In this document: piece by piece, positions 1 through 64,000 of the stretch | How the letters are laid out: every line of letters starts with the position of its first letter | Numbering within the stretch: the first letter of the stretch is position 1 | The notes under the pieces: generated by a model | What the model was told of the DNA's origin: nothing | The model's input: only the letters and a program-made list of their open reading frames with translations | Databases searched by the model: none | Position numbers and translations under genes: made by a program | Assembly: GCF_016862895.1 (NCBI RefSeq) | Contig: NZ_BONV01000006.1 | Location: 1 to 64,000 of the forward strand | DNA: 64,000 nt | Reading direction: 5' to 3' | Source of the DNA: Planotetraspora kaengkrachanensis | Lineage (GTDB): Bacteria; Actinomycetota; Actinomycetes; Streptosporangiales; Streptosporangiaceae

Positions 1-276
1 GCACCGTAACCGGTCCGCTACAGATCTCGAACAGAATTTCTATCCGTTCGCTGTGGGCGAGCACGCCGCACGACGTACGAGCGAACATGACCGAGTCGGG
101 ATCGCCCGGCCGGGCCGTACACGGGCCACAACGGATCCATGTCAGCGGGCGCGGCGACTACGCAGACGGGGACCGGCCGCCGTATCGGGGCGGCCTATAC
201 ATGCGGCTGTATGCGCTCAACGTCAGTGCCTGTACACCGCGATCTCGTGTGGCGACCGTTGCCCATCTGATTCACG
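1..276. other. Left-edge stretch without a supported gene
   Basis: No reading frame here has a credible start, ribosome binding site or recognisable protein. Bases 28-50 hold an imperfect palindrome (CGAAC at 28-32, GTTCG at 46-50) that contains GAACAGA and TCTATCCG. The same two words occur just before the GntR gene at 2246-2261, so this may be part of a regulatory region for a gene to the left of the window. That link is inference from a short sequence match. Confidence 0.4.
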
Positions 277-297
277 GGCGGAGGCATCTCCTCCGCC
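277..297 (-). terminator. Hairpin after the APH-like gene
   Basis: A perfect 8-bp inverted repeat (GGCGGAGG at 277-284, CCTCCGCC at 290-297) with a 5-nt loop lies directly behind the stop codon of the minus-strand kinase gene. It lacks a T tract, as is common for actinobacterial terminators. Confidence 0.55.
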
Positions 298-299
298 GG

Positions 300-1562
300 T
301 CAGCCGGCCTCTCCGCGTGCACAGCGGAGTGCCTCACGGATGACCGTGACGGGATCGTCGAGGTGATAGATCCTCTCGGAGGGTTCGATGCCGTCCAGGA
401 ACTCCTGATAGCGCACCGCGTACACGAGATGGCCGAGCGGCTCACCGATGGTCAGCGCGCGGGCGGGATCGCAGCCGGGAACCCGGGACGTCCAGGCGTC
501 GATCCACGCGCGGGTGGCGACGGGCCGCTTCTCGGCGGGCAGGAAGTCACGGACCCGCAGGCCGTCCAGCACCGGATTGCCGAGATACGCGTCGGCGAAG
601 TCCATCACGACCGGAGGGCCACCGTCGCTGCGCCAGTTTCCCGGGTGGAAGTCGCCGTGCACGATCGTGTCGGGCAGTCCGCACTCGTCCAGCAGCGGCC
701 ACCGTTCGACCAGGCCACGTGCGATTCGCAACTCGTCGGAGGTCAGCTCACGGGCGACCGCGCCGTCGAGAAGCGCGCGCACCTGGTCGACGATGACGGG
801 CGTGCGCCGGTCGCGCAAACCGGCCGGGAGCCCGTCCGCCTGCCCGGCCTGCCCGGCGTGCCCGGTGAGCCCGGCGCGCTCGGCCGATTCGTCCAGTTCG
901 GCCAGCGCGGCCTGTGCGGCGACGAGACGGTCGACGGCGCTGATGATCGTCTCGGGGGAGGCCTGCCAGCAGTCCTCGCCGGGCAGGTGCTCCAGCAGGA
1001 CCCGCCCCCCGCCGGCGGCTATGACCGCCGGGACGAGGCCCGGGTCCGCGCGGGCGAAGGCGGCGATCACGTCGGCCTCGTCCGCGGCGAAGTGCGGTGT
1101 CGTCTTCAGCCAGACCGGGCCCTGCGCGGTCGGCAAGCGGAACAGCCCGGCGAGATTCCACGTCTTGTACTGCTCGACCGGCCCCGTGACCGGTCGGCCC
1201 GCCGCTACCAGAGCGTCCGATGCCCAGCCGAGGGCCTCCCGCACCCCCTCGATCGCGGCCCACGGCGAACGCAGATCCTCCGGGCTCGTGAGGACGGCGT
1301 GATCGACGGGCGACGGGTCCAGCAACCCCGCTGCCGGCCGTTCCAGCACTTCGACGTGGTACGTGACATGTCCGCCGCGGCCGCCTTCCCCTCCGTCGAC
1401 GTGCAGCAGTCGCAGCACGAAGACCGGGACCCCCAGCACGCGGCGCACGTGCGCGACGACCGGCTCCACCTGCGACCACCAGGGGACGCTCACCGGGAAC
1501 GGCCCGAGCACGCCGAGCCACTCCTCGTCCGCGGTCACCCAGGCGGTGACGGTCCGTTCCAT
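300..1562 (-). CDS. Aminoglycoside phosphotransferase (APH)-fold kinase
   Basis: The 420-residue protein has the APH/choline-kinase fold. The Brenner-type catalytic motif VHGDFHPGNW places the catalytic Asp at about residue 304 and the Asn at about 309, and the metal-binding Asp follows in MDFAD near 321. The first 130 residues resemble no phosphotransferase and probably form an extra N-terminal domain. A Gly/Ala/Gln-rich linker (GHAGQAGQADG) sits near 235-245. The family phosphorylates small molecules (antibiotics, sugars, amino alcohols) in the cytosol using ATP or GTP; the substrate here cannot be read from sequence. It stands alone downstream of the ACT-domain gene on the same strand, separated by a short direct repeat, and ends at a hairpin. 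Confidence 0.8.
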   Translation of the reverse strand: MERTVTAWVTADEEWLGVLGPFPVSVPWWSQVEPVVAHVRRVLGVPVFVLRLLHVDGGEGGRGGHVTYHVEVLERPAAGLLDPSPVDHAVLTSPEDLRSPWAAIEGVREALGWASDALVAAGRPVTGPVEQYKTWNLAGLFRLPTAQGPVWLKTTPHFAADEADVIAAFARADPGLVPAVIAAGGGRVLLEHLPGEDCWQASPETIISAVDRLVAAQAALAELDESAERAGLTGHAGQAGQADGLPAGLRDRRTPVIVDQVRALLDGAVARELTSDELRIARGLVERWPLLDECGLPDTIVHGDFHPGNWRSDGGPPVVMDFADAYLGNPVLDGLRVRDFLPAEKRPVATRAWIDAWTSRVPGCDPARALTIGEPLGHLVYAVRYQEFLDGIEPSERIYHLDDPVTVIREALRCARGEAG

Positions 1563-1603
1563 CCCGCCAGTCTGAACGGCCCCCGGCGGGCGGGCGACCC
1601 ATT

Positions 1604-1634
1604 ATTCGGGGGAGCCATCTCATTCGGGGGAGCC
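1604..1634. repeat. Two direct copies of a 13-bp repeat
   Basis: ATTCGGGGGAGCC occurs at 1604-1616 and 1622-1634 with an 18-bp period, in the 73-bp gap between the ACT gene stop and the start of the APH-like gene. On the minus strand it could be a tandem regulator site for the APH-like gene. The role is unknown. Confidence 0.5.
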
Positions 1635-1635
1635 G

Positions 1636-2025
1636 TCAGACGTCGGCCCTTCGCAGGTGTTTGGTGTCCACCCGATGGCCTGCCTGCTCCAGGACGGTGA
1701 CGGCCTCCTCGATACGCGGCTCGGGCACCAGGACCAGATCGGCGTGGAACGTCGAGGCGACGAACACGGGGACGTCCGCCTCGGCCAGTGGTCCAACGAC
1801 CGCCGCCAGCGTGCCCGAGACGTTCAGTCCCTGTGCCTCGCCGTACAGGCCGATCCACCGTTCGCCTGAGCCCGTCGGCCAGGTCTCGCGTACGACGGTG
1901 AGGCCCTCCGGGGCGCGGACGAGCGCGATCCAGTCGTCGTCCTCGGGGAATGTGGCCTGCGGCAGATGCTGGACCACGAACACGGACGGCACGACGCCCA
2001 GGTGCTGGGCAGCGGGTGAACTCAT
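1636..2025 (-). CDS. ACT domain-containing protein
   Basis: This 129-residue protein matches the ACT_7/CASTOR-like class of ACT domains: a first half with a divergent ACT-like fold, then the conserved block PLAEADVPVFVASTFHADLVLV and a terminal helix ending in GHRVDTK. Such domains bind amino acids or related ligands and act as stand-alone sensors; the ligand is unknown. The frame stays open upstream to 2232, but that extension is AT-rich and looks non-coding, so I place the start at the ATG at 2025-2023. It is divergent from the GntR regulator, and the 251-bp gap holds several palindromes. Confidence 0.7.
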   Translation of the reverse strand: MSSPAAQHLGVVPSVFVVQHLPQATFPEDDDWIALVRAPEGLTVVRETWPTGSGERWIGLYGEAQGLNVSGTLAAVVGPLAEADVPVFVASTFHADLVLVPEPRIEEAVTVLEQAGHRVDTKHLRRADV

Positions 2026-2143
2026 GGACGGTGTGTACCACAGACGCCGAACTTCCAGGATTTCTGCAGTCCACGCCAGCTGCGATCGTCTGGGGCCGCG
2101 GCCCTGCCGCTCATAGATCTGATTAATCCGCGTCTGGTATGTA

Positions 2144-2165
2144 CGGATATAAGCATATTTATCCG
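2144..2165. promoter_or_regulatory. Inverted repeat between ACT gene and GntR gene
   Basis: CGGATA (2144-2149) and TATCCG (2160-2165) form a 6-10-6 palindrome in an AT-rich part of the divergent intergenic region (2026-2276). It is a candidate operator for the adjacent FCD-type GntR regulator. The assignment rests on symmetry and position only. Confidence 0.4.
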
Positions 2166-2242
2166 ATCTAACGAGGCGAAGTTTCAGATAATTGGCAAAA
2201 CCTTCTTCTATTCGTCCGAGACTTGGGTGCATACTCTCCTCC

Positions 2243-2259
2243 GATAGAACAGATCTATC
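2243..2259. promoter_or_regulatory. Palindrome just upstream of gntR
   Basis: GATAG (2243-2247) and CTATC (2255-2259) flank seven bases, 18 bp before the GntR start and just upstream of its GAGGAG ribosome binding site. It shares the TATCCG word with the palindrome at 2144-2165, which suggests autoregulation. Confidence 0.4.
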
Positions 2260-2276
2260 CGTGTGAGGAGTGGGCG

Positions 2277-3041
2277 ATGGCGGCAGGCGCGGGCAAACTC
2301 GGCGATGAGCGTGGTGACCCCGACCGTTACCGTCCCGGCTATGAGCTGGTCGCGGAGCAGTTGCTGGCGTACATGGCCGAACACGAACTGCGGCCCGGTG
2401 ACCGGCTTCCCACGGAGAAGGGGCTCGCCGAGATCCTCGGTGCGACCCGCAATGTGACGAGAGAAGCGGTCAAGGTCCTCGCCGCGATCGGCAGGCTCAG
2501 TGTGCGTAAGGGGGCCGGCATCTTCGTCGCGTCCTCAGGGGCGCCCACCGGGCTGACCGATGAGGGGCTGGGGTATTTCCAGCCCACCGACCTGCAGCAA
2601 GTGGTGATGCTCCTGGACTACCGCCAGTTGATAGAGGGCGAGACCGCCCGGCGCGCGGCGACCCTCGCCACGCCGATCCAGGTGCGTTCGCTCCGCGGTC
2701 ACGCCGAGCAGTCCGCCGTGGCCGCGGGCCAGGCCGACGCCAAGGGCTTCGCCGATGCGGACGCGCTCTTCCATGACGCGGTCGGCGCCGCCGCGCAGAA
2801 CGTCTTCCTCCAAGCCGCCGTCACCAACATCCGCCGGTTCGCGATGCAGTCAGACGTGCTTCTGTTCCACGGCGAGGCGCCCGGATCGCTCGAAGTGGCC
2901 GGGGCGCAGCACATCGGCATCGCCGACGCCATCGCGGACGGTGACTCCGAGACCGCCGCGAAGCTGATGATCGCTCACGTTGAGACCACGCGTGACCAGT
3001 TCGAACGCCGGATCCGCGACCGCCTGGTCACCCGCACATAA
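2277..3041 (+). CDS. FadR-type GntR transcriptional regulator (FCD domain)
   Basis: The 254-residue protein has a winged-helix GntR domain (about residues 20-90; LRPGDRLPTEKGLAEILGAT, then TREAVKVLAAIGRLSVRKG) and an all-helical FCD ligand-binding domain (about 105-240). Likely metal/ligand residues are the Asp and His in DALFHDAVG and the later His in AQHIG and IAHVE. FCD regulators usually respond to small carboxylates such as sugar acids and repress neighbouring catabolic genes. The ATG at 2277 is chosen because GAGGAG lies 7 bases before it; the upstream extension to 2223 has no ribosome site. It sits 115 bp before the beta-helix/enolase/ABC operon in the same orientation and is the likely regulator of that operon. 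Confidence 0.88.
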   Translation: MAAGAGKLGDERGDPDRYRPGYELVAEQLLAYMAEHELRPGDRLPTEKGLAEILGATRNVTREAVKVLAAIGRLSVRKGAGIFVASSGAPTGLTDEGLGYFQPTDLQQVVMLLDYRQLIEGETARRAATLATPIQVRSLRGHAEQSAVAAGQADAKGFADADALFHDAVGAAAQNVFLQAAVTNIRRFAMQSDVLLFHGEAPGSLEVAGAQHIGIADAIADGDSETAAKLMIAHVETTRDQFERRIRDRLVTRT

Positions 3042-3156
3042 CCCGGATCCCCTGGGATCATCCACGCCGTTCCATCCGGCTCAGTTCCGTCCTCCGTCTT
3101 GGGTGACGGCCGCCTGATCACCCCTCCTGTTCCCGCATGCGTCCGATTGGGAATTC

Positions 3157-6100
3157 ATGTCGAGATTATCCGCGTCACTTCGTGCTGCCCGCAGAGTGTT
3201 CACCGCGGCGGCCGGGCTCGCGCTCGCCGTCACTACGCTGGTGCCCGCGGGTGCCGCGTCGGCCGAGCAAGCGCATTCAGCGGACGTCACCCTCTACGTC
3301 TCGCCCGTCACCGGCCGGGACGGCAACCCCGGCACCAAGGCCAGGCCGTTCAAGACACTCGAAGGTGCCAGGGACCACGTCCGGAGCATCTCGCGGAAGG
3401 CGCGCGGTGACATCGACGTCGTGCTGGCCGACGGAACCTATCCGCTCACCCGCACCTTCACGCTGACCAGCGCCGACTCGGGCCGGAACGGCCACCGGAC
3501 CACCTACAGGGCCGCGCCCGGCGCCCACCCGGTGATCAGCGGAGGCACTCAGGTGCGCGGATGGGCGTTGTCGGATCCGGCGCGCAACATCTACAAGGCC
3601 CATGTCGGCGACATCGACACGCGCCAGCTGTACGTCGACGGCGAGTTGGAGACGCGCGCCCGTGACCGCGACAACCCGCCGGGCTTCTCGAAGACCGCGA
3701 CCGGATACGCGATCATCGACCAGAGCCTGCAGCACCTGAAGAACCAGCAGTACATCGAGGTCGACAGCCGCTGGGGCTGGATGCACTACCGCTGCCCGGT
3801 GCAGAGCATCACCGCCACGGCGATGACGATGCAGCAGCAGTGCTGGCACAACGCCAACCTGCATGAAGGCCAGGAGATCCAGACCCCGAGCTGGCTGGAG
3901 AACGCCTACGAGTTCCTGGACACCCCGGGCGAGTGGTATCTCGACAAGACCACTGGCGACCTCTACTACATGCCGAAGCCGGGCCAGGACCTGGCCACCG
4001 CGACGGTGACCGTACCCCGGGTGCAGGATCTGGTCGACCTGAACGGCGACATCGACGACCCCGTGCGGAACATCGGCTTCGAAGGGATCACCTTCTCCTA
4101 CGCGACCTGGCTCGAGCCCAGCGGGCCGGACGGCATGGTCGAGGGACAGGCCGGCTTCCGCATCACGGGAACCGACAATCCGAACTTCGACTCGACCCGG
4201 CTCAAGTGGGTCAAGACACCCGGCGCGGTCAACGTCACCTACGGCCACGACGTCGAGTTCACGGACAACACCTTCACGCACCTCGGCGCGGTCGGGCTGA
4301 ACCTCAACACCGGCACCCAGGGCACGCTGATCAACGGCAACGTGTTCAAGGAGATCGCGGGAACCGGCCTGCAGGTCGGCGGCACCGACGTGATCGACGC
4401 GCACCCCGACGACCCGCGGTCCATCACCAAGGACAACACGGTCACCAACAACGTCGTGACGAACGTGGCCGACCAGTACGGAGGCTCCCTCGGCATCTTC
4501 GCCGGCTACACCGATCACACGGTGATCAGCCACAACAAGATCTACGACCTGCCCTACAGCGGGATCTCGCTCGGCTGGGGCTGGGGCCTGACCGACAAGG
4601 GCGGCGACACCAACTACCCGGGCAACTCCGGCGTGCCGATCTGGGACACCCCCACGACGGCGAAGAACAACGTCATCACGGACAACCGGATCTACGACAT
4701 CATGAAGCGCCAGGCCGACGGCGGGGCGATCTACACGCTGAGCTCCAACCCGAACAGCGTGGTGTCGGGCAACTACATCTCCGGCGTGCCGTCGCCCGCC
4801 TACGGGGCGATCTATCACGACGAGGGCAGCCGCTACTTCCACACGACGCGGAACGCGTTCTGCGACGTGGCCTTCCAGTGGATGCTCATGAACCACGGCC
4901 TGAACATCGACGCCGAGTACAACTTCACCACGCAGCCCCAGTATTCGACCCAGTTCAACACCCTCGACTCGACGGTCGCCGACAACACGACGGTCGACGG
5001 CTGTCAGCAGTTGCCCGCCTCCATCGTGGACAACGCCGGCCTGGAACCGCAGTACCGTCACCTCGACCCGGACCAGCCGTCCGGCGACCGCTCCGCTCCG
5101 TCGGCGCCCAGCAAGCCTTCCGTGGTGACCGCCTTCCCCACGGTGGCCGACCTGAGCTGGGCCGCGTCGACGGACGACACCGGCGTCACCGGTTACTCCG
5201 TCTACCGCGACGGCAAGCTCGTCAGCGCCTCGAAGAACCCGCAGACGCGCGTCACCGGCCTGACCGCGGGACAGAAGTACACCTTCACCGTGACGGCGCG
5301 CGACGCGGCGGGCAACGAGTCCCGCAAGAGCCGGGCGATCACCGTGACGATGCCCGCGGGGACCGATCTGGCGCTGCACAAGCCGGTGACCGTCTCGTCG
5401 TACTCGGAGCCCAACGTGCCGGACCTGGCCGTCGACGGTGACCTGTCGACCCGGTGGGCACAGGGCCTCGGACTGCCCGACCCGTCATGGATCCAGGTCG
5501 ACCTCGGTGCGCAGCACGACATCAGCGGCGTGATCACCACCTTCGAGAAGCAGAGCGGGTACAAGTACCGGCTCGAGGCCTCGACCGATCAGAGCCGCTG
5601 GGTGACGATCGACGATCACACCGCCGCGAGCACGACCACCTCGGCCGATTACACGTCGCTCACGCAACCGATCGCCGGGCGTTACGTACGCCTGACCGTC
5701 ACCGGTTCCAACTGGAACGGCGGCAGCATCTACGAGTTGCAGGTTTACGGGACGCCCCTGCCGTCGGGTGCCGACACGCAGGCCCCGGTCCTGTCGGGGA
5801 AGCCGACGGCGAACGTGCTCCTGCCGGGCACGCTCGACCTCAGCTGGCCCGGCGCCACCGACGACGCGGGCATCGCGGGCTACACCGTCACCCAGGACGG
5901 CAAGCAGATCGCGCTGACCGGGCAGGCGACGCTGCGCGTCTCCGGGCTCGCCCCCGCGACGCCGTACACGTTCTCGGTCATCGCGCGCGACGCGGCAGGC
6001 AACGAGTCGGCGCCGATCCTGCTGACGCTGACCACACCGGCGGACGACGACCTGGCCCTGCACAAGCCGGTGACCGTGTCGTCGTACTCGGAGCCGAACG

Positions 6101-6444
6101 TTCCTTCGCTGGCCGTCGATGGTGACCTGTCGACCCGGTGGGCGCAGGGCCTCGGACTGCCCGACCCGTCGTGGATCCAGGTCGACCTCGGTCAGGCCAC
6201 CTCCGTGAAGAGCATCGTGACGACGTTCGAGCTGACCAACGGTTACAAGTACCGGCTCGAGTACTCGGTCGACGGGACGGCGTGGTCGACGTTCGACGAC
6301 CACACGGCCGTGGCCACCACGGAACGGGTGAACACCGCGTTCGCCCCGGCCCCCGTGCAGGCGCGTTATGTACGGCTGACCGTCACCGGTTCGAACTGGA
6401 ACGGCGGCAGCATCTATGAGCTTCAGGTCTACGGCAGCTTCTGA
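3157..6444 (+). CDS. Secreted GH141-like beta-helix protein with FN3 and discoidin modules
   Basis: This 1095-residue protein starts with a signal peptide (basic MSRLSASLRAARR, hydrophobic stretch, ASA at about 34-36). The segment from about 45 to 640 is a right-handed parallel beta-helix whose N-terminus (LYVSPVTGRDGNPGTKARPF, later ISGGTQVRGW) follows the GH141-type pattern, a family with alpha-L-fucosidase and xylanase members. Then come FN3 (648-735), F5/8 type C discoidin (737-866), FN3 (872-962) and a second discoidin module (965-1095). The discoidin modules probably bind carbohydrate. It likely acts outside the cell on plant polysaccharide, supplying sugars to the importer encoded downstream. 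The specific linkage cut is unproven. The ribosome site before ATG 3157 is weak. Confidence 0.8.
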   Translation: MSRLSASLRAARRVFTAAAGLALAVTTLVPAGAASAEQAHSADVTLYVSPVTGRDGNPGTKARPFKTLEGARDHVRSISRKARGDIDVVLADGTYPLTRTFTLTSADSGRNGHRTTYRAAPGAHPVISGGTQVRGWALSDPARNIYKAHVGDIDTRQLYVDGELETRARDRDNPPGFSKTATGYAIIDQSLQHLKNQQYIEVDSRWGWMHYRCPVQSITATAMTMQQQCWHNANLHEGQEIQTPSWLENAYEFLDTPGEWYLDKTTGDLYYMPKPGQDLATATVTVPRVQDLVDLNGDIDDPVRNIGFEGITFSYATWLEPSGPDGMVEGQAGFRITGTDNPNFDSTRLKWVKTPGAVNVTYGHDVEFTDNTFTHLGAVGLNLNTGTQGTLINGNVFKEIAGTGLQVGGTDVIDAHPDDPRSITKDNTVTNNVVTNVADQYGGSLGIFAGYTDHTVISHNKIYDLPYSGISLGWGWGLTDKGGDTNYPGNSGVPIWDTPTTAKNNVITDNRIYDIMKRQADGGAIYTLSSNPNSVVSGNYISGVPSPAYGAIYHDEGSRYFHTTRNAFCDVAFQWMLMNHGLNIDAEYNFTTQPQYSTQFNTLDSTVADNTTVDGCQQLPASIVDNAGLEPQYRHLDPDQPSGDRSAPSAPSKPSVVTAFPTVADLSWAASTDDTGVTGYSVYRDGKLVSASKNPQTRVTGLTAGQKYTFTVTARDAAGNESRKSRAITVTMPAGTDLALHKPVTVSSYSEPNVPDLAVDGDLSTRWAQGLGLPDPSWIQVDLGAQHDISGVITTFEKQSGYKYRLEASTDQSRWVTIDDHTAASTTTSADYTSLTQPIAGRYVRLTVTGSNWNGGSIYELQVYGTPLPSGADTQAPVLSGKPTANVLLPGTLDLSWPGATDDAGIAGYTVTQDGKQIALTGQATLRVSGLAPATPYTFSVIARDAAGNESAPILLTLTTPADDDLALHKPVTVSSYSEPNVPSLAVDGDLSTRWAQGLGLPDPSWIQVDLGQATSVKSIVTTFELTNGYKYRLEYSVDGTAWSTFDDHTAVATTERVNTAFAPAPVQARYVRLTVTGSNWNGGSIYELQVYGSF
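5365..6192 (+). repeat. Near-identical 144-bp direct repeats encoding discoidin halves
   Basis: Bases 5365-5508 and 6049-6192 are almost identical at the DNA level and encode the N-terminal halves of the two discoidin modules (SYSEPNVP, STRWAQGLGLPDPSWIQVDLG-type block). A shorter pair, about 5688-5750 and 6373-6435, encodes the module ends (RLTVTGSNWNGGSIYELQVYG). The middle of each module has diverged. This is a recent internal duplication, or one kept similar by gene conversion. Confidence 0.85.
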
Positions 6445-6487
6445 AGCCCACCCGGGGCGAACGGCGCCCCTTGAACAGAGAGTCAGT

Positions 6488-7585
6488 ATGAAGATCACAC
6501 ATGTTGAGGTCCACCGGATCCATGTCCCCGCGGCCGACCCGCCGTTCCGCTGGCGGCACGGGCTGGGCGGCAGCGCCCCCGCGGGCGAAGGTGCGGTCCT
6601 GCGCATCGGCACCGACGAGGGCGCGGAGGGCGTCGCCCTGTTCGCCCGCCCGGGCGCGGCGGTCATGCTCGACGACCTGGCGGACCGCGTGTTCCGCGAG
6701 GAGCTGATCGGGCAGGACCCGTTCCAGCGTGAGTGGCTGTGGCACCGGGTGTGGGAGTTGGACCGGATCCAGGAGCTGCCGCTGCCGACTCTCGGTCTGA
6801 TCGACATCGCCTTGTGGGACCTGGCCGGCCGGGTGGGCGGGCAGCCCACCTGGCAGGTGCTCGGCGGGTTCCGGACGGAGATCCCGGCGTACGCGTCGAC
6901 GTCGACTTTCGCGACCACCGAAGAGTTCCTCGACGTCGCCGATCAGTGCCTCGAACTCGGATACCGGGGCATCAAGCTGCACGCCTGGGGCGACGCCGCC
7001 CGGGACGCGGCGCTGTGTGTGGCGCTTCGTGAGCACGTCGGACCGGATGTTCCGCTGATGTACGACGGTTCGGCCGGCTTCGACCTGCCGGATGCGATCC
7101 GGCTCGGTCGTGCGCTCAGCGAGGCGGACTACCTCTGGTACGAGGAGCCGATGCGCGAGTTCAGCATCACCGCGTACCGGCAACTGGCCGAAGCTGTGGA
7201 CGTCCCCCTGCTGGTGGCCGAGACCTCCGACGGTGCGCACATGAACTCCGCCGACTTCATCAAGGCGGGCGCGGCGACGTTCGGAGTGCGCACGAGCACG
7301 ACGCTGCGCGGCGGCATCACCGGCGCGATGCGCACGGCCCACCTGGCCGACGCATACCGGATCCGCGCAGAGGTGCACGGTTCGGACATCCCGAACCACC
7401 ACCTGTGCATGGCGATCTCGAACACCACCTATTACGAGTCGCTCGTGACCGCGCGCACCGTGGTGCGAGAGCGGCACGTCGACGCCGCGGGGCTGGTGCA
7501 CGCTCCGCAGGGGCCGGGCATCGCCCTGCCCGCCACCCTCGACTACGGGCCTGAGCTGCGGCGATTCGTCGAGCCGGGCGCCTGA
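6488..7585 (+). CDS. Enolase-superfamily (mandelate racemase/muconate lactonizing) enzyme
   Basis: The 365-residue protein has the capping domain (MKITHVEVHRIHVP start) and TIM-barrel of the MR/MLE group. Metal-ligand strands are visible as MYDGSAG, YEEPM and VAETSDG. The base motif on strand 2 is GIKLHAWG (Lys-x-His). On strand 6, where mandelate racemase-type enzymes carry the Asp of the His-Asp dyad, this protein reads RTSTTLRGGITG, so the Asp is absent; a His follows in SDIPNHH. Relatives dehydrate or isomerise sugar acids. The frame is open from 6416, but ATG 6488 follows the previous gene sensibly. It lies between the GH141-like gene and the sugar importer and probably handles an acid sugar released from plant material. 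Confidence 0.82.
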   Translation: MKITHVEVHRIHVPAADPPFRWRHGLGGSAPAGEGAVLRIGTDEGAEGVALFARPGAAVMLDDLADRVFREELIGQDPFQREWLWHRVWELDRIQELPLPTLGLIDIALWDLAGRVGGQPTWQVLGGFRTEIPAYASTSTFATTEEFLDVADQCLELGYRGIKLHAWGDAARDAALCVALREHVGPDVPLMYDGSAGFDLPDAIRLGRALSEADYLWYEEPMREFSITAYRQLAEAVDVPLLVAETSDGAHMNSADFIKAGAATFGVRTSTTLRGGITGAMRTAHLADAYRIRAEVHGSDIPNHHLCMAISNTTYYESLVTARTVVRERHVDAAGLVHAPQGPGIALPATLDYGPELRRFVEPGA

Positions 7586-7618
7586 CCTCCCCCGTAAGAC
7601 CCAGAAAGGCGGCCCCCA

Positions 7619-9007
7619 ATGAAGTCACCCGAGTCATCGAAGCCGAGCGCGCGGCGCCTCCGGTCGCGCAGCGCCTTGGCACTGCTGTCGCTGGCCACCG
7701 CCGCGGTTCTCGCCGGCTGTGCCAGCGCCGAGCAGTCGACCCCCGCGGCCAGTGCGTCACCTGCCGGTTTCCAGCCCGTCGCGCAGACCGACGGCTCGCA
7801 GATCACGGTATGGGCGGACTCGACCCGGCTCCCCGCCGTGCAGCAGTACCAGAAGTCGCACCCCGCGGTGAAGATGGACATCGTCACCTACGACGGCAGT
7901 GCGAACGGTTCGACCTACCTGCAGACCAAGGTTCAACTGTTCGACCGGACCGGAAACGGCTGGCCGGACGTCGTCTTCGGCAGCCCGACGGACGTCACGT
8001 GGGCCTCCCGGCCGACCGGCCCGTCGGCCACGGCCTTCGCCGCCCCGCTGGACCAGAACCTCGTGCCGAAACAGACGCTCGACGGCTTCGCGAAGGGTTC
8101 GCTCGAACCGTGCCAGGCGAACGGCCACACCTACTGCATGCGTAACGACATCGCGCAGGTCGTGCTCTGGTACAACAAGGCGCTGATGGACAGGTTCGGC
8201 TATGAGGTGCCCACCACCTGGGAGCAGTACGAGGCGCTGGGTGAGAAGGTCGCGAAGGAACACCCCGGCTACCTGGTCGGCTCGATCGGAGACACGAACT
8301 CGCAGGAGTCCTACTTCTGGTCGAGTAAGTGCCCGGCGTTCAACCTCGTGGGCCCGGACACGCTCAAGGTCGATCTGGCTGACGCGAACTGCACCCGGAT
8401 GGCGACCCTGCTCGACAAGCTGATCGCCGCCAAGGCGGTGACCACGCAGGGTTTCTTCAGCCAGGGCTTCGCGAAGGAGGGCGGCGGCAAGGTCCTGATG
8501 GCCAACGGCCCGTCCTGGTACGGGCAGTACCTGTTCAACTCCGCCTTCAAGGTGCCGGCCGGGCAGATCGCCGCGGCGGCACCGCTGACCTGGGAAGGGG
8601 AAAGCGACGGGGCCACCGGCAACGTGGGCGGCGGGGTCTGGATGGTGTCCTCGCACAGCAAGAACCTGAAGGCGTCAACCGACCTGGTCACCTGGCTCAC
8701 CACCTCGGATGAGAACCAGGCGAACGCGCCGACGTACCCGGCCTACGTCCCGGCGGCGAAGGCGTGGCTGGCGAACCCGGTCAACAAGGAGTACTTCGCG
8801 ACCGACATCGGCGACGTCTTCCAGAAGGCGGCCGACCTGGTCTGGACGGGCTGGTCGAACACGAGGTTCAGCGACGCCACCGCCTGGTCGAGCGTGGTGC
8901 TGCCGGCGTTGACCGAGGGCAAGACTCTCAGCGAGACGCTCCCGCAGTGGCAGACGGCGATCATCGACGAGGCGAAGTCCGTCGGGTACACGATTGCGGC
9001 CAAATGA
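7619..9007 (+). CDS. Sugar ABC transporter substrate-binding lipoprotein
   Basis: A 462-residue CUT1-type extracellular solute-binding protein. A basic N-terminus and hydrophobic stretch end in the lipobox LAGC (Cys about residue 34), followed by a Ser/Ala/Pro linker; the mature protein is tethered outside the membrane. The fold is seen in ITVWADSTRLP at the start, DVVFGSP, VLWYNKALMDRFG and the late NGPSWYGQY region. Ribosome site AGAAAGG precedes ATG 7619. It overlaps the first permease gene by ATGA. The ligand is unknown, but its position between an enolase-type sugar-acid enzyme and two permeases points to an oligosaccharide or acidic sugar released by the upstream beta-helix protein. Confidence 0.88.
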   Translation: MKSPESSKPSARRLRSRSALALLSLATAAVLAGCASAEQSTPAASASPAGFQPVAQTDGSQITVWADSTRLPAVQQYQKSHPAVKMDIVTYDGSANGSTYLQTKVQLFDRTGNGWPDVVFGSPTDVTWASRPTGPSATAFAAPLDQNLVPKQTLDGFAKGSLEPCQANGHTYCMRNDIAQVVLWYNKALMDRFGYEVPTTWEQYEALGEKVAKEHPGYLVGSIGDTNSQESYFWSSKCPAFNLVGPDTLKVDLADANCTRMATLLDKLIAAKAVTTQGFFSQGFAKEGGGKVLMANGPSWYGQYLFNSAFKVPAGQIAAAAPLTWEGESDGATGNVGGGVWMVSSHSKNLKASTDLVTWLTTSDENQANAPTYPAYVPAAKAWLANPVNKEYFATDIGDVFQKAADLVWTGWSNTRFSDATAWSSVVLPALTEGKTLSETLPQWQTAIIDEAKSVGYTIAAK

Positions 9008-9942
9008 CCAAGGTGATCACCGGGCGCGAAGCTGTGCCCTCCGCCATGCCGGTTCCCCGTCGCGCCACCGCGCGGCGGGGAACCGGCCTGGCCGGTTACC
9101 TGTTCGTCTCCGGCTACGCGATCCTTCTGCTGGCCTTCGGGGTCTTCCCCACGGTGTACGCGTTCTTCCTCGCGCTGACCAATGACCGAGGCCAGTTCAC
9201 CGGGTTGAACCAGTTCGTCAAGGTGGCGCAGGACTACCGGTTCGGGCCCGCCTTCCTCAACATCCTGCTGTACCTGGTCATGTGGCTGCTGTCGCTGGTG
9301 GTGCTGACGGTCGTCGTGGCGGTGGTGCTGCGCGGCCGGATGAGGCCGAGGCTTTCCGCGATCTTTCGATTCCTGTACTACCTGCCGGGTGCGCTCGCCG
9401 GAGTGGCGAGCGTGCTCGTGTGGCTGTTCATGCTCGACCCCGCGGTCAGCCCGGTGTCGTGGCTGCTGAGAACCATGGGCTTCGACAACTTCGCCGCGGT
9501 GTTGTCGCCGGGAGATCTGCCGGTGATTCTCGTGCTGATCGCATTCTGGACCGGCGCCGGTGGCTGGATCGTGGTGATGTACGGCGCGCTGAACAACATC
9601 CCCGACGAGGTGCTTGAGGCGGCCCGGACGGACGGCGCCGGCCCATGGAAGACGGCGTGGCACATCCAGATTCCGATGATCCGCAAGTGGATCGCGTACA
9701 TGGCCATTCTCGCCTTCGCCGCCGGCACGCAACTGTTCGTCGAGCCGCAGCTGCTCCAGACGGCGAGCCTCGGCCGGGTCAGTCCGACGTGGTCGCCCAA
9801 CCAGCTCGCCTACGTCTACGCGTTCCAGCACGGCGACTTCAACGGTGCCGCCGCGATCTCCATCTTCCTGCTTGCGCTCGGGCTGATCTGTGCCGCGCTG
9901 CTGGTGACCCGCTCCGACCTGTTCAAGGTGGACGAATCATGA
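9004..9942 (+). CDS. Sugar ABC transporter permease (MalF-like)
   Basis: A 312-residue membrane protein with six predicted membrane segments, beginning with YLFVSGYAILLLAFGVFPTV. The EAA loop that contacts the ATPase is visible as EVLEAARTDGAGPWKTAWHI. The ATG at 9004 overlaps the stop of the binding-protein gene (ATGA, 9004-9007), so translation is coupled; the frame upstream of 9004 belongs to another gene. It forms the inner-membrane channel with the next gene product. No ATPase gene follows, so the energiser must be encoded elsewhere. Confidence 0.9.
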   Translation: MTKVITGREAVPSAMPVPRRATARRGTGLAGYLFVSGYAILLLAFGVFPTVYAFFLALTNDRGQFTGLNQFVKVAQDYRFGPAFLNILLYLVMWLLSLVVLTVVVAVVLRGRMRPRLSAIFRFLYYLPGALAGVASVLVWLFMLDPAVSPVSWLLRTMGFDNFAAVLSPGDLPVILVLIAFWTGAGGWIVVMYGALNNIPDEVLEAARTDGAGPWKTAWHIQIPMIRKWIAYMAILAFAAGTQLFVEPQLLQTASLGRVSPTWSPNQLAYVYAFQHGDFNGAAAISIFLLALGLICAALLVTRSDLFKVDES

Positions 9943-10844
9943 CGAACACCTCTCCCGTATCGGCGGCCCGGCGCCGCCGGTCGTCGTTGGTGCCGAACCT
10001 CATCGTGATCGTGCTGTTCGCGGCGCTGCTGCTGTTCTTCATCGTGCCGGTGATCTGGCTGCTGCTCGCCCCGACGAAGACGGCGAGCGAGTTGATCCAC
10101 GATGGTCCGCTGTCGTTCGGGTCGCTGGCCGATCTCAGTGCGGCCTGGCGGCACCTGATCGCCTTCCAGGATCATGCGCTGTTGGTGTGGCTCCGCAACT
10201 CCGCGGTCTACTCCATCGGGGCGCTCGTCCTCACCATGGCCACCAGCATTCCCGCCGGATACGCGCTGGCGCTGACAAGGTTCCGCGGGCGGAAGACCCT
10301 GCTCGCGATCACGCTCGTGGTGATGATCATGCCGTCGGCGAGCCTGGTGCTGCCGATCTTCCTCGAGCTCAACGAGCTGGGGCTGATCGGCACGGTCTGG
10401 TCGGTCATCCTGCCGTTCTCGTTCTACCCCTTCGGCGTCTACCTGGTGTACATCTACTTCGCGACGAGTCTGCCGAGGGAGATCCTGGACGCGGCGCGTA
10501 TCGACGGATCTTCGGAATGGCGGCTGTTCACCCGGATCGCGCTGCCGCTGGCGAAACCGGTCGCCGCGCTCGTCGCGTTCTTCAGCTTCGTCGGGAACTG
10601 GAACAACTTCTTCCTTCCATACCTGGTGTTGCCGAACAGCGACCAGTTCCCGATCCAGGTCGGGCTGAACCAGCTGCTGTCGTCCACTCCGTCGTTCAAC
10701 CCCGTGGCGGGCGCCGGCCTGAACATCACGAGCCCGGAACTGGCGCTGGCGATCATCATCGCCATCGTGCCGGTCCTGGTCCTCTTCCTGTTCTCGCAGC
10801 GCGCTCTGGTCTCCGGCATGCTCGCGGGTTCCACCAAGGGATGA
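9939..10844 (+). CDS. Sugar ABC transporter permease (MalG-like)
   Basis: A 301-residue permease with six membrane segments. The EAA loop reads EILDAARIDGSSEWRLFTRI and the conserved NWNNFF region follows near residue 225. ATG 9939 overlaps the previous stop by ATGA, giving a tightly coupled SBP-permease-permease set. This is the last gene of the plus-strand operon that begins with the GH141-like protein at 3157; a weak hairpin follows before the convergent serine hydrolase. Confidence 0.9.
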   Translation: MTNTSPVSAARRRRSSLVPNLIVIVLFAALLLFFIVPVIWLLLAPTKTASELIHDGPLSFGSLADLSAAWRHLIAFQDHALLVWLRNSAVYSIGALVLTMATSIPAGYALALTRFRGRKTLLAITLVVMIMPSASLVLPIFLELNELGLIGTVWSVILPFSFYPFGVYLVYIYFATSLPREILDAARIDGSSEWRLFTRIALPLAKPVAALVAFFSFVGNWNNFFLPYLVLPNSDQFPIQVGLNQLLSSTPSFNPVAGAGLNITSPELALAIIIAIVPVLVLFLFSQRALVSGMLAGSTKG

Positions 10845-10892
10845 CCCGGAAGAGGGGTCGGGCCGTTCACGGATGCATCGCGGACGTACGAT

Positions 10893-10908
10893 CGCCGCGC
10901 TCGCGGTG
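10893..10908. terminator. Possible bidirectional hairpin
   Basis: CGCCGCG (10893-10899) and CGCGGTG (10902-10908) can pair with one G-U pair in RNA. It lies between the convergent permease (stop 10844) and serine hydrolase (stop 10929). The loop is only two bases and there is no T tract, so support is modest. Confidence 0.35.
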
Positions 10909-10928
10909 TCGTCATCTTGTTCGGTGCT

Positions 10929-11894
10929 TCAGCGCTCGATGCCTTTCAGGATCACCTCGTCGAGCACGATCGAGGCGGTCGGCTGATCTGACCTGTCGTA
11001 CTGCCCGGCCGTGACGGCGACCACGAGGTCCAGGATCGGCGACACGTAGACGCGCTGGCCGCCGTTGCCGAACCCGCCGATCCACGTGTCGCCCACGTAC
11101 CACTGGTAGCCGTAGTGGAAGCCCTCGCCGATCCGCACGTGCGGGCGCAGCGTCGTCGCCAGCCAGGAGCCGGGCACGATGTCGCGGCCACCTTCGAGCA
11201 CGAGCCGCCCGATCGTGAGGAGGCCGTGAGGGGTGAGCCGCAGCCCGGAGGCGGCCACGGCCACCCCGTCCGCGCCGGTCGACCACTCCGAGCACGTGAT
11301 CCCGAGCGGCTCGAAGAGCCTGGTGCGCGCGTAGTCCTCCAGCGCCAGTCCGGTGCCCTTCTCGATGAGCCGCGCCACCAGCGCCGAGGCGCCGCCGCAG
11401 TAGGACCATCGGGTGCCGGGCTCGTCCACGATCCGCTGCCCCAGGACGTGGCGCCAGCGGTCGGGGGCGAGTTCCATCGCGATCTCGCTGTTGGCCGCAC
11501 TCGTGTACGGGACGTCCTCGTTCCACTCCAGCCCGAGCGTCATCGTGAGCGCGTGCTCGACGGTCAACGCCGCGCGCCGGGGGTCCTCCGCGAGGTCCGG
11601 ATACTCGGCGAAGTGCCGCAGCAGCGGCTCGTGCGGCTCCGGCACCCGGCCGTCGGCCAGGGCGATGCCGTACAGGAGGCCGACGACGCTCTTGGTGACC
11701 GAGCGCATGTCGTGGAGCGTGTCCGGTGTGAAGCGCACATGGCCGAGAGGCTCGTTCAGTTTGAAGTCCGCCCCTTCGCCGTAGTGCTCGAGGACCACCT
11801 GTCCGTGATGGAGGGCGACCACGGCGTGGAGGTCGGGTACTCGATTCCGTTCGACGGTCAGGGCGAGGAGGTCGGCGAGGGGATGGATGCTCAT
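10929..11894 (-). CDS. Serine hydrolase of the beta-lactamase (class C/S12) family
   Basis: The 321-residue protein has no signal peptide and is probably cytosolic. The nucleophile motif SxxK appears as SVTK in DMRSVTKSVVGLLYG (about residues 66-69). The second motif Y-x-G/N is in RWSYCGGASALV near 165, and the third region near the C-terminus is GGFGNGGQRVYV. Family members include beta-lactamases, D-aminopeptidases and esterases, and resistance should not be assumed. It is a single gene, convergent with the sugar importer, and divergent from the desaturase gene across a 221-bp gap. Confidence 0.85.
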   Translation of the reverse strand: MSIHPLADLLALTVERNRVPDLHAVVALHHGQVVLEHYGEGADFKLNEPLGHVRFTPDTLHDMRSVTKSVVGLLYGIALADGRVPEPHEPLLRHFAEYPDLAEDPRRAALTVEHALTMTLGLEWNEDVPYTSAANSEIAMELAPDRWRHVLGQRIVDEPGTRWSYCGGASALVARLIEKGTGLALEDYARTRLFEPLGITCSEWSTGADGVAVAASGLRLTPHGLLTIGRLVLEGGRDIVPGSWLATTLRPHVRIGEGFHYGYQWYVGDTWIGGFGNGGQRVYVSPILDLVVAVTAGQYDRSDQPTASIVLDEVILKGIER

Positions 11895-12060
11895 GGTCCT
11901 CTTCTACGGCCTGCCACCGTGTCAGGGCCAACCGGCCGGACGGGCGCGGCGACCCGATGGAACTCCTGCGGGACGCCCGTTCGTCTTTCTCGACGATCGA
12001 GGTGGCGCGCCGGCAAGCGGATGGGGACGGAGGGTGAGTGCCGGGATCGGCCCGCTACGC

Positions 12061-12096
12061 TAACCTACGCAAGCGTAGGTTACGAGACCGTAGGTT
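12061..12096. promoter_or_regulatory. Palindromic operator upstream of the desaturase
   Basis: Bases 12061-12070 (TAACCTACGC) and 12073-12082 (GCGTAGGTTA) are a perfect 10-2-10 inverted repeat. A further half-site, CCGTAGGTT, follows at 12088-12096. The site ends 20 bp before the desaturase ATG, so a bound protein would block the promoter or ribosome access. Size and symmetry fit a TetR-family lipid regulator; no such regulator is adjacent. The sequence is seen; the regulator type is inferred. Confidence 0.7.
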
Positions 12097-12115
12097 GCAG
12101 ATCCGGAGGCCTTAC

Positions 12116-13060
12116 ATGCCGAGCACGTCTCGCCCGCTCACCCAGACGGAGCTTCTCATCGAGCTTGAACCCGTGGTCGGGCGAGAGCTGGACCGGCACC
12201 TCGCAGTGGCCAAGGAGTGGTTCCCCCACGAGTACGTCCCATGGAGTGAGGGCCGGACGTTCGACGGGATCCTGGACGGCGAGGCGTGGTCGCCGGAGGA
12301 CTCCGCGATTCCCGAACCGGCTCGTGTCTCGCTCGTCGTCAACCTCCTGACCGAGGACAACCTGCCGAGCTACCACCATGAGATCGCCACGACGTTCGGT
12401 AGGGACGGCGCGTGGGGCACCTGGGTGCACCGGTGGACGGCGGAGGAGGGCCGGCACGGGGTCGCCATCCGCGACTACCTCACCGTCTCCCGGGCCGTCG
12501 ATCCGGTCGCACTGGAGCGGGCCAGGATGACCCACATGCAGAACGGCTTCGCGACGGAGTACGAGGGCATGCTGCGGCAGTTGGCCTACGTCTCCTTCCA
12601 GGAGCTGGCCACCCGCGTCGCCCACCGGAACACCGGGAAGGTATCGGGCGACCCGGTCTGCGAGAGGTTGCTCTCACGGGTCGCCGCCGACGAGAACCTG
12701 CACATGCTCTTCTACCGGAACCTCCTCGCCGCCGCGTTCGAACTGGCCCCGTCGCAGACCATGCGCGCCGTCACCGATGTGGTGACCTCGTTCCAGATGC
12801 CGGGCCAGGGCATCGAGGGCTTCGCCCGCAAGTCCGTGACGATCGCCATGGCGGGCATCTACGACCTCCGCCAGCACTGCGACGAGGTCCTGGCGCCGGT
12901 GCTGCGGCAGTGGAGGACCTTCGAGATCGAAGGTCTCGACGCCGAGGGTGAGCAGGCTCGCGGGGAGTTGTCGGCCTTCCTCGACAAGCTCGAAGTGGCC
13001 GCGACCCGCTTCGAGGAACGACGGGACGCCCGGCGGGCGAAGTCGGAAGCGGCGGTGTAG
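12116..13060 (+). CDS. Acyl-ACP desaturase (ferritin-like diiron)
   Basis: The 314-residue protein is a soluble acyl-ACP desaturase that would introduce a cis double bond into acyl-ACP using O2 and ferredoxin. The diiron ligands are recognisable: Glu in the NLLTEDNLPSYHHEI region, the first ExxH in TAEEGRHGVAIRD, and the second in AADENLHMLFYRN. Length fits the mycobacterial DesA/plant stearoyl-ACP desaturase family. Ribosome site CCGGAGG (12103-12109) decides the ATG at 12116; the frame upstream to 12038 runs through the operator and is not coding. It is a stand-alone gene controlled by the palindrome at 12061-12096 and probably adjusts membrane lipid unsaturation. Confidence 0.92.
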   Translation: MPSTSRPLTQTELLIELEPVVGRELDRHLAVAKEWFPHEYVPWSEGRTFDGILDGEAWSPEDSAIPEPARVSLVVNLLTEDNLPSYHHEIATTFGRDGAWGTWVHRWTAEEGRHGVAIRDYLTVSRAVDPVALERARMTHMQNGFATEYEGMLRQLAYVSFQELATRVAHRNTGKVSGDPVCERLLSRVAADENLHMLFYRNLLAAAFELAPSQTMRAVTDVVTSFQMPGQGIEGFARKSVTIAMAGIYDLRQHCDEVLAPVLRQWRTFEIEGLDAEGEQARGELSAFLDKLEVAATRFEERRDARRAKSEAAV

Positions 13061-13069
13061 CCGAAGCCA

Positions 13070-13642
13070 CTACGACTCTTCCGGATCGGTCCCGGGCCGC
13101 GTGGCGAAGGACACGACATCTTCGATGCACGGGTCGTAGCCGTCGGTCGTGTCCACGGCCAATGTCGGGACAGGCAGAGAGATGGGGACCCACGATTCGA
13201 TCGGGCGCTCACCGTCGGCGATGGCCCGGAGCAGGTCCTGATCGGCGTGCGCGGCCCGGTGCACCTCCTGTGCGGCGCGGAGGGCGATCCGTTCATGGGC
13301 GACGTCCGCGCCGACCGTGCAGCGGATGACCCGGATCGCCGCGACCTCGGCGAGAGGCGTCAGGTTCGGCCGCCACAGCTTGTCCTGAAAAGCCGCCTCG
13401 GCGACCACGGTCACGCCTGCGCGCAACAGGGTCGACAGGACGTCGAAGAACACCGTGAGCGTCCGCAGGTTCAGCGGGTCGCCGGTGGTGGGCTCGAATC
13501 CGGGGGTGGCGTGCGCCATCCCCTGCTTGATCTCGTCGCGGCAGACGGCCGGGCAGCCGACCGACCGGGCGATCTCATGCGCGAGTGTGGTCTTCCCGCT
13601 GCCCGGGGGACCGCTCACCACGATCAGCGTGGGCGACGTCAC
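13070..13642 (-). CDS. P-loop kinase/AAA-family ATPase (zeta/chloramphenicol phosphotransferase-like)
   Basis: A 190-residue single-domain P-loop protein with Walker A GPPGSGKTT at residues 11-19 and an RDEIKQG block near 35. Such small kinases phosphorylate metabolites or nucleotides. No toxin-antitoxin partner is adjacent, so a zeta-toxin role is not supported. It is convergent with the desaturase gene with a 9-bp gap and divergent from the AlkZ-like gene. The substrate is unknown. Confidence 0.72.
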   Translation of the reverse strand: MTSPTLIVVSGPPGSGKTTLAHEIARSVGCPAVCRDEIKQGMAHATPGFEPTTGDPLNLRTLTVFFDVLSTLLRAGVTVVAEAAFQDKLWRPNLTPLAEVAAIRVIRCTVGADVAHERIALRAAQEVHRAAHADQDLLRAIADGERPIESWVPISLPVPTLAVDTTDGYDPCIEDVVSFATRPGTDPEES

Positions 13643-13750
13643 CGCCGCACTCTCGCACTCCGGCGGCCTCCGGGGAAGCCCGGGCCCGTGTCCGCCACTT
13701 CCGCGGCCGCTCGTCCGCCGAATGTCGTACGCCTGATGTAGTCATGGAAC

Positions 13751-14830
13751 GTGAGCGTTTCCCTGACCTGGCCGCAGGTCCTCGCCTGGCGGCTCGAGCG
13801 TCAGTTCGCGGGCGGCACCGGCTCCGACGCCGTGTCCGTCGTGCGCAGGCTCTGCGGCGTGCAGAGCCAGGTGGCCTCGTCGGCCGAGCTGGCGGTAGCC
13901 GTACGGCAGGCCGATCCGCGGCCGGGCGAGATCGAGACCGCCCTCTGGCGGGACGGCACGCTCCGCAAGACATGGCTCATGCGGGGCACCCTGCACCTGG
14001 TGCCCGCCGACGAATTACCGATCTATTGCGGCGCACTCCGGTCCCTGCGGTTCTGGGAGACGGGAGTGTGGCAGCGCGGCCACGGCGTCACCGCCGCCGA
14101 GATCGGCGCGATCATCGAGACGGTTCCGCAGGTGCTGGCGGATCGGGCTCTGACGCGTGACGAGCTGGTCGAGGCGATCATCGAGTCCACCGGCGACGCC
14201 CACCTGAGGGAGGCGCTGACCTCCGGCTGGGGGATGTTGCTCAAGCCGTTGAGCTTCCTCGGCGAGCTCTGCTACGGCCCGCCGCGCGAGGGCCGGGTCA
14301 CTTTCATGGCGCCGGGCATCGTGCCGCTTCCCACGGAGGAGGCGGGCCCCCTGCTGGTGCGGTCCTTCCTCGGCGCCCACGGGCCGGCCACGCCCGAGAT
14401 GTTCGACGCCTGGCTGTTCCGCGGCAAGACCCGCAAGGCCGTGCTGCGCGGCTGGTTCCGTGATCTCGGCGACGACGTCACCGAGGTGGAGGTCGAGGGG
14501 CGTCCGATGCTCGCGCTCACCGAGCAGGCCGGCGCGCCGGCCGCCACTGGCCCGTCCGACGAGGTTCACCTTCTCCCGGGGTTCGACCAATACATTATGG
14601 GCGCGCCACGCGACCTCGAGCCGCTGCTGCCGCGGGCGGCGAAGGCCAAGGTCAGTCGAGCCGCAGGCTGGATCTCTCCCGTGGTCGTCTTCCAGGGGCG
14701 GGTCGCCGGGGTGTGGGAGGCCAAGGGAGGCGAGATAGTCCACGAGCTGTTCGAAGACGTGCCGACCGCAGCGCTGGCCCGTGAGACGAGCCGCGTCGCG
14801 GCCCTGAGGCCGCACGGTGACCCGCGGTGA
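13751..14830 (+). CDS. AlkZ/YcaQ-like winged-helix DNA glycosylase family protein
   Basis: The 359-residue protein belongs to the HTH_42 (winged-helix DNA-binding) family that includes AlkZ and YcaQ/AlkX, glycosylases that unhook bulky or crosslinked alkylated bases. Near residue 38 it reads GVQSQVASS; the Q-x-Q spacing matches the catalytic motif of AlkZ rather than the Q-x-D of YcaQ, though the middle residue is polar. The core DGTLRKTWLMRGTLHLV and the late LLPGFDQYIMG region are typical. The start is GTG. Residue 89 is encoded by a TTA codon (14015-14017), rare in such DNA and in streptomycetes a target of bldA control. DNA repair is the inferred role. Confidence 0.78.
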   Translation: MSVSLTWPQVLAWRLERQFAGGTGSDAVSVVRRLCGVQSQVASSAELAVAVRQADPRPGEIETALWRDGTLRKTWLMRGTLHLVPADELPIYCGALRSLRFWETGVWQRGHGVTAAEIGAIIETVPQVLADRALTRDELVEAIIESTGDAHLREALTSGWGMLLKPLSFLGELCYGPPREGRVTFMAPGIVPLPTEEAGPLLVRSFLGAHGPATPEMFDAWLFRGKTRKAVLRGWFRDLGDDVTEVEVEGRPMLALTEQAGAPAATGPSDEVHLLPGFDQYIMGAPRDLEPLLPRAAKAKVSRAAGWISPVVVFQGRVAGVWEAKGGEIVHELFEDVPTAALARETSRVAALRPHGDPR

Positions 14831-14882
14831 CCCGCGGGACCACTGAGCCGGCCGCGAGGCCGACGGGAGGCGGCGGTGGAGC

Positions 14883-14931
14883 CTTCCGGTGGAGTTTCCG
14901 GTGAAGCTTTCCGGTCGAGCTTCCGGTGGAG
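14883..14931 (+). repeat. Four tandem ~12-bp repeats
   Basis: Four degenerate copies of CTTCCGGTGGAG run from 14883 to 14931, just before the kinase-like gene start. The last copy supplies the purine-rich GGTGGAGAG that serves as its ribosome binding site. Copy-number change would move or remove that site. Confidence 0.7.
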
Positions 14932-14942
14932 AGCTTTCTGAC

Positions 14943-16010
14943 ATGTCGCACCGGGAGCGTCTCACGGCTCACAGCGCCGTCTCCACGTCCCTGGCTCTGC
15001 TCGGTGACCGTGAGCTGCGGGAGTGGGTCGACGCGGCGATCCCGATCGGTTCCGGCATCGGCGGGACGTCGGCGCTGCTGGAGGTCGCCGGGAGTCAGGT
15101 CTTCGTGAAGCGGGTGCCGCTCACCGACCTGGAGAGACGGCCGGAGAACATCCGGTCCACCGCGAACGTCTTCGGACTGCCCACCTTCTGCCAGTACGGC
15201 ATCGGCGGGCCGGGGTTCGGCGCCTGGCGGGAGCCGGCCGTGCACACCATGACCACGAACTGGGTGCTCGCGGGACAGTTCGACGGGTTCCCCCTGATGC
15301 ACCACTGGCGCGTGCTGCCGGACAGCCCGCCTCCCCCTCCCGCGGAGCTGGCCGACGTCGAACGAGCCGTCGCGTACTGGGGAGGGGGGCGTGAGGTCCG
15401 GCACCGGATAGAGGCCCTCCGGCAGGCCTCGGCCAGTGTCGTGCTGTTCCTGGAGTACATCCCGCAGAACCTGCACGAGTGGCTGGGAACACGGATGCGC
15501 GCCGGCGGACAGGCTGCGGACCAGGCCTGCTCGCTGGCGGAGCGCGGCCTGGAGGCCGGCATCTCGTTCATGAACTCCCGCGGGCTCCTGCACTTCGACG
15601 CGCACTTCGAGAACATCCTGACCGACGGGCGGCGCCTCTATTTCGCGGACTACGGCCTGGCGCTGTCCTCCCGGTTCGATCTGTCGCGAGACGAGATCGG
15701 CTTCTTCGACCGGCACCGGACGTACGACCGGTGCTACGCGGTCACGCATCTGGTCCACTGGCTGGTCACCGCGTTGTTCGGGCACGGAAGGAAGGAACGC
15801 GACGAGCTGGTGCTCGCGTACGCCGAGGGCGAGCGGCCCACGGGCGTCCCGGACCAGGCCGCGGCGATCCTGGCCCGCTACAGCCCGCTCGCCGCGGTGA
15901 TGGCGGACTTCTATCTCAAGCTCCAGGAAGAGAGCAGACGGACGCCGTACCCGCTGGAGGAGATCGAGCGGGTCATCGCCGCCCACGACCTGTTCAACGG
16001 CCACCGATGA
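14943..16010 (+). CDS. Protein-kinase-like-fold protein
   Basis: A 355-residue kinase-fold protein. The catalytic loop reads LLHFDAHFENIL (H-x-D-x4-N, near residue 220) and the metal site reads YFADYGLAL (Asp-Tyr-Gly in place of Asp-Phe-Gly). A lysine in QVFVKRVPLTDLE near 60 may bind ATP. The protein could phosphorylate a small molecule or protein; no substrate is evident. ATG 14943 is chosen because GGTGGAGAG precedes it; the frame extends upstream to 14889 through the tandem repeats. It is convergent with the pucR gene, with only 31 bases between stops. Confidence 0.68.
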   Translation: MSHRERLTAHSAVSTSLALLGDRELREWVDAAIPIGSGIGGTSALLEVAGSQVFVKRVPLTDLERRPENIRSTANVFGLPTFCQYGIGGPGFGAWREPAVHTMTTNWVLAGQFDGFPLMHHWRVLPDSPPPPPAELADVERAVAYWGGGREVRHRIEALRQASASVVLFLEYIPQNLHEWLGTRMRAGGQAADQACSLAERGLEAGISFMNSRGLLHFDAHFENILTDGRRLYFADYGLALSSRFDLSRDEIGFFDRHRTYDRCYAVTHLVHWLVTALFGHGRKERDELVLAYAEGERPTGVPDQAAAILARYSPLAAVMADFYLKLQEESRRTPYPLEEIERVIAAHDLFNGHR

Positions 16011-16041
16011 CCCGTTCGTTCGAGCGATTCAGCCGAGCGCC

Positions 16042-17598
16042 TCAGTAGCCGGTGTTCCGGTCCAGGGTGACCCGGCAGGCCAGATGGAGGGCGAGGCGGT
16101 CGTCTGGGTTGCTCAGGTCCACGGTGAGCAGCTCCTCGATCCGGTGCAGACGCGCCGCGACGGTGTTGCGGTGCACGCCGAGGGTGGCCGCGGTGTCGGC
16201 GGCGGACCCGCCGGCGTCCAGGTAGGTGGAGAGCGTGGCGACGAGCTCTCCCGGCTGCGACTCCAGCGGGGCGAGCAGCCGGGTCGCGGTGGGAGCGAAG
16301 GTCTCGGTGCTCGCCCAGGCGACCAGCAGCTGGGCCAGGCCGAGACGGTCGATGTGCACCAGGCGCCCGGTCTGGGGGCGGCCGCGGGCGAGCCTGGCCG
16401 CGTCCCACGCCTCGGCGAGGCTCCGGGTCAGCCCGCCGGTGTCGGGGTGGCCGCGGCCCACGCCGATCGCGCAGTCGAACCGGCCGGCCAGCCGCTGCCG
16501 GACCCGGCGGAGGGCGGCGAGCAGGTCGCGGCTGGCGTCCTCGTCCGGTTCCGTCCTGCTGGTCGTCCAGGCCGACCAGCCGTCGCCGCGTTCCACCACG
16601 GTGACGTCGATCCGCTCCGCGGCCACGGCGGACGCCACGGCGTCGGTGTGCCCTAGAAGGTCGACCTGTCCCAGCGCCGCGATGTGGAAGGCCACATGCC
16701 AGCCGTCCAGGCGCCAGCCCAGTTCGGCCGCCCGCTCGTGCGCGGAGCCGCCGCTGTCCAGCCTGCCCTCGAGGAGGTCGCCGAACAGCCCCGCGCGCAG
16801 CCGGGCGTCCCGCTCGAGGACGACCCGGCGGGTGGCCTGCCAGCGCTGGACGGCGAGCGTCCCGAGCTGGAGGACGTCGCGGACCGTGAGCGTCCAGGCG
16901 GCCGGCGCGTGCCCGAGCGCGGCGGCCATCCAAAGGTCGGCGGTCCCGCTCGGCGTTCCCGGCACGGGGACGGCGACGATGGTGTCGCCGTCCACGGCGA
17001 GGATCTGGGCCACCGGCACGTGCGGATCGAAGTCGGGCGGCAGCTCGACGGACGCGCGCGTCGTGGTGATCGGGGTGCCGTCGGGACCGAAGACGGCCAC
17101 CGGCCGGTCGAGGACTCCGCTGAGGGCCCGGGCGACGTCCTGGGGGCCGAGCAGGCGGTGACTCAGCGCCCTGTGGGCGCGCCGCAGATGATCGGCGGCG
17201 TCAACGGCGGGGGAGTGCACGAACGCCGCGGCCTTGCCCGCCCAGAGCAGCGGCGGCGTGCCGACGCCCAGGATCGGCAGGTGCAGGTGCCGCGCGAGCC
17301 TGCGGCTTCCGTCCAGGGGCGTCTCGCCGGCGGGGTCGGGGAAGGGCACGGCGAGAGCGGCGGCCTGCTGGTCGTACAGGCGGCGGATCGTGGCGTCCAG
17401 GCGCCAGCTGCTCAGGTAACCCGCGGGAATCGCCGGGCACAGGGCGATCTCGCCCGGCTGGACGGCCCCGGTCCCGGCCGGGTCGATCAGCGTGATGCCG
17501 GTGACGTGCCGATCCAGGTCGTCGTCTCCGGACAGCGGCGTCGCGGCGAGGTGCGGGTGCCCGATCAGCTCGCGCAGGGTCGGCGCGGCGTCCGTCAT
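16042..17598 (-). CDS. PucR-family transcriptional regulator
   Basis: The 518-residue protein has an N-terminal PucR ligand-sensing domain (about 5-120), a central GGDEF-like/GAF-like region, and a C-terminal HTH_30 helix-turn-helix (about 455-510; YLDAGGSAADTAATLGVHRNTVAARLHRIEELL). PucR proteins control purine, allantoin and hydantoin-type catabolism. ATG 17598 overlaps the stop of the third DUF917 gene (ATGA), so it is the last gene of the NCS1-hydantoinase-DUF917 operon and very probably its own pathway regulator. The upstream open extension to 17679 lies within the DUF917 gene. Confidence 0.88.
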   Translation of the reverse strand: MTDAAPTLRELIGHPHLAATPLSGDDDLDRHVTGITLIDPAGTGAVQPGEIALCPAIPAGYLSSWRLDATIRRLYDQQAAALAVPFPDPAGETPLDGSRRLARHLHLPILGVGTPPLLWAGKAAAFVHSPAVDAADHLRRAHRALSHRLLGPQDVARALSGVLDRPVAVFGPDGTPITTTRASVELPPDFDPHVPVAQILAVDGDTIVAVPVPGTPSGTADLWMAAALGHAPAAWTLTVRDVLQLGTLAVQRWQATRRVVLERDARLRAGLFGDLLEGRLDSGGSAHERAAELGWRLDGWHVAFHIAALGQVDLLGHTDAVASAVAAERIDVTVVERGDGWSAWTTSRTEPDEDASRDLLAALRRVRQRLAGRFDCAIGVGRGHPDTGGLTRSLAEAWDAARLARGRPQTGRLVHIDRLGLAQLLVAWASTETFAPTATRLLAPLESQPGELVATLSTYLDAGGSAADTAATLGVHRNTVAARLHRIEELLTVDLSNPDDRLALHLACRVTLDRNTGY

Positions 17599-18662
17599 GA
17601 CGTCTCCCGCAGCGGGACCGGGTCGACGTCGAGCCCGAAGGCCCGGGGCGCGACGACGTCCACGGCCTCGGGACGCCACCAGAACGGTGGGCCGGGAAGA
17701 TGCAGCGCGACGACCTCTGCGCCGCCGCGCACGGTGTCACACGAGATGGGCAGACCACTGGTCCGGTCGAGCACGCACAGGATGTCGGGGGTGGAGGCCA
17801 CGGGCCGGCCGTCGACGAGGGCGAGCAGGTACTCGTTCTCCATCTCCAGCCGCACGAGGGTGCCGTCCAGGCCGCCACGTATGATCACGGACCCGCGGCC
17901 GAACCCCGCAGCCGCCCGGTGCCTGACGACCTCGATGACGCGCCCGGTGACCAGGACCCGGGCGCCGAGGGACGCCGCCGCCTCGCGTGGATCGGCGGTT
18001 CGCGTCCAGGCCGCGTGCCTGGCACCGAGCCGCAGGGCCCGGCTGAGCGTGCCGAGGATCGTCACGCGGTCAAGCAGCGCCACCGGCAGCGGCCGCAGCG
18101 CGATCGCCGCCCATCCGCCGAATTCGGTGAGCGCCGACCGGACGATCCGCTCCGCCGCCTGAGGGGACAGCGAGTCCAGCATGAGCAGCCGGCCACCGGA
18201 GTCGCCGATGGCCAGGGGCGTGAGCGGTTCGCCGAGCGCCGCCACGGACATCTGGTCGAGCCGCGGCAGCGCCCGCCCCTGCAGATCCGCGTCGATCACC
18301 GGGAGGCCGAGCTCGGCCGCGGCGACGAACACGACGATGCCGTTGACCCCGCCCGCCTCGATCGCGATCAGCCCGGCGGGTCCGATCCCCGTCCGGTTCA
18401 CGATCGTCTCCAGCACCGGCGCCCATTCTCCGCCGGACGGCAGCCTCTCCGTGAACGCCGACACCGCGCCGACGATCCCCACGGGGAGGACGTGGCCACC
18501 GGGGACGGCGTCGCCGCTCAGCAGCTCGATCCGATCGCCCGCGAGGCTCCGCCGGAGCAGGCGGGCCGCCGTGTCCGTCTGCCCGCCGCCGCCCGACCCG
18601 AGCAGCGTGGCGCCCCGGGCGAGGTGGTCGACGTCCGGCTCACCGAGGTAGCGGATTGGCAT
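17595..18662 (-). CDS. DUF917 protein, third and most divergent copy
   Basis: A 355-residue DUF917 protein (family renamed S-methyl thiohydantoin desulfurase in Pfam, from memory). The N-terminal hallmark is altered: copies one and two read GTGGGGDP-x-IGRLL, whereas this one reads LGSGGGGQTDTAARLL, losing the Asp-Pro. Core features remain, such as ALPRLDQMSVAALGEPL and VVLVTGRVIEVVRHR. The C-terminal half resembles the siblings (CVLDRTSGLPIS, RPEAVDVVAPRAFGLDVDPV). It starts 4 bases after the second copy ends and overlaps pucR by ATGA. It may act with the hydantoinase on a cyclic amide; the altered motif hints at a different substrate or a structural role in a hetero-oligomer. Confidence 0.85.
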   Translation of the reverse strand: MPIRYLGEPDVDHLARGATLLGSGGGGQTDTAARLLRRSLAGDRIELLSGDAVPGGHVLPVGIVGAVSAFTERLPSGGEWAPVLETIVNRTGIGPAGLIAIEAGGVNGIVVFVAAAELGLPVIDADLQGRALPRLDQMSVAALGEPLTPLAIGDSGGRLLMLDSLSPQAAERIVRSALTEFGGWAAIALRPLPVALLDRVTILGTLSRALRLGARHAAWTRTADPREAAASLGARVLVTGRVIEVVRHRAAAGFGRGSVIIRGGLDGTLVRLEMENEYLLALVDGRPVASTPDILCVLDRTSGLPISCDTVRGGAEVVALHLPGPPFWWRPEAVDVVAPRAFGLDVDPVPLRETS

Positions 18663-18666
18663 GCAC

Positions 18667-19770
18667 TCAGAGTGACACGAGATCCTCCACCGGCCGGAAC
18701 TCGACGTCGAGACCGAACGCGCGGGGCCCGAACACGGCGAGAGCCTCCGGGCTGCGCATCAGGTCCGGGGTGCTGATCCCGACGACGACGGCCCGCTGGC
18801 CGTACCGCAGCCCCTCGGTGGTGATCGGCTCGCCCGAGTCGGCCTCGAGCACGCAGATCAGGTCGGGGACCACGCACCGGACGTCGCCGTCGGCCCGCGC
18901 GACCAGGTTCTCGTTCTGGAAGGTCAGTTCGAGCCTGCCGCCGCCCTCGAAGGCCGCGAGCGTGGCGCTGCCCCGGGCGAACCCGGCCACCGTACGCCGT
19001 TCGACGTCGACGACCTTGCCGCGGAACAGCACCCGGACCTTGTCGTAGAGGGTTCCGGACATCGTCTCGGCGAGCGCCTCGACGGGGTCGCGGTGTTCCT
19101 CGCGCGCGGTGCGCAGGGCCCGCCCGATCCGCAGCCCCAGGGTGAGCGTGTTCGGGACGGCGGTGCGTTTGACGTCCGCGCCGGTCATCGCGTACTCGGC
19201 GATGTGGGCGACTCCGCCGAGCCGGATCGCTATCCCGCGGGCGAGCCACTCGAGGCGCTTGTTGTCCGCGCCCGTGTCGATGACGACGGTCTCGCCGTTC
19301 TCGCCGCCGATGGCGAGGGGCGACCCCGGCACGCCGTACACGGAGAAGGTCTCCATCTGCAGTTCGGGGAACGCCCGGCCCATGCCGTCCGCGTCGACGA
19401 CGGGCAGGCCGGTGCGGGCGGCGACGAGCAGCGGCATCATCGAGTTGATCCCGCCGCACTCGATCGGCATGGTCGCGTCGGCCCGCCGCCCCAGGTGCTC
19501 TTCCAGGGCCCGCAGGGCCGCGACCGCCTCGTCGCCCCTGGGGATCTTCTCCACCATCACGGTCGGGGCGCCCATCTGCGCCGTCGGGATGACCACGTCG
19601 TCGTCGCCCAGCTCGGCGGGGTCGAGCACGGTGATCGTCCCCGGGCCGTCGCGCAGCGCCTGCTCCACGAGGAGCCGCCCGATGTACGGATCTCCTCCGC
19701 CTCCGGTGCCGAGCAACGCGGCCCCGCGGGCCAGGTCGGCGAGATCGGCGATGTCGAGGGTGTAGCTCAC
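18667..19770 (-). CDS. DUF917 protein, second copy
   Basis: A 367-residue DUF917 protein with the intact glycine motif LGTGGGGDPYIGRLL near residue 24 and the conserved DADGMGRAFPELQMETFSVYG block near 115. The C-terminal domain carries RTVAGFARGSATL, CVLEADSGEPITTEGLRYGQR and a VFGPRAFGLD end. The GTG start at 19770 overlaps the stop of the first copy (GTGA); the longer open frame to 19872 is inside that gene. Clear similarity to copy one makes it a tandem duplicate, with the pair possibly forming a hetero-oligomer. Reaction inferred only from the family and the neighbouring hydantoinase. Confidence 0.9.
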   Translation of the reverse strand: MSYTLDIADLADLARGAALLGTGGGGDPYIGRLLVEQALRDGPGTITVLDPAELGDDDVVIPTAQMGAPTVMVEKIPRGDEAVAALRALEEHLGRRADATMPIECGGINSMMPLLVAARTGLPVVDADGMGRAFPELQMETFSVYGVPGSPLAIGGENGETVVIDTGADNKRLEWLARGIAIRLGGVAHIAEYAMTGADVKRTAVPNTLTLGLRIGRALRTAREEHRDPVEALAETMSGTLYDKVRVLFRGKVVDVERRTVAGFARGSATLAAFEGGGRLELTFQNENLVARADGDVRCVVPDLICVLEADSGEPITTEGLRYGQRAVVVGISTPDLMRSPEALAVFGPRAFGLDVEFRPVEDLVSL

Positions 19771-20855
19771 GTGAGTGCTCCAGAGCCGACGCGGACGGTG
19801 TCGTGGTCGTAGCCGAAGTACCGGGGCCCGACGAGTTCCAGCCCTTCGGGGGAGTGCCAGCGGGGATCGCACGGCGCCGCGATGACCCGCACCCGCTGGC
19901 CGTACCTGAGCGTCTCGGTGGTGACGGCCGTGCCGGCCTCGGCGTCGAGCACGCAGATCAGGTCGGGGACGGTGGCGACCACGGTGCCGTCGCGGACGGC
20001 GACGAGGTGCTCGTTCTGGAACCGCAGCAGGAACCGCTCACCGGAACTGTCGTTCAGACCTTCCAGCGTCGCCTCGCCGCGGGCGAAGCCGCCCTCGGTG
20101 CGCCGGCTGACGTCCACGACCTTGCCGTTGAACAGTTCGGCTCCGCCCAGGTGCCCGACGACGGCCGCGACCGGGTCGCGGTGTGCGGCCCGGGCCTCGC
20201 GCACCAAGCGGCCCAGCTCGCCGCAGAGGGACAGGGTGCCGGGGACGAGCGCCTCGCGGGCCTGCGCCCCGGTCATCGGGAAGAGGCTGATCATCGCGGA
20301 GCAGCCCATGTCGATCGTCGCGGACCTGGCGAGGCGTTCCGCCCAGTGGTTGTCCACCGTGTCGAAGATGCCGCGGTTGCCCTTCTCGTCGGCGATCGAC
20401 ATCGGGGTGGCGCCGATCCCGTACAACGTGGGCATCACCATCTGCAGCTCGGGGAAGGCCCGGCCCATCCCGTCGGCGTCGATCAGGGGAAGCCCCAGCT
20501 GGGCCGCGGCGACGACCGGAACGAGCGCGTTGACGCCGCCGGCCTCCGCGCACACCAGGTGCGTGGGCGACTTGCCCAGGTAGGAGGCGAGGGCCTGGAC
20601 GGCGAGCGACGCCTGCTCAGTGGAGGGCACCTTCTCCAGCATCACCGTGGGAGCGCCCATCATGGCGACCACCACGGTTACGGCGTCGTCCGGGACGTCC
20701 TCCAGCGGGACGAGCCGGGCCGGGCCGTCGGCGCGGACGGCCGCGTGCGCGAGCAGCCGGCCGATGTGGGGGTCCCCGCCGCCGCCGGTGCCGAGAATGG
20801 CCGCGCCGACCGCGATGTCCTCCAGGTCCGGACCCGTGATGAGCCGCTCAGCCAC
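19767..20855 (-). CDS. DUF917 protein, first copy
   Basis: A 362-residue DUF917 protein with LGTGGGGDPHIGRLL near residue 20 and the block DADGMGRAFPELQMVMPTLYG near 120, almost the same as in copy two. The C-terminal domain shows RRTEGGFARGEATLEG, CVLDAEAGTAVTTETLRYGQR and LVGPRYFGYD. The GTG start at 20855 lies inside the end of the hydantoinase gene (8-bp overlap), so the two are translationally coupled. DUF917 proteins commonly pair one-to-one with a hydantoinase; here this copy occupies that partner position. Cytosolic, no signal peptide. Confidence 0.92.
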   Translation of the reverse strand: MAERLITGPDLEDIAVGAAILGTGGGGDPHIGRLLAHAAVRADGPARLVPLEDVPDDAVTVVVAMMGAPTVMLEKVPSTEQASLAVQALASYLGKSPTHLVCAEAGGVNALVPVVAAAQLGLPLIDADGMGRAFPELQMVMPTLYGIGATPMSIADEKGNRGIFDTVDNHWAERLARSATIDMGCSAMISLFPMTGAQAREALVPGTLSLCGELGRLVREARAAHRDPVAAVVGHLGGAELFNGKVVDVSRRTEGGFARGEATLEGLNDSSGERFLLRFQNEHLVAVRDGTVVATVPDLICVLDAEAGTAVTTETLRYGQRVRVIAAPCDPRWHSPEGLELVGPRYFGYDHDTVRVGSGALT

Positions 20856-22404
20856 GGTCGGCCTCCAGCTGCAGGTCGCCGACCGCCTTGACCCGGATCC
20901 GGGTGGCGTTGCCCGGCAGGTACGCCAACGGCACCTCGTCCACCTCGACCACCCGGACGCTGCCGGGCTTGGCCCCGGAGGCGACCGCCTTGTCGACCGC
21001 CTCCTGCTTGGCGTCGTCCAGCACCGACTGCCGTTGGCCGGGCTCCACCGGGAAGATCCGGTCGACCTCTCCGCCGATCTGGGCGATGGCGGCGCCGATG
21101 GCGTTGGCGACGGCGAAGTGCTCGGGCCGGTGCACCGGCCCCGAGTCGCCGATCTCGTCCGGGAGCAGGATCGACCCGCCGCCGACCGCGACCACGGGAA
21201 GCGGTTCGGGGGAGGTGCGGATGCGCTCGATGGCGTCGCCGATGTCGCGGCCGATCCGGAGCAGCGCCGCCTGCACCAGCGACCGGTCCAGCTCCTTCAC
21301 GAGGGAGGGGTCGCCGATCGCTGCCCGGCCCGCGGCGACCGCGACGTCGGTCGCGGTGAGCGTGGTCCCGCCGAACACCAGGGCCTCCTCGGAGAGGCGG
21401 TAGCCGACCGAGTCCGGCCCGACCGTCACCGTCCCCTCGCCGCGGATCCTGCTGCCTCCGCCGATTCCGAGGCTGAGCACGTCGGGCATCCGGAAGTTCG
21501 TGCGGATCCCCGCGACGCTCACCTCGGTGGTGGCCTCGCGCGGGAAGCCGTGCTGCAGGACGCCGATGTCGCTCGTGGTGCCGCCGACGTCGACCACCGC
21601 GCACGACTCGACGCCCGACAGGAAGGCGGCGCCGCGCATCGAGTTGGTCGGGCCCGAGGCGAAGGTGGCGACGGGGTACCGGCGGGCGAAGTCGACGTCC
21701 ATCAGGGTGCCGTCGTTCTGGCTGAGATAGAGCGGAGCGCTGATGCCGGCGCCCTCGAGGGACTGGGCGAGCCCGTCCACGATCTGGGTGGCGAGTTCGC
21801 GCAGCGAGGCGTTGATGATGGTGGCGTTCTCCCGCTCCAGCAGCCCCATCCGGCCGATCTCTGACGAAAGCGAGACGGCGATCGCGGGCAGCTGCCCGGT
21901 GAGGATGTCCGCGGCGCGCTGCTCGAACTCGGCGTTGACGGGGGAGAACACGCTCGAGATGGCGACGCTGCGGATCCCGTGCCGGTCCAGTTCCTCCGCC
22001 ACCCTCAGGATCTCGTCCTCGCGCAACTCGGAGATGTGGCGCCCGTCGAACTCGTGCCCCCCGTGGCACAGGTACGGCCGGCCCGCGATGGCCTCGACCA
22101 GCCGCTCAGGCCAGTCGACCATGGGCGGCAGTGACGCCGTGGCGGGCAGCCCCAGCCGCACCGCGGCGGTCGGGGCCAGCCGGTCGGCCTCGACCAGCGC
22201 GTTGATGAAGTGCGTCGTGCCGATCATCACCGCGTTCACCGCGCGCGGGTCGAAGGCCCGCTGCCGCTTCAGCTCGGCGAGCGCGGTGTTGATGCCGCTG
22301 GTCACATCACGCGTGGTCGCGGTCTTGACCGCGGCGAGGACGGCTTGGCCGTCCATGAGCACGGCGTCGGTGTTGGTGCCGCCGACGTCGATTCCGATCC
22401 GCAT
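20848..22404 (-). CDS. Hydantoinase/oxoprolinase family protein (HyuA-type, short form)
   Basis: The 518-residue protein has the ASKHA-type nucleotide-binding fold of hydantoinase A/5-oxoprolinase. The first phosphate loop is GIDVGGTNTDAVL (residues 4-16), the central part has GTTHFINALVE and NDGTLMDVDFA, and the second phosphate loop is VVDVGGTTSDIGVL near 268. GIGGGSRI and VAVGGGSILLP follow. This class hydrolyses cyclic imides/amides with ATP. At 518 residues it is the short form that co-occurs with DUF917, lacking the C-terminal extension of longer HyuA proteins. It starts 11 bp after the permease gene and overlaps the first DUF917 gene. Confidence 0.92.
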   Translation of the reverse strand: MRIGIDVGGTNTDAVLMDGQAVLAAVKTATTRDVTSGINTALAELKRQRAFDPRAVNAVMIGTTHFINALVEADRLAPTAAVRLGLPATASLPPMVDWPERLVEAIAGRPYLCHGGHEFDGRHISELREDEILRVAEELDRHGIRSVAISSVFSPVNAEFEQRAADILTGQLPAIAVSLSSEIGRMGLLERENATIINASLRELATQIVDGLAQSLEGAGISAPLYLSQNDGTLMDVDFARRYPVATFASGPTNSMRGAAFLSGVESCAVVDVGGTTSDIGVLQHGFPREATTEVSVAGIRTNFRMPDVLSLGIGGGSRIRGEGTVTVGPDSVGYRLSEEALVFGGTTLTATDVAVAAGRAAIGDPSLVKELDRSLVQAALLRIGRDIGDAIERIRTSPEPLPVVAVGGGSILLPDEIGDSGPVHRPEHFAVANAIGAAIAQIGGEVDRIFPVEPGQRQSVLDDAKQEAVDKAVASGAKPGSVRVVEVDEVPLAYLPGNATRIRVKAVGDLQLEADRG

Positions 22405-22415
22405 TGCAGGTCCTT

Positions 22416-23762
22416 TCAGGCGGCCGAGGGCGCGGACGCGGCTGCCTGCCGGTCGTCGGCCGTCTCGGTGTGCGCGACGCCGTAGCCCCGGATCAGGCCG
22501 AGCCGGCCCACCACGGCGTACAGCACGAACGCGACGATCAGTGAGTTGATGCTGGGCAGACCCCAGGTCACGAACTTCCCGACCAGGCTCGCGACGAGCC
22601 AGATCATGAGGGTCGCCGGCACCCAGCGGGGAGCCTGGGGCGGCACGCCGTCCGCGGCCTTCGCGTCGTCCAGGTCACGGCGCCAGGTGCGCACCACGAA
22701 GTATTCGGCGATCATGATGCCGGCGATCGGTGGGAAGGCCACGCCGAGGATCGTGAGGAAGTCGGTGAAGCTGTTGAGGATGCCCGCCGCGGCCAGCACG
22801 CTGCCGACGAGGCCGATGAGCAGGGTCACCACGGCGCGGTTGACCTGACGGCCGAAGACGGTGCCGACGAAGTTGACCAGGCCGAGCCCGGAGGAGTACA
22901 GGTTCCAGTCGTTGATCTTCAGCGTGCCGACGACGATGACCAGGACCCCGACCCATCCCACCGTGGAGGTGATGATCGTGATGATGTCGGCCGACTTGAT
23001 CGCGTGCGCCAGCAGTACGCCCACCAGGCCGATCACGTACTCGCCGAGCGTGATCCCGAGCAGGGTCTGCTTGACGACGTCCCCGACCGACCGGTTGAAC
23101 CGGGTCATGTCCGGGGTGATCACGGCGCCGACGATGAACCCGCCCGCGACCAGCGTGGTTCCCTGCAGCAGGGACAACGACGGGCCGGCGGGGGCGGCCG
23201 ACGCGAGTTCGGTCAGCGAGCGCTGGGACAGTTCGCTCCCGACCGACCAGGCGACCAGCAGGACGAACGCGGGGACGGTCAGGTAGGCGGTCCAGGCCAT
23301 CGAGTGGAAGCCCTTGACGACGATGGCCGTCACTCCGAGCCCGAACAGCAGGGACCAGGCCCACACGGGCAGCCCGGGAAGCAGTTGGTGCAGGCCTTCT
23401 GCCGACACTCCGGACTGGATGCCGAACCAGCCGACCAGGCTGATTCCGATGGCGAGGCCGATCAGCGCGGACCCGGCCTGGCCGAAGCCGCACCACCGGG
23501 CGAGCATGGAGGTCGTCAGCCCCTCCCGCATGCCGATGACGCCGAGCGCGATGGCGACCAGTTCGAGGATCACGGCGCCGAGAGTGATCGCCCAGAACGC
23601 GTTCCAGAAGCTCATCCCGAAACCGAGGGTCGCGCCGAGGAGGAACTGGCTGAGGGCGGATATCTGGCCGAACCGCTGGACCGCGACCGATACCCAGGAG
23701 TACCGGGCACGGGCGGGCACGCGGGATATGGCGTAGTCGTCGGTGCCGAGTGAAGAAGCCAT
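22416..23762 (-). CDS. NCS1-family permease (cytosine/purine/hydantoin transporter type)
   Basis: The 448-residue integral membrane protein has about 12 membrane segments and NCS1 features: the opening FGQISALSQFLLGATLGFG, the GFGQAGSALIGL segment, TPDMTRFNRS in the middle and the cytoplasmic end with ADDRQAAASAPSAA. NCS1 carriers take up nucleobases, allantoin or hydantoins with H+ or Na+. As first gene of the operon it probably imports the compound that the hydantoinase and DUF917 proteins degrade. A strong GGAGG ribosome site lies 7 bases before ATG 23762. Promoter and two palindromes lie upstream. Confidence 0.92.
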   Translation of the reverse strand: MASSLGTDDYAISRVPARARYSWVSVAVQRFGQISALSQFLLGATLGFGMSFWNAFWAITLGAVILELVAIALGVIGMREGLTTSMLARWCGFGQAGSALIGLAIGISLVGWFGIQSGVSAEGLHQLLPGLPVWAWSLLFGLGVTAIVVKGFHSMAWTAYLTVPAFVLLVAWSVGSELSQRSLTELASAAPAGPSLSLLQGTTLVAGGFIVGAVITPDMTRFNRSVGDVVKQTLLGITLGEYVIGLVGVLLAHAIKSADIITIITSTVGWVGVLVIVVGTLKINDWNLYSSGLGLVNFVGTVFGRQVNRAVVTLLIGLVGSVLAAAGILNSFTDFLTILGVAFPPIAGIMIAEYFVVRTWRRDLDDAKAADGVPPQAPRWVPATLMIWLVASLVGKFVTWGLPSINSLIVAFVLYAVVGRLGLIRGYGVAHTETADDRQAAASAPSAA

Positions 23763-23778
23763 GATTGCCTCCGAGGGG

Positions 23779-23795
23779 GGCGAAGCGCTTTCGCC
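23779..23795. promoter_or_regulatory. LacI-like palindrome in the permease leader
   Basis: GGCGAA (23779-23784) and TTCGCC (23790-23795) flank GCGCT, with a central AAGCGCTT typical of LacI-type half-site fusions. It lies between the proposed -10 box and the ribosome site of the permease operon. No LacI gene is nearby, so PucR or another protein may bind it. Confidence 0.5.
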
Positions 23796-23818
23796 AGGCC
23801 AGGGCGGGTGGTGCCCTG

Positions 23819-23847
23819 AGCGTAGGAACAGGCTCAGCCCTCGTCAC
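23819..23847 (-). promoter_or_regulatory. Candidate promoter of the NCS1-hydantoinase operon
   Basis: On the minus strand GTGACG (23847-23842) and TACGCT (23824-23819) are 17 bases apart, close to the housekeeping -35/-10 consensus, about 57 bp before the permease start. The rest of the gap 23763-24088 contains palindromes and a terminator but no gene. Confidence 0.45.
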
Positions 23848-23878
23848 GGTGCGATCGGCACAACCCGCAGCCGGTGAG

Positions 23879-23893
23879 TGTGCACTGTGCACA
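23879..23893. promoter_or_regulatory. TGTGCAC-type palindrome upstream of the operon promoter
   Basis: A perfect 7-1-7 palindrome (TGTGCAC, T, GTGCACA) lies about 32 bp upstream of the proposed -35 box, where an activator would bind. The PucR regulator encoded at the operon end is the natural candidate. Confidence 0.5.
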
Positions 23894-24048
23894 GAAGACA
23901 GGGGGTCGTGGAGCCGCGCCGAACCTCGGTTCGTCGACCTTCATTTCTACAGCACGGAATGTCCGGTTCGGTTCGCGCGGTCTCTCTGCAGGCTCCGCGC
24001 AGCTCTGGAGATGGCCGACCTCGATCGCAACATGCGTGCGGTGACCGA

Positions 24049-24075
24049 GGGCCGGGGCGCGCCGTTCCCCGGCCC
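24049..24075 (-). terminator. Strong hairpin after the SDR gene
   Basis: GGGCCGGGG (24049-24057) and CCCCGGCCC (24067-24075) form a perfect 9-bp stem with a 9-nt loop, 13 bases beyond the stop of the minus-strand SDR gene. It separates that gene from the hydantoin operon promoter. Confidence 0.65.
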
Positions 24076-24088
24076 GTGAACACCGGCT

Positions 24089-25048
24089 TCAGCGCTGGAG
24101 GAGCCGGGCCGTCTCGTCCCACAGGCGGCCCGCATCGGCCGTGTCGAGCGCGTACGGGGCGACGCCGCGCAGGCCGTCGCCCGGCCCGGTGACCACGTCG
24201 GCCTCGTTGCAGTCCTCGAAGTAGCGACCGGTCACCCCCTGGACATGGGGGGAGGCGGCCAGCAGGACGGAGGTGGCCGCGCCCTGCTGCGGGGTCTTCC
24301 AGCCCGGAGGCAGGTCGAGGCGGCGGCCCTGCTCGTCCATCGCGCCCACGTAGCGCAGCTGGGCGTCGTCCAGATGCCGTTGAAGGTTGGTCATGATGCC
24401 GCCGGGGTGGAGCGCGTTGGCGGTGATGCCGTGGGCGGCCCACTTCGCGGCCATGGCGACGGTGAACAGGATGGCCGCCGTCTTCGACTGGCCGTAGGCG
24501 GACCAGGCCTCGTACGTCCGGGAGGTGAAGTGGATGTCGTCGAAGACGACGGGGGACATCAGATGGGCGGCGGAGCTGACGACGACGACCCGGGCACCCC
24601 GCGCCGCGGCGAGCGCCTCGTGCAGGCCCAGAGTCAGGGCGGCGTGACCGAGGTGGTTGGTGGCGAACTGCGTCTCCCAGCCTTCCGGGGTCGTGGTCCG
24701 CTCAGGCAGGGCCATCACTCCCGCGTTGTTGACCAGGATGTCCAGCGGGCCGCTCCAGCCGGCGACGAAGGCGTCGATGGTGGAACGTTCCAGCAGGTCG
24801 AGGGTGACGACGCGGACGTCGTCGCGGCCTGTCGTGGAGCGGATGTCGGCGGACGCCCGCTCGCCGGCGGCGATGTCGCGGGTGGGCAGTGTGACCTGCG
24901 CGCCGGCGGCGGCCAGTGCGCGTGCGGTCTCCAGGCCGATCCCGGACGTGCCGCCGGTGACGACGGCCCGCCTGCCGGACAGGTCGACACCGGCGATCAC
25001 CTCGGCGGCGGTCGACTTCGCGTCGAAGGGAGTGGTGATTCTGGGCAT
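24089..25048 (-). CDS. Short-chain dehydrogenase/reductase
   Basis: The 319-residue SDR has the cofactor motif TGGTSGIG near residue 32, the structural NNAG (LVNNAGVMAL), the catalytic Ser in VVVSSAAHLM and the catalytic Tyr/Lys pair in YGQSK. The sequence resembles the retinol-dehydrogenase/WW-oxidoreductase-like group of NADP(H)-dependent SDRs. Substrate unknown. It lies 200 bp downstream of a TetR gene in the same direction, across a GT-rich repeat, and is probably controlled by it. A strong terminator follows. Confidence 0.88.
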   Translation of the reverse strand: MPRITTPFDAKSTAAEVIAGVDLSGRRAVVTGGTSGIGLETARALAAAGAQVTLPTRDIAAGERASADIRSTTGRDDVRVVTLDLLERSTIDAFVAGWSGPLDILVNNAGVMALPERTTTPEGWETQFATNHLGHAALTLGLHEALAAARGARVVVVSSAAHLMSPVVFDDIHFTSRTYEAWSAYGQSKTAAILFTVAMAAKWAAHGITANALHPGGIMTNLQRHLDDAQLRYVGAMDEQGRRLDLPPGWKTPQQGAATSVLLAASPHVQGVTGRYFEDCNEADVVTGPGDGLRGVAPYALDTADAGRLWDETARLLQR

Positions 25049-25117
25049 GGCTGTACTCCATCAGTGGACATGTGTGGTGAAAGCGCCGTGAAAGGCGGGG
25101 GGAGCGGCGGCGCCGAG

Positions 25118-25250
25118 GCGTGAGAGTGCGCGAACGCGGGTGCGGGTGCCTAACGCGTGTGCGTGTACGAGTGCGAGTGCGGGTGTGTGAACGCGGGTGC
25201 GTGAACGCGTGTGCGGGTGCGAGTGTGCGGGTGTGTGAACGTGCGTGCGG
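25118..25250. repeat. GT-rich degenerate short repeats
   Basis: About 130 bases between the TetR and SDR genes consist of irregular copies of 6-10 base words built on GTGCGG, GTGTGAACG and GCGAGTG. Composition and periodicity differ sharply from the flanking genes. There are no spacers of constant length, so it is not a CRISPR array. Every frame through it is low-complexity (for example Thr/His/Pro/Arg), so it is not coding. It may be a slippage-prone minisatellite. Confidence 0.7.
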
Positions 25251-25832
25251 TCAGCCGCCGCGGCTGATCAGCCGAACGGCGCGCCCGACCCGGTCGCGGA
25301 ACTCGGCACGGTCGGCCGAGGTCTGCTTCCAGGTCAGGGCGGCGGAGAAGAGGAGGTCCATGACGTCGTCGGCGCTCAGGCCGGCGGTGAGCACGCCGGG
25401 TGGGGTGAGCGACTCGACCTGCGCGCTGATGGTCGCCCTGGCCTTCTCCTGGTAGTCGTGGAACATCGAGCCCAGTTGCGGCCCGCTGTTCTCCAGCAGT
25501 TCGCTGAGGTCCCTGGCCACCTGGGTCTCGACGTACTGCCCCATCAGCGCGTCCAGCGCGGCGACGGTCCGCTCCTCGAAGCCCAGCGTCTCGTCGGCGA
25601 AACACGCCTCCATGGCCTGCTGGGCTCGTTCCATGACGCCCTGCATCGTGGCGCGGTACAGCTGTTCCTTGTTCGGGAACAGCAGGTAGAGCCCCGGCCG
25701 GGAGATGCCCGCCGCCTTGGCGACCTCCTCCATCGACGTCTTCTGGAACCCGTACCTGCTGAACAGGCCGAGGGCGGCCGTGAGGACGGCACTGCGCTTG
25801 GGGTCGTCCTGCTCGATCTCCGAACTGCTCAC
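25251..25832 (-). CDS. TetR-family transcriptional regulator
   Basis: A 193-residue repressor with the N-terminal helix-turn-helix (AALGLFSRYGFQKTSMEEVAKAAGISRPGLYLLFPNKEQLY split over residues 12-52) and an all-helical ligand domain. The frame can start at TTG 25850, but that would cover the operator; I prefer GTG 25832, which follows the palindrome directly and may be translated from a leaderless or very short-leader message. The palindromes at 25833-25870 indicate autorepression. It probably also controls the SDR gene downstream. Confidence 0.85.
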   Translation of the reverse strand: MSSSEIEQDDPKRSAVLTAALGLFSRYGFQKTSMEEVAKAAGISRPGLYLLFPNKEQLYRATMQGVMERAQQAMEACFADETLGFEERTVAALDALMGQYVETQVARDLSELLENSGPQLGSMFHDYQEKARATISAQVESLTPPGVLTAGLSADDVMDLLFSAALTWKQTSADRAEFRDRVGRAVRLISRGG

Positions 25833-25870
25833 GTCTAACAGATTAGACAACGAGCAGAAGTTTGTCTAAT
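25833..25870. promoter_or_regulatory. TetR-type operator cluster
   Basis: GTCTAA (25833-25838) and TTAGAC (25843-25848) form a 6-4-6 inverted repeat. ATTAGACAA (25842-25850) and TTGTCTAAT (25862-25870) form a second, perfect 9-bp inverted repeat with an 11-bp spacer. Three half-sites of GTCTAA thus overlap the start region of the TetR gene. Confidence 0.75.
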
Positions 25871-26006
25871 CCGTCAGCGGGGCCGCCTGCAGCCTCGAAT
25901 CGGGATTCGGCACATGATCCTTTGCTAGCGCGACGGGAACATGCCGGACATCTGGCCGTAACTGATCATCTATACGGTCGCGGCATCACCCCTCAAGGAG
26001 CATGTG

Positions 26007-29000
26007 GTGCGCAAACTCCGCCTCGCCCTGGCAGCTCTCGTCTCCCTGTCCCTCGCCGTCCCGCTGACCCCGACGACCGCCGCGGCCAAGACCCGCCGGC
26101 CCCCTGTGCTCGACCTGGAGAAACTCACCGGCGCCCAGGCCGAGGCCATGATGGCCAAGGGACAGCTCACCTCCGTCGAGCTCACCAAGGCCTACATCGA
26201 CCGGATCGAGGCGCTGAACAAGCGCGGTCCGGGGCTGAACGCCGTGACGCAACTCAACGAGGACGCGCTGCAGGAGGCGGCGTGGGCCGACCGGATGCGT
26301 GCCAAAGGAAAGGTCCTCGGGCCCGCCCACGGCCTGCCCATTCTTCTGAAGGACCTCGTCGACGTCACCGGCATGTACACCTCGGCAGGCAACTACTCGC
26401 TGCGCGACTCGTATCCGGCGACGGACGCGGGCATCACCAAGAAGCTGCGTGAGCGCGGGGTCGTCATCCTCGGCAAGGTCGGCCTCTCGGAGTTCGCCAA
26501 CAGCTTCGGCAGCCAGCCCTCCGGCTTCGGCAACCTCACCGGGCAGGTACTCAACGGCATCGACGCCGACCAGAACCCCAGCGGCTCGTCGTCGGGAACC
26601 GGTGCGGCCATGGCCGCCGCGATGGCCACGCTCGGCATCGGCACCGAGACGTCAGGCTCGATCATCAGCCCGTCGAGCACACATAGCCTCGTCGGGCTCC
26701 GGCCGACCGTCGGGCTCGTGCCGGGGTACGGCATCGCGCCGATCAGCGCGTCGCAGGACACGGCGGGGCCGATGGTCCGCAGCGTGTCGGACGCCGCGAT
26801 GACGCTCGCCTCGATCGCCGGGCCCGACCCGGACGGCGACGCCGAGTACCGCGCCATCTTCGGACCCGACTACCTCGCCACAGGCGTCATCCCGGCGCTG
26901 CCCGCGAAACTGCCGGACTACATGAAGGCGCTCGACCTCGGCTTCGTCAAGGGCAAGAAGATCGGCTTCAACGGCACGCTCACCGACGGCAGCCCGCTCA
27001 AGATCGCATATGACGTGCTCACCGCGGCGGGCGCGATCATGGTTCCGCGACCGACGACCAGTGTCGGCACGCTGCCGAGCCTGCCCAGTGGATATGAGCA
27101 GCACAAGACCATCGACGAGTACTACGGGCGGCTCGGCCCGCAGGCGCCGATCAGGTCGCTGGCCGACGAGGTGGCCGACAACCAGGCCAACGCGCAGCAG
27201 GCCCTGAAGTTCGGCAACAACAACCACCTCAACGCGCTGGCCGCCGACATCACCCCCGGCGGGGCCAACGAGACCGCTTACCGGGCGAACCTGCCCGTAC
27301 GCAAGGCCGCCTGGCACAAGGCCATCGACGACATGATGACCTACACGAACTCCGACCCGGCCCAGCCCGCCGACCCCGTGATCGCGATCCTCGGCAGCGT
27401 TCCGAACGGGCCGCAGGCCGGGTATCCCTCGATGACGATCCCCATGGGCTACGCCGCCACGACGCGCCGCGCGCTCAACGTACAGATCCACGGCGGCGCG
27501 TACGACGAGTACGACCTGATCGGCACCGGCTACGTAATCGAGCAGGCCACCAAGCTGCGGCAGACGGCCGGTTCGGTCAACCCGAGCATGTACCGCTGTG
27601 CGAGGACGGTCCCGGCCGAGCCCTTCGCCGGGCGCGGTCACTGCAACCCCGACTACGACACGATCATGCGGGCGCTCGGCCACGCGCCGAAGCCGCTGCC
27701 GTTCTCCCTGGAGACCGAGTCGGCGCGGAGCCTGAGCGCCCGGCTCGCCGCCGGCACGCTGACCTCGGAAGAGCTGGTCAAGGCCTACCTCTACCGGATC
27801 GCGCTGACCAACGCCGAGGGACCGGCCACCCAGGCGGTCCGCGCCGTCAACCCGGATGCGCTGAAGGAGGCCCGCGCGATCGACCGGGAGCGCGACAAGG
27901 ACAGGAAAGACAAGAGGGACAAGAAGCAGCGCGGCCCGCTGTTCGGCCTTCCCGTCCTGCTGAACGACGGGTTCGACGTGGACGGCATGGCCACGACGGG
28001 CGGCTCCATCGCGCTTCAGGACCGCAAGCCGTACGGCGACTCCACCGTGGTGGCCAAACTCAGGGCCGCCGGGGCGATCATCCTCGGCAAGACGAACGTC
28101 TCCGAGCTGAACGGCGTCTTCGACGCGAACATGCCGAAGGGCTACTCCTCCCTCGCCGGGCAGGTGCTGCTGCCGTCCGACACCGACAAGACCCCGGCCG
28201 GTTCGTCCGGCGGTTCCGCCGCGGCGACGGCGTCCGGGCTGGCGGCGATCACCGTCGGGATGGAGACCTCGACCGACTCCGCCCAGCTGCTGGCGCCAGC
28301 GGACGCGGCGGGCGTGGTCGGCCTGAAGCCGACGGTCGGCCTGGTCAGCCGAGCCGGCGTCCTTCCGGTCGCCCGGTCGCAGGACGCGCCCGGGCCGATC
28401 ACCCGCACCGTGTACGACGCCGCGAGCACGCTCACGGCGATCGCCGGACCCGACCGGTCCGACCCGGCGACCGCGGGCGCACCCGTGAAGGACTACGCCA
28501 AGGGGCTGTCCACGACCGCGCTCACGGGGAAGCGGATCGCCGTCGTGGCGAGCACGGCAGCGCCGTACCCCGCGACGGTGTCGGCCCTCCAGGCACTGGG
28601 GGCCACGACGACGCAGGTGACGGTCGGCTCGCCGAGCCCCGACCCGGCGAGCGTCGTGACGCGTGAGTTCGAGCGCGACCTGAACGATTACCTGGCCGAC
28701 GGCAGGCGCGGTCCCGGAGCCCGGTCGCTGCAGGGCGTCATCGACTACAACGACGCCAACCCCGTGGAGGGACTGAAGTACCAGCAGGGCCAGCTGCTGT
28801 CCGCCCAGGCCGTCGACCTGTCCGATCCCGCGGCCGGCGCGGCCTACAAGGCCGACCTGGACGCGGGCAGGGCGTCCAACCGGGCGGTGATCGACGGCAT
28901 CCTCACCAACGGAACGCCCGGCGACCCGTCGGACGACTTCGACGCCGTCGTCGTGCCGACCGGCCACGCGCTCGTCGGTTACGCCGACCGCGCGGGCTAC

Positions 29001-29264
29001 CCGGCGCTGACGCTGCCGGCCGGGTACGGTGCGACCGCCAGTTCGGCGGGCCACAACCCGATCGGCGTCACGCTCGTCGGCACGGCCTTCAGCGAGACGA
29101 CCCTTCTCGCCGACGGCTACGCCCTGGAGCAGGCGACGAACGTCCGCCTCGCCCCCAGCTCAACCAACCCGAGCATGTGGCGGTGCGTGCCCGGCAGCAC
29201 GTTCTTCACCGGGGAGCTGTGCAACCCCGGTGACCGCCTCCTCGAATTCCGTTCCGGTCACTGA
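26007..29264 (+). CDS. Secreted tandem amidase (two amidase-signature domains)
   Basis: The 1085-residue protein has a signal peptide (MRKLRLALAALVSLSLAVPL, cleavage after TAAA) and two amidase-signature domains, about 35-535 and 560-1080. Domain one keeps the Ser-cisSer-Lys machinery: Lys115 in ILLKDLVDV, the GSSSGTG loop and TETSGSIISPS. In domain two the Lys is replaced by Asn (LLNDGFDV, residue 653) and the nucleophile loop is disturbed (METSTDSAQLLAP), although GSSGGS remains. Domain two is therefore probably a non-catalytic partner. The family hydrolyses amides. AAGGAG at 25995-26000 favours GTG 26007 over GTG 26004. Single gene, followed by a strong terminator. Confidence 0.88.
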   Translation: MRKLRLALAALVSLSLAVPLTPTTAAAKTRRPPVLDLEKLTGAQAEAMMAKGQLTSVELTKAYIDRIEALNKRGPGLNAVTQLNEDALQEAAWADRMRAKGKVLGPAHGLPILLKDLVDVTGMYTSAGNYSLRDSYPATDAGITKKLRERGVVILGKVGLSEFANSFGSQPSGFGNLTGQVLNGIDADQNPSGSSSGTGAAMAAAMATLGIGTETSGSIISPSSTHSLVGLRPTVGLVPGYGIAPISASQDTAGPMVRSVSDAAMTLASIAGPDPDGDAEYRAIFGPDYLATGVIPALPAKLPDYMKALDLGFVKGKKIGFNGTLTDGSPLKIAYDVLTAAGAIMVPRPTTSVGTLPSLPSGYEQHKTIDEYYGRLGPQAPIRSLADEVADNQANAQQALKFGNNNHLNALAADITPGGANETAYRANLPVRKAAWHKAIDDMMTYTNSDPAQPADPVIAILGSVPNGPQAGYPSMTIPMGYAATTRRALNVQIHGGAYDEYDLIGTGYVIEQATKLRQTAGSVNPSMYRCARTVPAEPFAGRGHCNPDYDTIMRALGHAPKPLPFSLETESARSLSARLAAGTLTSEELVKAYLYRIALTNAEGPATQAVRAVNPDALKEARAIDRERDKDRKDKRDKKQRGPLFGLPVLLNDGFDVDGMATTGGSIALQDRKPYGDSTVVAKLRAAGAIILGKTNVSELNGVFDANMPKGYSSLAGQVLLPSDTDKTPAGSSGGSAAATASGLAAITVGMETSTDSAQLLAPADAAGVVGLKPTVGLVSRAGVLPVARSQDAPGPITRTVYDAASTLTAIAGPDRSDPATAGAPVKDYAKGLSTTALTGKRIAVVASTAAPYPATVSALQALGATTTQVTVGSPSPDPASVVTREFERDLNDYLADGRRGPGARSLQGVIDYNDANPVEGLKYQQGQLLSAQAVDLSDPAAGAAYKADLDAGRASNRAVIDGILTNGTPGDPSDDFDAVVVPTGHALVGYADRAGYPALTLPAGYGATASSAGHNPIGVTLVGTAFSETTLLADGYALEQATNVRLAPSSTNPSMWRCVPGSTFFTGELCNPGDRLLEFRSGH

Positions 29265-29285
29265 CGTCGACTGACCGTAGAGGTT

Positions 29286-29320
29286 GAGGGGCCCGTGCCG
29301 GACGACGGCGCGGGCCCCTC
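29286..29320. terminator. Strong bidirectional terminator hairpin
   Basis: GAGGGGCCCG (29286-29295) pairs with CGGGCCCCTC (29311-29320), extended by a G-U pair and GCC/GGC around a 7-nt loop. It sits 22 bp after the amidase stop and between it and the convergent esterase gene. Confidence 0.8.
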
Positions 29321-29397
29321 GCGTTGTGGCCGCAGGCCATCCGGGGCCGGGTCAGGCGGCGCCTACGTATGAGGACGCCGCCCGCGACAGCGGGGAC

Positions 29398-30378
29398 TCA
29401 GCCGTTGGCAAGGAGTTTGTGCAGGTGACGGACTTGCTCCTCGACCTGGAAGGGGCCGCCGCCCTCGTGGTTGTTCCACGGCCACACGGTGATCTCCTTG
29501 GGCCCCTGCCAGTGGTTGTAGCCGCCGAACACCGTGGACGGCGGGCAGATGTCGTCCATCAGCGCCACCGAGTACAGCGCGGGCACCCGGCCACGGGCGG
29601 CGAAGTTGAGGCCGTCGAAGTACGAAAGCGTGCGGAACACCTGCTCGGGCGTGCCGCGCTGGGAGGCGAGGAAACGGACGAGTTCCTGGTAGGGGTCACT
29701 GCCCGTGATCTCCACGGCCCGGCGGAAGTGGGTGAGGAACGGCACGTCGATGAGTGCGGCCCGCACGTCGGTCCGCAGCGCGGCGACGGCCTGGGCGATG
29801 CCTCCGCCCTGGCTGACGCCCGAGACCACGATCGCCCGGGGGTCGACCGCGGGGTGTCCCGCCGCCACGTCGACGGCGCGCACCGCGTCGGTGAAGACCC
29901 GCCGGTAGTAATAGGTGTCGGGGTCGAGGATCCCCCTGGTCATCATGCCCGGCACGTGCGGGGCGCCGCCCGCGTGCGGGTCGGCGGTGCTGCCCGGGTT
30001 CTGCAGATGCGCCGCACCCTGGCCGCGGGTGTCGACCACGAGCGTGGCATAGCCGGCCGACGGCCAGATCAAGTGATCGTGGGCGAAGCCCCGCCCTCCG
30101 CTGTAACCGATGTACTTCACCACGCACGGCAGCGGGCCGTCCGCTCCGCGCGGGACCAGGAACCAGGCGTTCACCCGGTCGCCGCCCCAGCCGGAGAAGG
30201 CGGTGTCGTAGACGTCGACGGAGGTGAGGGGGAGGTCGTACGGCGTGAACACGGGGGCCAGGTCGTGCTCCGCGGCCTCGGCGAGGGTCCGGGACCAGAA
30301 GGCGTCGAAGTCCGCGGGCTCGTCGCGTTCCGGGAGGTAGTGACGGAGCTCTTCGAGGGGCAGGTCGAACAGCGGCAC
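29398..30378 (-). CDS. Acetylxylan esterase/cephalosporin-C deacetylase (CE7)
   Basis: The 326-residue alpha/beta hydrolase matches CE7: the typical N-terminus [16 protein letters not shown], the RGQG motif, the nucleophile elbow GVSQGGG, the Asp in ALMDDICPP and the His in NHEGGG. CE7 enzymes deacetylate xylo-oligosaccharides and other small acetyl esters, usually in the cytosol as hexamers. There is no signal peptide. I choose GTG 30378 because GGAG lies 6 bases upstream and the product then begins exactly like CE7 relatives; the frame opens at TTG 30390. It fits the plant-polysaccharide theme but stands alone. Confidence 0.9.
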
Positions 30379-30400
30379 AACGATCTCCAAACGTTAGACG

Positions 30401-30410
30401 TGTCCGGACA
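30401..30410. promoter_or_regulatory. Short perfect palindrome upstream of the esterase
   Basis: TGTCCGGACA lies 23 bp before the esterase start. It is a candidate regulator site; ten bases could occur by chance. Confidence 0.3.
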
Positions 30411-30644
30411 TTTCACCCCATCGCCTGCTGCGAACGCCATCCCGGGCGCGCGGATCGTGTGTCGTTCCCGGCCTGCGGGCCGGTGGCATGGGCGATCCTG
30501 TCGGCAGGGGGACGCGGCCCCATGTCGATCTCGGTCGGGCAGGGGCATCTGGGCGTTCGCAGTTTGCGAAAGGAGCCTAGGGGTGTTTTTCGGGCCGCTA
30601 CGCTCCGTTTGGGGGCGATGTGAACGCCCAGGTTGGAGGGCCTG

Positions 30645-32447
30645 GTGGTAGAGGACGGAGCGCAGATCCTCGCGTCGGCGAACGGATCCGCGTCGGCGAA
30701 CGGATCAGCGTCGTCGGGCACGGCGGTCGGGCGGGTGCTCGGCACTCAGGCGGCGTCGCCGCTGTCGTTCTGGATCGGCGTCGAACCCGGACAGGCCGTG
30801 CAGCTCGACGAGGTCGTCATCACGCGGCGGGATGTGCCGGGGCACGGTCCCGTGCTGATGGCTGGGGTGGTCACGACGGTGGAGGCGCGGCACGAAGGCG
30901 CCAGCTACGACTCGGACGTGTTCCTGATCGCCGACGGGACGCTGCCGGCCGCCGTGGTCGAATGCGCCGAGGTCCGGGTCACGCGGGTCGAACCCGAGGT
31001 CTTCGTGCCCCCCTCGCCGGGAGCGGTCGTCTACCGGGCCCAGGCCGCCGATCGTGATCAGGCTCTCTACTTCGACGTCATGGACCGCCGCATCCCGATG
31101 GGGCTCGGGCGGGACGGGCACCCGATGTACGTCAACTTCGACTTCCTCGACGGCACGCGCGGAGCGCACGTGTCGATCTCGGGGGTCTCGGGTGTGGCGA
31201 CGAAGACCTCCTTCGCCACGTTCCTCATCTATTCGATCTTCAATTCCGGGGTCCTGGACGCGGAGGCGGCCAACACCAAAGCGCTGATCTTCTCGGTCAA
31301 GGGCGAGGACCTGCTGTTCCTCGATCATCCCAACGCCCGGCTCGACGAGGCCGCCACGGGCATGTACGGCAGGCTCGGTCTGCCCGCCCGGCCGTTCCAC
31401 AGCGTCCACGTGTTCGCGCCGCCGCGCCCCGGCGACCCCAACGGCGTCCCGCACGTGTCCTCACGGACGCAGGGGATAAGCGCCTTCTTCTGGACGTTGG
31501 CCGAGTTCTGCCAGGAGGAACTGCTCCGGTTCGTCTTCGCCGACGCCGACGACGAACGTGCCCAGTACTCCCTCCTCGTGGGCTCGGTCGCGGCCCGGCT
31601 GCAGGCGTGGGCGGCTCCCGCCGGCGACGGGGGAGCGGTCACGATCACGCCCCCCGGAGGGAGCGGTGTCACCTGCCGCACCTTCGCCGACCTGGTCGAT
31701 CACATCGCCGACCAGCTCACCGACGACGGAACGCGGTCGACCTGGGCGGGCGCGCAGGTGCCGCTCGGAACGGTGAACGCGTTCCTGCGCCGTCTCCGCG
31801 GCGCCGTACGCGCGCTGTCGCCGATCGTCCGCGGCGACCTCCCGCCCGGGCGGCGGCACTCGATCAGCACCTCGGACGCGCAGGTCTCGATCGTCGACCT
31901 GCACAACCTGCCCGAGAGGGCACAGCGGTTCGTCGTCGGCGTGGTCCTGCGCGGCGAGTTCGCCCGCAAGGAGAGCAGCGGCACGGCTCGGCCCCTGCTG
32001 TTCGTCGTGCTCGACGAGCTGAACAAGTACGCGCCGCGTGAAGGCGACTCACCGATCAAGGAGATCCTGCTCGACGTGGCCGAGCGCGGCCGCTCGCTGG
32101 GGGTGATCCTCATCGGCGCCCAGCAGACGGCCTCGGAGGTAGAACGGCGCATCGTCGCGAACTGCGCCGTCCGCGTGGCCGGGCGGCTCGACCCCGCGGA
32201 GGCGTCGCGTCCCGAGTACGGCTGGCTGCCGGCGATCTCCCGGGAGCGTGCCACCATCGCCAAGCCGGGCACGATGTTCGTCGCCCAGCCCGAGATCCCG
32301 GTGCCTCTCGCGGTCACCTTCCCGTTCCCCGCATGGGCGACGCGGCCGTCCGAGGCGGATCCCGCCCCCACCGGCGCCGCCCGTCGCACGGTCGCCGACC
32401 CGTTCGCCGGGCTGCCCGGGGCCGACGACGACATTCCCCCTTTCTGA
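30645..32447 (+). CDS. herA: HerA-like hexameric ATPase/DNA translocase
   Basis: The 600-residue protein has an N-terminal HAS-barrel (about 25-130; GRVLGTQAASPLSFWIGV onward) and a HerA/FtsK-type ATPase core. The Walker A region reads SGVSGVATKTS (Lys187), where the usual Gly before Lys is Thr. Walker B is LLFVVLDELNKYAP (Asp457, Glu458). RSLGVILIGAQQT and a sensor/arginine region follow. HerA translocates DNA for the NurA nuclease during end resection. It is the first gene of the HerA-SbcD-SbcC-NurA operon. GTG 30645 is chosen because GGAGG lies 5 bases before it. Residues 10-21 derive from an 18-bp tandem DNA repeat (ASANGS twice, 30672-30707). Confidence 0.85.
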   Translation: MVEDGAQILASANGSASANGSASSGTAVGRVLGTQAASPLSFWIGVEPGQAVQLDEVVITRRDVPGHGPVLMAGVVTTVEARHEGASYDSDVFLIADGTLPAAVVECAEVRVTRVEPEVFVPPSPGAVVYRAQAADRDQALYFDVMDRRIPMGLGRDGHPMYVNFDFLDGTRGAHVSISGVSGVATKTSFATFLIYSIFNSGVLDAEAANTKALIFSVKGEDLLFLDHPNARLDEAATGMYGRLGLPARPFHSVHVFAPPRPGDPNGVPHVSSRTQGISAFFWTLAEFCQEELLRFVFADADDERAQYSLLVGSVAARLQAWAAPAGDGGAVTITPPGGSGVTCRTFADLVDHIADQLTDDGTRSTWAGAQVPLGTVNAFLRRLRGAVRALSPIVRGDLPPGRRHSISTSDAQVSIVDLHNLPERAQRFVVGVVLRGEFARKESSGTARPLLFVVLDELNKYAPREGDSPIKEILLDVAERGRSLGVILIGAQQTASEVERRIVANCAVRVAGRLDPAEASRPEYGWLPAISRERATIAKPGTMFVAQPEIPVPLAVTFPFPAWATRPSEADPAPTGAARRTVADPFAGLPGADDDIPPF

Positions 32448-32456
32448 AGGAGCCGG

Positions 32457-33611
32457 ATGAAAATCCTGCACACCGCCGACTGGCATGTCGGCAAGGTGCT
32501 CAAGGGCCGACCCCGGATCGACGAACACCGCGCCGTGCTGCGGGAACTGGTCCAGGCGGCCAGGGAGGAGGACGTGGACGCGGTCATCGTGGCCGGCGAC
32601 GTCTTTGACACCTCCGCTCCCACGCCGGAGGCGCAGTCCCTGGTGATGCCGACCCTCATGGCGTTGCGTGAAGAGGGACGCGACGTGGTCGTGCTCGCCG
32701 GAAACCACGACAACCCGCACCTGTTCGACGTCTACCGGCCGGTGCTCGGGGCGCTGGGCATCCACGTCGTCGGCACGTTCCGGCGGCCCGACCAGGGCGG
32801 AACCCTGTCGTTCACGGCGCGCTCGGGCGAGCCGGTGCGGTTGGCCGTCCTGCCGTTCCTGTCGCACCGGTACGTCGTCCGCGCGGCCGAGGTCCTGTCG
32901 GGTACCGCCGCGGAGCACAATCGCGACTACGCGGAACGGGTCGCCATGTTGATCGGCGCCCTCACCGGGGGCTTCTCCGCCGACACCGTCAACCTGGTCA
33001 CCACGCACGGCACGCTGCCCGGCGGAAAGCTCGGCGGCGGCGAGCGCGAGGCACAGTCGATCTTCTCCTATTACTTCGAGGCGACCGCCTTCCCCGCATC
33101 GACGCAGTACGTCGCTCTGGGGCACCTCCACCGGCGTCAGCAGATCCCCGGGGCCTGCCCGATCTGGTACAGCGGGTCTCCGCTCGCGGTCGACTTCGGG
33201 GAGGAGCGCAACAGCCCCGGGGCCCTGCTCGTCACGGTGGAGCCGGGCCGTCCGGCGATGGTCCGCGACCTCGCCGTCGACTCGGCCCGCGCCCTGGCCA
33301 CGGTGAGAGGCTCGCTGGACCGGCTCGAGGCCATGGCGGACGAGCTCGGCGAGGCCTGGCTGCGCGTCGTCGTCGAGGAGAAGCCCAGGCCCGGACTCGC
33401 GGAAGCGGTCCGGGAGATCCTGCCGAACGCCCTGGACGTCGACATCGACGAGCGCTTCCGCCCGACGCGCGCGCAACGCAGGGGAAACGCGGACGCCGGG
33501 TCTCCGCGCAGTCCACGCGAGCTGTTCCGCGACTACCTGACGGACACGGGCAGGGATGACGCCGAGGTCGCCGCGCTGTTCGACCGGCTCTACGACGAGG
33601 TGACGAGCTGA
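32457..33611 (+). CDS. sbcD: SbcD/Mre11-type exonuclease subunit
   Basis: A 384-residue metallophosphoesterase nuclease. All Mre11 motifs are present: TADWHVGK (residues 6-13), GDVFD near 48, GNHDNP near 83, THGTLPGG near 182 and GHLHRRQ near 223. The C-terminal part, with helices and a basic linker, would contact SbcC. With SbcC it forms the ATP-driven Mn-dependent nuclease that opens hairpins and trims DNA ends. AGGAG precedes the ATG 9 bp after herA; its stop overlaps the sbcC start by one base (TGATG). Confidence 0.95.
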   Translation: MKILHTADWHVGKVLKGRPRIDEHRAVLRELVQAAREEDVDAVIVAGDVFDTSAPTPEAQSLVMPTLMALREEGRDVVVLAGNHDNPHLFDVYRPVLGALGIHVVGTFRRPDQGGTLSFTARSGEPVRLAVLPFLSHRYVVRAAEVLSGTAAEHNRDYAERVAMLIGALTGGFSADTVNLVTTHGTLPGGKLGGGEREAQSIFSYYFEATAFPASTQYVALGHLHRRQQIPGACPIWYSGSPLAVDFGEERNSPGALLVTVEPGRPAMVRDLAVDSARALATVRGSLDRLEAMADELGEAWLRVVVEEKPRPGLAEAVREILPNALDVDIDERFRPTRAQRRGNADAGSPRSPRELFRDYLTDTGRDDAEVAALFDRLYDEVTS

Positions 33612-36049
33612 TGCGCCCCCTGCGGCTGCACCTGGACAACTTCGGCAGCTTCCGTGAGGCGGTCACGGTCGACTTCGCCGATGTGGACTACTTCGCGCTG
33701 GTCGGACCCACGGGAGCGGGCAAGAGCACGATCATCGACGCGATCTGCTTCGCCCTGTACGGCACGGTCCCGCGCTGGGGCAAGGAGAACGTCATCTCCC
33801 ACGCGCTGGCGCCCTCGGCGACCTACGGCAAGGTCGCGCTGGTCTTCGAGTCCTCCGGACGCCGCCATGTCGTGGTGCGGTCTCTGCGGCGCGACGCCAG
33901 GGGCACGGTGCACACCAAGGAGGCCAGGCTCGACGAACTCGACCCCGGCGTGCCTTCGACCGCCGAGCTCACAGAGATGCTGGACGCGGTCGTGCGCCCG
34001 GTCGCCGAAGGAGAGGCGGTCGGCGACGAGGTTCAGAAGATCACGGGTCTGGAGTACAAGTTCTTCACCCAGTGCGTGGTGCTCCCGCAGGGCAAGTTCG
34101 CGGAGTTCCTGCACGCCCGCCCACGCGAGCGGCAGGACCTGCTGGTGCAGTTGCTCGACGCGGAGGTCTACGAGCGCATCCAAAAGCGCGCCGGGCGTGA
34201 GGAGGACCTGGCCAGGCAGGCCGCGGAGTTCGCCAGAAACGAGCTCTCCGGTCTCAGCGGCGCCGGCGAGGACGACGAGCGTGCCGCCGTCGAGCGGCTC
34301 GACGCGCTGCGCGCCCTGCGCGACCGCATCCAGGGCGACCTCGACACGCTGCGCGCCAATGAGGAATCGCTGCAGAGGAAGATCCGCGACCGGGACGCGA
34401 TCGCGGGAAGGCTGGCCACGCTCACCGGTCTCAGCATGCCCGGCGACGTCCCGACCCTGGCGGGGGAACAGCGCGAAACAGAGGAGCGGGTCGCCGCGCT
34501 CGGCGTCGAGGTCGGGCGCATGGAGGCCGAGGAACAGCGTGCCGACGACGAGCTGACCGCTCTGGGAGACAAGTCGGCTCTCGTCGCCGCGCTGGCCGCC
34601 CTCGACGAACAGGCCCGGGGGAGAGCCGAGCTCGCGCAGGCCGAAGCGCAGTCGGAGGAGGCGCAGGCCACGCTGGAACGGCTCGCCGACGAGGCGGGGC
34701 AGGCCGACGCGGCGCTGGCGGAGGCCGAGCGCGCCTGGGAGGCGCTGCGTGACGCCCATGCCGCCGCGGCGCTCGCCGGGAGACTGGTCGTCGGAGAGCC
34801 GTGTCCCACCTGTCTGCGCCCCGTCATCGACCTCCCCCGGCACGCCGCCCTGTCCGATCTCCACACGGCGGAGCATGAGGTTCAGGCCCGCAAGAAGCAC
34901 GCGGCCCAGGTCACCGCCCGGCACCGTCAGGCCGAGAACGACACCCACCACTTCGCGAAGCAGGTGCAGATCTGCCGTGCACGGCTGGCGGAGTCACCCC
35001 AGGTCACGCAGGACCGAGCCGATCTCGAAGCGGGCCTGATCGCCTGCCAGAAGGCCGAGCTCCGGGCCGCCGAGTCCAGGAAGAGCACACGGGAGATCCG
35101 GGCGAAACTGGCCGAAGCCGAGCGGCGCGCAGGAGAGTTGCGGAACAAGGCCGATCTGTCGTGGCGTCACCTGGACGCCGCTCGCGACACCGTCGTGGCC
35201 TTCGGCGCACCGCCCCTGGATCGGAAGGATCTCGGGCGGGCGTGGGCCGACCTGCTCGCCTGGCGTGATCAGGTCGTCGTCCGCGAGCGGGACGCCCTGG
35301 CCGTACAGGATGGGGAGATCGACGACGGGGGCCGGCGGCTGGACGGGGAACGGGCCGCGCTGCTGCGGCGGTTGGCGGAACACGACGTCGCCGTTTCCGG
35401 TGCGGTCGCACCCGGCGCGATCGGCGAGTCCGTGACCGCCGCCGTCACTCAGGCGGGAGCGCGGCTGGACCGGGTCAGGGAGAACCGCGAACGTGCCAGG
35501 CACCTGACCGAGTTCGCGGCCGCGAAGGAACAGGAGGCGAGGGTCGCCCACGAGCTCGCGCTCCGGCTGCGTGCCGACGCCTTCGAGCGCTGGTTGTGCT
35601 CCGAGGCGCTCGAATTGCTGGTCGCCACGGCCTCCGGCACCCTGCGCGACCTGACCGACGGGCAGTACGAGCTGACCGTGAGCACACGCGGCGACATCGA
35701 GGTCATCGACTACGGCGAGGCGGGGATGCGGCGCAGCGCCCGGACGCTGTCCGGCGGGGAGACCTTCCAGGCCGCGCTGGCTCTCGCGCTGGCCCTGTCG
35801 AGCCAGGTGGCGGGGCTGTCGGCCGCGGCCGCCCGCAGTCTCGACTCGATCTTCCTCGATGAGGGGTTCGGCACCCTCGACCCCGCCACGCTGGACACGG
35901 TCGCCACGACGCTGGAACGCCTGGCCTCGAGCGGGAACCGCATGGTCGGGGTGGTCACGCACGTGCCCGCACTGGCCGACCGGGTACCGGTCCGTTTCGA
36001 GATCACCCGGGACGCCAAGGGATCGCATCTGACGAAGGCGGCGCAGTGA
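33611..36049 (+). CDS. sbcC: SbcC/Rad50-type SMC-like ATPase
   Basis: An 812-residue Rad50/SbcC protein: Walker A GPTGAGKST (Lys38), long coiled-coil arms rich in Glu/Arg/Ala, a central zinc hook CPTC (Cys398, Cys401), signature LSGGETF (713-719) and Walker B IFLDEGFGTLD (Asp750, Glu751). It is shorter than the E. coli protein (about 1050 residues), so the arms are short, closer to archaeal Rad50 in size. With SbcD it bridges and processes DNA ends. Its stop overlaps the nurA start (GTGA), so translation is coupled. Confidence 0.95.
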   Translation: MRPLRLHLDNFGSFREAVTVDFADVDYFALVGPTGAGKSTIIDAICFALYGTVPRWGKENVISHALAPSATYGKVALVFESSGRRHVVVRSLRRDARGTVHTKEARLDELDPGVPSTAELTEMLDAVVRPVAEGEAVGDEVQKITGLEYKFFTQCVVLPQGKFAEFLHARPRERQDLLVQLLDAEVYERIQKRAGREEDLARQAAEFARNELSGLSGAGEDDERAAVERLDALRALRDRIQGDLDTLRANEESLQRKIRDRDAIAGRLATLTGLSMPGDVPTLAGEQRETEERVAALGVEVGRMEAEEQRADDELTALGDKSALVAALAALDEQARGRAELAQAEAQSEEAQATLERLADEAGQADAALAEAERAWEALRDAHAAAALAGRLVVGEPCPTCLRPVIDLPRHAALSDLHTAEHEVQARKKHAAQVTARHRQAENDTHHFAKQVQICRARLAESPQVTQDRADLEAGLIACQKAELRAAESRKSTREIRAKLAEAERRAGELRNKADLSWRHLDAARDTVVAFGAPPLDRKDLGRAWADLLAWRDQVVVRERDALAVQDGEIDDGGRRLDGERAALLRRLAEHDVAVSGAVAPGAIGESVTAAVTQAGARLDRVRENRERARHLTEFAAAKEQEARVAHELALRLRADAFERWLCSEALELLVATASGTLRDLTDGQYELTVSTRGDIEVIDYGEAGMRRSARTLSGGETFQAALALALALSSQVAGLSAAAARSLDSIFLDEGFGTLDPATLDTVATTLERLASSGNRMVGVVTHVPALADRVPVRFEITRDAKGSHLTKAAQ

Positions 36050-37026
36050 GCATCGCGATCGGACACGGCGGGTTCACCGTCGACGCGTGGGACCCCGGGT
36101 ACTCGGCGGCGCTGGCCGCCGACGCGCTCGCCGAACTGGGCGCGACGAGCGCGGAGCTCGACCTGGACGTCGAAGTCCCCGCCGCCGACTGGCGTCCCGT
36201 CAGTCCCGCCCCTGACGCCGCGCCACCCGCGGTGATGTCGATAGCCGATGGCGTCCGCCGCATCGACGCCCGCGTCTGGAGCCACGACGCGGGGGTCGTC
36301 CCGCCCTCGCCGGGCATCGCCGCCTCCTACGCCGCCGGGATCGTCCGGTGCACACCCGGCGATGGCGCACCCGCGCAACTCGCCGCCGTCGAGGTGCGCC
36401 GATCTCTGTTCACCGCCTCGCCGTACGCGTCGGACATCAAGACGACCGCCGGCGTCTATCGAGTGGAAGCCGCGGCCGACGACTCGATGGACGGACTTTC
36501 CCTCGCTCTTCAGCAGCGGCTCACCGAGCTCGAAGTGGATCTGTCGATTCGCGCCCGCGCCGATGACGCCGGTGCGGACGACCTGCTGCTCGTCGACGGG
36601 CCGCTCCGCGGTCGCACCCACCTGCCGCGGACCGTGGGCTACATCAAGACGCACCACACGGCCTATCTCCCTGCGCCCCAGGCCGCCGTGGTCTCCGCGC
36701 TCGGCCCCGGGCAACGCACGCCGGTCTTCCTGATGGGTACCAGCTGGCGCCGGCACGCCTGGTATGTGGCCCTGCCGGTCCGATCGGCCGCGCCCTGGGC
36801 GGGGGTCGTGCGGTGTGAGGGCGGCGCGGACATGAAACCGGACGAGGCGGTGCGGCTCGCGGACTCGGTCACGCTCGCGCTGCCGTCCCTCGCGGGCGTG
36901 GATTACAAGGACCCGCGCGCCCCCCAGAACCTCGTTCCCATCGGCGGACTCGAGAAGCTGCTGCGGCACCGGCTCGGCGATCCCCGTCTGCTCTACCGAT
37001 CCCTGCGCGCCGCCGCCGACCGCTGA
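36046..37026 (+). CDS. nurA: NurA-like DNA double-strand-break repair nuclease
   Basis: A 326-residue NurA-domain protein. Motif-like segments are IADGVRRIDARV near residue 65 (catalytic Asp), LLLVDGPL near 183 (second Asp) and VGYIKTHHTAYL near 200 (Lys/His), the order seen in NurA nucleases. NurA is the 5'-3' exonuclease that works inside the HerA motor. The gene begins at a GTG overlapping the sbcC stop and closes the four-gene operon. The assignment comes from motif reading plus context; a profile search would settle it. Confidence 0.78.
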   Translation: MSIAIGHGGFTVDAWDPGYSAALAADALAELGATSAELDLDVEVPAADWRPVSPAPDAAPPAVMSIADGVRRIDARVWSHDAGVVPPSPGIAASYAAGIVRCTPGDGAPAQLAAVEVRRSLFTASPYASDIKTTAGVYRVEAAADDSMDGLSLALQQRLTELEVDLSIRARADDAGADDLLLVDGPLRGRTHLPRTVGYIKTHHTAYLPAPQAAVVSALGPGQRTPVFLMGTSWRRHAWYVALPVRSAAPWAGVVRCEGGADMKPDEAVRLADSVTLALPSLAGVDYKDPRAPQNLVPIGGLEKLLRHRLGDPRLLYRSLRAAADR

Positions 37027-37084
37027 AACCTCCGGGGGTCCAGGCAAGGCCCGCACCGGCCGTACCTCGCGCATGTGAGATCCA

Positions 37085-37113
37085 TTGACACCGGATGGCC
37101 TCAGCAGTACGTT
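37085..37113 (+). promoter_or_regulatory. Promoter of the ligase-lactonase-MFS operon
   Basis: A perfect TTGACA (37085-37090) and TACGTT (37108-37113) are 17 bases apart, the ideal housekeeping sigma-factor arrangement, about 40 bp before the acyl-CoA ligase start. This is the clearest promoter in the window. Confidence 0.75.
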
Positions 37114-37121
37114 GCGCCACA

Positions 37122-37137
37122 TACCGGACGGTCGGTA
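37122..37137. promoter_or_regulatory. Operator palindrome at the transcription start
   Basis: TACCG (37122-37126) and CGGTA (37133-37137) flank GACGGT, directly after the -10 box and over the expected transcription start. A repressor bound there would block initiation; TetR-type proteins often control acyl-CoA ligase genes this way. The regulator is not adjacent. Confidence 0.55.
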
Positions 37138-37156
37138 CGAACGGAGTGGGAGCGCC

Positions 37157-38664
<1,508 letters not shown>

Positions 38665-38668
<4 letters not shown>

Positions 38669-39648
38669 GCCTCGTCAACACCGTCCAGGGCGCCGTTGAC
38701 ACCGCCGAACTCGGCCGGACCTACATGCACGAGCACATCTTCGTGCTCACCGCCGACGTCCAGGTGAACCACCCCGGCGAATGGGGCGACGAGGACGAGC
38801 GGGTCGCCGACGCGGTAGCCAGGCTGCGCGCCCTGGCCGCCCAGGGTGTCAAGACGATCGTCGACCCGACGGTGATCGGGCTCGGCCGGTACATCCCCCG
38901 GGTCCAGCGGATCGCCGAGCAGGTTCCGGAGCTCAACATCGTCGTGGCGACCGGGCTCTACACCTACGACAGCGTCCCGTTCTACTTCACCTACCGCGGT
39001 CCCGCTCTGAGCGCGATGCTGGGCACCGACTTCCCGGACCCGATGGTCGACATGTTCGTCGCCGACCTCACCGACGGCATCGCCGGCACCGGCGTCAAGG
39101 CCGGGATGCTCAAGTGCGCGATCGACCACGAGGGGCTGACGCCGGGCGTCGAGCGGGTGATGCGCGCCGTGGCCCGCGCCCACCAGGCCACCGGAGCGCC
39201 GATCACCGTCCACACCCATCCGGGATCCCGGACCGGGTTCCTGGTCAAGAAGGTGATGTGCGACGAGGAGGGCGTCGAGCCGTCCCGCATCGTCCTCGGG
39301 CACAGCGGCGACACCACCGACTGCGATCAGCTGGCCGAACTGGCCGACGCCGGGTTCGTCCTCGGCATGGACCGGTTCGGCATCTACACGGACACCACTC
39401 TCGAGGCGCGCGCAGACACCGTGGTCGAGATGTGCCGCCGCGGCTACGCCGACCGCATGGTGCTGTCGCAGGACGCGTCCTGCTACATCGACTGGATCGA
39501 CCCGAACGTGATGCCGTTCCTGACCCAGTGGCACTACCTGCACCTCGGCGAGGACGTGCTGCCGTACCTGCGTGACAAGGGCGTGGCCGACGAGCAGATC
39601 GACACGATGCTCGTGGACGTGCCGCGCCGATTCTTCGAAGCGTCCTGA
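38665..39648 (+). CDS. Phosphotriesterase-like lactonase
   Basis: The 327-residue protein is close to the mycobacterial PPH/PLL group (TIM-barrel amidohydrolase fold). Metal ligands are in order: HEH (MHEHIF), the bridging carbamylated Lys in GMLKCAID, His in VHTHPG, His in VLGHSGDT and Asp in LSQDASCY. GLYTYDSVPFYF is typical of PLLs, which hydrolyse acyl-homoserine and other lactones and only weakly phosphotriesters. Coupled by ATGA to the acyl-CoA ligase and 38 bp before the MFS gene, it suggests uptake of a lactone, ring opening and CoA activation; this pathway is inference. Confidence 0.9.
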
Positions 39649-39686
39649 GTTCCGGTTCTCGGGGGAGACAACCCAGGGAGTCCAAT

Positions 39687-41357
39687 GTGACTGTTTCGAC
39701 ACCCACCGACGACGCCGCCACACCAGGTCTCGCGGGGCGGCTGTGGCACCGCGACCTGGCGCACTACCCCGAGACCCGCCGACGATACGTCTATCTCGCC
39801 ATCGTGGTCGTGACCACGATCGTCCTGTACTACCTGCTCTACATCCAGTACGCCGTCGCGACGTCGATCATCACGCACTTCGGGATGACCTTCAGCTATT
39901 TCATCTGGCTGTCGGTCGTCGGCAACGCCGTCGGCGCGTTCTCGTCGCTGCTCGCCGGGCTCGCCGACCGCTGGGGGCGCGCGAACCTCGTCGTCTACGG
40001 CCTGCTGGTCGCCGGGGTGCTGGTCCTGGTCCTGCCGAGTTCGCCGGACAAGAACGTCTACCTGGTGCTGTTCGCCGTGCTCAGCTTCATCGAGGGCATC
40101 GTCCTGGTCGCGACCCCCGCGCTGATCCGCGACTTCTCCCCGCAACTCGGCCGCGCCACCGCGATGGGCTACTGGACGATGGGCCCGGTCATCGGAAGCC
40201 TCGTGGTCACCAGTGTCACCAGCGCGACCCTCGGCAGCTCGACCTGGCAGGACGAGCTGCGCTACTCCGGGATCAGCGCCCTGGTGGTGTTCGTCGTGGC
40301 GCTGTTCGGGCTGCGTGAGCTGTCGCCGCGGCTGCGCGACCAGGTCATGGTCAGCATGCGCGACCGCGCCCTCATCGAGGCCCGCGCCCGGGGCATCGAC
40401 GCCGGCCGGCAGGCCTCCGGGCACTGGCGGCAGATGCTCCGGCTGGACGTGGTCGGCTCCGCCTTCGCCATCAGCGTCTACCTGCTGCTGTACTACGCGG
40501 CCGTCGGCAACTTCGTCATCTACTTCTCCTCGACGTTCGGCTACAGCGAGCAGCGCGCCAACGGGCTCGCGAACTGGTACTGGGCGGCCAACGCCGTCGC
40601 GCTCGTCCTGGCCGGGCTGCTGTCCGACCGGCTCGGCGTGCGCAAACCGCTGATGCTCATCGGCGGCATCGGCTCGGCCGTCATGACCGCGATCTTCGCG
40701 ACGCTGGCCACCCACCCCGACACCGAGTACGCCACCTTCGCCGTGTTGTTCGTCGGGATCGGCGTACTCGGCGGTCTGACCTACGCCCCCTGGATGGCGA
40801 GCTTCACCGAGACCGTCGAGAAGCACAACCCCGCCGCGACCGCGACCGGTCTCGCCGTCTGGGGATGGATCCTGCGGGTGGTCGTCGCCGTGTCCGCGGT
40901 CTTCGTGCCGATCGTGGTCACCTCCGTGACCCCGATCGTGGAGCACGGGGCCGAGGTGCAGGCCGCGCAGGCGCAGGCGGGCCCGGCGCTCGCCATCGTG
41001 AACGCCCATCCGCAGATCTTCGCCGAGCTGGCCGAGCACCCGGCGGACGCGGTTCCGCCCGACCTCGCTGCGCGGGCGGCCCAGGAGGTGGGCGCCGCCG
41101 ACCTCGCCGTCGTACAGCAGGCGGGGCCGCAGCTCGCGATTTTGCGGGAGCACGGAGCCGAGGTTCAGAAGGCGGCGGAGGAGGGCCCCGGCCAGTGGCA
41201 GACCTGGTGGTGGGTGTGCCTCGCCGGCCAGATCGTCTTCCTGCCGTTCATCTTCGTCATGACCGGGCGCTGGAGTCCCCGGCGGGCCCGTCAGGACGCG
41301 GAAGAGCACGAGCGCGCCGTCGCGCGCGAGCTGGCCGCCCTCCGATCCGAGACCTGA
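39687..41357 (+). CDS. MFS transporter with a large inserted loop
   Basis: A 556-residue major facilitator with 12 membrane segments and the sugar-porter/metabolite-type loop AGLADRWGRANLV between helices 2 and 3 (repeated as LSDRLGVRKPL in the second half). A soluble Ala/Glu/Gln-rich insert of about 85 residues (about 418-502) lies before the last helix and contains the word HGAEVQ twice. GTG 39687 follows AGGGAG (39675-39680); the nearby ATG is out of frame. As third gene of the operon it probably imports the acid or lactone processed by the ligase and lactonase. A strong hairpin follows the stop. Confidence 0.88.
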   Translation: MTVSTPTDDAATPGLAGRLWHRDLAHYPETRRRYVYLAIVVVTTIVLYYLLYIQYAVATSIITHFGMTFSYFIWLSVVGNAVGAFSSLLAGLADRWGRANLVVYGLLVAGVLVLVLPSSPDKNVYLVLFAVLSFIEGIVLVATPALIRDFSPQLGRATAMGYWTMGPVIGSLVVTSVTSATLGSSTWQDELRYSGISALVVFVVALFGLRELSPRLRDQVMVSMRDRALIEARARGIDAGRQASGHWRQMLRLDVVGSAFAISVYLLLYYAAVGNFVIYFSSTFGYSEQRANGLANWYWAANAVALVLAGLLSDRLGVRKPLMLIGGIGSAVMTAIFATLATHPDTEYATFAVLFVGIGVLGGLTYAPWMASFTETVEKHNPAATATGLAVWGWILRVVVAVSAVFVPIVVTSVTPIVEHGAEVQAAQAQAGPALAIVNAHPQIFAELAEHPADAVPPDLAARAAQEVGAADLAVVQQAGPQLAILREHGAEVQKAAEEGPGQWQTWWWVCLAGQIVFLPFIFVMTGRWSPRRARQDAEEHERAVARELAALRSET

Positions 41358-41380
41358 CCGCCCCTTCCGCCACCCTTCCG

Positions 41381-41402
41381 CCGGCCGGGGCACCCCGGCC
41401 GG
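41381..41402 (+). terminator. Terminator hairpin after the MFS gene
   Basis: CCGGCCGGGG (41381-41390) and CCCCGGCCGG (41393-41402) are a perfect 10-bp inverted repeat, 23 bp after the MFS stop. The central CA forces a small loop; no T tract. Confidence 0.65.
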
Positions 41403-41536
41403 GGGCCTGGCGGGCGATCTCTTCAGTACGGCGGGAACGGCATCTCCAGCGTGGGAACCGCCGGAGCCTGATTGAGTTTTCGTTTCTCATGATCTCGGGC
41501 GGGGCGACCGCCCGTGAGCAGGGCACGGAAACGGGT

Positions 41537-41570
41537 CGAGGCCTCCCCGCCGGCTGCCGGGGAGGCCTCG
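41537..41570. terminator. Very strong terminator between convergent genes
   Basis: CGAGGCCTCCCCG (41537-41549) and CGGGGAGGCCTCG (41558-41570) form a perfect 13-bp stem with an 8-nt loop. It lies 9 bases beyond the stop of the minus-strand small secreted protein gene and also faces readthrough from the MFS operon. Confidence 0.8.
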
Positions 41571-41579
41571 GTCACATCG

Positions 41580-41978
41580 TTACGGAAGCAGCGGCGGGGT
41601 CGTCGCGACCCCGCCGTAGTACGGGGACTCCGCCTCGGCCTTGGCCTTGGAGTCCGTGTCCTGCTTCTGCTGCGGCAGGGCGTCGTTCTCGCTCTTCTGG
41701 AACGGCGTCACCACCAGGGTGAAGTCGCGCAGCAGGTACTGACGCTGGTGCTGGTGCTGGCGCTCGTGCTGACGCGCGCGGTTGTGGTTCCAGTTGTGGT
41801 TCCGGTTCCGGTGGCCACGGCCGCCGCCGCCGCCGCAGCCGCAGCCGCCGCCGCCGCCGCCCATGACGGTGGTGGCGTTGGCGGTGCCGGCGGTGACAGC
41901 GGTACCGAGGGCGACGGCTCCGCCGGTCAGCGCGGTGCTGATGGCGAGAACCCCGACGAGGCTCTTGAAGTTGGGCAT
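41580..41978 (-). CDS. Small secreted Gly/Cys plus His/Asn/Arg/Gln-rich protein, copy 1
   Basis: A 132-residue protein of no family I recognise. It has a signal peptide (MPNFKSLVGVLAISTALTGG onward, cleavage likely after ANA at about 35), then TTVMGGGGGGCGCGGGGG, then a tract of about 30 residues made almost only of His, Arg, Asn, Gln and Trp, then a conserved YLLRDFTLVVTPFQ segment and a charged tail ending in ATTPPLLP. GGGGGAAATG gives a good ribosome site. Its paralogue is at 42855-43190, same strand. The His/Cys content suggests metal binding; role unknown. It has its own terminator and a palindrome in the leader. Confidence 0.8.
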   Translation of the reverse strand: MPNFKSLVGVLAISTALTGGAVALGTAVTAGTANATTVMGGGGGGCGCGGGGGRGHRNRNHNWNHNRARQHERQHQHQRQYLLRDFTLVVTPFQKSENDALPQQKQDTDSKAKAEAESPYYGGVATTPPLLP

Positions 41979-42206
41979 TTCATTTCCCCCTTGAAAGGAC
42001 TTGCCCTATGCGCTGACATTTTCCAAATAAACTGGAAAATGCTTATCTGGCGATCCTTGGTGGATCATCCCTGCATTGTCTTGTTTTCCTCGCCACCTGT
42101 GTGACAAACGGTGTTCGGCGGCTTTTGCGCACTGCTTATCTCTTTATTGACGGAGTTAAACCGCTAGAGAGCGTTTTGTAGTGAATTGCTGATTATGCAC
42201 CATTTG
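41979..42206 (-). promoter_or_regulatory. AT-rich upstream region of small secreted protein copy 1
   Basis: This stretch is markedly AT-richer than its surroundings. It contains a perfect 9-7-9 palindrome (CATTTTCCA 42017-42025, TGGAAAATG 42033-42041) about 40 bp before the start and, at 42134-42153, a 20-base element also found before copy 2. On the minus strand both leaders then share CACCGTTT and GACAA-x-GCAGG words in the same order, so the whole leader was duplicated with the gene. Confidence 0.6.
42134..42153 (-). promoter_or_regulatory. Conserved upstream element, copy 1
   Basis: The plus-strand text is GCTTATCTCTTTATTGACGG. It differs from the copy at 43344-43363 at two positions and lies 156 bases before its gene start (154 for the other). 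The matched distance suggests a promoter or activator site. Confidence 0.6.
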
Positions 42207-42360
42207 TCATGTCGGAATGGGGAGGATATGTCTTATTCGGTTATTTCGTCTTCGTCGCCCGGGGCGGCGGAATCCTCGCCTCCGCCGAAGGTCTGGAGGT
42301 CGTAGGGAGACGCAGAGCGCAAAGACCACCCCGCAGTACGGGGGTCCCGAGCGGGCGAGA

Positions 42361-42394
42361 GGGGCCGGGGGAGCGGGGCCGGGGGAGCGGGGCC
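42361..42394 (+). repeat. 14-bp G-rich tandem repeat
   Basis: GGGGCCGGGGGAGC occurs at 42361-42374 and 42375-42388, followed by a partial third copy (42389-42394). With neighbouring G runs it could form a G-quadruplex on the plus strand. Confidence 0.7.
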
Positions 42395-42778
42395 GTACGG
42401 GCAGGAGAGGCCACAGGGCGAACCGGCGGAGCCGGAGACGGTGCGACGGCTTGGGCGCCGGACGGATGGCCCGCCGGGTCGGTTCGGGTGGCGGCGCGCG
42501 GTCGGTTCGGGTGGAGGCACGGGTGGCTGCGCGGGCGTCGGGTGGCGGCGCGGGTGCCTGATCGGGATCGATGCTTGGAAGGCGCGCAGGGTCATGTGGC
42601 GGGTGGAGTTCAGGCCCGGGTGCGCGGGACGGGGAGTCGCCGGGGGGCGGTGTCGGGTGCTCCGGGCGGGCCTCTCGGAGGGTGCCGAGGTCCCGTCGCT
42701 CCATCGGAAGTCCGGGGACGCGAAAGCCGACCGCCGACGGGTCGAAACATTGATCGTCGGCGGCCGGCCTCGTGGGCG

Positions 42779-42822
42779 ATCCGGGAAGGACGGCGTGAGC
42801 CGTCAGGCCGGCCCTCCCGGAT
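42779..42822 (-). terminator. Branched hairpin downstream of copy 2
   Basis: An outer stem ATCCGGGA (42779-42786)/TCCCGGAT (42815-42822) encloses a perfect inner hairpin GACGGC-GTGA-GCCGTC (42789-42804) and a GGCCGGCC palindrome. It starts about 33 bases after the stop of the minus-strand copy 2 gene and probably ends its transcript. Confidence 0.55.
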
Positions 42823-42854
42823 GCGACCGGGTACGGCGCGTCACGGCTCGAGCG

Positions 42855-43190
42855 TCAGCTCAGACCGGTCACCGGGGCGTGCCGCTGCCACGGAGTGGTG
42901 TGGTCGTTGCTCGCCTGGAAAGGTGTCACGATCAGCGTGAAGTCACGCAGCAGGTGCTGGTTCTGGTGCTGGTGCTGACGGGTGTGCTGCCGCTGGTGGT
43001 TGAAGTTGCGGTTGTGGGTGCGGTGTCCGCGGCCCCATCCGCAACCGCCCCCGCAGCCGCCGCCACCGCAACCCATGACGGTGCTTGCGCTCGCGGTGCC
43101 GGCGGTGACGGCGGTGCCGAGGGCGACGGCTCCGCCGGTCAGCGCGGTGCTGATGGCGAGAACCCCGACCAGGCTCTTGAAGTTGGGCAT
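42855..43190 (-). CDS. Small secreted Gly/Cys plus His/Asn/Arg/Gln-rich protein, copy 2
   Basis: A 111-residue paralogue of the protein at 41580-41978. The signal peptide is nearly identical (MPNFKSLVGVLAISTALTGG, then TASA), as is the DNA encoding it. It is followed by MGCGGGGCGGGCGWGRGH (four Cys in the extended tract), a His/Asn/Arg/Gln tract and the conserved HLLRDFTLIVTPFQ segment; the acidic tail of copy 1 is missing. CACGGGGG lies before ATG 43190; the frame opens upstream at 43262 without support. No modification enzyme or transporter gene lies nearby, so nothing in context identifies a function. Confidence 0.8.
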   Translation of the reverse strand: MPNFKSLVGVLAISTALTGGAVALGTAVTAGTASASTVMGCGGGGCGGGCGWGRGHRTHNRNFNHQRQHTRQHQHQNQHLLRDFTLIVTPFQASNDHTTPWQRHAPVTGLS

Positions 43191-43881
43191 TTTTCCCCCG
43201 TGAAGGTTTGATTCCCTACGCTTCGACGCTTCCCAATGATGTGGAAAATGTCCGCAAGGCAACCCTTTTGTGAGTGTTGCCTGCTTTGTCTAAATTTCCA
43301 GGCCGAGCGTCGGATAAACGGTGATAACAGGAGATTGGCACAGGCTTATCTCTATATTAACGGCTTTCGACCGATCTTGATCATTTTGACATATAATGTC
43401 GCTTATGTCTGCTTTGAATATGTATGCATATGTGCGATATGCCCGATTCCAAAAATGGTCGGGAGTTGTCGCCGTCCGCTGTCATCCGGCGGCCGGACCG
43501 CGTGCCTCCAACGCATTTCGCGGTCGCCTCGGCGGGTGAGGCCGGTCGGCGGCGGCCACGTACGCCGCCCGCACGGTGTACGCCCACGGGAGGTCGGCAC
43601 CTCCGGGGCGGCCCCGGCAGGGCTCGTCCGCGTTCCGGCGTAAACACCATCCCGATCAAGGAGGTGTCCGGGTCGGCCGTGCCGGTCGGTTCATCTGACG
43701 TCGTGTTGTGAGCGTCCAGGCCGGGCGGCGCGCCCCGGCACGGTCCGCTCTGAAATCGTCGGATTGTCCATCCCGCAACTATGAAGCCCCATGCCGCCGA
43801 GGACGGGACGACCTATAGCGTCACCCTCACACAGCGGGTCATCTCCCTTTGAACAACCCTGCGGCATCCGATGGAGCACTG
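43191..43881. other. Gene-free region between copy 2 and the GH97 gene
   Basis: About 690 bases with no supported gene. The left part to about 43450 is AT-rich and is the leader/promoter of copy 2, including the conserved element at 43344-43363 and a GACAT-ATA-ATGTC palindrome at 43388-43400. The remainder returns to high GC and should hold the promoter of the GH97 operon, but I see no convincing -35/-10 pair. A 135-codon plus-strand frame from 43236 is judged spurious. Confidence 0.55.
43344..43363 (-). promoter_or_regulatory. Conserved upstream element, copy 2
   Basis: The plus-strand text is GCTTATCTCTATATTAACGG, 154 bases before the start of copy 2. On the minus strand it contains TAATAT, a good -10 hexamer, without a convincing -35. 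Confidence 0.6.
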
Positions 43882-46416
43882 TTGAGCGACGACGTACGCC
43901 CCCTCCCCGAGGCGCACACAGGCCCGGTGGGCACGGGCGCGGTGAGCGCCCTGATCCGTGCCGCGGGCACGGGCGTGGGGCTGACCGTCACCTGGCAAGG
44001 CGAGGTCGTCGTGGACGACGTTCCGCTCGGGTTCACGGTCGACGGCGCGGACCTCGGCGTCGACGCGGAACTCGTGCACGTCTCCGACCGCACGGTGGGC
44101 GACCGGATCAGGCTCCGGTCCGGCAAGGCCGTCGGCGACCACGACTACGAGCACCACGAGCGCGTTCACACCTTCCGCGAGGCCTCAGGCGTCGAATGGC
44201 AGGTCATCCTCCGCACGGCACGCGACGGCGTCGCGATCCGCTACGCGATGCCCGCGCTCGACGGGACGGCCTGCGTGACGGCGGACCGCACCGCCGTCAC
44301 GCTTCCCGCCGGGTCGAGAAGCTGGGTGCTCGACTACCAGACCTGGTACGAGACGCCTCGGTGCGGCGCGGACGCCGCCGAGCTGCCGAGCGGCGCCTAC
44401 GGCTTCCCGTACCTCGCCAGGCTCGACGCGGCGACCCACCTCCTGATCACCGAATCGGGGATCGACGGTCGCTTCTCGGGTGCCCACGCCGAAGTGGGCG
44501 GCCCCCTCGCGGACGGCGGCCGGACCCTGCGGTTCACCCTCGCCGACGACGCCGTCGAGGTCACCCGCGGGATCGTCACCCCGTGGCGCGTCTTCCTCAT
44601 CGGCGGGCTGCCCGAGCTCGTGTCCTCCCTGTTCGTCGAGGAGCTCGCGCCGGCCGCCGCGCCCGAGCTCGAGGACGCCGAGTGGGTACGGCCCGGCCGC
44701 GCGGCCTGGTCGTGGTGGTCGGACTTCTACTCGGGCGCGCAACTGGACAAGCAGCGGCACTTCGTGGACGTCGCCGCCGACCTCGGCTGGGAACACCTGC
44801 TCATCGACTGCGGATGGGAGGAGACCTGGGTCCCGGAGATCGTCGCCTACGCGAGCCGGCGCGGCATCCAGGTGCACCTGTGGACCATCTGGCGCGACCT
44901 CAACAGCCCGGAGGACCTCAGGAGGCTGGCGCTGTGGCGCTCGTGGGGCGTCGCCGGGATCAAGGTCGACTTCATGGAGTCGGAGTCCAAGGACCGCTAC
45001 CGCTGGTACGACACGATCCTCGCGGAGACCGCGCGGCTCGGCCTCATGGTGAACTTCCACGGATCGGTCATCCCGCGCGGGTGGGCGCGCACGTTCCCCC
45101 AGGTCATCGGATACGAGGCGATCCGCGGCGCCGAATACTACGTGTTCTTCGAGAACCAGGCCCTCACCGCGTCCCACAACGTGATCCAGCCGTTCACCCG
45201 CAACGTCGTGGGCGCGATGGACGCCACGCCGGTCGCGTTCGGCGCCGCGAACCGCACGACGAGCGACGGTCACGAGCTCGGGTTGTCGGTGGCGTTCGAA
45301 TCGGGCATCACCCACTTCGCCGACCACGTCGACGCCTACGTCTCGCGGCCTCTCGCCGCCCGGTTCCTCGCCGAGCAGGCACCGGTCTGGGACGAGACGG
45401 TCCTGCTGACGGGTGACCCCGACAGCCACGCGGTCGTCGCCCGCCGCTCCGGCGACAGGTGGTTCGTCGGCGGCATCGCCACCGGTGAGGCCCGCGCCGT
45501 CCGCGTGCCGCTCGGCGCGCTGGGAGCGGGCCCCGACGCCCAGGTCTGGGTCGTCGGCGACGCGGCGCCGTCCACAGACGAGGTGCCCGCGACCGGACTC
45601 GCGGAGACGACCACGTCCGCGAGCGACGCGATCGAGGTGACGGTCGCCAGGGACGGCGGCTTCGCCGCGATCGTCGCTCCCGCGGGCACGGACCTGTTCA
45701 GGGCCGTGCCCCGTTCGCGGCACCCCGCGCCGGTCGTGGACCCGCCCGTCGCCGAGATCGGAGCGGACGGGACCGCGTCGCTGACGACCGACCCCGACGC
45801 CCGGCTGCGCCTGCCCGCGGGATGGTCCGCCGAACGCGTCGGCGAGGCCGGCTGGGCCGTACGTCCCGACCGTTCGCTGCGGCCCGGGCGGCTCGGCGTC
45901 GTCACGGTCGAGCGGGACGGCGACGGCGTGGTCCCCGTCGTCGCGCACGCCCGGGTCGTGCGGCCCCTGACCCCCGGCGAGCACGCGCTGCCGGACCTGC
46001 CGATGATCGCGTTCGTCAACGACGACGGCCCCGTCGAACGCGACCAGTCGAACGGCGCCGGCAACCCCGGCGACGGCCGACCCCTGCGCGTCGCGGACCA
46101 GGAGTTCGAACGCGGCCTCGGCACGGCGCCGTACTCCGAGGCGCTGTTCCACCTCGGCGGGCGCGCCGAGACGTTCATGGGCGCCGTGGGCGTCGACGAC
46201 GAGTCGGCCGGGCGCGCCAGAGTCGGCGTCCTCGCGGACGGCGACGAGATCTTCACCGCCGTCGTCGAGGCCGGCAAGCCCGTCACGGCCTTCTCCCTGC
46301 AAGTCCGGGGTGTACGGACCCTGTGCCTGCGCAGCGAGGCCGTGGCTCCTGACGACGCCGGCGTTCACGTCGACTGGGTCGACACCACGGTTCACGTCAC
46401 ATCCGTCAGCGGATGA
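43882..46416 (+). CDS. GH97 glycoside hydrolase (retaining alpha-galactosidase type) with C-terminal NPCBM
   Basis: The 844-residue protein has the GH97 layout: N-terminal beta-sandwich, a TIM-barrel with AWSWWSDFYSG, DCGWEETWVPEI and IKVDFMES, then a C-terminal beta domain. Asp363 in KVDFM corresponds to the nucleophile of retaining GH97 alpha-galactosidases; inverting alpha-glucosidases of the family lack it. The last ~140 residues (MIAFVNDDGPVERDQSNG onward) look like an NPCBM carbohydrate-binding module. There is no signal peptide. The frame opens at 43849, but TTG 43882 has GGAG 5 bases upstream. First gene of the alpha-galactoside operon, 53 bp before the binding protein. Confidence 0.85.
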   Translation: MSDDVRPLPEAHTGPVGTGAVSALIRAAGTGVGLTVTWQGEVVVDDVPLGFTVDGADLGVDAELVHVSDRTVGDRIRLRSGKAVGDHDYEHHERVHTFREASGVEWQVILRTARDGVAIRYAMPALDGTACVTADRTAVTLPAGSRSWVLDYQTWYETPRCGADAAELPSGAYGFPYLARLDAATHLLITESGIDGRFSGAHAEVGGPLADGGRTLRFTLADDAVEVTRGIVTPWRVFLIGGLPELVSSLFVEELAPAAAPELEDAEWVRPGRAAWSWWSDFYSGAQLDKQRHFVDVAADLGWEHLLIDCGWEETWVPEIVAYASRRGIQVHLWTIWRDLNSPEDLRRLALWRSWGVAGIKVDFMESESKDRYRWYDTILAETARLGLMVNFHGSVIPRGWARTFPQVIGYEAIRGAEYYVFFENQALTASHNVIQPFTRNVVGAMDATPVAFGAANRTTSDGHELGLSVAFESGITHFADHVDAYVSRPLAARFLAEQAPVWDETVLLTGDPDSHAVVARRSGDRWFVGGIATGEARAVRVPLGALGAGPDAQVWVVGDAAPSTDEVPATGLAETTTSASDAIEVTVARDGGFAAIVAPAGTDLFRAVPRSRHPAPVVDPPVAEIGADGTASLTTDPDARLRLPAGWSAERVGEAGWAVRPDRSLRPGRLGVVTVERDGDGVVPVVAHARVVRPLTPGEHALPDLPMIAFVNDDGPVERDQSNGAGNPGDGRPLRVADQEFERGLGTAPYSEALFHLGGRAETFMGAVGVDDESAGRARVGVLADGDEIFTAVVEAGKPVTAFSLQVRGVRTLCLRSEAVAPDDAGVHVDWVDTTVHVTSVSG

Positions 46417-46469
46417 CCCCCCGGTGCCGGTCCCGCACGACCGGCACGCAACACGATCAGAGGAACACC

Positions 46470-47729
46470 ATGAAGCGCAAGTGGATCGCCGCCACGGCAG
46501 TCGCCGTGACGGCCGGCCTCCTCACCGCCTGCTCGGGCGGCTCCGGGGACACGCCGAAGAACGAGAAGGTCACGCTCACGTACGCGAACTGGAGCGAGGA
46601 CCAGAGTCCCGCCATGAAGCAGATCGCGGCCGAGTTCGAGAAGGCGAACCCGAACATCACCATCAAGGTGCAGACCCTGCCGTGGCCCGAATACTGGTCC
46701 ACGCTTCAGGTCGGCGCCGCCGGCGGAACCGCGCCGGACGCGTTCTGGATGCTGGCCGACCACTTCCGCGAGTACGCGAAGGGCGGCCAGCTGCTCGACC
46801 TGACGGACACCATCACGTCCAACAAGATCGACATGAACGTCTACCCCAAGCCGGTGTCCGACTCCTACACCTACGAAGGCAAGGTCTTCGCGCTGCCGAA
46901 GGACTTCGACACCAACGGCCTCTGGTACAACAAGGCGCTCTTCGACGCGGCGGGCGTCAAGTACCCCGATGACACGTGGACCTGGCAGGACGTCCAGGAG
47001 GCGGCCAAGAAGCTGACCGACCCCAAGAAGGGCGTGTGGGGCATCGCCGCGCCGATCGACGCGCAGGGCGGCTTCTACAACACGATCCTGCAGGCCGGCG
47101 GCAACATCATCAACCCGGACGGCAGCGCGTCCGACTTCGCGAGCCCGGCCGGGATCGCCGGTCTGAAGTTCTGGACCGACCTTCAGGCGGCGGGCGAGTC
47201 GCCGACGCTGAAGCAGCTGTCGGACACCGAGGCGGTCTCGATGTTCGAGAACCAGAAGGTCGCCATGTACACCTCCGGCGCCTACTGGGCCCTGCGGTTC
47301 TACAAGAACCCCGACCTGAAGGACAAGGTCGACGTCGCGCCCCTGCCGCAGGGCGTCAAGCGCGCCACCGTCACCAGCGGCATCGGCAACGCCGGATACG
47401 CGGGGAGCAAGCACCCCGAGGAGCTCAAGAAGTTCCTCGCCTTCCTCGGCGGGACCAAGGCGGCCGAGATCCAGGCGGCCACCGGAACGGTGCTGCCCGC
47501 CTACCAGGGCACGCAGAAGCCGTGGCTCGACTCGATGCCCGAGTTCCACCTGCAGGTGTTCATCGACGCCATCGACTACAGCGTCCCGCTCCCGGTCGCG
47601 GGCAACGCGTCCGAGTGGCAGGGCCTGGCCCCGCAGTTCCTGACCCCGGCATGGGACGGCAAGAAGCCCGTCGAGCAGGCGGCGAAGGAATACCAGGACG
47701 CCGTCGACCAGGTGCTCGCCAAGAAATGA
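46470..47729 (+). CDS. Sugar ABC transporter substrate-binding lipoprotein
   Basis: A 419-residue CUT1 solute-binding protein with a lipobox LLTAC (Cys about residue 21) and a GGSGD linker. The fold is seen in TLTYANWSEDQSPAMKQIAAEFE, then APDAFWMLADHF, GLWYNKALFDAAGV and AMYTSGAYWALRFY. AGAGGAA precedes ATG 46470; the longer frame from 46413 overlaps the GH97 stop region. ATGA overlap with the next permease. Flanked by GH97 and GH36 alpha-galactosidases, it probably binds alpha-galactosides such as raffinose, stachyose or melibiose (inference from context). Confidence 0.9.
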   Translation: MKRKWIAATAVAVTAGLLTACSGGSGDTPKNEKVTLTYANWSEDQSPAMKQIAAEFEKANPNITIKVQTLPWPEYWSTLQVGAAGGTAPDAFWMLADHFREYAKGGQLLDLTDTITSNKIDMNVYPKPVSDSYTYEGKVFALPKDFDTNGLWYNKALFDAAGVKYPDDTWTWQDVQEAAKKLTDPKKGVWGIAAPIDAQGGFYNTILQAGGNIINPDGSASDFASPAGIAGLKFWTDLQAAGESPTLKQLSDTEAVSMFENQKVAMYTSGAYWALRFYKNPDLKDKVDVAPLPQGVKRATVTSGIGNAGYAGSKHPEELKKFLAFLGGTKAAEIQAATGTVLPAYQGTQKPWLDSMPEFHLQVFIDAIDYSVPLPVAGNASEWQGLAPQFLTPAWDGKKPVEQAAKEYQDAVDQVLAKK

Positions 47730-48655
47730 CGACAGTCGCGACGAAGCCCGTGCGGCGGCCGACCGGCCGCCGCACAGGCGTCAGCAAGCCCAGCGGATGG
47801 TGGGGGCTCGCGTTCATCGCCCCCGCGACGATCGGCCTGATCGCGCTCTACGCGTGGCCGTTCGTGTCCACGCTGCTCAAGAGCTTCCAGGACGTGCCCG
47901 CCTTCGGGCCCGCCACCTTCGTGGGGCTGGACAACTACACCACGCTCATCGGCGACGGCGACTTCTGGAAGGCGTTCAGGAACTCGGCGCTCTACACCGT
48001 GATCATCCTGCTCGGCATCCCGCTGGCCGTCGTGCTCGCGTCGCTGATCGAGCAGGTCGGCCGAGGCCGCGCGATCTACCGGGTGCTCTTCTTCCTGCCG
48101 GTAGTCACCCTGCCCGTCGCCATCGGCATGGTCTGGCGCTTCATCTACAACGGTGACTTCGGGCTGCTCAACTACGTGCTGTCGTGGTTCGGGATCGACG
48201 GCCAGTTCTGGGTGGCCGACCCGCGGTTCACGATCTACGCGTTCGGCGTCGTCGGCATCTGGATGGGCCTCGGCATCAACCTGATCATCCTCGGCGCCGG
48301 CCTGCAGGCCATACCGAAGGCCCTCTACGAGGCCTCCTCCCTGGACGGCGCCGGCCGGGTCAGGCAGTTCTTCCACATCACCGTGCCGCTGCTCAGCCCG
48401 AGCATCTTCTTCGTGACGATCCTCAGCGTGATCTCCGCCCTGCAGATGTTCGACCTGCTGTTCATCATGTTGCGCGGGGTGAACAACACGGCCCTCACCG
48501 ACTCAAAGACGATCGTGTACCTGTTCTACGAGAAGGCGTTCGTCCAGTTCGACCAGGGCTACGGCGCCGCCATCGCGATCGTGCTCCTCATGGTGATCAT
48601 GATCGCGACGGCACTCCAGTTCCGTCTGCAGAGATCCTGGGTCTTCTATGGCTGA
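47726..48655 (+). CDS. Sugar ABC transporter permease (MalF-like)
   Basis: A 309-residue permease with six membrane segments starting at WWGLAFIAPATIGLIALYAWPF. The EAA loop reads ALYEASSLDGAGRVRQFFHI. ATG 47726 overlaps the binding-protein stop (ATGA), and its own stop overlaps the next permease by 8 bases, so the three are translated together. Everything upstream of 47726 in this frame is antiframe readthrough of the binding-protein gene. Confidence 0.92.
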   Translation: MTTVATKPVRRPTGRRTGVSKPSGWWGLAFIAPATIGLIALYAWPFVSTLLKSFQDVPAFGPATFVGLDNYTTLIGDGDFWKAFRNSALYTVIILLGIPLAVVLASLIEQVGRGRAIYRVLFFLPVVTLPVAIGMVWRFIYNGDFGLLNYVLSWFGIDGQFWVADPRFTIYAFGVVGIWMGLGINLIILGAGLQAIPKALYEASSLDGAGRVRQFFHITVPLLSPSIFFVTILSVISALQMFDLLFIMLRGVNNTALTDSKTIVYLFYEKAFVQFDQGYGAAIAIVLLMVIMIATALQFRLQRSWVFYG

Positions 48656-49511
48656 GTCCACCGTCCGCCGCACGTCACGCGCCCGCCGAGGGGGCAGGAC
48701 AGGCTCCACCTGGCCGATCCACGTGCTGCTCGTCATCGCGGTCGTCTTCATGGTGGTGCCGTTCGTCTGGCAGCTCCTCACCGTCTTCAAGACGACCGCC
48801 GAGGTGACCAGGATCCCGCCGACGATCCTGCCCGCGGATTTCAGCCTGCACTCGTTCGAGACGTTCTTCTCGACCGTGCCGTTCTGGTCGATGTTCGCCG
48901 TCTCCGCCGGGTCGCTGGTCCTTCGGGTCGCCGGCCAGATCGTGGTGGCCGCGCTCGCCGGCTACGCGTTCGCGCGCATCCCCTTCCGCGGCAGCAAGGT
49001 GCTGTTCGGGCTGTTCATCGTCATGCTGATGGTGCCGAGCCAGCTCTTCCTCATCGGCCAGTTCCAGCTCATCCGCGACCTGAAGCTGCTGGACACCCTG
49101 CCGGCGCTCGCCATCCCCGGCCTGTTCTCGGCGTTCGGCACGTTCCTGATGCGGCAGGCCTTCCTCACGATGCCGGGCGACTACGAGGAGGCGGCCCGGC
49201 TCGACGGCGCCAACACCTTCCAGGTGTTCTGGCACGTCATGCTTCCCATGGCCCGGCCGATGCTCGCCGCACTCGCGGTGCTGACCGGTCTCTACTCGTG
49301 GAACGACCTGCTGTGGCCGCTCATCGTCTCGCCCTCCGGGGAGAACCGGCCGCTGCCGGTGGGCCTCGCCGGATTGCAGGGACAGTTCGGCACGGACTAC
49401 CCGACCCTCATGGCGGGTGCGCTCGTGTGCTCGATACCTCTCGTGATCGTCTTCCTGGCGCTCCAGCGCCAGTTCTTCGCCGGCATCGCGAGCAGTGGAC
49501 TCAAGGGATGA
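48648..49511 (+). CDS. Sugar ABC transporter permease (MalG-like)
   Basis: A 287-residue permease with six membrane segments (first: IHVLLVIAVVFMVVPFVW). The EAA loop is DYEEAARLDGANTFQVFWHV and the YSWNDLLWPL motif follows near residue 210. The start lies within the preceding gene and its stop overlaps the GH36 start (ATGA). The set lacks an ATPase gene. Confidence 0.92.
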   Translation: MAESTVRRTSRARRGGRTGSTWPIHVLLVIAVVFMVVPFVWQLLTVFKTTAEVTRIPPTILPADFSLHSFETFFSTVPFWSMFAVSAGSLVLRVAGQIVVAALAGYAFARIPFRGSKVLFGLFIVMLMVPSQLFLIGQFQLIRDLKLLDTLPALAIPGLFSAFGTFLMRQAFLTMPGDYEEAARLDGANTFQVFWHVMLPMARPMLAALAVLTGLYSWNDLLWPLIVSPSGENRPLPVGLAGLQGQFGTDYPTLMAGALVCSIPLVIVFLALQRQFFAGIASSGLKG

Positions 49512-51673
49512 CAGGAAAATTGAACGACGCCAGCCACACACCGATTCATCTGCGCTCCGGAGGCACCAGCCTGGTCGTCGCCGTCGACGGGGGACGGCTC
49601 CCGCGCATCCTGCACTGGGGGCCGGATCTCGGCGCGCTCGGGGACGATGCCCTTGCCGACCTGCGGCGGGCGGCCCTTCCCGCCATCGGGGACAGCGCGG
49701 TGACCTATCCGCAGCCCGTCCCGATCCTCCCGCAACTGGCGGAGGGCTGGCTCGGCCGTCCGGGCCTGGTCGGCGACACCGGCGGCCGCCGCTGGGCCCC
49801 GAAGTTCCTGGACGCGACACACGAGGTCGTCGACACCGGCGAAGGACCCGTGCTGCGCACCACGGCGCTCGACCCGGAGTACGGCCTGACCGCCGAATTC
49901 GAGATCCAGGTGCTCGCCGCGAGCGGGCTCGTCCGCCAGCGGGCCACAGTAAGGAACGACACGGCGGAGCCGTACCGGATCGACTCCCTCGAACTGGCTC
50001 TGCCCGTGCCGCCGGAGGCGTCGGAGATCCTCGACCTCACCGGTCGCTGGGCGCTCGAGCGGGTCCCGCAACGGCGGCTGTTCCACGTGGGGGAGTGGGT
50101 CAGGGCCTCGCGGGGCGGCAAGCCGGGGCTCGAGCACACGATGCTGCTGGTCGCCGGAGAGGCCGGGTTCGGGTTCCGTGAGGGCATGGTGTGGGCGACC
50201 CACCTCGCGTGGAGCGGCAACCAGGTGCTCGCCGCCGAGCGGACGCCGGCGGGCACGCGGCACCTCACCGCGGGCGAGGTGCTCCTGCCCGCCGAGGTGG
50301 TGCTGGGCCAGGGCGAGTCGTACCGGAGCCCCTGGCAGTACGGCTCCTGGGGAACCGGGCTCGACGATCTCGCCGCGCGGTTCCACCGGCACCTGCGGTC
50401 GCGGCCGCGGCACCCCCGCTCGCCCCGTCCCGTGGTGCTGAACACGTGGGAGGCGGTCTACTTCCACCACGACCTGGACACCCTGACCGCGCTCGCCGAA
50501 CGCGGGGCGCAGGCCGGCGCGGAGCGGTTCGTCCTCGACGACGGATGGTTCCTGGGCCGCCGCGACGACACCAGTTCGCTCGGCGACTGGACGGTCGACC
50601 CGGACGTCTGGCCCGACGGCCTCGGACCGCTCGTCACCCGGGTGCACGACCTCGGCATGGACTTCGGGCTCTGGTTCGAACCGGAGATGGTCAACCTCGA
50701 CTCCGACCTGGCCCGCGAGCACCCCGAATGGATCTTCGACGGCGGGCACGGACCCGGCCTCGCCTCCCGCCACCAGCATGTGCTGGACCTCGGGCATCCC
50801 GGCGCGTACGCGTACCTGTTCGAGCGGATGAGCGACCTCATCGGGACGCTCGGCATCGCCTACATCAAGTGGGACCACAACCGGTACCTGCTCGACGCCG
50901 GCCACACGCCCGACGGCCGGCCGGGAGTGCGCAGGCAGGTCGAGCAGGCCTACCGGCTGATGGCGGAGCTCAGGGCCGCCCACCCCGGGCTCGAGATCGA
51001 GTCGTGCGCCAGCGGCGGAGGACGCGTCGACCTCGGCGTACTCGAGTTCGCCGACCGGATCTGGCCCAGCGACTGCAACGACCCGCACGAGAGGCTCGAG
51101 ATCCAGCGCTGGACGGGGCTGCTGGTGCCGCCGGAGATGCAGGGCACGCACATCGGAGCCGCCGAGTCGCACACGACGCACCGGACGCATCCGCTGGACT
51201 ACCGCGCGGAGAAGGCGCTGTGGGGGCACCTCGGCGTCGAGGTGAACCTGCTCGAGGCCGACGACGAGACCCGCGCCGCGCTCGCGCGGTGGATCGCCTT
51301 CCACAAGGAGCACCGGGCGCTGCTGCATTCCGGCGAGGTCGTCCACGCGGACCTCGCCGACGCGGCGCTCCGCCTGGAGGGCGTCGTGGCGGCCGACCGC
51401 GGTGAGGCGCTCTACGCGTTCAGCGTCGTCGAGCGGCCCTCGACGTGGCCGCCGGGGCGGATCCGGCTGCCCGGGCTCGACGACGAGCGCCACTACACCG
51501 TCGAAGCCGTCCACCCCGGCTCCCCGCCGGCGGCCGGAGCGGTGCTCCCGCCGTGGCAGCGGGAAGGAGTGACGCTTCCAGGGCGCGTGCTGCGACTCGT
51601 CGGCATCGAGGCGCCGTCCCTGGACGTCGACAGGTCGGTTCTGCTGCGGGTCGTGAGCGCGTCGGCGACGTGA
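49508..51673 (+). CDS. Alpha-galactosidase (GH36)
   Basis: The 721-residue enzyme has the GH36 plan: N-terminal beta-supersandwich, TIM-barrel and C-terminal beta domain. Diagnostic parts are VLNTWEAVYFHHD, RFVLDDGWFLGRRDD, FGLWFEPEMVN, the nucleophile Asp456 in YIKWDHNR, ESCASGGGRVD, and the acid/base Asp522 in WPSDCND. Together these support hydrolysis of alpha-1,6-galactosides. No signal peptide, so it acts on imported oligosaccharides. ATG 49508 overlaps the permease stop; the frame upstream runs inside that gene. Last gene of the operon, convergent with its probable AraC regulator. Confidence 0.93.
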   Translation: MTGKLNDASHTPIHLRSGGTSLVVAVDGGRLPRILHWGPDLGALGDDALADLRRAALPAIGDSAVTYPQPVPILPQLAEGWLGRPGLVGDTGGRRWAPKFLDATHEVVDTGEGPVLRTTALDPEYGLTAEFEIQVLAASGLVRQRATVRNDTAEPYRIDSLELALPVPPEASEILDLTGRWALERVPQRRLFHVGEWVRASRGGKPGLEHTMLLVAGEAGFGFREGMVWATHLAWSGNQVLAAERTPAGTRHLTAGEVLLPAEVVLGQGESYRSPWQYGSWGTGLDDLAARFHRHLRSRPRHPRSPRPVVLNTWEAVYFHHDLDTLTALAERGAQAGAERFVLDDGWFLGRRDDTSSLGDWTVDPDVWPDGLGPLVTRVHDLGMDFGLWFEPEMVNLDSDLAREHPEWIFDGGHGPGLASRHQHVLDLGHPGAYAYLFERMSDLIGTLGIAYIKWDHNRYLLDAGHTPDGRPGVRRQVEQAYRLMAELRAAHPGLEIESCASGGGRVDLGVLEFADRIWPSDCNDPHERLEIQRWTGLLVPPEMQGTHIGAAESHTTHRTHPLDYRAEKALWGHLGVEVNLLEADDETRAALARWIAFHKEHRALLHSGEVVHADLADAALRLEGVVAADRGEALYAFSVVERPSTWPPGRIRLPGLDDERHYTVEAVHPGSPPAAGAVLPPWQREGVTLPGRVLRLVGIEAPSLDVDRSVLLRVVSASAT

Positions 51674-51719
51674 CGAGGAGAACGCGACCGCCGCGGAGGG
51701 AGGAGCCGCTCCCGGGGGC

Positions 51720-52583
51720 TCACCCCTTCGCGCGGTTGCGGTACTCGGTCGGGCTGGCCTCGTGCATCCGCTTGAAGTGGCGGGAGAAGTAGAACGGGTC
51801 GGGGTAGCCGACCTCCCGTGCGATCTTCGCCACCGTCGCGTCCGTCGTGTCGAGGAGGTTGCGTGCCTGCGCCATCCGCAGCGCGGTGTGGTGCGCGAGC
51901 ACGCCGCCTCCGGTGGCACGGCGGAACAGCGCGCTCAGATGAGAGGGGGAGACGCCGACCAGGGCGGCCAGGTCGGCGACCCGGACAGTTCTGTCCAGCC
52001 GTTCGGCCAGGTAGGCCATCGCGCGCTGCAGGGGGTCACCGGGCACCGGCATGGTGCGGTCGACCACGATCTGGGTGAGAAGTTTCCACGCGGCGCCGGC
52101 CGCGCCCATCAGGCTCGCCGGCGAATGATCCCGTTCAAGTATGGTCACGATCTCGTCGAGCAAGGCGATCGCCCGATCGAGGCGGCCGATCGGGATCACG
52201 GGTCTGGACGCGCCCGCCCCGATCTCCTCGATGAGCTCCGTCAGGTCGGCGCCTCGTAAGTGGCACCACCAGATCGTCCAGGGATTGTCGGCGGACGCGC
52301 CGTACGCGTGCGGGACGCCGTGGGGGATCACCAAGGCCGTGTTGGCTCCGACGCGGTGCTGCGCCCCCCCGACGTTCGCCCACCCCGTGCCGGCCGTGCA
52401 CAGGATGAGGATGGTCTCCTCGATGCCGCCCAGCCTTCTCATCAGGTGGTCCGCGGCGTTCGGATAGTAGCCGGTATCGGTGACCATGAGGCGTCTCGTG
52501 ACCGGGCGGGAGCTCGCCTCGGCGACGACCCGGCGCGGCACGACGGTCAGCCGCTGGTTGCGGAAGCCCTCCTGCATCGGCAT
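51720..52583 (-). CDS. AraC-family transcriptional regulator
   Basis: A 287-residue regulator with an N-terminal cupin-like sugar-binding domain (about 25-150; GGIEETILILCTAGTGWANV, VIPHGVPHAYGAS) and two C-terminal helix-turn-helix motifs (about 190-285; VADLAALVGVSPSHLSALFRRATG and VAKIAREVGYPDPFYFSRHFKRMHEASP). This is the architecture of melibiose/raffinose-type activators (MsmR/RafR). Adjacent to and convergent with the GH97-ABC-GH36 operon, it is the likely alpha-galactoside-responsive activator. ATG 52583 is preferred; another ATG at 52577 is possible. Confidence 0.88.
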   Translation of the reverse strand: MPMQEGFRNQRLTVVPRRVVAEASSRPVTRRLMVTDTGYYPNAADHLMRRLGGIEETILILCTAGTGWANVGGAQHRVGANTALVIPHGVPHAYGASADNPWTIWWCHLRGADLTELIEEIGAGASRPVIPIGRLDRAIALLDEIVTILERDHSPASLMGAAGAAWKLLTQIVVDRTMPVPGDPLQRAMAYLAERLDRTVRVADLAALVGVSPSHLSALFRRATGGGVLAHHTALRMAQARNLLDTTDATVAKIAREVGYPDPFYFSRHFKRMHEASPTEYRNRAKG

Positions 52584-52752
52584 CGACCCAGTATGGCAGA
52601 AACCAGCGAATCGTCCAGGTGACGGCGAACATCGAACATTCCCCGTCGTCACCCGCGGGTGTTGACTTGGTCGCGACGTACGACGACGACGCCCGGCCTC
52701 ACCCGTGCTCATGGGAGAGCGTTCCCGGGCGTCACTCACCATCGGGGACAAC

Positions 52753-53493
52753 GTGCAGACAATGGGACGCGGACTGCTGTCCGGAAAGGTCGCCGTGGTG
52801 ACCGGCGCGGCCTCGGGCATCGGCGCCGCGGTCGTGGACCGGTTCCTCGCCGAGGGCGCCGACGTGCTCGCCGTGGACGTCGCCGCGCAGACCTCCGACC
52901 GGCCGGGCGCGCTGGCGGTGACCGGCGACGTGTCGCAGGCCGCCACCTGGCGGCGGATCGCGGAGACCGCGCGCGCGGAGTTCGGCCGGCTGGACGTGCT
53001 CCACAGCAACGCCAGCGTGGTGGTCCGGGCGCCCGCACACGAACTGGCCGAAGACGACTGGGACCGGCAGATCGCGGTCAACCTCAAGGCGGCGTACCTG
53101 GCGGCCAACGCCTGCGTCGGGCTGCTGCGGGAGAACCGGGGCGCCGTCGTCCTGAGCTCCTCCGTCCACGCGATGTTCGGCCTGCCCGCGCATCCCGCCT
53201 ACGCCGCCGCCAAGGGCGGCCTCGTGTCGCTCGGCCGCCAGCTCGCGGTGGAGTACGGCCCGGACGTGCGGGTCAACACCGTCCTGCCAGGGCCGATCCT
53301 CACCCCCGCGTGGGACGGGATCGGCGAGGAGGACCGCCTGCGCAGCGTGGCGGGCACCGCCGCCGGCCGTTTCGGCCGGCCTGACGAGGTGGCGGCCGCG
53401 GTCACCTTCCTCGCCTGCGCGGAGAGCTCGTACATCACCGGAGCGTGCCTGGTGGTGGACGGCGGGTGGAGCGTGATGAAGGACTCCGCCTGA
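52753..53493 (+). CDS. Short-chain dehydrogenase/reductase
   Basis: A 246-residue classical SDR with TGAASGIGAAV near residue 15, catalytic Ser in VVLSSSVHAMFG and YAAAKGG. The usual NNAG is replaced by SNAS (VLHSNASVVV). The end ITGACLVVDGGWSVM is typical of the FabG/glucose-dehydrogenase-like group acting on sugars or polyols. The open frame begins at 52705, but the GTG at 52753 has GGGGA upstream and gives a normal SDR N-terminus. It is followed closely by a mutarotase-like gene, suggesting oxidation of a sugar hemiacetal. Confidence 0.83.
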   Translation: MQTMGRGLLSGKVAVVTGAASGIGAAVVDRFLAEGADVLAVDVAAQTSDRPGALAVTGDVSQAATWRRIAETARAEFGRLDVLHSNASVVVRAPAHELAEDDWDRQIAVNLKAAYLAANACVGLLRENRGAVVLSSSVHAMFGLPAHPAYAAAKGGLVSLGRQLAVEYGPDVRVNTVLPGPILTPAWDGIGEEDRLRSVAGTAAGRFGRPDEVAAAVTFLACAESSYITGACLVVDGGWSVMKDSA

Positions 53494-53540
53494 CCACGCC
53501 TGACCACGCCGCCGAGGCACACGCCCTGATGGGAGAGCCG

Positions 53541-54368
53541 ATGTTTTCGATCCCGCTGCGACCCCGCTTCGACCTGGGGATGGGCGGAAGGTGGACGTCC
53601 CTCGCCGGCGGCGGCCGCGAGTGGCTGTGGTCCCGTCCCGACCCCGAGCGGGCGACGGTGGTTCCCGGTGTGGCGTTCGTCGACGCCGGCGGCCTGGAGG
53701 AGTGCCTGCCCACGGTGCGCGGCCTGCCCGACCACGGCGACGTGTGGAGCCGCGCATGGACCGGCTCCGCCGCCGAGAGTTCCGTACGCGGTGCAGGCTT
53801 CGAGCTGCTGCGGAAGGTGGCGGACGAGGCCGGGACCGTGGTGGTGACCTACCGACTGGCCGCCGACCCCGGGCACGCGTTCGTCTGGGCCGCCCACGCG
53901 CTGCTCGACCTCGGTGAGGACGCCCGGCTCGTCGCTCCCTCCGAGACCCCGGTGCGGGTCTTCCCCGAGGCCGCGCCGATCCTCGGCCGTCCCTGGCCCA
54001 CCGGCGCCCCCTACGTCGAGGGCCGCTGGCCGGAGCCGCTCGGCCTGCCTCTCGACCGGTTCGGGCCGTGCGACGGCACCGCGGTCGGAGCGGTGCTCCG
54101 GTGCGATGCCGTACGCGTGACGGACGGCCCCGACGTGCTCGACCTGCGCGTCGAGGCCCCCGGAGAGGTCCCGGTCTCCGTCGCCCTGTGGCGCAACCTC
54201 GGTGGTTTCCCCGATCACGCGCCGTACCGCAGTGTCGGCGTCGAGCCCATGCTCGGCGCGGTCTTCGACCTGGCCGAAGCGGGACTGGGAGACGCCGCGG
54301 TGGTCCCGGCCTCCGGCGAGCTGACGTGGCGGCTCGTCCTGGCCGCGGGACGGCTGGGCGGCGACTGA
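53541..54368 (+). CDS. Aldose 1-epimerase-like (mutarotase-fold) protein
   Basis: A 275-residue protein rich in beta-strands that resembles the galactose-mutarotase superfamily: an N-terminal reference-sugar region (FDLGMGGRWTSLAGGGREWLWSRP), EECLPTVRGLPDHGDVW in the centre and a late AHALLDLGEDA block. The catalytic His/Glu pair of aldose epimerases is not securely identifiable, though a His lies in GLPDHGDV. ATG 53541 is chosen for the GGGAGAG before it; ATG 53529 is possible. It lies 47 bp behind the SDR gene and is convergent with the ABC binding-protein gene, with a hairpin between. Confidence 0.65.
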   Translation: MFSIPLRPRFDLGMGGRWTSLAGGGREWLWSRPDPERATVVPGVAFVDAGGLEECLPTVRGLPDHGDVWSRAWTGSAAESSVRGAGFELLRKVADEAGTVVVTYRLAADPGHAFVWAAHALLDLGEDARLVAPSETPVRVFPEAAPILGRPWPTGAPYVEGRWPEPLGLPLDRFGPCDGTAVGAVLRCDAVRVTDGPDVLDLRVEAPGEVPVSVALWRNLGGFPDHAPYRSVGVEPMLGAVFDLAEAGLGDAAVVPASGELTWRLVLAAGRLGGD

Positions 54369-54379
54369 GCGGCGGCCGA

Positions 54380-54392
54380 CGGGGACACCCCG
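54380..54392. terminator. Small hairpin between convergent genes
   Basis: CGGGG (54380-54384) and CCCCG (54388-54392) flank ACA in the 26-bp gap between the mutarotase-like gene and the ABC binding-protein gene. Confidence 0.4.
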
Positions 54393-54394
54393 GG

Positions 54395-55735
54395 TCACTG
54401 GAAGAGGTTGTTGACCTCGGTGTTCACGGCGGGAAGCGCGGTGGAGGCGGTGGCCTTGCCGAGCATGACGCTCTCGTAGGCGGCCAGGACGAGTTGCTCG
54501 ACCTTCGCGGCGTTGTCGGTGATCGGGTAGAGGAAGGTGCCCTGCGGGTCGTTGGCCTCCTCGACGAACGCGCTGACGTCGCGCCCCGCGGCCTTGTGCG
54601 CGGCCATGGCCTTGTCGGCCGAGGTGGTGATCGCGGGGAAGACCACCGCGTTCTGCGCGATCAGGTCCTGGCACTCGGCCGAGCCGAGGAAGCTGACCCA
54701 CTTCCAGGCCTCGTCCTTGTGCTGGGTGCCGGCGTAGATCGAGTCGGCCAGGCCGTTGATCATCGTCTTGCGTCCCTGCGGGCCGACGGGGAGCGGCGCG
54801 AAGGCGAAGTCCTTGCCCCAGCTGGAGATGGTCCAGGAACCCGTGGTGACCATGGCGGCCTTGCCCGCCTCCATCATCGGGGTGACGCCGAGCTTGCCGG
54901 CCTGGTCGTAGGGCGGCATGTAGCCCTTCTTGATCAGCCCGGCGTACCAGTCGATCGTCTCGGCCAGCTTGGGGTCGTCGTAGTTGTACCGGGAGCCGAA
55001 GGGGTTCTTGTCGGTGAAGACGAAGCCGTCACTGGCCGCGAAGTGGCTCCACTGGCCCTGGCCGTAGGCGCCGCCCCCCGTCTCCAGAGCCAGGCCGTAG
55101 GTCTTGACGTCATTCTTGTCGAAATCGGGGTCCAGGCCGTTGCGGCCCTTGCCGTCGACGGTGAGCTTGGCGACCGCCTTCTCGAAGTCGCCGCCGTCGG
55201 TGGGGTTCCACGTCCAGGTGGCGAACTCCGCCGGGTCGATCCCGGCCTTCGCCACCTGCTCGGTGTTGTAGACGACCGCGATCGTGTCCCAGTCCTTGGG
55301 CAGGCCGTACCTCTTGCCGTCGCGCACCCAGAGGTCGGCCAGGCCCTTCTGGTAGATCGACAGATCGAGCTTGTCCTTGTCGACGTACGGCTGGATGTCC
55401 AGGACCTGGTTGTTCGCGGCCAGTTCGGGATAGCGGGACAGGTGGTCGGTGAACACGTCGGGCGCGTCGCCCGCGACCAGCTTGGCGGTCAGGTCCGTCC
55501 AGTACTGGTCCCAGCCGGACTGGGTGATCTTGATGGAGATCCCGGGGTTCTTGGCCTGGAACGCGTCGGCGCACTGCTGGTAGGCGGGTTGCTGCCGGTC
55601 GTCCCACAACGCGTAGGTTAGCGTGACCTTCCCGTCGGCCGCGGGAGTCTCCGAGCCGCCGCCACCACAGGCGGCGACGGCGAGAGTGCTGAGGGTGAGC
55701 ATGGTCGCGAACAGCGTGCGACGGGAGGTCTTCAT
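54395..55735 (-). CDS. Sugar ABC transporter substrate-binding lipoprotein
   Basis: A 446-residue CUT1 binding protein with lipobox AVAAC (Cys about residue 23) and a GGGGSE linker. The fold is recognisable in TLTYALWDDRQQPAYQQCADAFQ, APDVFTDHLSRY, TIAVVYNTEQVAKAGI and AAMVTTGSWTISSW. GGAGAG precedes ATG 55735. Unusually it is the last gene of its operon, behind the DeoR regulator and both permeases. It is related to but clearly distinct from the proteins at 7619 and 46470. The likely ligand is an oligosaccharide cleaved by the divergent GH31 enzyme. Confidence 0.9.
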   Translation of the reverse strand: MKTSRRTLFATMLTLSTLAVAACGGGGSETPAADGKVTLTYALWDDRQQPAYQQCADAFQAKNPGISIKITQSGWDQYWTDLTAKLVAGDAPDVFTDHLSRYPELAANNQVLDIQPYVDKDKLDLSIYQKGLADLWVRDGKRYGLPKDWDTIAVVYNTEQVAKAGIDPAEFATWTWNPTDGGDFEKAVAKLTVDGKGRNGLDPDFDKNDVKTYGLALETGGGAYGQGQWSHFAASDGFVFTDKNPFGSRYNYDDPKLAETIDWYAGLIKKGYMPPYDQAGKLGVTPMMEAGKAAMVTTGSWTISSWGKDFAFAPLPVGPQGRKTMINGLADSIYAGTQHKDEAWKWVSFLGSAECQDLIAQNAVVFPAITTSADKAMAAHKAAGRDVSAFVEEANDPQGTFLYPITDNAAKVEQLVLAAYESVMLGKATASTALPAVNTEVNNLFQ

Positions 55736-55750
55736 GGTCTCTCCAGGGGG

Positions 55751-56626
55751 TTACTTGATGCCGGTGAAACGGATCGAATCGACCAGTCGGCGGCCGAAGA
55801 GGATGAGCAGCAGGAGGACGGGCAGGACGGCGAGGGTGGCGCCGGCCATGAGGCCGGCCCAGTCGGGGGTGGCGTTCGGCGTCTGCTGCTGGAAGATCGC
55901 CATGGCCGTGGTCAGCACCCGGACGTTCTCCTGCTTGGCGACCAGCAGCGGCCACAGGAACTCGTTCCAGGTCTGCACCGCCGTGATGATGGCCAGAGTG
56001 ACCAGGGGGCCCCTGTTCATCGGCACGACGACCTGCCAGAAGATGCGCCAGCGGCTCGCGCCGTCGAGCCCGGCCGCCTCCTCGATTTCGCCGGGCACGC
56101 TGAGGAAGAACTGGCGCAGGAAGAACACCGCGAACGGCGTCATGAAGAAGTACGGCGCGACCAGACCCCAGAAGGTGTTGACCCCGCCGAGGCTCTTGAT
56201 GAGCACGAAGTTGGGCAGGACGGTGAAGATCGGCGGGATCATCATCGTGCTGAGGAACAGGTAGAACAGCACGTCACGGCCGCGGAAGCGCAGGCGGGCG
56301 AAGGCGTAGGCGGCCATCGCGCTGAAGGTGACCTGCCCGGCGACGACGGCCGCGGCGAACACCACCGAGTTCTGCAGGTAGCGCCAGAAGTCCATGCTGG
56401 CCGAGGTGCCGCCTGCGGCTCTGGCCTCCTCGGGTGAGGCCAGGCCGAGGATCCGCTCGAAATTGATCATCGTCGGGTCGTCGGGAAGGAGCGAGTAACT
56501 GCCGTTGAACAGGTGCGCGTTACCGGTCAGCGCCGTACGGACCATCCACCAGAAGGGGAACAGGGTGATCGCGAGCGCTGCGAGGAGACCCGCCCAGGCG
56601 AGCAGGCGGGCTGGGTTTTTCCGCAT
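55751..56626 (-). CDS. Sugar ABC transporter permease (MalG-like)
   Basis: A 291-residue permease with six membrane segments (first: LLAWAGLLAALAITLFPFWW). The EAA loop reads EIEEAAGLDGASRWRIFWQV and TWNEFLWPLLV follows near residue 230. It starts 9 bases after the partner permease and ends 15 bases before the binding-protein gene. Confidence 0.92.
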   Translation of the reverse strand: MRKNPARLLAWAGLLAALAITLFPFWWMVRTALTGNAHLFNGSYSLLPDDPTMINFERILGLASPEEARAAGGTSASMDFWRYLQNSVVFAAAVVAGQVTFSAMAAYAFARLRFRGRDVLFYLFLSTMMIPPIFTVLPNFVLIKSLGGVNTFWGLVAPYFFMTPFAVFFLRQFFLSVPGEIEEAAGLDGASRWRIFWQVVVPMNRGPLVTLAIITAVQTWNEFLWPLLVAKQENVRVLTTAMAIFQQQTPNATPDWAGLMAGATLAVLPVLLLLILFGRRLVDSIRFTGIK

Positions 56627-56635
56627 GGTTCCGCC

Positions 56636-57568
56636 CTAGGCGAGATCTGAGGTCGAGGCGCGCAGCAGCCGCATCTGCAGCAGGGTCAGCGCGACGAGGA
56701 GCAGGATGAGGAAGACCGACATCGCCGAGGCGTAGCCGAATTCGAACTGCGTGAAGGCCTTCTCGTAGATGTAGTAGTAGATGACCCTGGACGCGTTGAC
56801 CGGCGAGCCCTCCGTGGTCACCGCCACGGTGTCGAAGATCTGGAACGAGCCGATCAGCGAGACCACGAGCACCAGCGCGAGCACGGGGCGCAGCAGCGGC
56901 AGAGTGATCCGCTGGAACGTCCGCCATTCGCCGGCGCCGTCGATCCTGGCCGCCTCATAGAGGTGCCTGGGGATGAGCTGCATGCCGGCGAACAGCAACA
57001 ACGCCGTGTAGCCGACGTGCCGCCAGGTGTTGATCGAGGCGATGGTGAGGATGCTCTGGTCGGGGCTGAACAGGAAGCCCTGTTTGGCCAGCCCGATCTG
57101 CTCCAGCACGTGGTTGACGAAACCGACGTTGGTGTCGAGCAGCCACATCCACAGCAGCGCGATCGTGACGTTCGGCACCAGCCATGGCAGCAGCACCATC
57201 GCCTTGATCATGACCGACCTCGTCAGCCGCTCCATCAGGACGGCGAGGCCGAGGGCCAGCACGGTCTGCGTGGCGACGTTGAACACGACGTAGACGCCGG
57301 TCACCTTGAGCGCGTTCCAGAACACCTGGTCGCTCAGCACCTCGCCGTAGTTGTCCAGCCCGACGACGGCCGGGTCGGACAACAGGTTGTAGTCGGTGAA
57401 GCTGAACCACAGGCCGCGCACGGTCGGCACCAGGTAGAAGACGGCGAACCCGATCAGCGCGGGCGCGAGGAACACCAGTGCGATCCTGCCGTGGCCACGC
57501 TGCCACGACGGCCCCGCCCGCCGCGCCGTACGGCGTCCGAGCGGCCGCGCCAGGAGGGTGGCGGCCAT
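56636..57568 (-). CDS. Sugar ABC transporter permease (MalF-like)
   Basis: A 310-residue permease with six membrane segments beginning at RIALVFLAPALIGFAVFYLV. The EAA loop is HLYEAARIDGAGEWRTFQRI. ATG 57568 overlaps the DeoR stop by one base (TGATG on the minus strand), so it is coupled to the regulator; the frame upstream to 57613 lies in the regulator gene. Confidence 0.92.
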   Translation of the reverse strand: MAATLLARPLGRRTARRAGPSWQRGHGRIALVFLAPALIGFAVFYLVPTVRGLWFSFTDYNLLSDPAVVGLDNYGEVLSDQVFWNALKVTGVYVVFNVATQTVLALGLAVLMERLTRSVMIKAMVLLPWLVPNVTIALLWMWLLDTNVGFVNHVLEQIGLAKQGFLFSPDQSILTIASINTWRHVGYTALLLFAGMQLIPRHLYEAARIDGAGEWRTFQRITLPLLRPVLALVLVVSLIGSFQIFDTVAVTTEGSPVNASRVIYYYIYEKAFTQFEFGYASAMSVFLILLLVALTLLQMRLLRASTSDLA

Positions 57569-58410
57569 CACGCCTCCTCGCAGATCTCGATGTCGAGGCC
57601 GGCCTCGCGGCACTCGGCGACCGCCTGGGCGTCGGCGGAGGCGCCGGTCAGCAGGAGATCCGCCTCGTCGATCGGGCAGATGGGAGCCAGCTCGACGCGG
57701 CCCACCTTGGAGCCGTCGGCGACGAACATCCGGCGGCCCGCCGAGTTGATCATGGCCTGCTTGAGCTCGGCCTCGGGCAGGTTGAGGTTGGTGAAGCCGG
57801 TCCTGGGATGGATTCCGTTGCAGCCCAGGAAGAGGGTGTCGGCGTTGATCTGGGCCAGCATGCTCACCCCAAGCGGGTTGACCAGCGAATGTTGCAGCGG
57901 GCGGAGGGTGCCGCCGGTGACGATCACGGTGAAGCGGGGGATCGCCCGTTCCAGCTCCAGCGCGATCGACAGGCCGTTGGTGAAGATCACCACATCACGC
58001 AGGTCGGCGCGCTCGACGAGTGCCCTGGCCACCGCCATCGTGGTGGTGCCGGCCTCGAGGATCACGCTCTCGCCCGAGGTGATCAGCTGCGCGGCGGCCC
58101 GGCCGATGAGCGTCTTCTCCGTGGCGGAGGCGTCCATCGCGTCCTCGAACGACGACTCGATGAGGCCGCCGGCCCGGCTGGCCGGCAACGAGCCGGGCCG
58201 CGCGTCGGCGAGTGCGCCGCCGCGCACCCGTTTGAGCCTGCCCTGCTTCTCCAGGAAGTCGAGATCGGCGCGGACGGTGACCCTGGAGATGCCGAACGCC
58301 TCGGCCAGATCGCCGATCCGGACGAACGTGCGGTCGGCGACCAGGGCGGCGATGCGCTCGCGGCGCCCTTCGGTGGGGACGCCCTCAGGCTCGGGAACCA
58401 TGGCCGCCAT
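57568..58410 (-). CDS. DeoR/GlpR-family transcriptional regulator
   Basis: A 280-residue repressor: N-terminal DeoR helix-turn-helix (RRERIAALVADRTFVRIGDLAEAFGISRVTVRADLDFLEKQG split across residues 16-58, then LKRVRGGALA) and the DeoRC sugar-phosphate-binding domain (ILEAGTTTMAVARAL, FTNGLSIALEL, FLGCNGIHPRTGFT). It is the first gene of the operon and sits divergent from GH31 with CTTTCC-rich sites between. It probably represses both directions until a sugar phosphate builds up. The frame opens at TTG 58428; ATG 58410 is preferred. Confidence 0.88.
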   Translation of the reverse strand: MAAMVPEPEGVPTEGRRERIAALVADRTFVRIGDLAEAFGISRVTVRADLDFLEKQGRLKRVRGGALADARPGSLPASRAGGLIESSFEDAMDASATEKTLIGRAAAQLITSGESVILEAGTTTMAVARALVERADLRDVVIFTNGLSIALELERAIPRFTVIVTGGTLRPLQHSLVNPLGVSMLAQINADTLFLGCNGIHPRTGFTNLNLPEAELKQAMINSAGRRMFVADGSKVGRVELAPICPIDEADLLLTGASADAQAVAECREAGLDIEICEEA

Positions 58411-58432
58411 GCTGCTAACACTTTCCAAATCT

Positions 58433-58438
58433 TGTCAA
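58433..58438 (-). promoter_or_regulatory. TTGACA box on the minus strand
   Basis: The 9-mer ATTGACAAG occurs on the minus strand here (plus-strand CTTGTCAAT at 58431-58439) and again on the plus strand at 58501-58509, so the two TTGACA boxes point outward over 61 bp. This one would serve the DeoR operon. Its -10 box is not convincing. Confidence 0.4.
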
Positions 58439-58469
58439 TCGGCAATTTGTAACGCTTCCGAAACGCAAG

Positions 58470-58491
58470 ATCCTTTCCCTTTGGAAAGGAT
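58470..58491. promoter_or_regulatory. DeoR-type operator between divergent genes
   Basis: ATCCTTTCC (58470-58478) and GGAAAGGAT (58483-58491) form a perfect 9-4-9 palindrome. Further CTTTCC words occur at 58421 and 58493. CTTTC-type repeats are known from DeoR-family (AgaR-like) sites, and the location between the DeoR gene and GH31 gene fits. Confidence 0.65.
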
Positions 58492-58501
58492 TGCTTTCCC
58501 A

Positions 58502-58507
58502 TTGACA
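58502..58507 (+). promoter_or_regulatory. TTGACA box of the GH31 gene
   Basis: A perfect TTGACA 55 bp before the GTG start of GH31. The hexamer 17 bases on (CACCAT) is a poor -10 box, so the promoter may need an activator or a different sigma factor. Confidence 0.4.
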
Positions 58508-58561
58508 AGCTCGCCCGTGTTCCTCACCATGAGCGACGTCGGACGTCGTGAAGGGGAGAAC

Positions 58562-60079
58562 GTGACACTCGGGGCAACGGTCAGACTGCCGGTCGAGGAC
58601 GGCGAGTACTGGTGGGGCGGCGCCGCGGCGGACGGCATCGAGATGCCGTTCACCGACGGATACCGCGCCGACCTGCGCGACCTGGGCGGCAACCAGGGCA
58701 TGCCGATGCTCCTGTCCAGCAAGGGGCGCTACGTCTGGTCGGATCGCCCGTTCGCGATCGAGATGTCCGGCGGCGAGCTGCTGCTGCGTGCCGACGTGGC
58801 CGCGGGCATCATCGTCGGCGGCGGTCACGGCGACCTGCCGGGGGTCTACCGGCAACTGGCCGAGGACCGTTTCCCGCCCGACGGGCGGATGCCCGACCCG
58901 CTCCTGTTCACCGCGCCGCAGTACAACCTGTGGATCGAGACCCTCTTCGAGCCGACCCAGGACAACGTGCTCGCCTACGCCCAGGCCGTGCTCGACAACG
59001 GGTTCCCGCCCGGCATATTGATGATCGACGACCGCTGGCACGAGGAATACGGCCAGTGGACCTTCCACTCCGGCCGCTTCCCCGACCCGGCGGCGATGGT
59101 GGCCCGGCTGCACGAGATGGGCTTCAAGGTGATGTTGTGGCTGGTGCCCTACGTCACCCCCGACTCGCTGGTCTTCCGCAGACTGCGCGAGGAGGGCCTG
59201 CTGATCCGCGACCGCCGCGGGCGGCCGGCGATCGGCGAGTGGTGGAACGGGTTCGGCGCGGCGCTCGACCTGCTCAAGCCCGAGGCTCTGCGGTGGCTCT
59301 CCGGAGAACTGAGACGGCTGCGCCAGGACGTCGGAGTGGACGGGTTCAAGTTCGACGGAGGTGAGGCGGCCTTCTACGCCGACCTCGGATGCCCGGATCC
59401 GCAGGCGTACACGATCGCCTGGAACCGGTTCGGCCTGCCGTACCCGCTCAACGAGTTCCGCGACGCTTGGCTCGCGGCGGGGCTGCCGCTGGCCCAGCGC
59501 CAGCGCGACAAGCACCACGCATGGGAGGGCCGCGACGGGCTGGCCAGCCTCATCCCGAACGCCCTGGCGCAGGCGCTCACCGGGCACGCCTACACCTGCC
59601 CCGACATGATCGGCGGCGGCGAGTACCAGTCGTTCGGCAGTGCCGACTTCGATCCCGAGTTGTTCGTCCGCTACGCGCAGGCGTCCGCGCTGTTCCCGAT
59701 GATGCAGTTCTCCGCCGCGCCCTGGCGGTTGTTGTCCGCCGAGCATCTGGAGCACTGCAGGTCGGCCGCCTCCCTGCACGAACGGTTCGGTCCCGAGATC
59801 CTCGCGCTGGCCAAGGACTCGTCCCGTACGGGCGACCCGATCATGCGGTCGCTGGAGTTCGCGTTCCCCGGACAGGGCCACGAGCGGGTCGCCGACCAGT
59901 TCATGCTCGGCCCCGACCTCCTGGTGGCGCCCGTTCTGGTCAAGGGCGCCACCTCACGCGAGGTCGTGCTGCCGCCGGGCGACTGGCAGGCCGACGACGG
60001 CACCCTCCTGCACGGACCCGACATCGTGACCGTCACCGCGCCCCTGTCGCGACTGCCCTGGTTCCGCCGCCAGGGCTGA
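58562..60079 (+). CDS. GH31 glycoside hydrolase, MYORG-like (KFD motif) type
   Basis: The 505-residue enzyme is a compact GH31: PQYNLWIETLFEPTQDN, MIDDRWHEEYGQWTF, then the nucleophile Asp265 in DGFKFDGGE and the acid/base Asp348 in CPDMIGGG. The KFDGGE form, rather than the WxDxNE form of alpha-glucosidases, matches the subgroup that includes MYORG and related alpha-galactosidases. No signal peptide. The frame is open far upstream, but GTG 58562 has AAGGGGAG before it; ATG 58529 lacks a ribosome site. Divergent from the DeoR-ABC operon and probably co-regulated. It likely cleaves the sugar imported by that ABC system. Confidence 0.88.
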   Translation: MTLGATVRLPVEDGEYWWGGAAADGIEMPFTDGYRADLRDLGGNQGMPMLLSSKGRYVWSDRPFAIEMSGGELLLRADVAAGIIVGGGHGDLPGVYRQLAEDRFPPDGRMPDPLLFTAPQYNLWIETLFEPTQDNVLAYAQAVLDNGFPPGILMIDDRWHEEYGQWTFHSGRFPDPAAMVARLHEMGFKVMLWLVPYVTPDSLVFRRLREEGLLIRDRRGRPAIGEWWNGFGAALDLLKPEALRWLSGELRRLRQDVGVDGFKFDGGEAAFYADLGCPDPQAYTIAWNRFGLPYPLNEFRDAWLAAGLPLAQRQRDKHHAWEGRDGLASLIPNALAQALTGHAYTCPDMIGGGEYQSFGSADFDPELFVRYAQASALFPMMQFSAAPWRLLSAEHLEHCRSAASLHERFGPEILALAKDSSRTGDPIMRSLEFAFPGQGHERVADQFMLGPDLLVAPVLVKGATSREVVLPPGDWQADDGTLLHGPDIVTVTAPLSRLPWFRRQG

Positions 60080-60124
60080 CGGTCACGATGTCGATCCGCA
60101 GAGAGGCGGCGCGCGGCCGGGAGG

Positions 60125-60808
60125 TCACACGGGGGTGTCGCCGCGGGCGTTGTTCGGCGTGCCGAGTCCCGCCTCCCGCGCCCGGACGATCGCCGTGGGC
60201 CGGTCCACGACTTGTAACTTGGCGAAGATGCTCGACACGTTGTTGCGGATCGTCTTCTCGGTGAGAGCCAGCCGGGCGGCGATGACGGCATTGGAGTGAC
60301 CTGCCGCGATGAGGTCGAGCACGTCGCGTTCGCGGGAGGAGAGTGCGGCGAACGGATGGGCCCCGCCGCGCGGGCCGGTCGCGAAGAAGTGCGCCATGCG
60401 CGTGGCGAGGGCGGCACCGAAGATGGCCTCACCCGCGGCGACCGAGACGATGGCGCGGACGATCTCGTCCGGGGCCGCGCCCTTGAGGATGTAACCGCGG
60501 GCGCCGGCGCGCATCGCGGCGAAGACGGAGGTGTCGTCCTCCAGCATGGTGAGCATGAGGACGCCGATCGCGGGCTGCCCGGCCAGGATGCGGCGCGTGG
60601 CCTCGACACCGCTGGTGCCCGGCATCCGGATGTCCATGAGGATGACGTCGGGCTGAGTCTCCGCACAGATCGCGAGGGCCTCCTCGCCGTCTCCGGCCGC
60701 GCCGGCGAACTCGAGGTGCGGGCTCTCCTCGACGAGCGTGCGCAACCCGGAGCGGAACATCGGGTGGTCGTCGGCGATCGCGACGCGGATCGGCTTGTCG
60801 GCGGTCAT
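60125..60808 (-). CDS. NarL/LuxR-family response regulator
   Basis: A 227-residue response regulator: receiver domain (about 7-125) with acidic residues in IADDHPM, the phosphoacceptor Asp in VILMDIRMPG near 57 and Lys in GYILKGAA; C-terminal LuxR helix-turn-helix (about 160-220; LSSRERDVLDLIAAGHSNAVIA, KTIRNNVSSIFAKL). ATG 60808 overlaps the kinase stop by ATGA, so the two are made together. Target genes are unknown. Confidence 0.93.
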   Translation of the reverse strand: MTADKPIRVAIADDHPMFRSGLRTLVEESPHLEFAGAAGDGEEALAICAETQPDVILMDIRMPGTSGVEATRRILAGQPAIGVLMLTMLEDDTSVFAAMRAGARGYILKGAAPDEIVRAIVSVAAGEAIFGAALATRMAHFFATGPRGGAHPFAALSSRERDVLDLIAAGHSNAVIAARLALTEKTIRNNVSSIFAKLQVVDRPTAIVRAREAGLGTPNNARGDTPV

Positions 60809-62793
60809 TCAGGCTCCAGCGGGATCGTGGCACGGACCAGGGTGCCGGTGGGGGTCAGCCGCTCGATCGTGCAGACGCCGCCGAGTTCGGTCGCGCGTTC
60901 CCGCATGGACGAGATGCCGACGCCGGCCCGGAACTCGCGGGGAAGCCCGGCGCCGTCGTCGGCGATCTCCAGATGCAGGGCGCCGTCGATGTGCACCCGG
61001 ACCGTGCACGTGGCGGCGCGGGCGTGGCGGGCGGAGTTGGTCATCGCCTCCAGGGCGATCCGGTAGGCCGCGACCTCCACGGCCGCGGGCAGGGCCGGCG
61101 ACCGGTCAGGGCCGTCGACCGTGATTCCGCCCAGCACACGGGCATGTTCGTGGAGCGCGCCGACGAGGCCGAGCTCGTCCAGCGCGGGTGGGCGCAGGCC
61201 GTAGACGAGCCGGCGCACCTCGGCGACGGCCTGCTGGGTCTGATCGGTGAGCTCGTCGAGCTGACTCGTCGCGGCGGCCGGGTCCGTGGCGAGATGCCTC
61301 CGCGCGCGTTGCAGTCCGAGGACCACGCCGGCCAGCCCCGGCCCCAGACCGTCGTGGAGGTCGCGCCTCAGGCGGCGGCGTTCCTCTTCGGTGGCGGCGA
61401 CGAGCCGCTCGCGGGAGCGGAGCAGATCCGCGGTGACCGAGACGGCGTGCCCGGCCGCTGCGATCTGGCGCGCGATCCCGGCGAGCAGCCGCCGCTCCTC
61501 CGCGGTGAAGGGTCCGCCCGCCTCACGAGGCTCCGCGATGAGGGTTCCGATGGTCTCGCCGGCGAAGACCAGGGGGAACTCCTCGGGGCGCGTGCCTGCG
61601 GAACGGCCGGCGGCCGCGACGGTCTCGTCGCCGATCTCGACGGCCACGTACGGGAGGCGCAGCACCTCCCGTACGGTGCGCGCGACCGCGGGGAGCACCT
61701 CGTCGGAGGCCGCGGCGTCCTCCAGCCGGCGGCCGAGCCGCACCAGCGCCTCGTAGGGGCGGTCGCGATAGCCGTAGACCAGGCGGTTGGCCGCCCGCTG
61801 CAACAGGTCGCGGAGGGGCAGCGCCACCAGCACGGCGACCGCGACGGCGACCGGATGGCTCACCGTGTCCGACGCCAGTCGCTCGCCACCGGCCGCGACT
61901 CCCAGGTACAGGGCGATCACCGAGGCGGTCAGCGTGCCGTACACCAGGGTTGTGCTGACGACCAGGCGGGCGTCGAACAGGCCGTACCGCCGGATCGCGA
62001 TCCACGCGGTCACCGCGAGGCTCACCATGGCGACCGCCTCGTACGGCAGTGCGTTGATGCTGTTGTCACTCGCGACGCTGATGGCGATGCAACTCCACCA
62101 GGACGCCGCGATCAGCCAGGCGGCCGGTGTGACGAGTGCCAGAGCGGCGGCGTCGGCGGTGCCGGCGGCTTTGTGCCGGCGGAGGTGGACCGACAGCGCG
62201 GTCAGCGTGGCGAGCGGCGCGATCAGGATGATCGTGCCGCCGAGGCCCTGTGCGAACGCGCCGGCGGGACCCGGCAGGCCGGTCGGGTTGTCCTGCCCGG
62301 GGTAGTCGAGCAACCCGGGCGCGAAGAGCGTCGAGGCCAGTTGCGCACCGATGACCGCGGCGCAGCCCCACGACACGGGGCGCCAGCGGCGGGAGGGCAG
62401 GCGGCCGTCCGGGAACAGCAGGAGGCCGAAGGTCGGCACGAGTGCCACGGCGAACACCCAGGGCCAGCCGTCCAGCCAGCCCGCCAGCCGAGCACCGGGC
62501 AGAGGGACGCCGTGCGCGTACGCCGCCTGCGAGTAAAGGTACGCCCCGACCACCAGCGGCATCGCGATTCCGGCGGCCAGGAGGATCCAGCCGACGGCGT
62601 TGGACGGGTCGGCCCGGGCCACCGCGCCGCCCACGATCGGCACGGAAAGGAAGCCAACCGCGATGGCCGCGAGCACCAGGTCCAGCACCTCGTACCGGTA
62701 GAGCAGCGCGACGGCCACCGCCGCCAGGGCCAGGAGTCCGGCCATGGCGACGGCGGCTCGGGTGATCGCGACGAGAAGTCTGGATCGGTTCAT
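60805..62793 (-). CDS. Membrane sensor histidine kinase (HisKA_3)
   Basis: A 662-residue kinase. The N-terminal half carries about nine to ten membrane segments (from LVAITRAAVAMAGLLALAAV to the region before LPLRDLLQRAANRLVYGY). A GAF-like domain follows, then the HisKA_3 dimerisation helix with phosphoacceptor His480 in RRDLHDGLGPGLAG and the ATPase domain (EAMTNSARHA N box, DDGAGLP, GISSMRERA). It would sense a membrane or extracellular signal and phosphorylate the coupled NarL regulator. ATG 62793 is the first sensible start before the membrane region; its ribosome site is weak. Confidence 0.9.
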   Translation of the reverse strand: MNRSRLLVAITRAAVAMAGLLALAAVAVALLYRYEVLDLVLAAIAVGFLSVPIVGGAVARADPSNAVGWILLAAGIAMPLVVGAYLYSQAAYAHGVPLPGARLAGWLDGWPWVFAVALVPTFGLLLFPDGRLPSRRWRPVSWGCAAVIGAQLASTLFAPGLLDYPGQDNPTGLPGPAGAFAQGLGGTIILIAPLATLTALSVHLRRHKAAGTADAAALALVTPAAWLIAASWWSCIAISVASDNSINALPYEAVAMVSLAVTAWIAIRRYGLFDARLVVSTTLVYGTLTASVIALYLGVAAGGERLASDTVSHPVAVAVAVLVALPLRDLLQRAANRLVYGYRDRPYEALVRLGRRLEDAAASDEVLPAVARTVREVLRLPYVAVEIGDETVAAAGRSAGTRPEEFPLVFAGETIGTLIAEPREAGGPFTAEERRLLAGIARQIAAAGHAVSVTADLLRSRERLVAATEEERRRLRRDLHDGLGPGLAGVVLGLQRARRHLATDPAAATSQLDELTDQTQQAVAEVRRLVYGLRPPALDELGLVGALHEHARVLGGITVDGPDRSPALPAAVEVAAYRIALEAMTNSARHARAATCTVRVHIDGALHLEIADDGAGLPREFRAGVGISSMRERATELGGVCTIERLTPTGTLVRATIPLEPE

Positions 62794-62833
62794 CGAGATC
62801 CATTCATACGTCGAGCGACGCGCCCACGCATCC

Positions 62834-63526
62834 TCAGGTGGCCCTGAGGGTCGTCGCCGCGACCGGTCCTCCCGCCGCCGCGGACACGCCGGTCCCAGGG
62901 AGACCTGTGCGGACCAGGGCCACCGCGCATGCGCCGAAGGCCACGACCAGCAGGGCGTAGCCGGCGGCCGCCAGCGCGGACGTCCCCGAGGCCTGTCCCG
63001 CGATCTCCGCGACCGGCGACACGCACAATGCCACCCCCGCCCACACCGGCACGGCGCGGGCCCGGGTGAGTGCGATGCCCAGCAGGATGAACCCGACCGC
63101 ATGACCCAGCAGGTAGGCCACCAGCAAACCGCTGACCAGCCCGTTCGCCTGGTAGGCCGCGACCAGGGGAGCGCTTCCCGCCTGGTCGGCCCGCAGGGCG
63201 GCCTCGTAGTAGAGGGCGTCGCCCGCCACCAGGACGATCGCGCCGAGCGATGTGAGGAACGCCAGCACCGTTCCCGCGGCGGCGAGCCGGGACCTGCCCG
63301 CGACCGCCCCGACGTACAGGACGGCGGGGACCACCAGGAGGACCGCGAGGTCCAGCCACAACGCGAGCCGCATCTGCGGCAGGTGCGCCGCGACCTCGCG
63401 GATCTGGTCGGCGGCGGCGGCGTCGCCGCCCAGGACCGGCGTCACCAGATACTGCGCGAGTTGCCCGACAGACCCCACCAGCAGGCAGGCGACCCCTGCC
63501 GCGACGCGCCACCTCGAATCAACCAT
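62834..63526 (-). CDS. Multi-spanning membrane protein (DUF4386-like)
   Basis: A 230-residue hydrophobic protein with about six membrane helices (for example GVACLLVGSVGQLAQYLV, WLDLAVLLVVPAVLYVGAV, LLVAYLLGHAVGFILLGIAL). General layout recalls small DUF4386-type membrane proteins; no catalytic motif is visible. GGGAG precedes ATG 63526. It ends 40 bp before the histidine kinase on the same strand, so it may be its accessory or signal-modulating partner. Confidence 0.6.
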   Translation of the reverse strand: MVDSRWRVAAGVACLLVGSVGQLAQYLVTPVLGGDAAAADQIREVAAHLPQMRLALWLDLAVLLVVPAVLYVGAVAGRSRLAAAGTVLAFLTSLGAIVLVAGDALYYEAALRADQAGSAPLVAAYQANGLVSGLLVAYLLGHAVGFILLGIALTRARAVPVWAGVALCVSPVAEIAGQASGTSALAAAGYALLVVAFGACAVALVRTGLPGTGVSAAAGGPVAATTLRAT

Positions 63527-63720
63527 GCCGCGCTCCCTTCACGAGTTCTCGCACCGAGGACCGGTGCAGCAGAATCGTGGCGTCCGGCGTGATCCCGGAG
63601 ACAGAGACCGGCGTCCCGCGTGGCGGGGATTTCGGGACGGGAGCGCACGACGGTGCGCCCCGGTCCGACTCCTTCGTGGTGACGCCGGGGTCCCGCGTCA
63701 CTCCGGATCGCGCCGGGCGA

Positions 63721-64000
63721 TCAGGTGAGCTCCTGCACCGCGCGCGCGGCCTCGTCGATGGCGGCGTGGGTGTAGCCGAAGGCCCCGGCGTCGGAGTTGG
63801 CGATGGTGATGTTCCCGAACGGACGGCGGGCGCGGACGAACGGCTGCTCGGCGACCGGCTTGAAGATCACCGGGTCGGCGATGGAGTTGTACTCGTACGC
63901 GTACCCGTGCGACCAGCGGTTCACGGTGATCGCCATGATGTCCTTGGCGGCGCGGAAGCCGCTCGGGCCGAGCGCGCGTTGCATGAGGTCGCGGATCTCG
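63721..64000 (-). CDS. C-terminal part of a spermidine-dehydrogenase-like flavoprotein (cut by window end)
   Basis: The frame is open to the right edge, so only about 93 C-terminal residues are present. They read EIRDLMQRALGPSGF, then NRWSHGYAYEYN and FGNITIANSDAGAFGYTHAAID, the FAD-binding C-terminus typical of the spermidine dehydrogenase/amine-oxidase-like family. An internal ATG at 63984 is not the real start. Function of the full protein is inferred from this fragment alone. Confidence 0.7.
   Translation of the reverse strand, partial: EIRDLMQRALGPSGFRAAKDIMAITVNRWSHGYAYEYNSIADPVIFKPVAEQPFVRARRPFGNITIANSDAGAFGYTHAAIDEAARAVQELT

Follow-up and report, generated by a model that had tools for sequence, protein, structure and literature searches.

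The closest described systems are the HerA-NurA complex of Deinococcus radiodurans and the archaeal HerA-Mre11-Rad50-NurA operon. According to the available part of a recent structural study, NurA-HerA is confined to few bacteria, for example Deinococcus-Thermus, where RecBCD is missing (PMC9960219). In the available sections of another, the link of Deinococcus HerA-NurA to SbcCD "remained to be uncovered," and the archaeal operon is described with a gene set identical to the one reported here (PMC4663267). Among the papers listed in our literature search we found no description of this herA-sbcD-sbcC-nurA operon; we claim no priority, since Iyer et al. 2004 and Constantinesco et al. 2004 may list bacterial operons.

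Gene content and identities of the operon

In the soil actinobacterium Planotetraspora kaengkrachanensis, herA, sbcD, sbcC and nurA were joined on the plus strand at positions 30645 to 37026 of the window (the whole 64,000-nucleotide stretch that was analyzed). The herA gene (30645 to 32447; 600 amino acids [aa]) is followed after 9 nt by sbcD, encoding the Mre11 nuclease (32457 to 33611; 384 aa), which overlaps sbcC, encoding the Rad50 ATPase (33611 to 36049; 812 aa), at TGATG; sbcC in turn overlaps nurA (36046 to 37026; 326 aa) at GTGA. A sequence-only reading of the window had called these four genes on this strand and at these positions, with both overlaps and a CPTC zinc hook in SbcC, and every one of these calls was correct. 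The gene order was kept in 68 of the best 80 loci (all actinobacterial by record title) among at least 521 candidate stretches encoding relatives, the other 12 running into contig ends, and in 22 of 24 loci of a separate set; the operon is therefore not a product of chance. An ORF at 29284 to 30651 (plus strand), considered as a fifth operon gene, had no family match and a low-complexity translation and looks spurious; a minus-strand ORF (29398 to 30390) lies opposite it. An upstream palindrome, TTCGCA-GTT-TGCGAA, was present in the window alone among the upstream regions scanned and was dropped.

HerA had no match in Pfam. Compared with solved structures, its family profile matched D. radiodurans HerA at 1.4e-188, and the best fold match of its model was 7WRX (6.9e-58). 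The protein combines a HAS-barrel with a RecA-like core, and its Walker A and B residues (K187/T188 and D457/E458) correspond to those given for Deinococcus HerA in the available part of the source (K175/T176 and D487/E488; PMC9960219). The P-loop has an unusual form common to both proteins (GVSGVATKTS here, GISGVATKTS in Deinococcus HerA). In fold alignments, HerA was 45 to 47% identical to Deinococcus HerA and, among the matches listed, 14 to 16% identical to archaeal HerA. The profile, fold and Walker residues point to a bacterial-type DNA translocase, which would be expected to form a hexamer, to have a DNA-stimulated ATPase activity and to make a complex with NurA; the models made here were of single chains.

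NurA missed the gathering score of the Pfam NurA model (PF09376; 13.2 bits, E = 0.062, against a cut-off of 21). A scan of the P. kaengkrachanensis genome with this model gave no matches at E ≤ 0.001, and at the loose limit of E ≤ 1 it picked up 11 of the 20 family members, the strongest at 0.0024. Despite this miss the assignment stands, because comparison by profile and fold with solved NurA proteins is the stronger test: the family profile matched Deinococcus NurA 7F6D at 3.1e-38 and Thermotoga 1ZUP at 7e-4, and the model has a NurA fold, matching 7F6D_G (3.8e-18), 1ZUP (7e-14) and Sulfolobus NurA 2YGK (3e-6). Identity in the fold alignments was 27% to Deinococcus NurA and, among the matches listed, 10 to 16% to archaeal NurA. 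The catalytic Asp, Lys and Arg and the pin-side Trp (D68, K201, R291 and W15) were invariant in 20 of 20 aligned sequences; their counterparts, paired by eye, are D53, K201, R309 and W8 in the available part of the DrNurA description (PMC9960219). Likewise, the counterparts of the DrHerA and DrNurA catalytic positions named there, again paired by eye, were invariant in the relatives aligned.

The earlier assignments of a HAS-barrel, HerA-like ATPase at 30645 and a NurA-like nuclease at 36046 were thus borne out, the latter below the Pfam cut-off, and HerA was placed with HerA proteins rather than with an unrelated ATPase family. The label "archaeal-style," in contrast, fits the gene set and order and not the proteins, which lie nearest to Deinococcus HerA-NurA (for HerA, 45 to 47% identity against at most 16%). 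With the Deinococcus complex (7F6D, 7WRW, 7WRX) they share profile, fold, the odd P-loop and catalytic positions, and archaeal HerA and NurA rank far behind as solved relatives. By profile and fold comparison rather than from a tree, HerA and NurA therefore appear to fall outside the archaeal branch and to be of the Deinococcus bacterial type, with the archaeal likeness probably confined to the presence of four genes in one operon and to their order, which is presumably the same in Pyrococcus.

The remaining two products are an ABC ATPase in two halves with a CxxC hook and a calcineurin-type nuclease. SbcD scored above the TIGR00619 cut-off (6e-50) and matched Metallophos and SbcD_C. SbcC matched TIGR00618 at 4e-72 with 243.6 bits, short of the model cut-off of 478.5 bits; the protein itself is short, with a short coiled coil. 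Across the 80 loci the zinc hook was CPVC, CPTC or CPAC in 77 and CLVC in one, and none was found in two. In three of the eight cluster-bearing genomes tested, the cluster SbcD was the sole SbcD found.

Distribution, neighborhood and a possible role in defense

The distribution of the cluster is patchy. Judged by HerA and with P. kaengkrachanensis counted, 17 of 296 genomes of the class carry it, as do two of four other species of the genus. In another genome of the genus (G299), the syntenic site lacks the cassette (30446 to 37060, with no strand applicable) and has about 0.88 kb of different DNA in its place; a tblastn search with the four proteins detected no cassette remnant there (best E = 0.034). 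The gene set thus comes and goes inside the genus. Pairwise distances among the four proteins were strongly correlated over the 80 loci (r = 0.946 to 0.963), a pattern that fits one joint machine but that plain vertical descent would also produce.

HerA together with a nuclease is a recurrent defense pairing. The main rival to a backup role in repair is a defense nuclease directed against phages or plasmids, in which HerA would thread foreign duplex ends into NurA and SbcCD would recognize the ends. We regard defense as unlikely though well short of negligible. Patchy presence speaks for it, as does the company of plasmid-borne copies. The copy on a Streptomyces plasmid adjoins type II Wadjet genes (JetA2/B2/C2) and one for a CapP-like metallopeptidase. 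The same four genes occur on plasmids of Sphaerospermopsis, Aulosira and Chlorohelix (cyanobacteria/Chloroflexota; NurA profile E values of 3e-44, 5e-20 and 2e-16, seven-sequence set), and one of these copies adjoins another CapP-like metallopeptidase. On these three plasmids the order is permuted to nurA-herA-sbcD-sbcC, with nurA first, whereas nurA is last in the actinobacterial operon. A CapP/ImmA-like neighbor was rejected as a general partner: when the two plasmid proteins were compared by blastp with the genes called in 106 loci, the L166 protein itself was the only match. The chromosomal surroundings argue against defense, since PADLOC matched none of the three real genes scanned in the window flanks (an amidase, an acyl-CoA ligase and a phosphotriesterase) and one neighbor, a RibD_C-type gene at most 6.2 kb upstream, was kept in 41 of the 49 loci L095 to L143. 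Eight flanking genes scanned at three loci were metabolic, transport, sigma-factor, sensor-kinase or unclear.

Similarity to defense proteins bears on both sides. The HerA model resembles HerA of the Sir2-HerA and DUF4297-HerA complexes, but identity to the defense HerAs listed was 12 to 16%, against 45 to 47% to Deinococcus HerA, and the partner here is NurA rather than the Sir2 or DUF4297 of known anti-phage HerA systems. The HerA defense model NF042944 gave 16.9 bits against a cut-off of 850, and PADLOC HerA models gave at most 24 bits besides mad8 (33 bits), a match that favors defense. In PADLOC, SbcC scored 105 bits with mad3 of MADS and 68 bits with LmuB of Lamassu, which favors defense, but these models describe general SMC/Rad50-like ATPases. 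NurA matched no PADLOC model; its fold also resembles TdpAB (entry 8WFD), though more weakly (2e-4), and this counts for defense. A phage origin was rejected, with three remote HerA matches in 50,697 phage records and one in viral contigs, all at identities of at most 27.3%; the family profile found no NurA-like gene in viral contig L171.

The C-terminal tip of HerA

In the available parts of the sources, E. coli SSB ends in MDFDDDIPF and is bound by RecO (PMC7913777), and the C-terminal domain of Deinococcus RecJ binds both the SSB C-terminal tail (SSB-Ct; PMC4846377) and HerA (PMC4663267). Actinobacterial HerA ends like SSB-Ct, in a disordered linker and an acidic tip with terminal PF, although this tip sits on an ATPase and SSB-Ct on an OB-fold protein. 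In P. kaengkrachanensis, linker and tip cover HerA residues 575 to 600 (coding part 32367 to 32444, plus strand; ...DPFAGLPGADDDIPPF), and pLDDT is below 50 over residues 576 to 600. Terminal PF was present in all 96 distinct actinobacterial HerA sequences, after a variable linker, and 50 of the 96 ended in exactly DDDIPF, as E. coli SSB does in its final six positions. The SSB of the same genome ends in GDFSDEPPF, and the best SSB ended in an acidic PPF tip in 10 of 10 cluster-bearing genomes. The tip, which the sequence-only reading did not mention, is new here; the HerA literature that we surveyed describes no SSB-like tip.

This resemblance to an SSB docking tag hints that the product of resection may be handed over to repair proteins. 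We tentatively propose, as something less than probable, that actinobacterial HerA is a motor with six SSB docking tags that would take the place of SSB where an end has just been resected and recruit RecO and other SSB-interacting proteins by itself, coupling HerA-NurA-SbcCD resection directly to RecA loading by a hand-over solution separate from that of RecBCD. In single-strand-binding proteins, the acidic tail is known to touch the surface with which the same protein holds DNA. The HerA tail might similarly regulate its own complex from within by binding basic surfaces of NurA or of the HerA pore, its likeness to SSB being convergent. The variation of tip residues besides PF and the acidic ones would suit such a regulator. 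The frequency of exact DDDIPF and the invariance of PF, set against 2 of 1,105 other genes of the same loci that match a looser tip rule (one of them a truncated HerA), and the like ends of the main SSBs in the same genomes make it quite improbable.

Three observations were counted against the docking-tag model: the Streptomyces plasmid HerA ends in DEPPY, the tip at L044 has one acidic residue alone, and Deinococcus HerA binds RecJ with no SSB-like tip detected on it. A DDDIPF-end probe matched Deinococcus HerA up to a point short of its last eight residues, so that, in contrast to actinobacterial HerA, it seems to have no tip; HerA can therefore recruit partners in another way. The tip was also missing from HerA on all three of the Sphaerospermopsis, Aulosira and Chlorohelix plasmids.

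A proposed accessory route of DNA-end resection

Adjacent ORFs elsewhere in the P. kaengkrachanensis genome (C13) matched PDB entries 6PPJ, 6PPU and 7SJR, which we take to be mycobacterial AdnAB. A second SbcC is encoded at C21, with ATPase ends 31 to 35% identical to those of the cluster SbcC, whereas herA and nurA homologues gave one match each, in the window cluster only. Because the genome also has AdnAB and a second SbcC, the four-gene cluster is an extra module; the Deinococcus phylum, by contrast, is described in the available part of the source as without RecBCD/AddAB (PMC9960219). An AdnB query matched 25 of 25 tested genomes, cluster-bearing or not. The earlier suggestion held up in part: the operon is real and offers a possible second resection route beside AdnAB, and it recurs across actinobacteria, but the archaeal emphasis fell away.

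We somewhat favor an accessory machine for DNA-end resection that is built on HerA-NurA of the bacterial type and encoded in one operon with its own SbcC-SbcD, and whose tips would hand the strand to RecA loading. Its firm ground is the gene identities, the operon, the conserved order, catalytic residues and tip, and coexistence with AdnAB. SbcCD would open blocked or hairpinned ends, and a HerA hexamer would pump duplex into a NurA dimer, both complex and stoichiometry being predicted. By analogy with the Deinococcus complex, NurA would cut the 5' strand and leave a 3' single strand. The six tips of the hexamer may then dock SSB-tail-binding proteins, RecO being the first candidate, and these could pass the exposed strand directly to RecA loading in the cell. 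Counted against a repair machine were the AdnAB of P. kaengkrachanensis itself, AdnB in 25 of 25 genomes, and the comings and goings inside the genus. Even in D. radiodurans, whose relative of the complex has been studied, it is not established that the pair helps repair, since deletion of nurA and herA raised far-UV and mitomycin C resistance about 10-fold, as given in the available part of the report (PMC9960219).

The same complex, in an operon with SbcCD, recurs across actinobacteria that keep AdnAB, and the question of whether HerA-NurA acts together with Mre11-Rad50 in bacteria becomes testable in genetically tractable hosts such as Streptomyces and Micromonospora. The SSB-like tip allows a specific test, by a single residue, of the way in which a resection motor may call in the next repair factor.

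Identity and active sites of the four proteins

The herA-sbcD-sbcC-nurA cluster lies at positions 30645 to 37026 of the window (+ strand), with the gene junctions described in the sequence-only reading, which had proposed an archaeal-style operon for repair or defence. SbcD and SbcC gave clear matches to family models, SbcC scoring 243.6 bits against TIGR00618, under the whole-protein cut-off of 478.5 bits. HerA had no match in a Pfam scan and weak matches only to NCBIfam and PADLOC models; NurA matched Pfam below threshold, and a scan of the source genome with PF09376 at E ≤ 0.001 found none. A profile built from 20 aligned relatives of the last gene found solved NurA structures (Deinococcus radiodurans, 3.1e-38; Thermotoga, 7e-4), and we therefore assign this gene as nurA. 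The first four fold matches of its AlphaFold model (mean pLDDT 84.5) were D. radiodurans NurA (7F6D), two chains of 1ZUP, and Sulfolobus NurA (2YGK). A profile of 23 HerAs found D. radiodurans HerA (DrHerA) at 1.4e-188, and the HerA model (mean pLDDT 76.6) matched 7WRX, the DrHerA structure, at 6.9e-58 with 46% identity. Given these profile and fold matches, the last product has a NurA fold and the first does not appear to belong with an unrelated ATPase family, so that both assignments of the earlier reading stand.

The excerpted text of PMC9960219 names K175/T176 and D487/E488 of DrHerA and W8, D53, K201, and R309 of D. radiodurans NurA. Their counterparts, paired by eye on printed alignments, are K187/T188 and D457/E458 of HerA and W15, D68, K201, and R291 of NurA, all invariant in the aligned relatives. 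The unusual P-loop GVSGVATKTS is common to the window HerA and DrHerA and so, judged from sequence, is a family trait and no defect.

An SSB-like end on HerA

HerA runs 27 to 60 residues past a conserved FPFPAWATR motif (96 distinct sequences, excluding a Streptomyces plasmid copy, locus L166), and this stretch is variable; residues 576 to 600 of the window HerA have pLDDT below 50 and are predicted to be disordered. All 96 sequences nonetheless end in PF with an acidic residue at position −5, 94 have two acidic residues within the last seven, and the end is exactly DDDIPF in 50 and DDIPPF in 21. Under the rule of a PF end plus two acidic residues in the last nine, 102 of the 104 HerA copies called in 106 loci pass (at least three genomes were entered twice, once in each locus set), with L044 (HDPPPF) and L166 (IDEPPY) failing, compared to 2 of 1,105 other genes of those loci, one of them a truncated HerA.

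Excerpts of PMC7913777 give MDFDDDIPF as the end of Escherichia coli SSB and describe RecO and other proteins as bound by that tip. In all 10 cluster genomes compared, the best-scoring SSB has an acidic PPF tip (GDFSDEPPF in the source genome; SDEPPF, YDEPPF, SDDPPF, TDEPPF, or DEEPPF in the other nine), whereas of the 17 other SSB-family matches read there, 13 do not end in PPF and 4, all in genome G318, do. G318 has six SSB-family matches, and the five read (L176, L182, L191, L194, and L195) all end in PPF, a pattern that the SSB paralogues in the remaining genomes do not share. Separately, a 610-residue protein of Thermomonospora catenispora, encoded close to its herA cluster (L090, 14605 to 16437, − strand), ends in DPDDEPPF and does not cluster with HerA.

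The tip is absent from all three HerAs of cyanobacterial and Chloroflexota plasmids, and a probe of DrHerA for it gave a match that stopped short of the last eight residues; on this comparison of sequences, actinobacteria seem to have added the tip to HerA. In Deinococcus, the C-terminal domain of RecJ binds HerA (PMC4663267, in excerpt) and also the SSB tail (PMC4846377, in excerpt). One partner domain can serve both HerA and the SSB tail, although the HerA that binds RecJ in Deinococcus seems to lack the tip.

Distribution, gene order, and plasmid relatives

Across 296 genomes of the class, the source genome included, the NurA query matched 18 and the HerA profile (at 1e-50) matched 17. The one extra genome in the NurA count, G284, holds only broken NurA pieces (L052, 10546 to 10929), with the other three genes absent from the 20 kb read, and is probably a remnant of a decayed cluster. 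Strong HerA matches were found in 10 of 41 genomes (the source genome, itself among the 10, and 40 relatives), and the cluster in two of four other species of the genus. In G299, a genome without the cluster, the sites that correspond to 30445 and 37061 of the window are separated by ~0.88 kb, between flanks 88.5 and 91% identical to those of the window. The DNA found there in place of the cassette (L158, 9164 to 10040, ~0.88 kb) contains an open frame of ~200 aa; two of its ORFs had no Pfam match, and a search of it with the four cluster proteins found nothing. Nearby, the window carries a 1,086-aa ORF (26004 to 29264, + strand) with two amidase stretches, one partial (residues ~59 to 277, Pfam) and one full (~560 to 1053, NCBIfam); the syntenic region of G299 has an ORF of 1,087 aa (L158, 11200 to 14463).

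Of the 24 loci of a first set, 22 keep this gene order, with all four genes on a single strand (one of these, L060, ends at both contig edges); the others are L058, ended by a contig edge after three genes, and the L052 remnant. In a second set, the best 80 of at least 521 relatives, all four are in order in 68 loci, two with a longer gap (L109 before sbcC, L124 before sbcD), and the contig ends before nurA or earlier in the other 12; by record title, all of these best 80 are actinobacterial, with Planotetraspora, Microbispora, Nonomuraea, Streptosporangium, Herbidospora, Acrocarpospora, Actinomadura, Micromonospora, Actinoplanes, Plantactinospora, Dactylosporangium, and others represented. 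L052, L058, L060, and the duplicate L064 were excluded beforehand from the distance comparison, for which 82 loci had all four genes callable and two were removed for identical HerA. Over the remaining 80, pairwise distances of the four proteins were strongly correlated (0.946 to 0.963; permuted maximum, 0.159), which fits joint inheritance, although plain vertical descent would yield the same.

Searching plasmids by tblastn identified HerA relatives in six records, one of them from Nostoc. Sphaerospermopsis, Chlorohelix, and Aulosira plasmids have the order nurA-herA-sbcD-sbcC, with NurA confirmed by profile, and the Streptomyces plasmid (L166) has the actinobacterial order. From the gene orders in actinobacteria and on plasmids of other phyla, we conclude that these four genes form a bacterial module present in at least three phyla and sometimes plasmid-borne. 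The Nonomuraea record NZ_LT559118.1 (L170), filed as a plasmid, is the chromosome, judging from its size (11.85 Mb). A viral contig (L171, 4331 to 9461) carries a HerA-like gene (27% identical), an upstream gene that is NurA-like by eye only and was not detected by the NurA profile, and, further upstream, an ATPase with a CPFC motif.

Possible repair or defence roles, and other resection genes

A survey of SbcD covered 12 genomes, eight with the cluster. Another copy exceeds the cut-off in four of the eight (G297, G275, G131, and G100), a second match falls below it in G142, and the cluster copy is the only SbcD found in G318, G095, and G009; the four genomes without the cluster (G299, G296, G016, and G037) have one SbcD each. 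Of the 49 loci L095 to L143, 41 have a RibD_C-type gene (Pfam run on one member, L042) no more than 6.2 kb upstream, and a scan of eight genes flanking the cluster in three loci showed nothing out of the ordinary. This steady neighbour, the ordinary flanks, and the sole SbcD copies favour repair, towards which we lean slightly, even though excerpts of PMC9960219 report increased resistance of Deinococcus to UV and mitomycin C after nurA-herA deletion, which counts against a simple repair role. That the cluster is instead a defence system seems to us rather unlikely, despite its patchy distribution, the syntenic site without it in G299, its copies on plasmids, and the type II Wadjet genes JetA2/B2/C2 that, together with a gene for a CapP-like ImmA/IrrE metallopeptidase, immediately precede the cluster on the Streptomyces plasmid (L166, 296 to 9313); SbcC also has PADLOC matches to mad3 and LmuB, but these may be merely general SMC-type likeness. 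Bacterial HerA-NurA is already known; neither an actinobacterial operon that joins it to SbcCD nor the SSB-like tip on HerA was found in the excerpts of openly licensed literature searched.

At C13 of the source genome, two adjacent large ORFs with PDDEXK matches have as best solved relatives 7SJR/6PPJ chain A and 6PPU chain B, which we take to be mycobacterial AdnA and AdnB, and an AdnB query matched all 25 genomes tested (23 with the cluster, 2 without). The source genome also has a second SbcC, at C21, with ATPase ends 31 to 35% identical to those of the cluster SbcC. The cluster would be an extra resection machine, not the sole one, in this genome.
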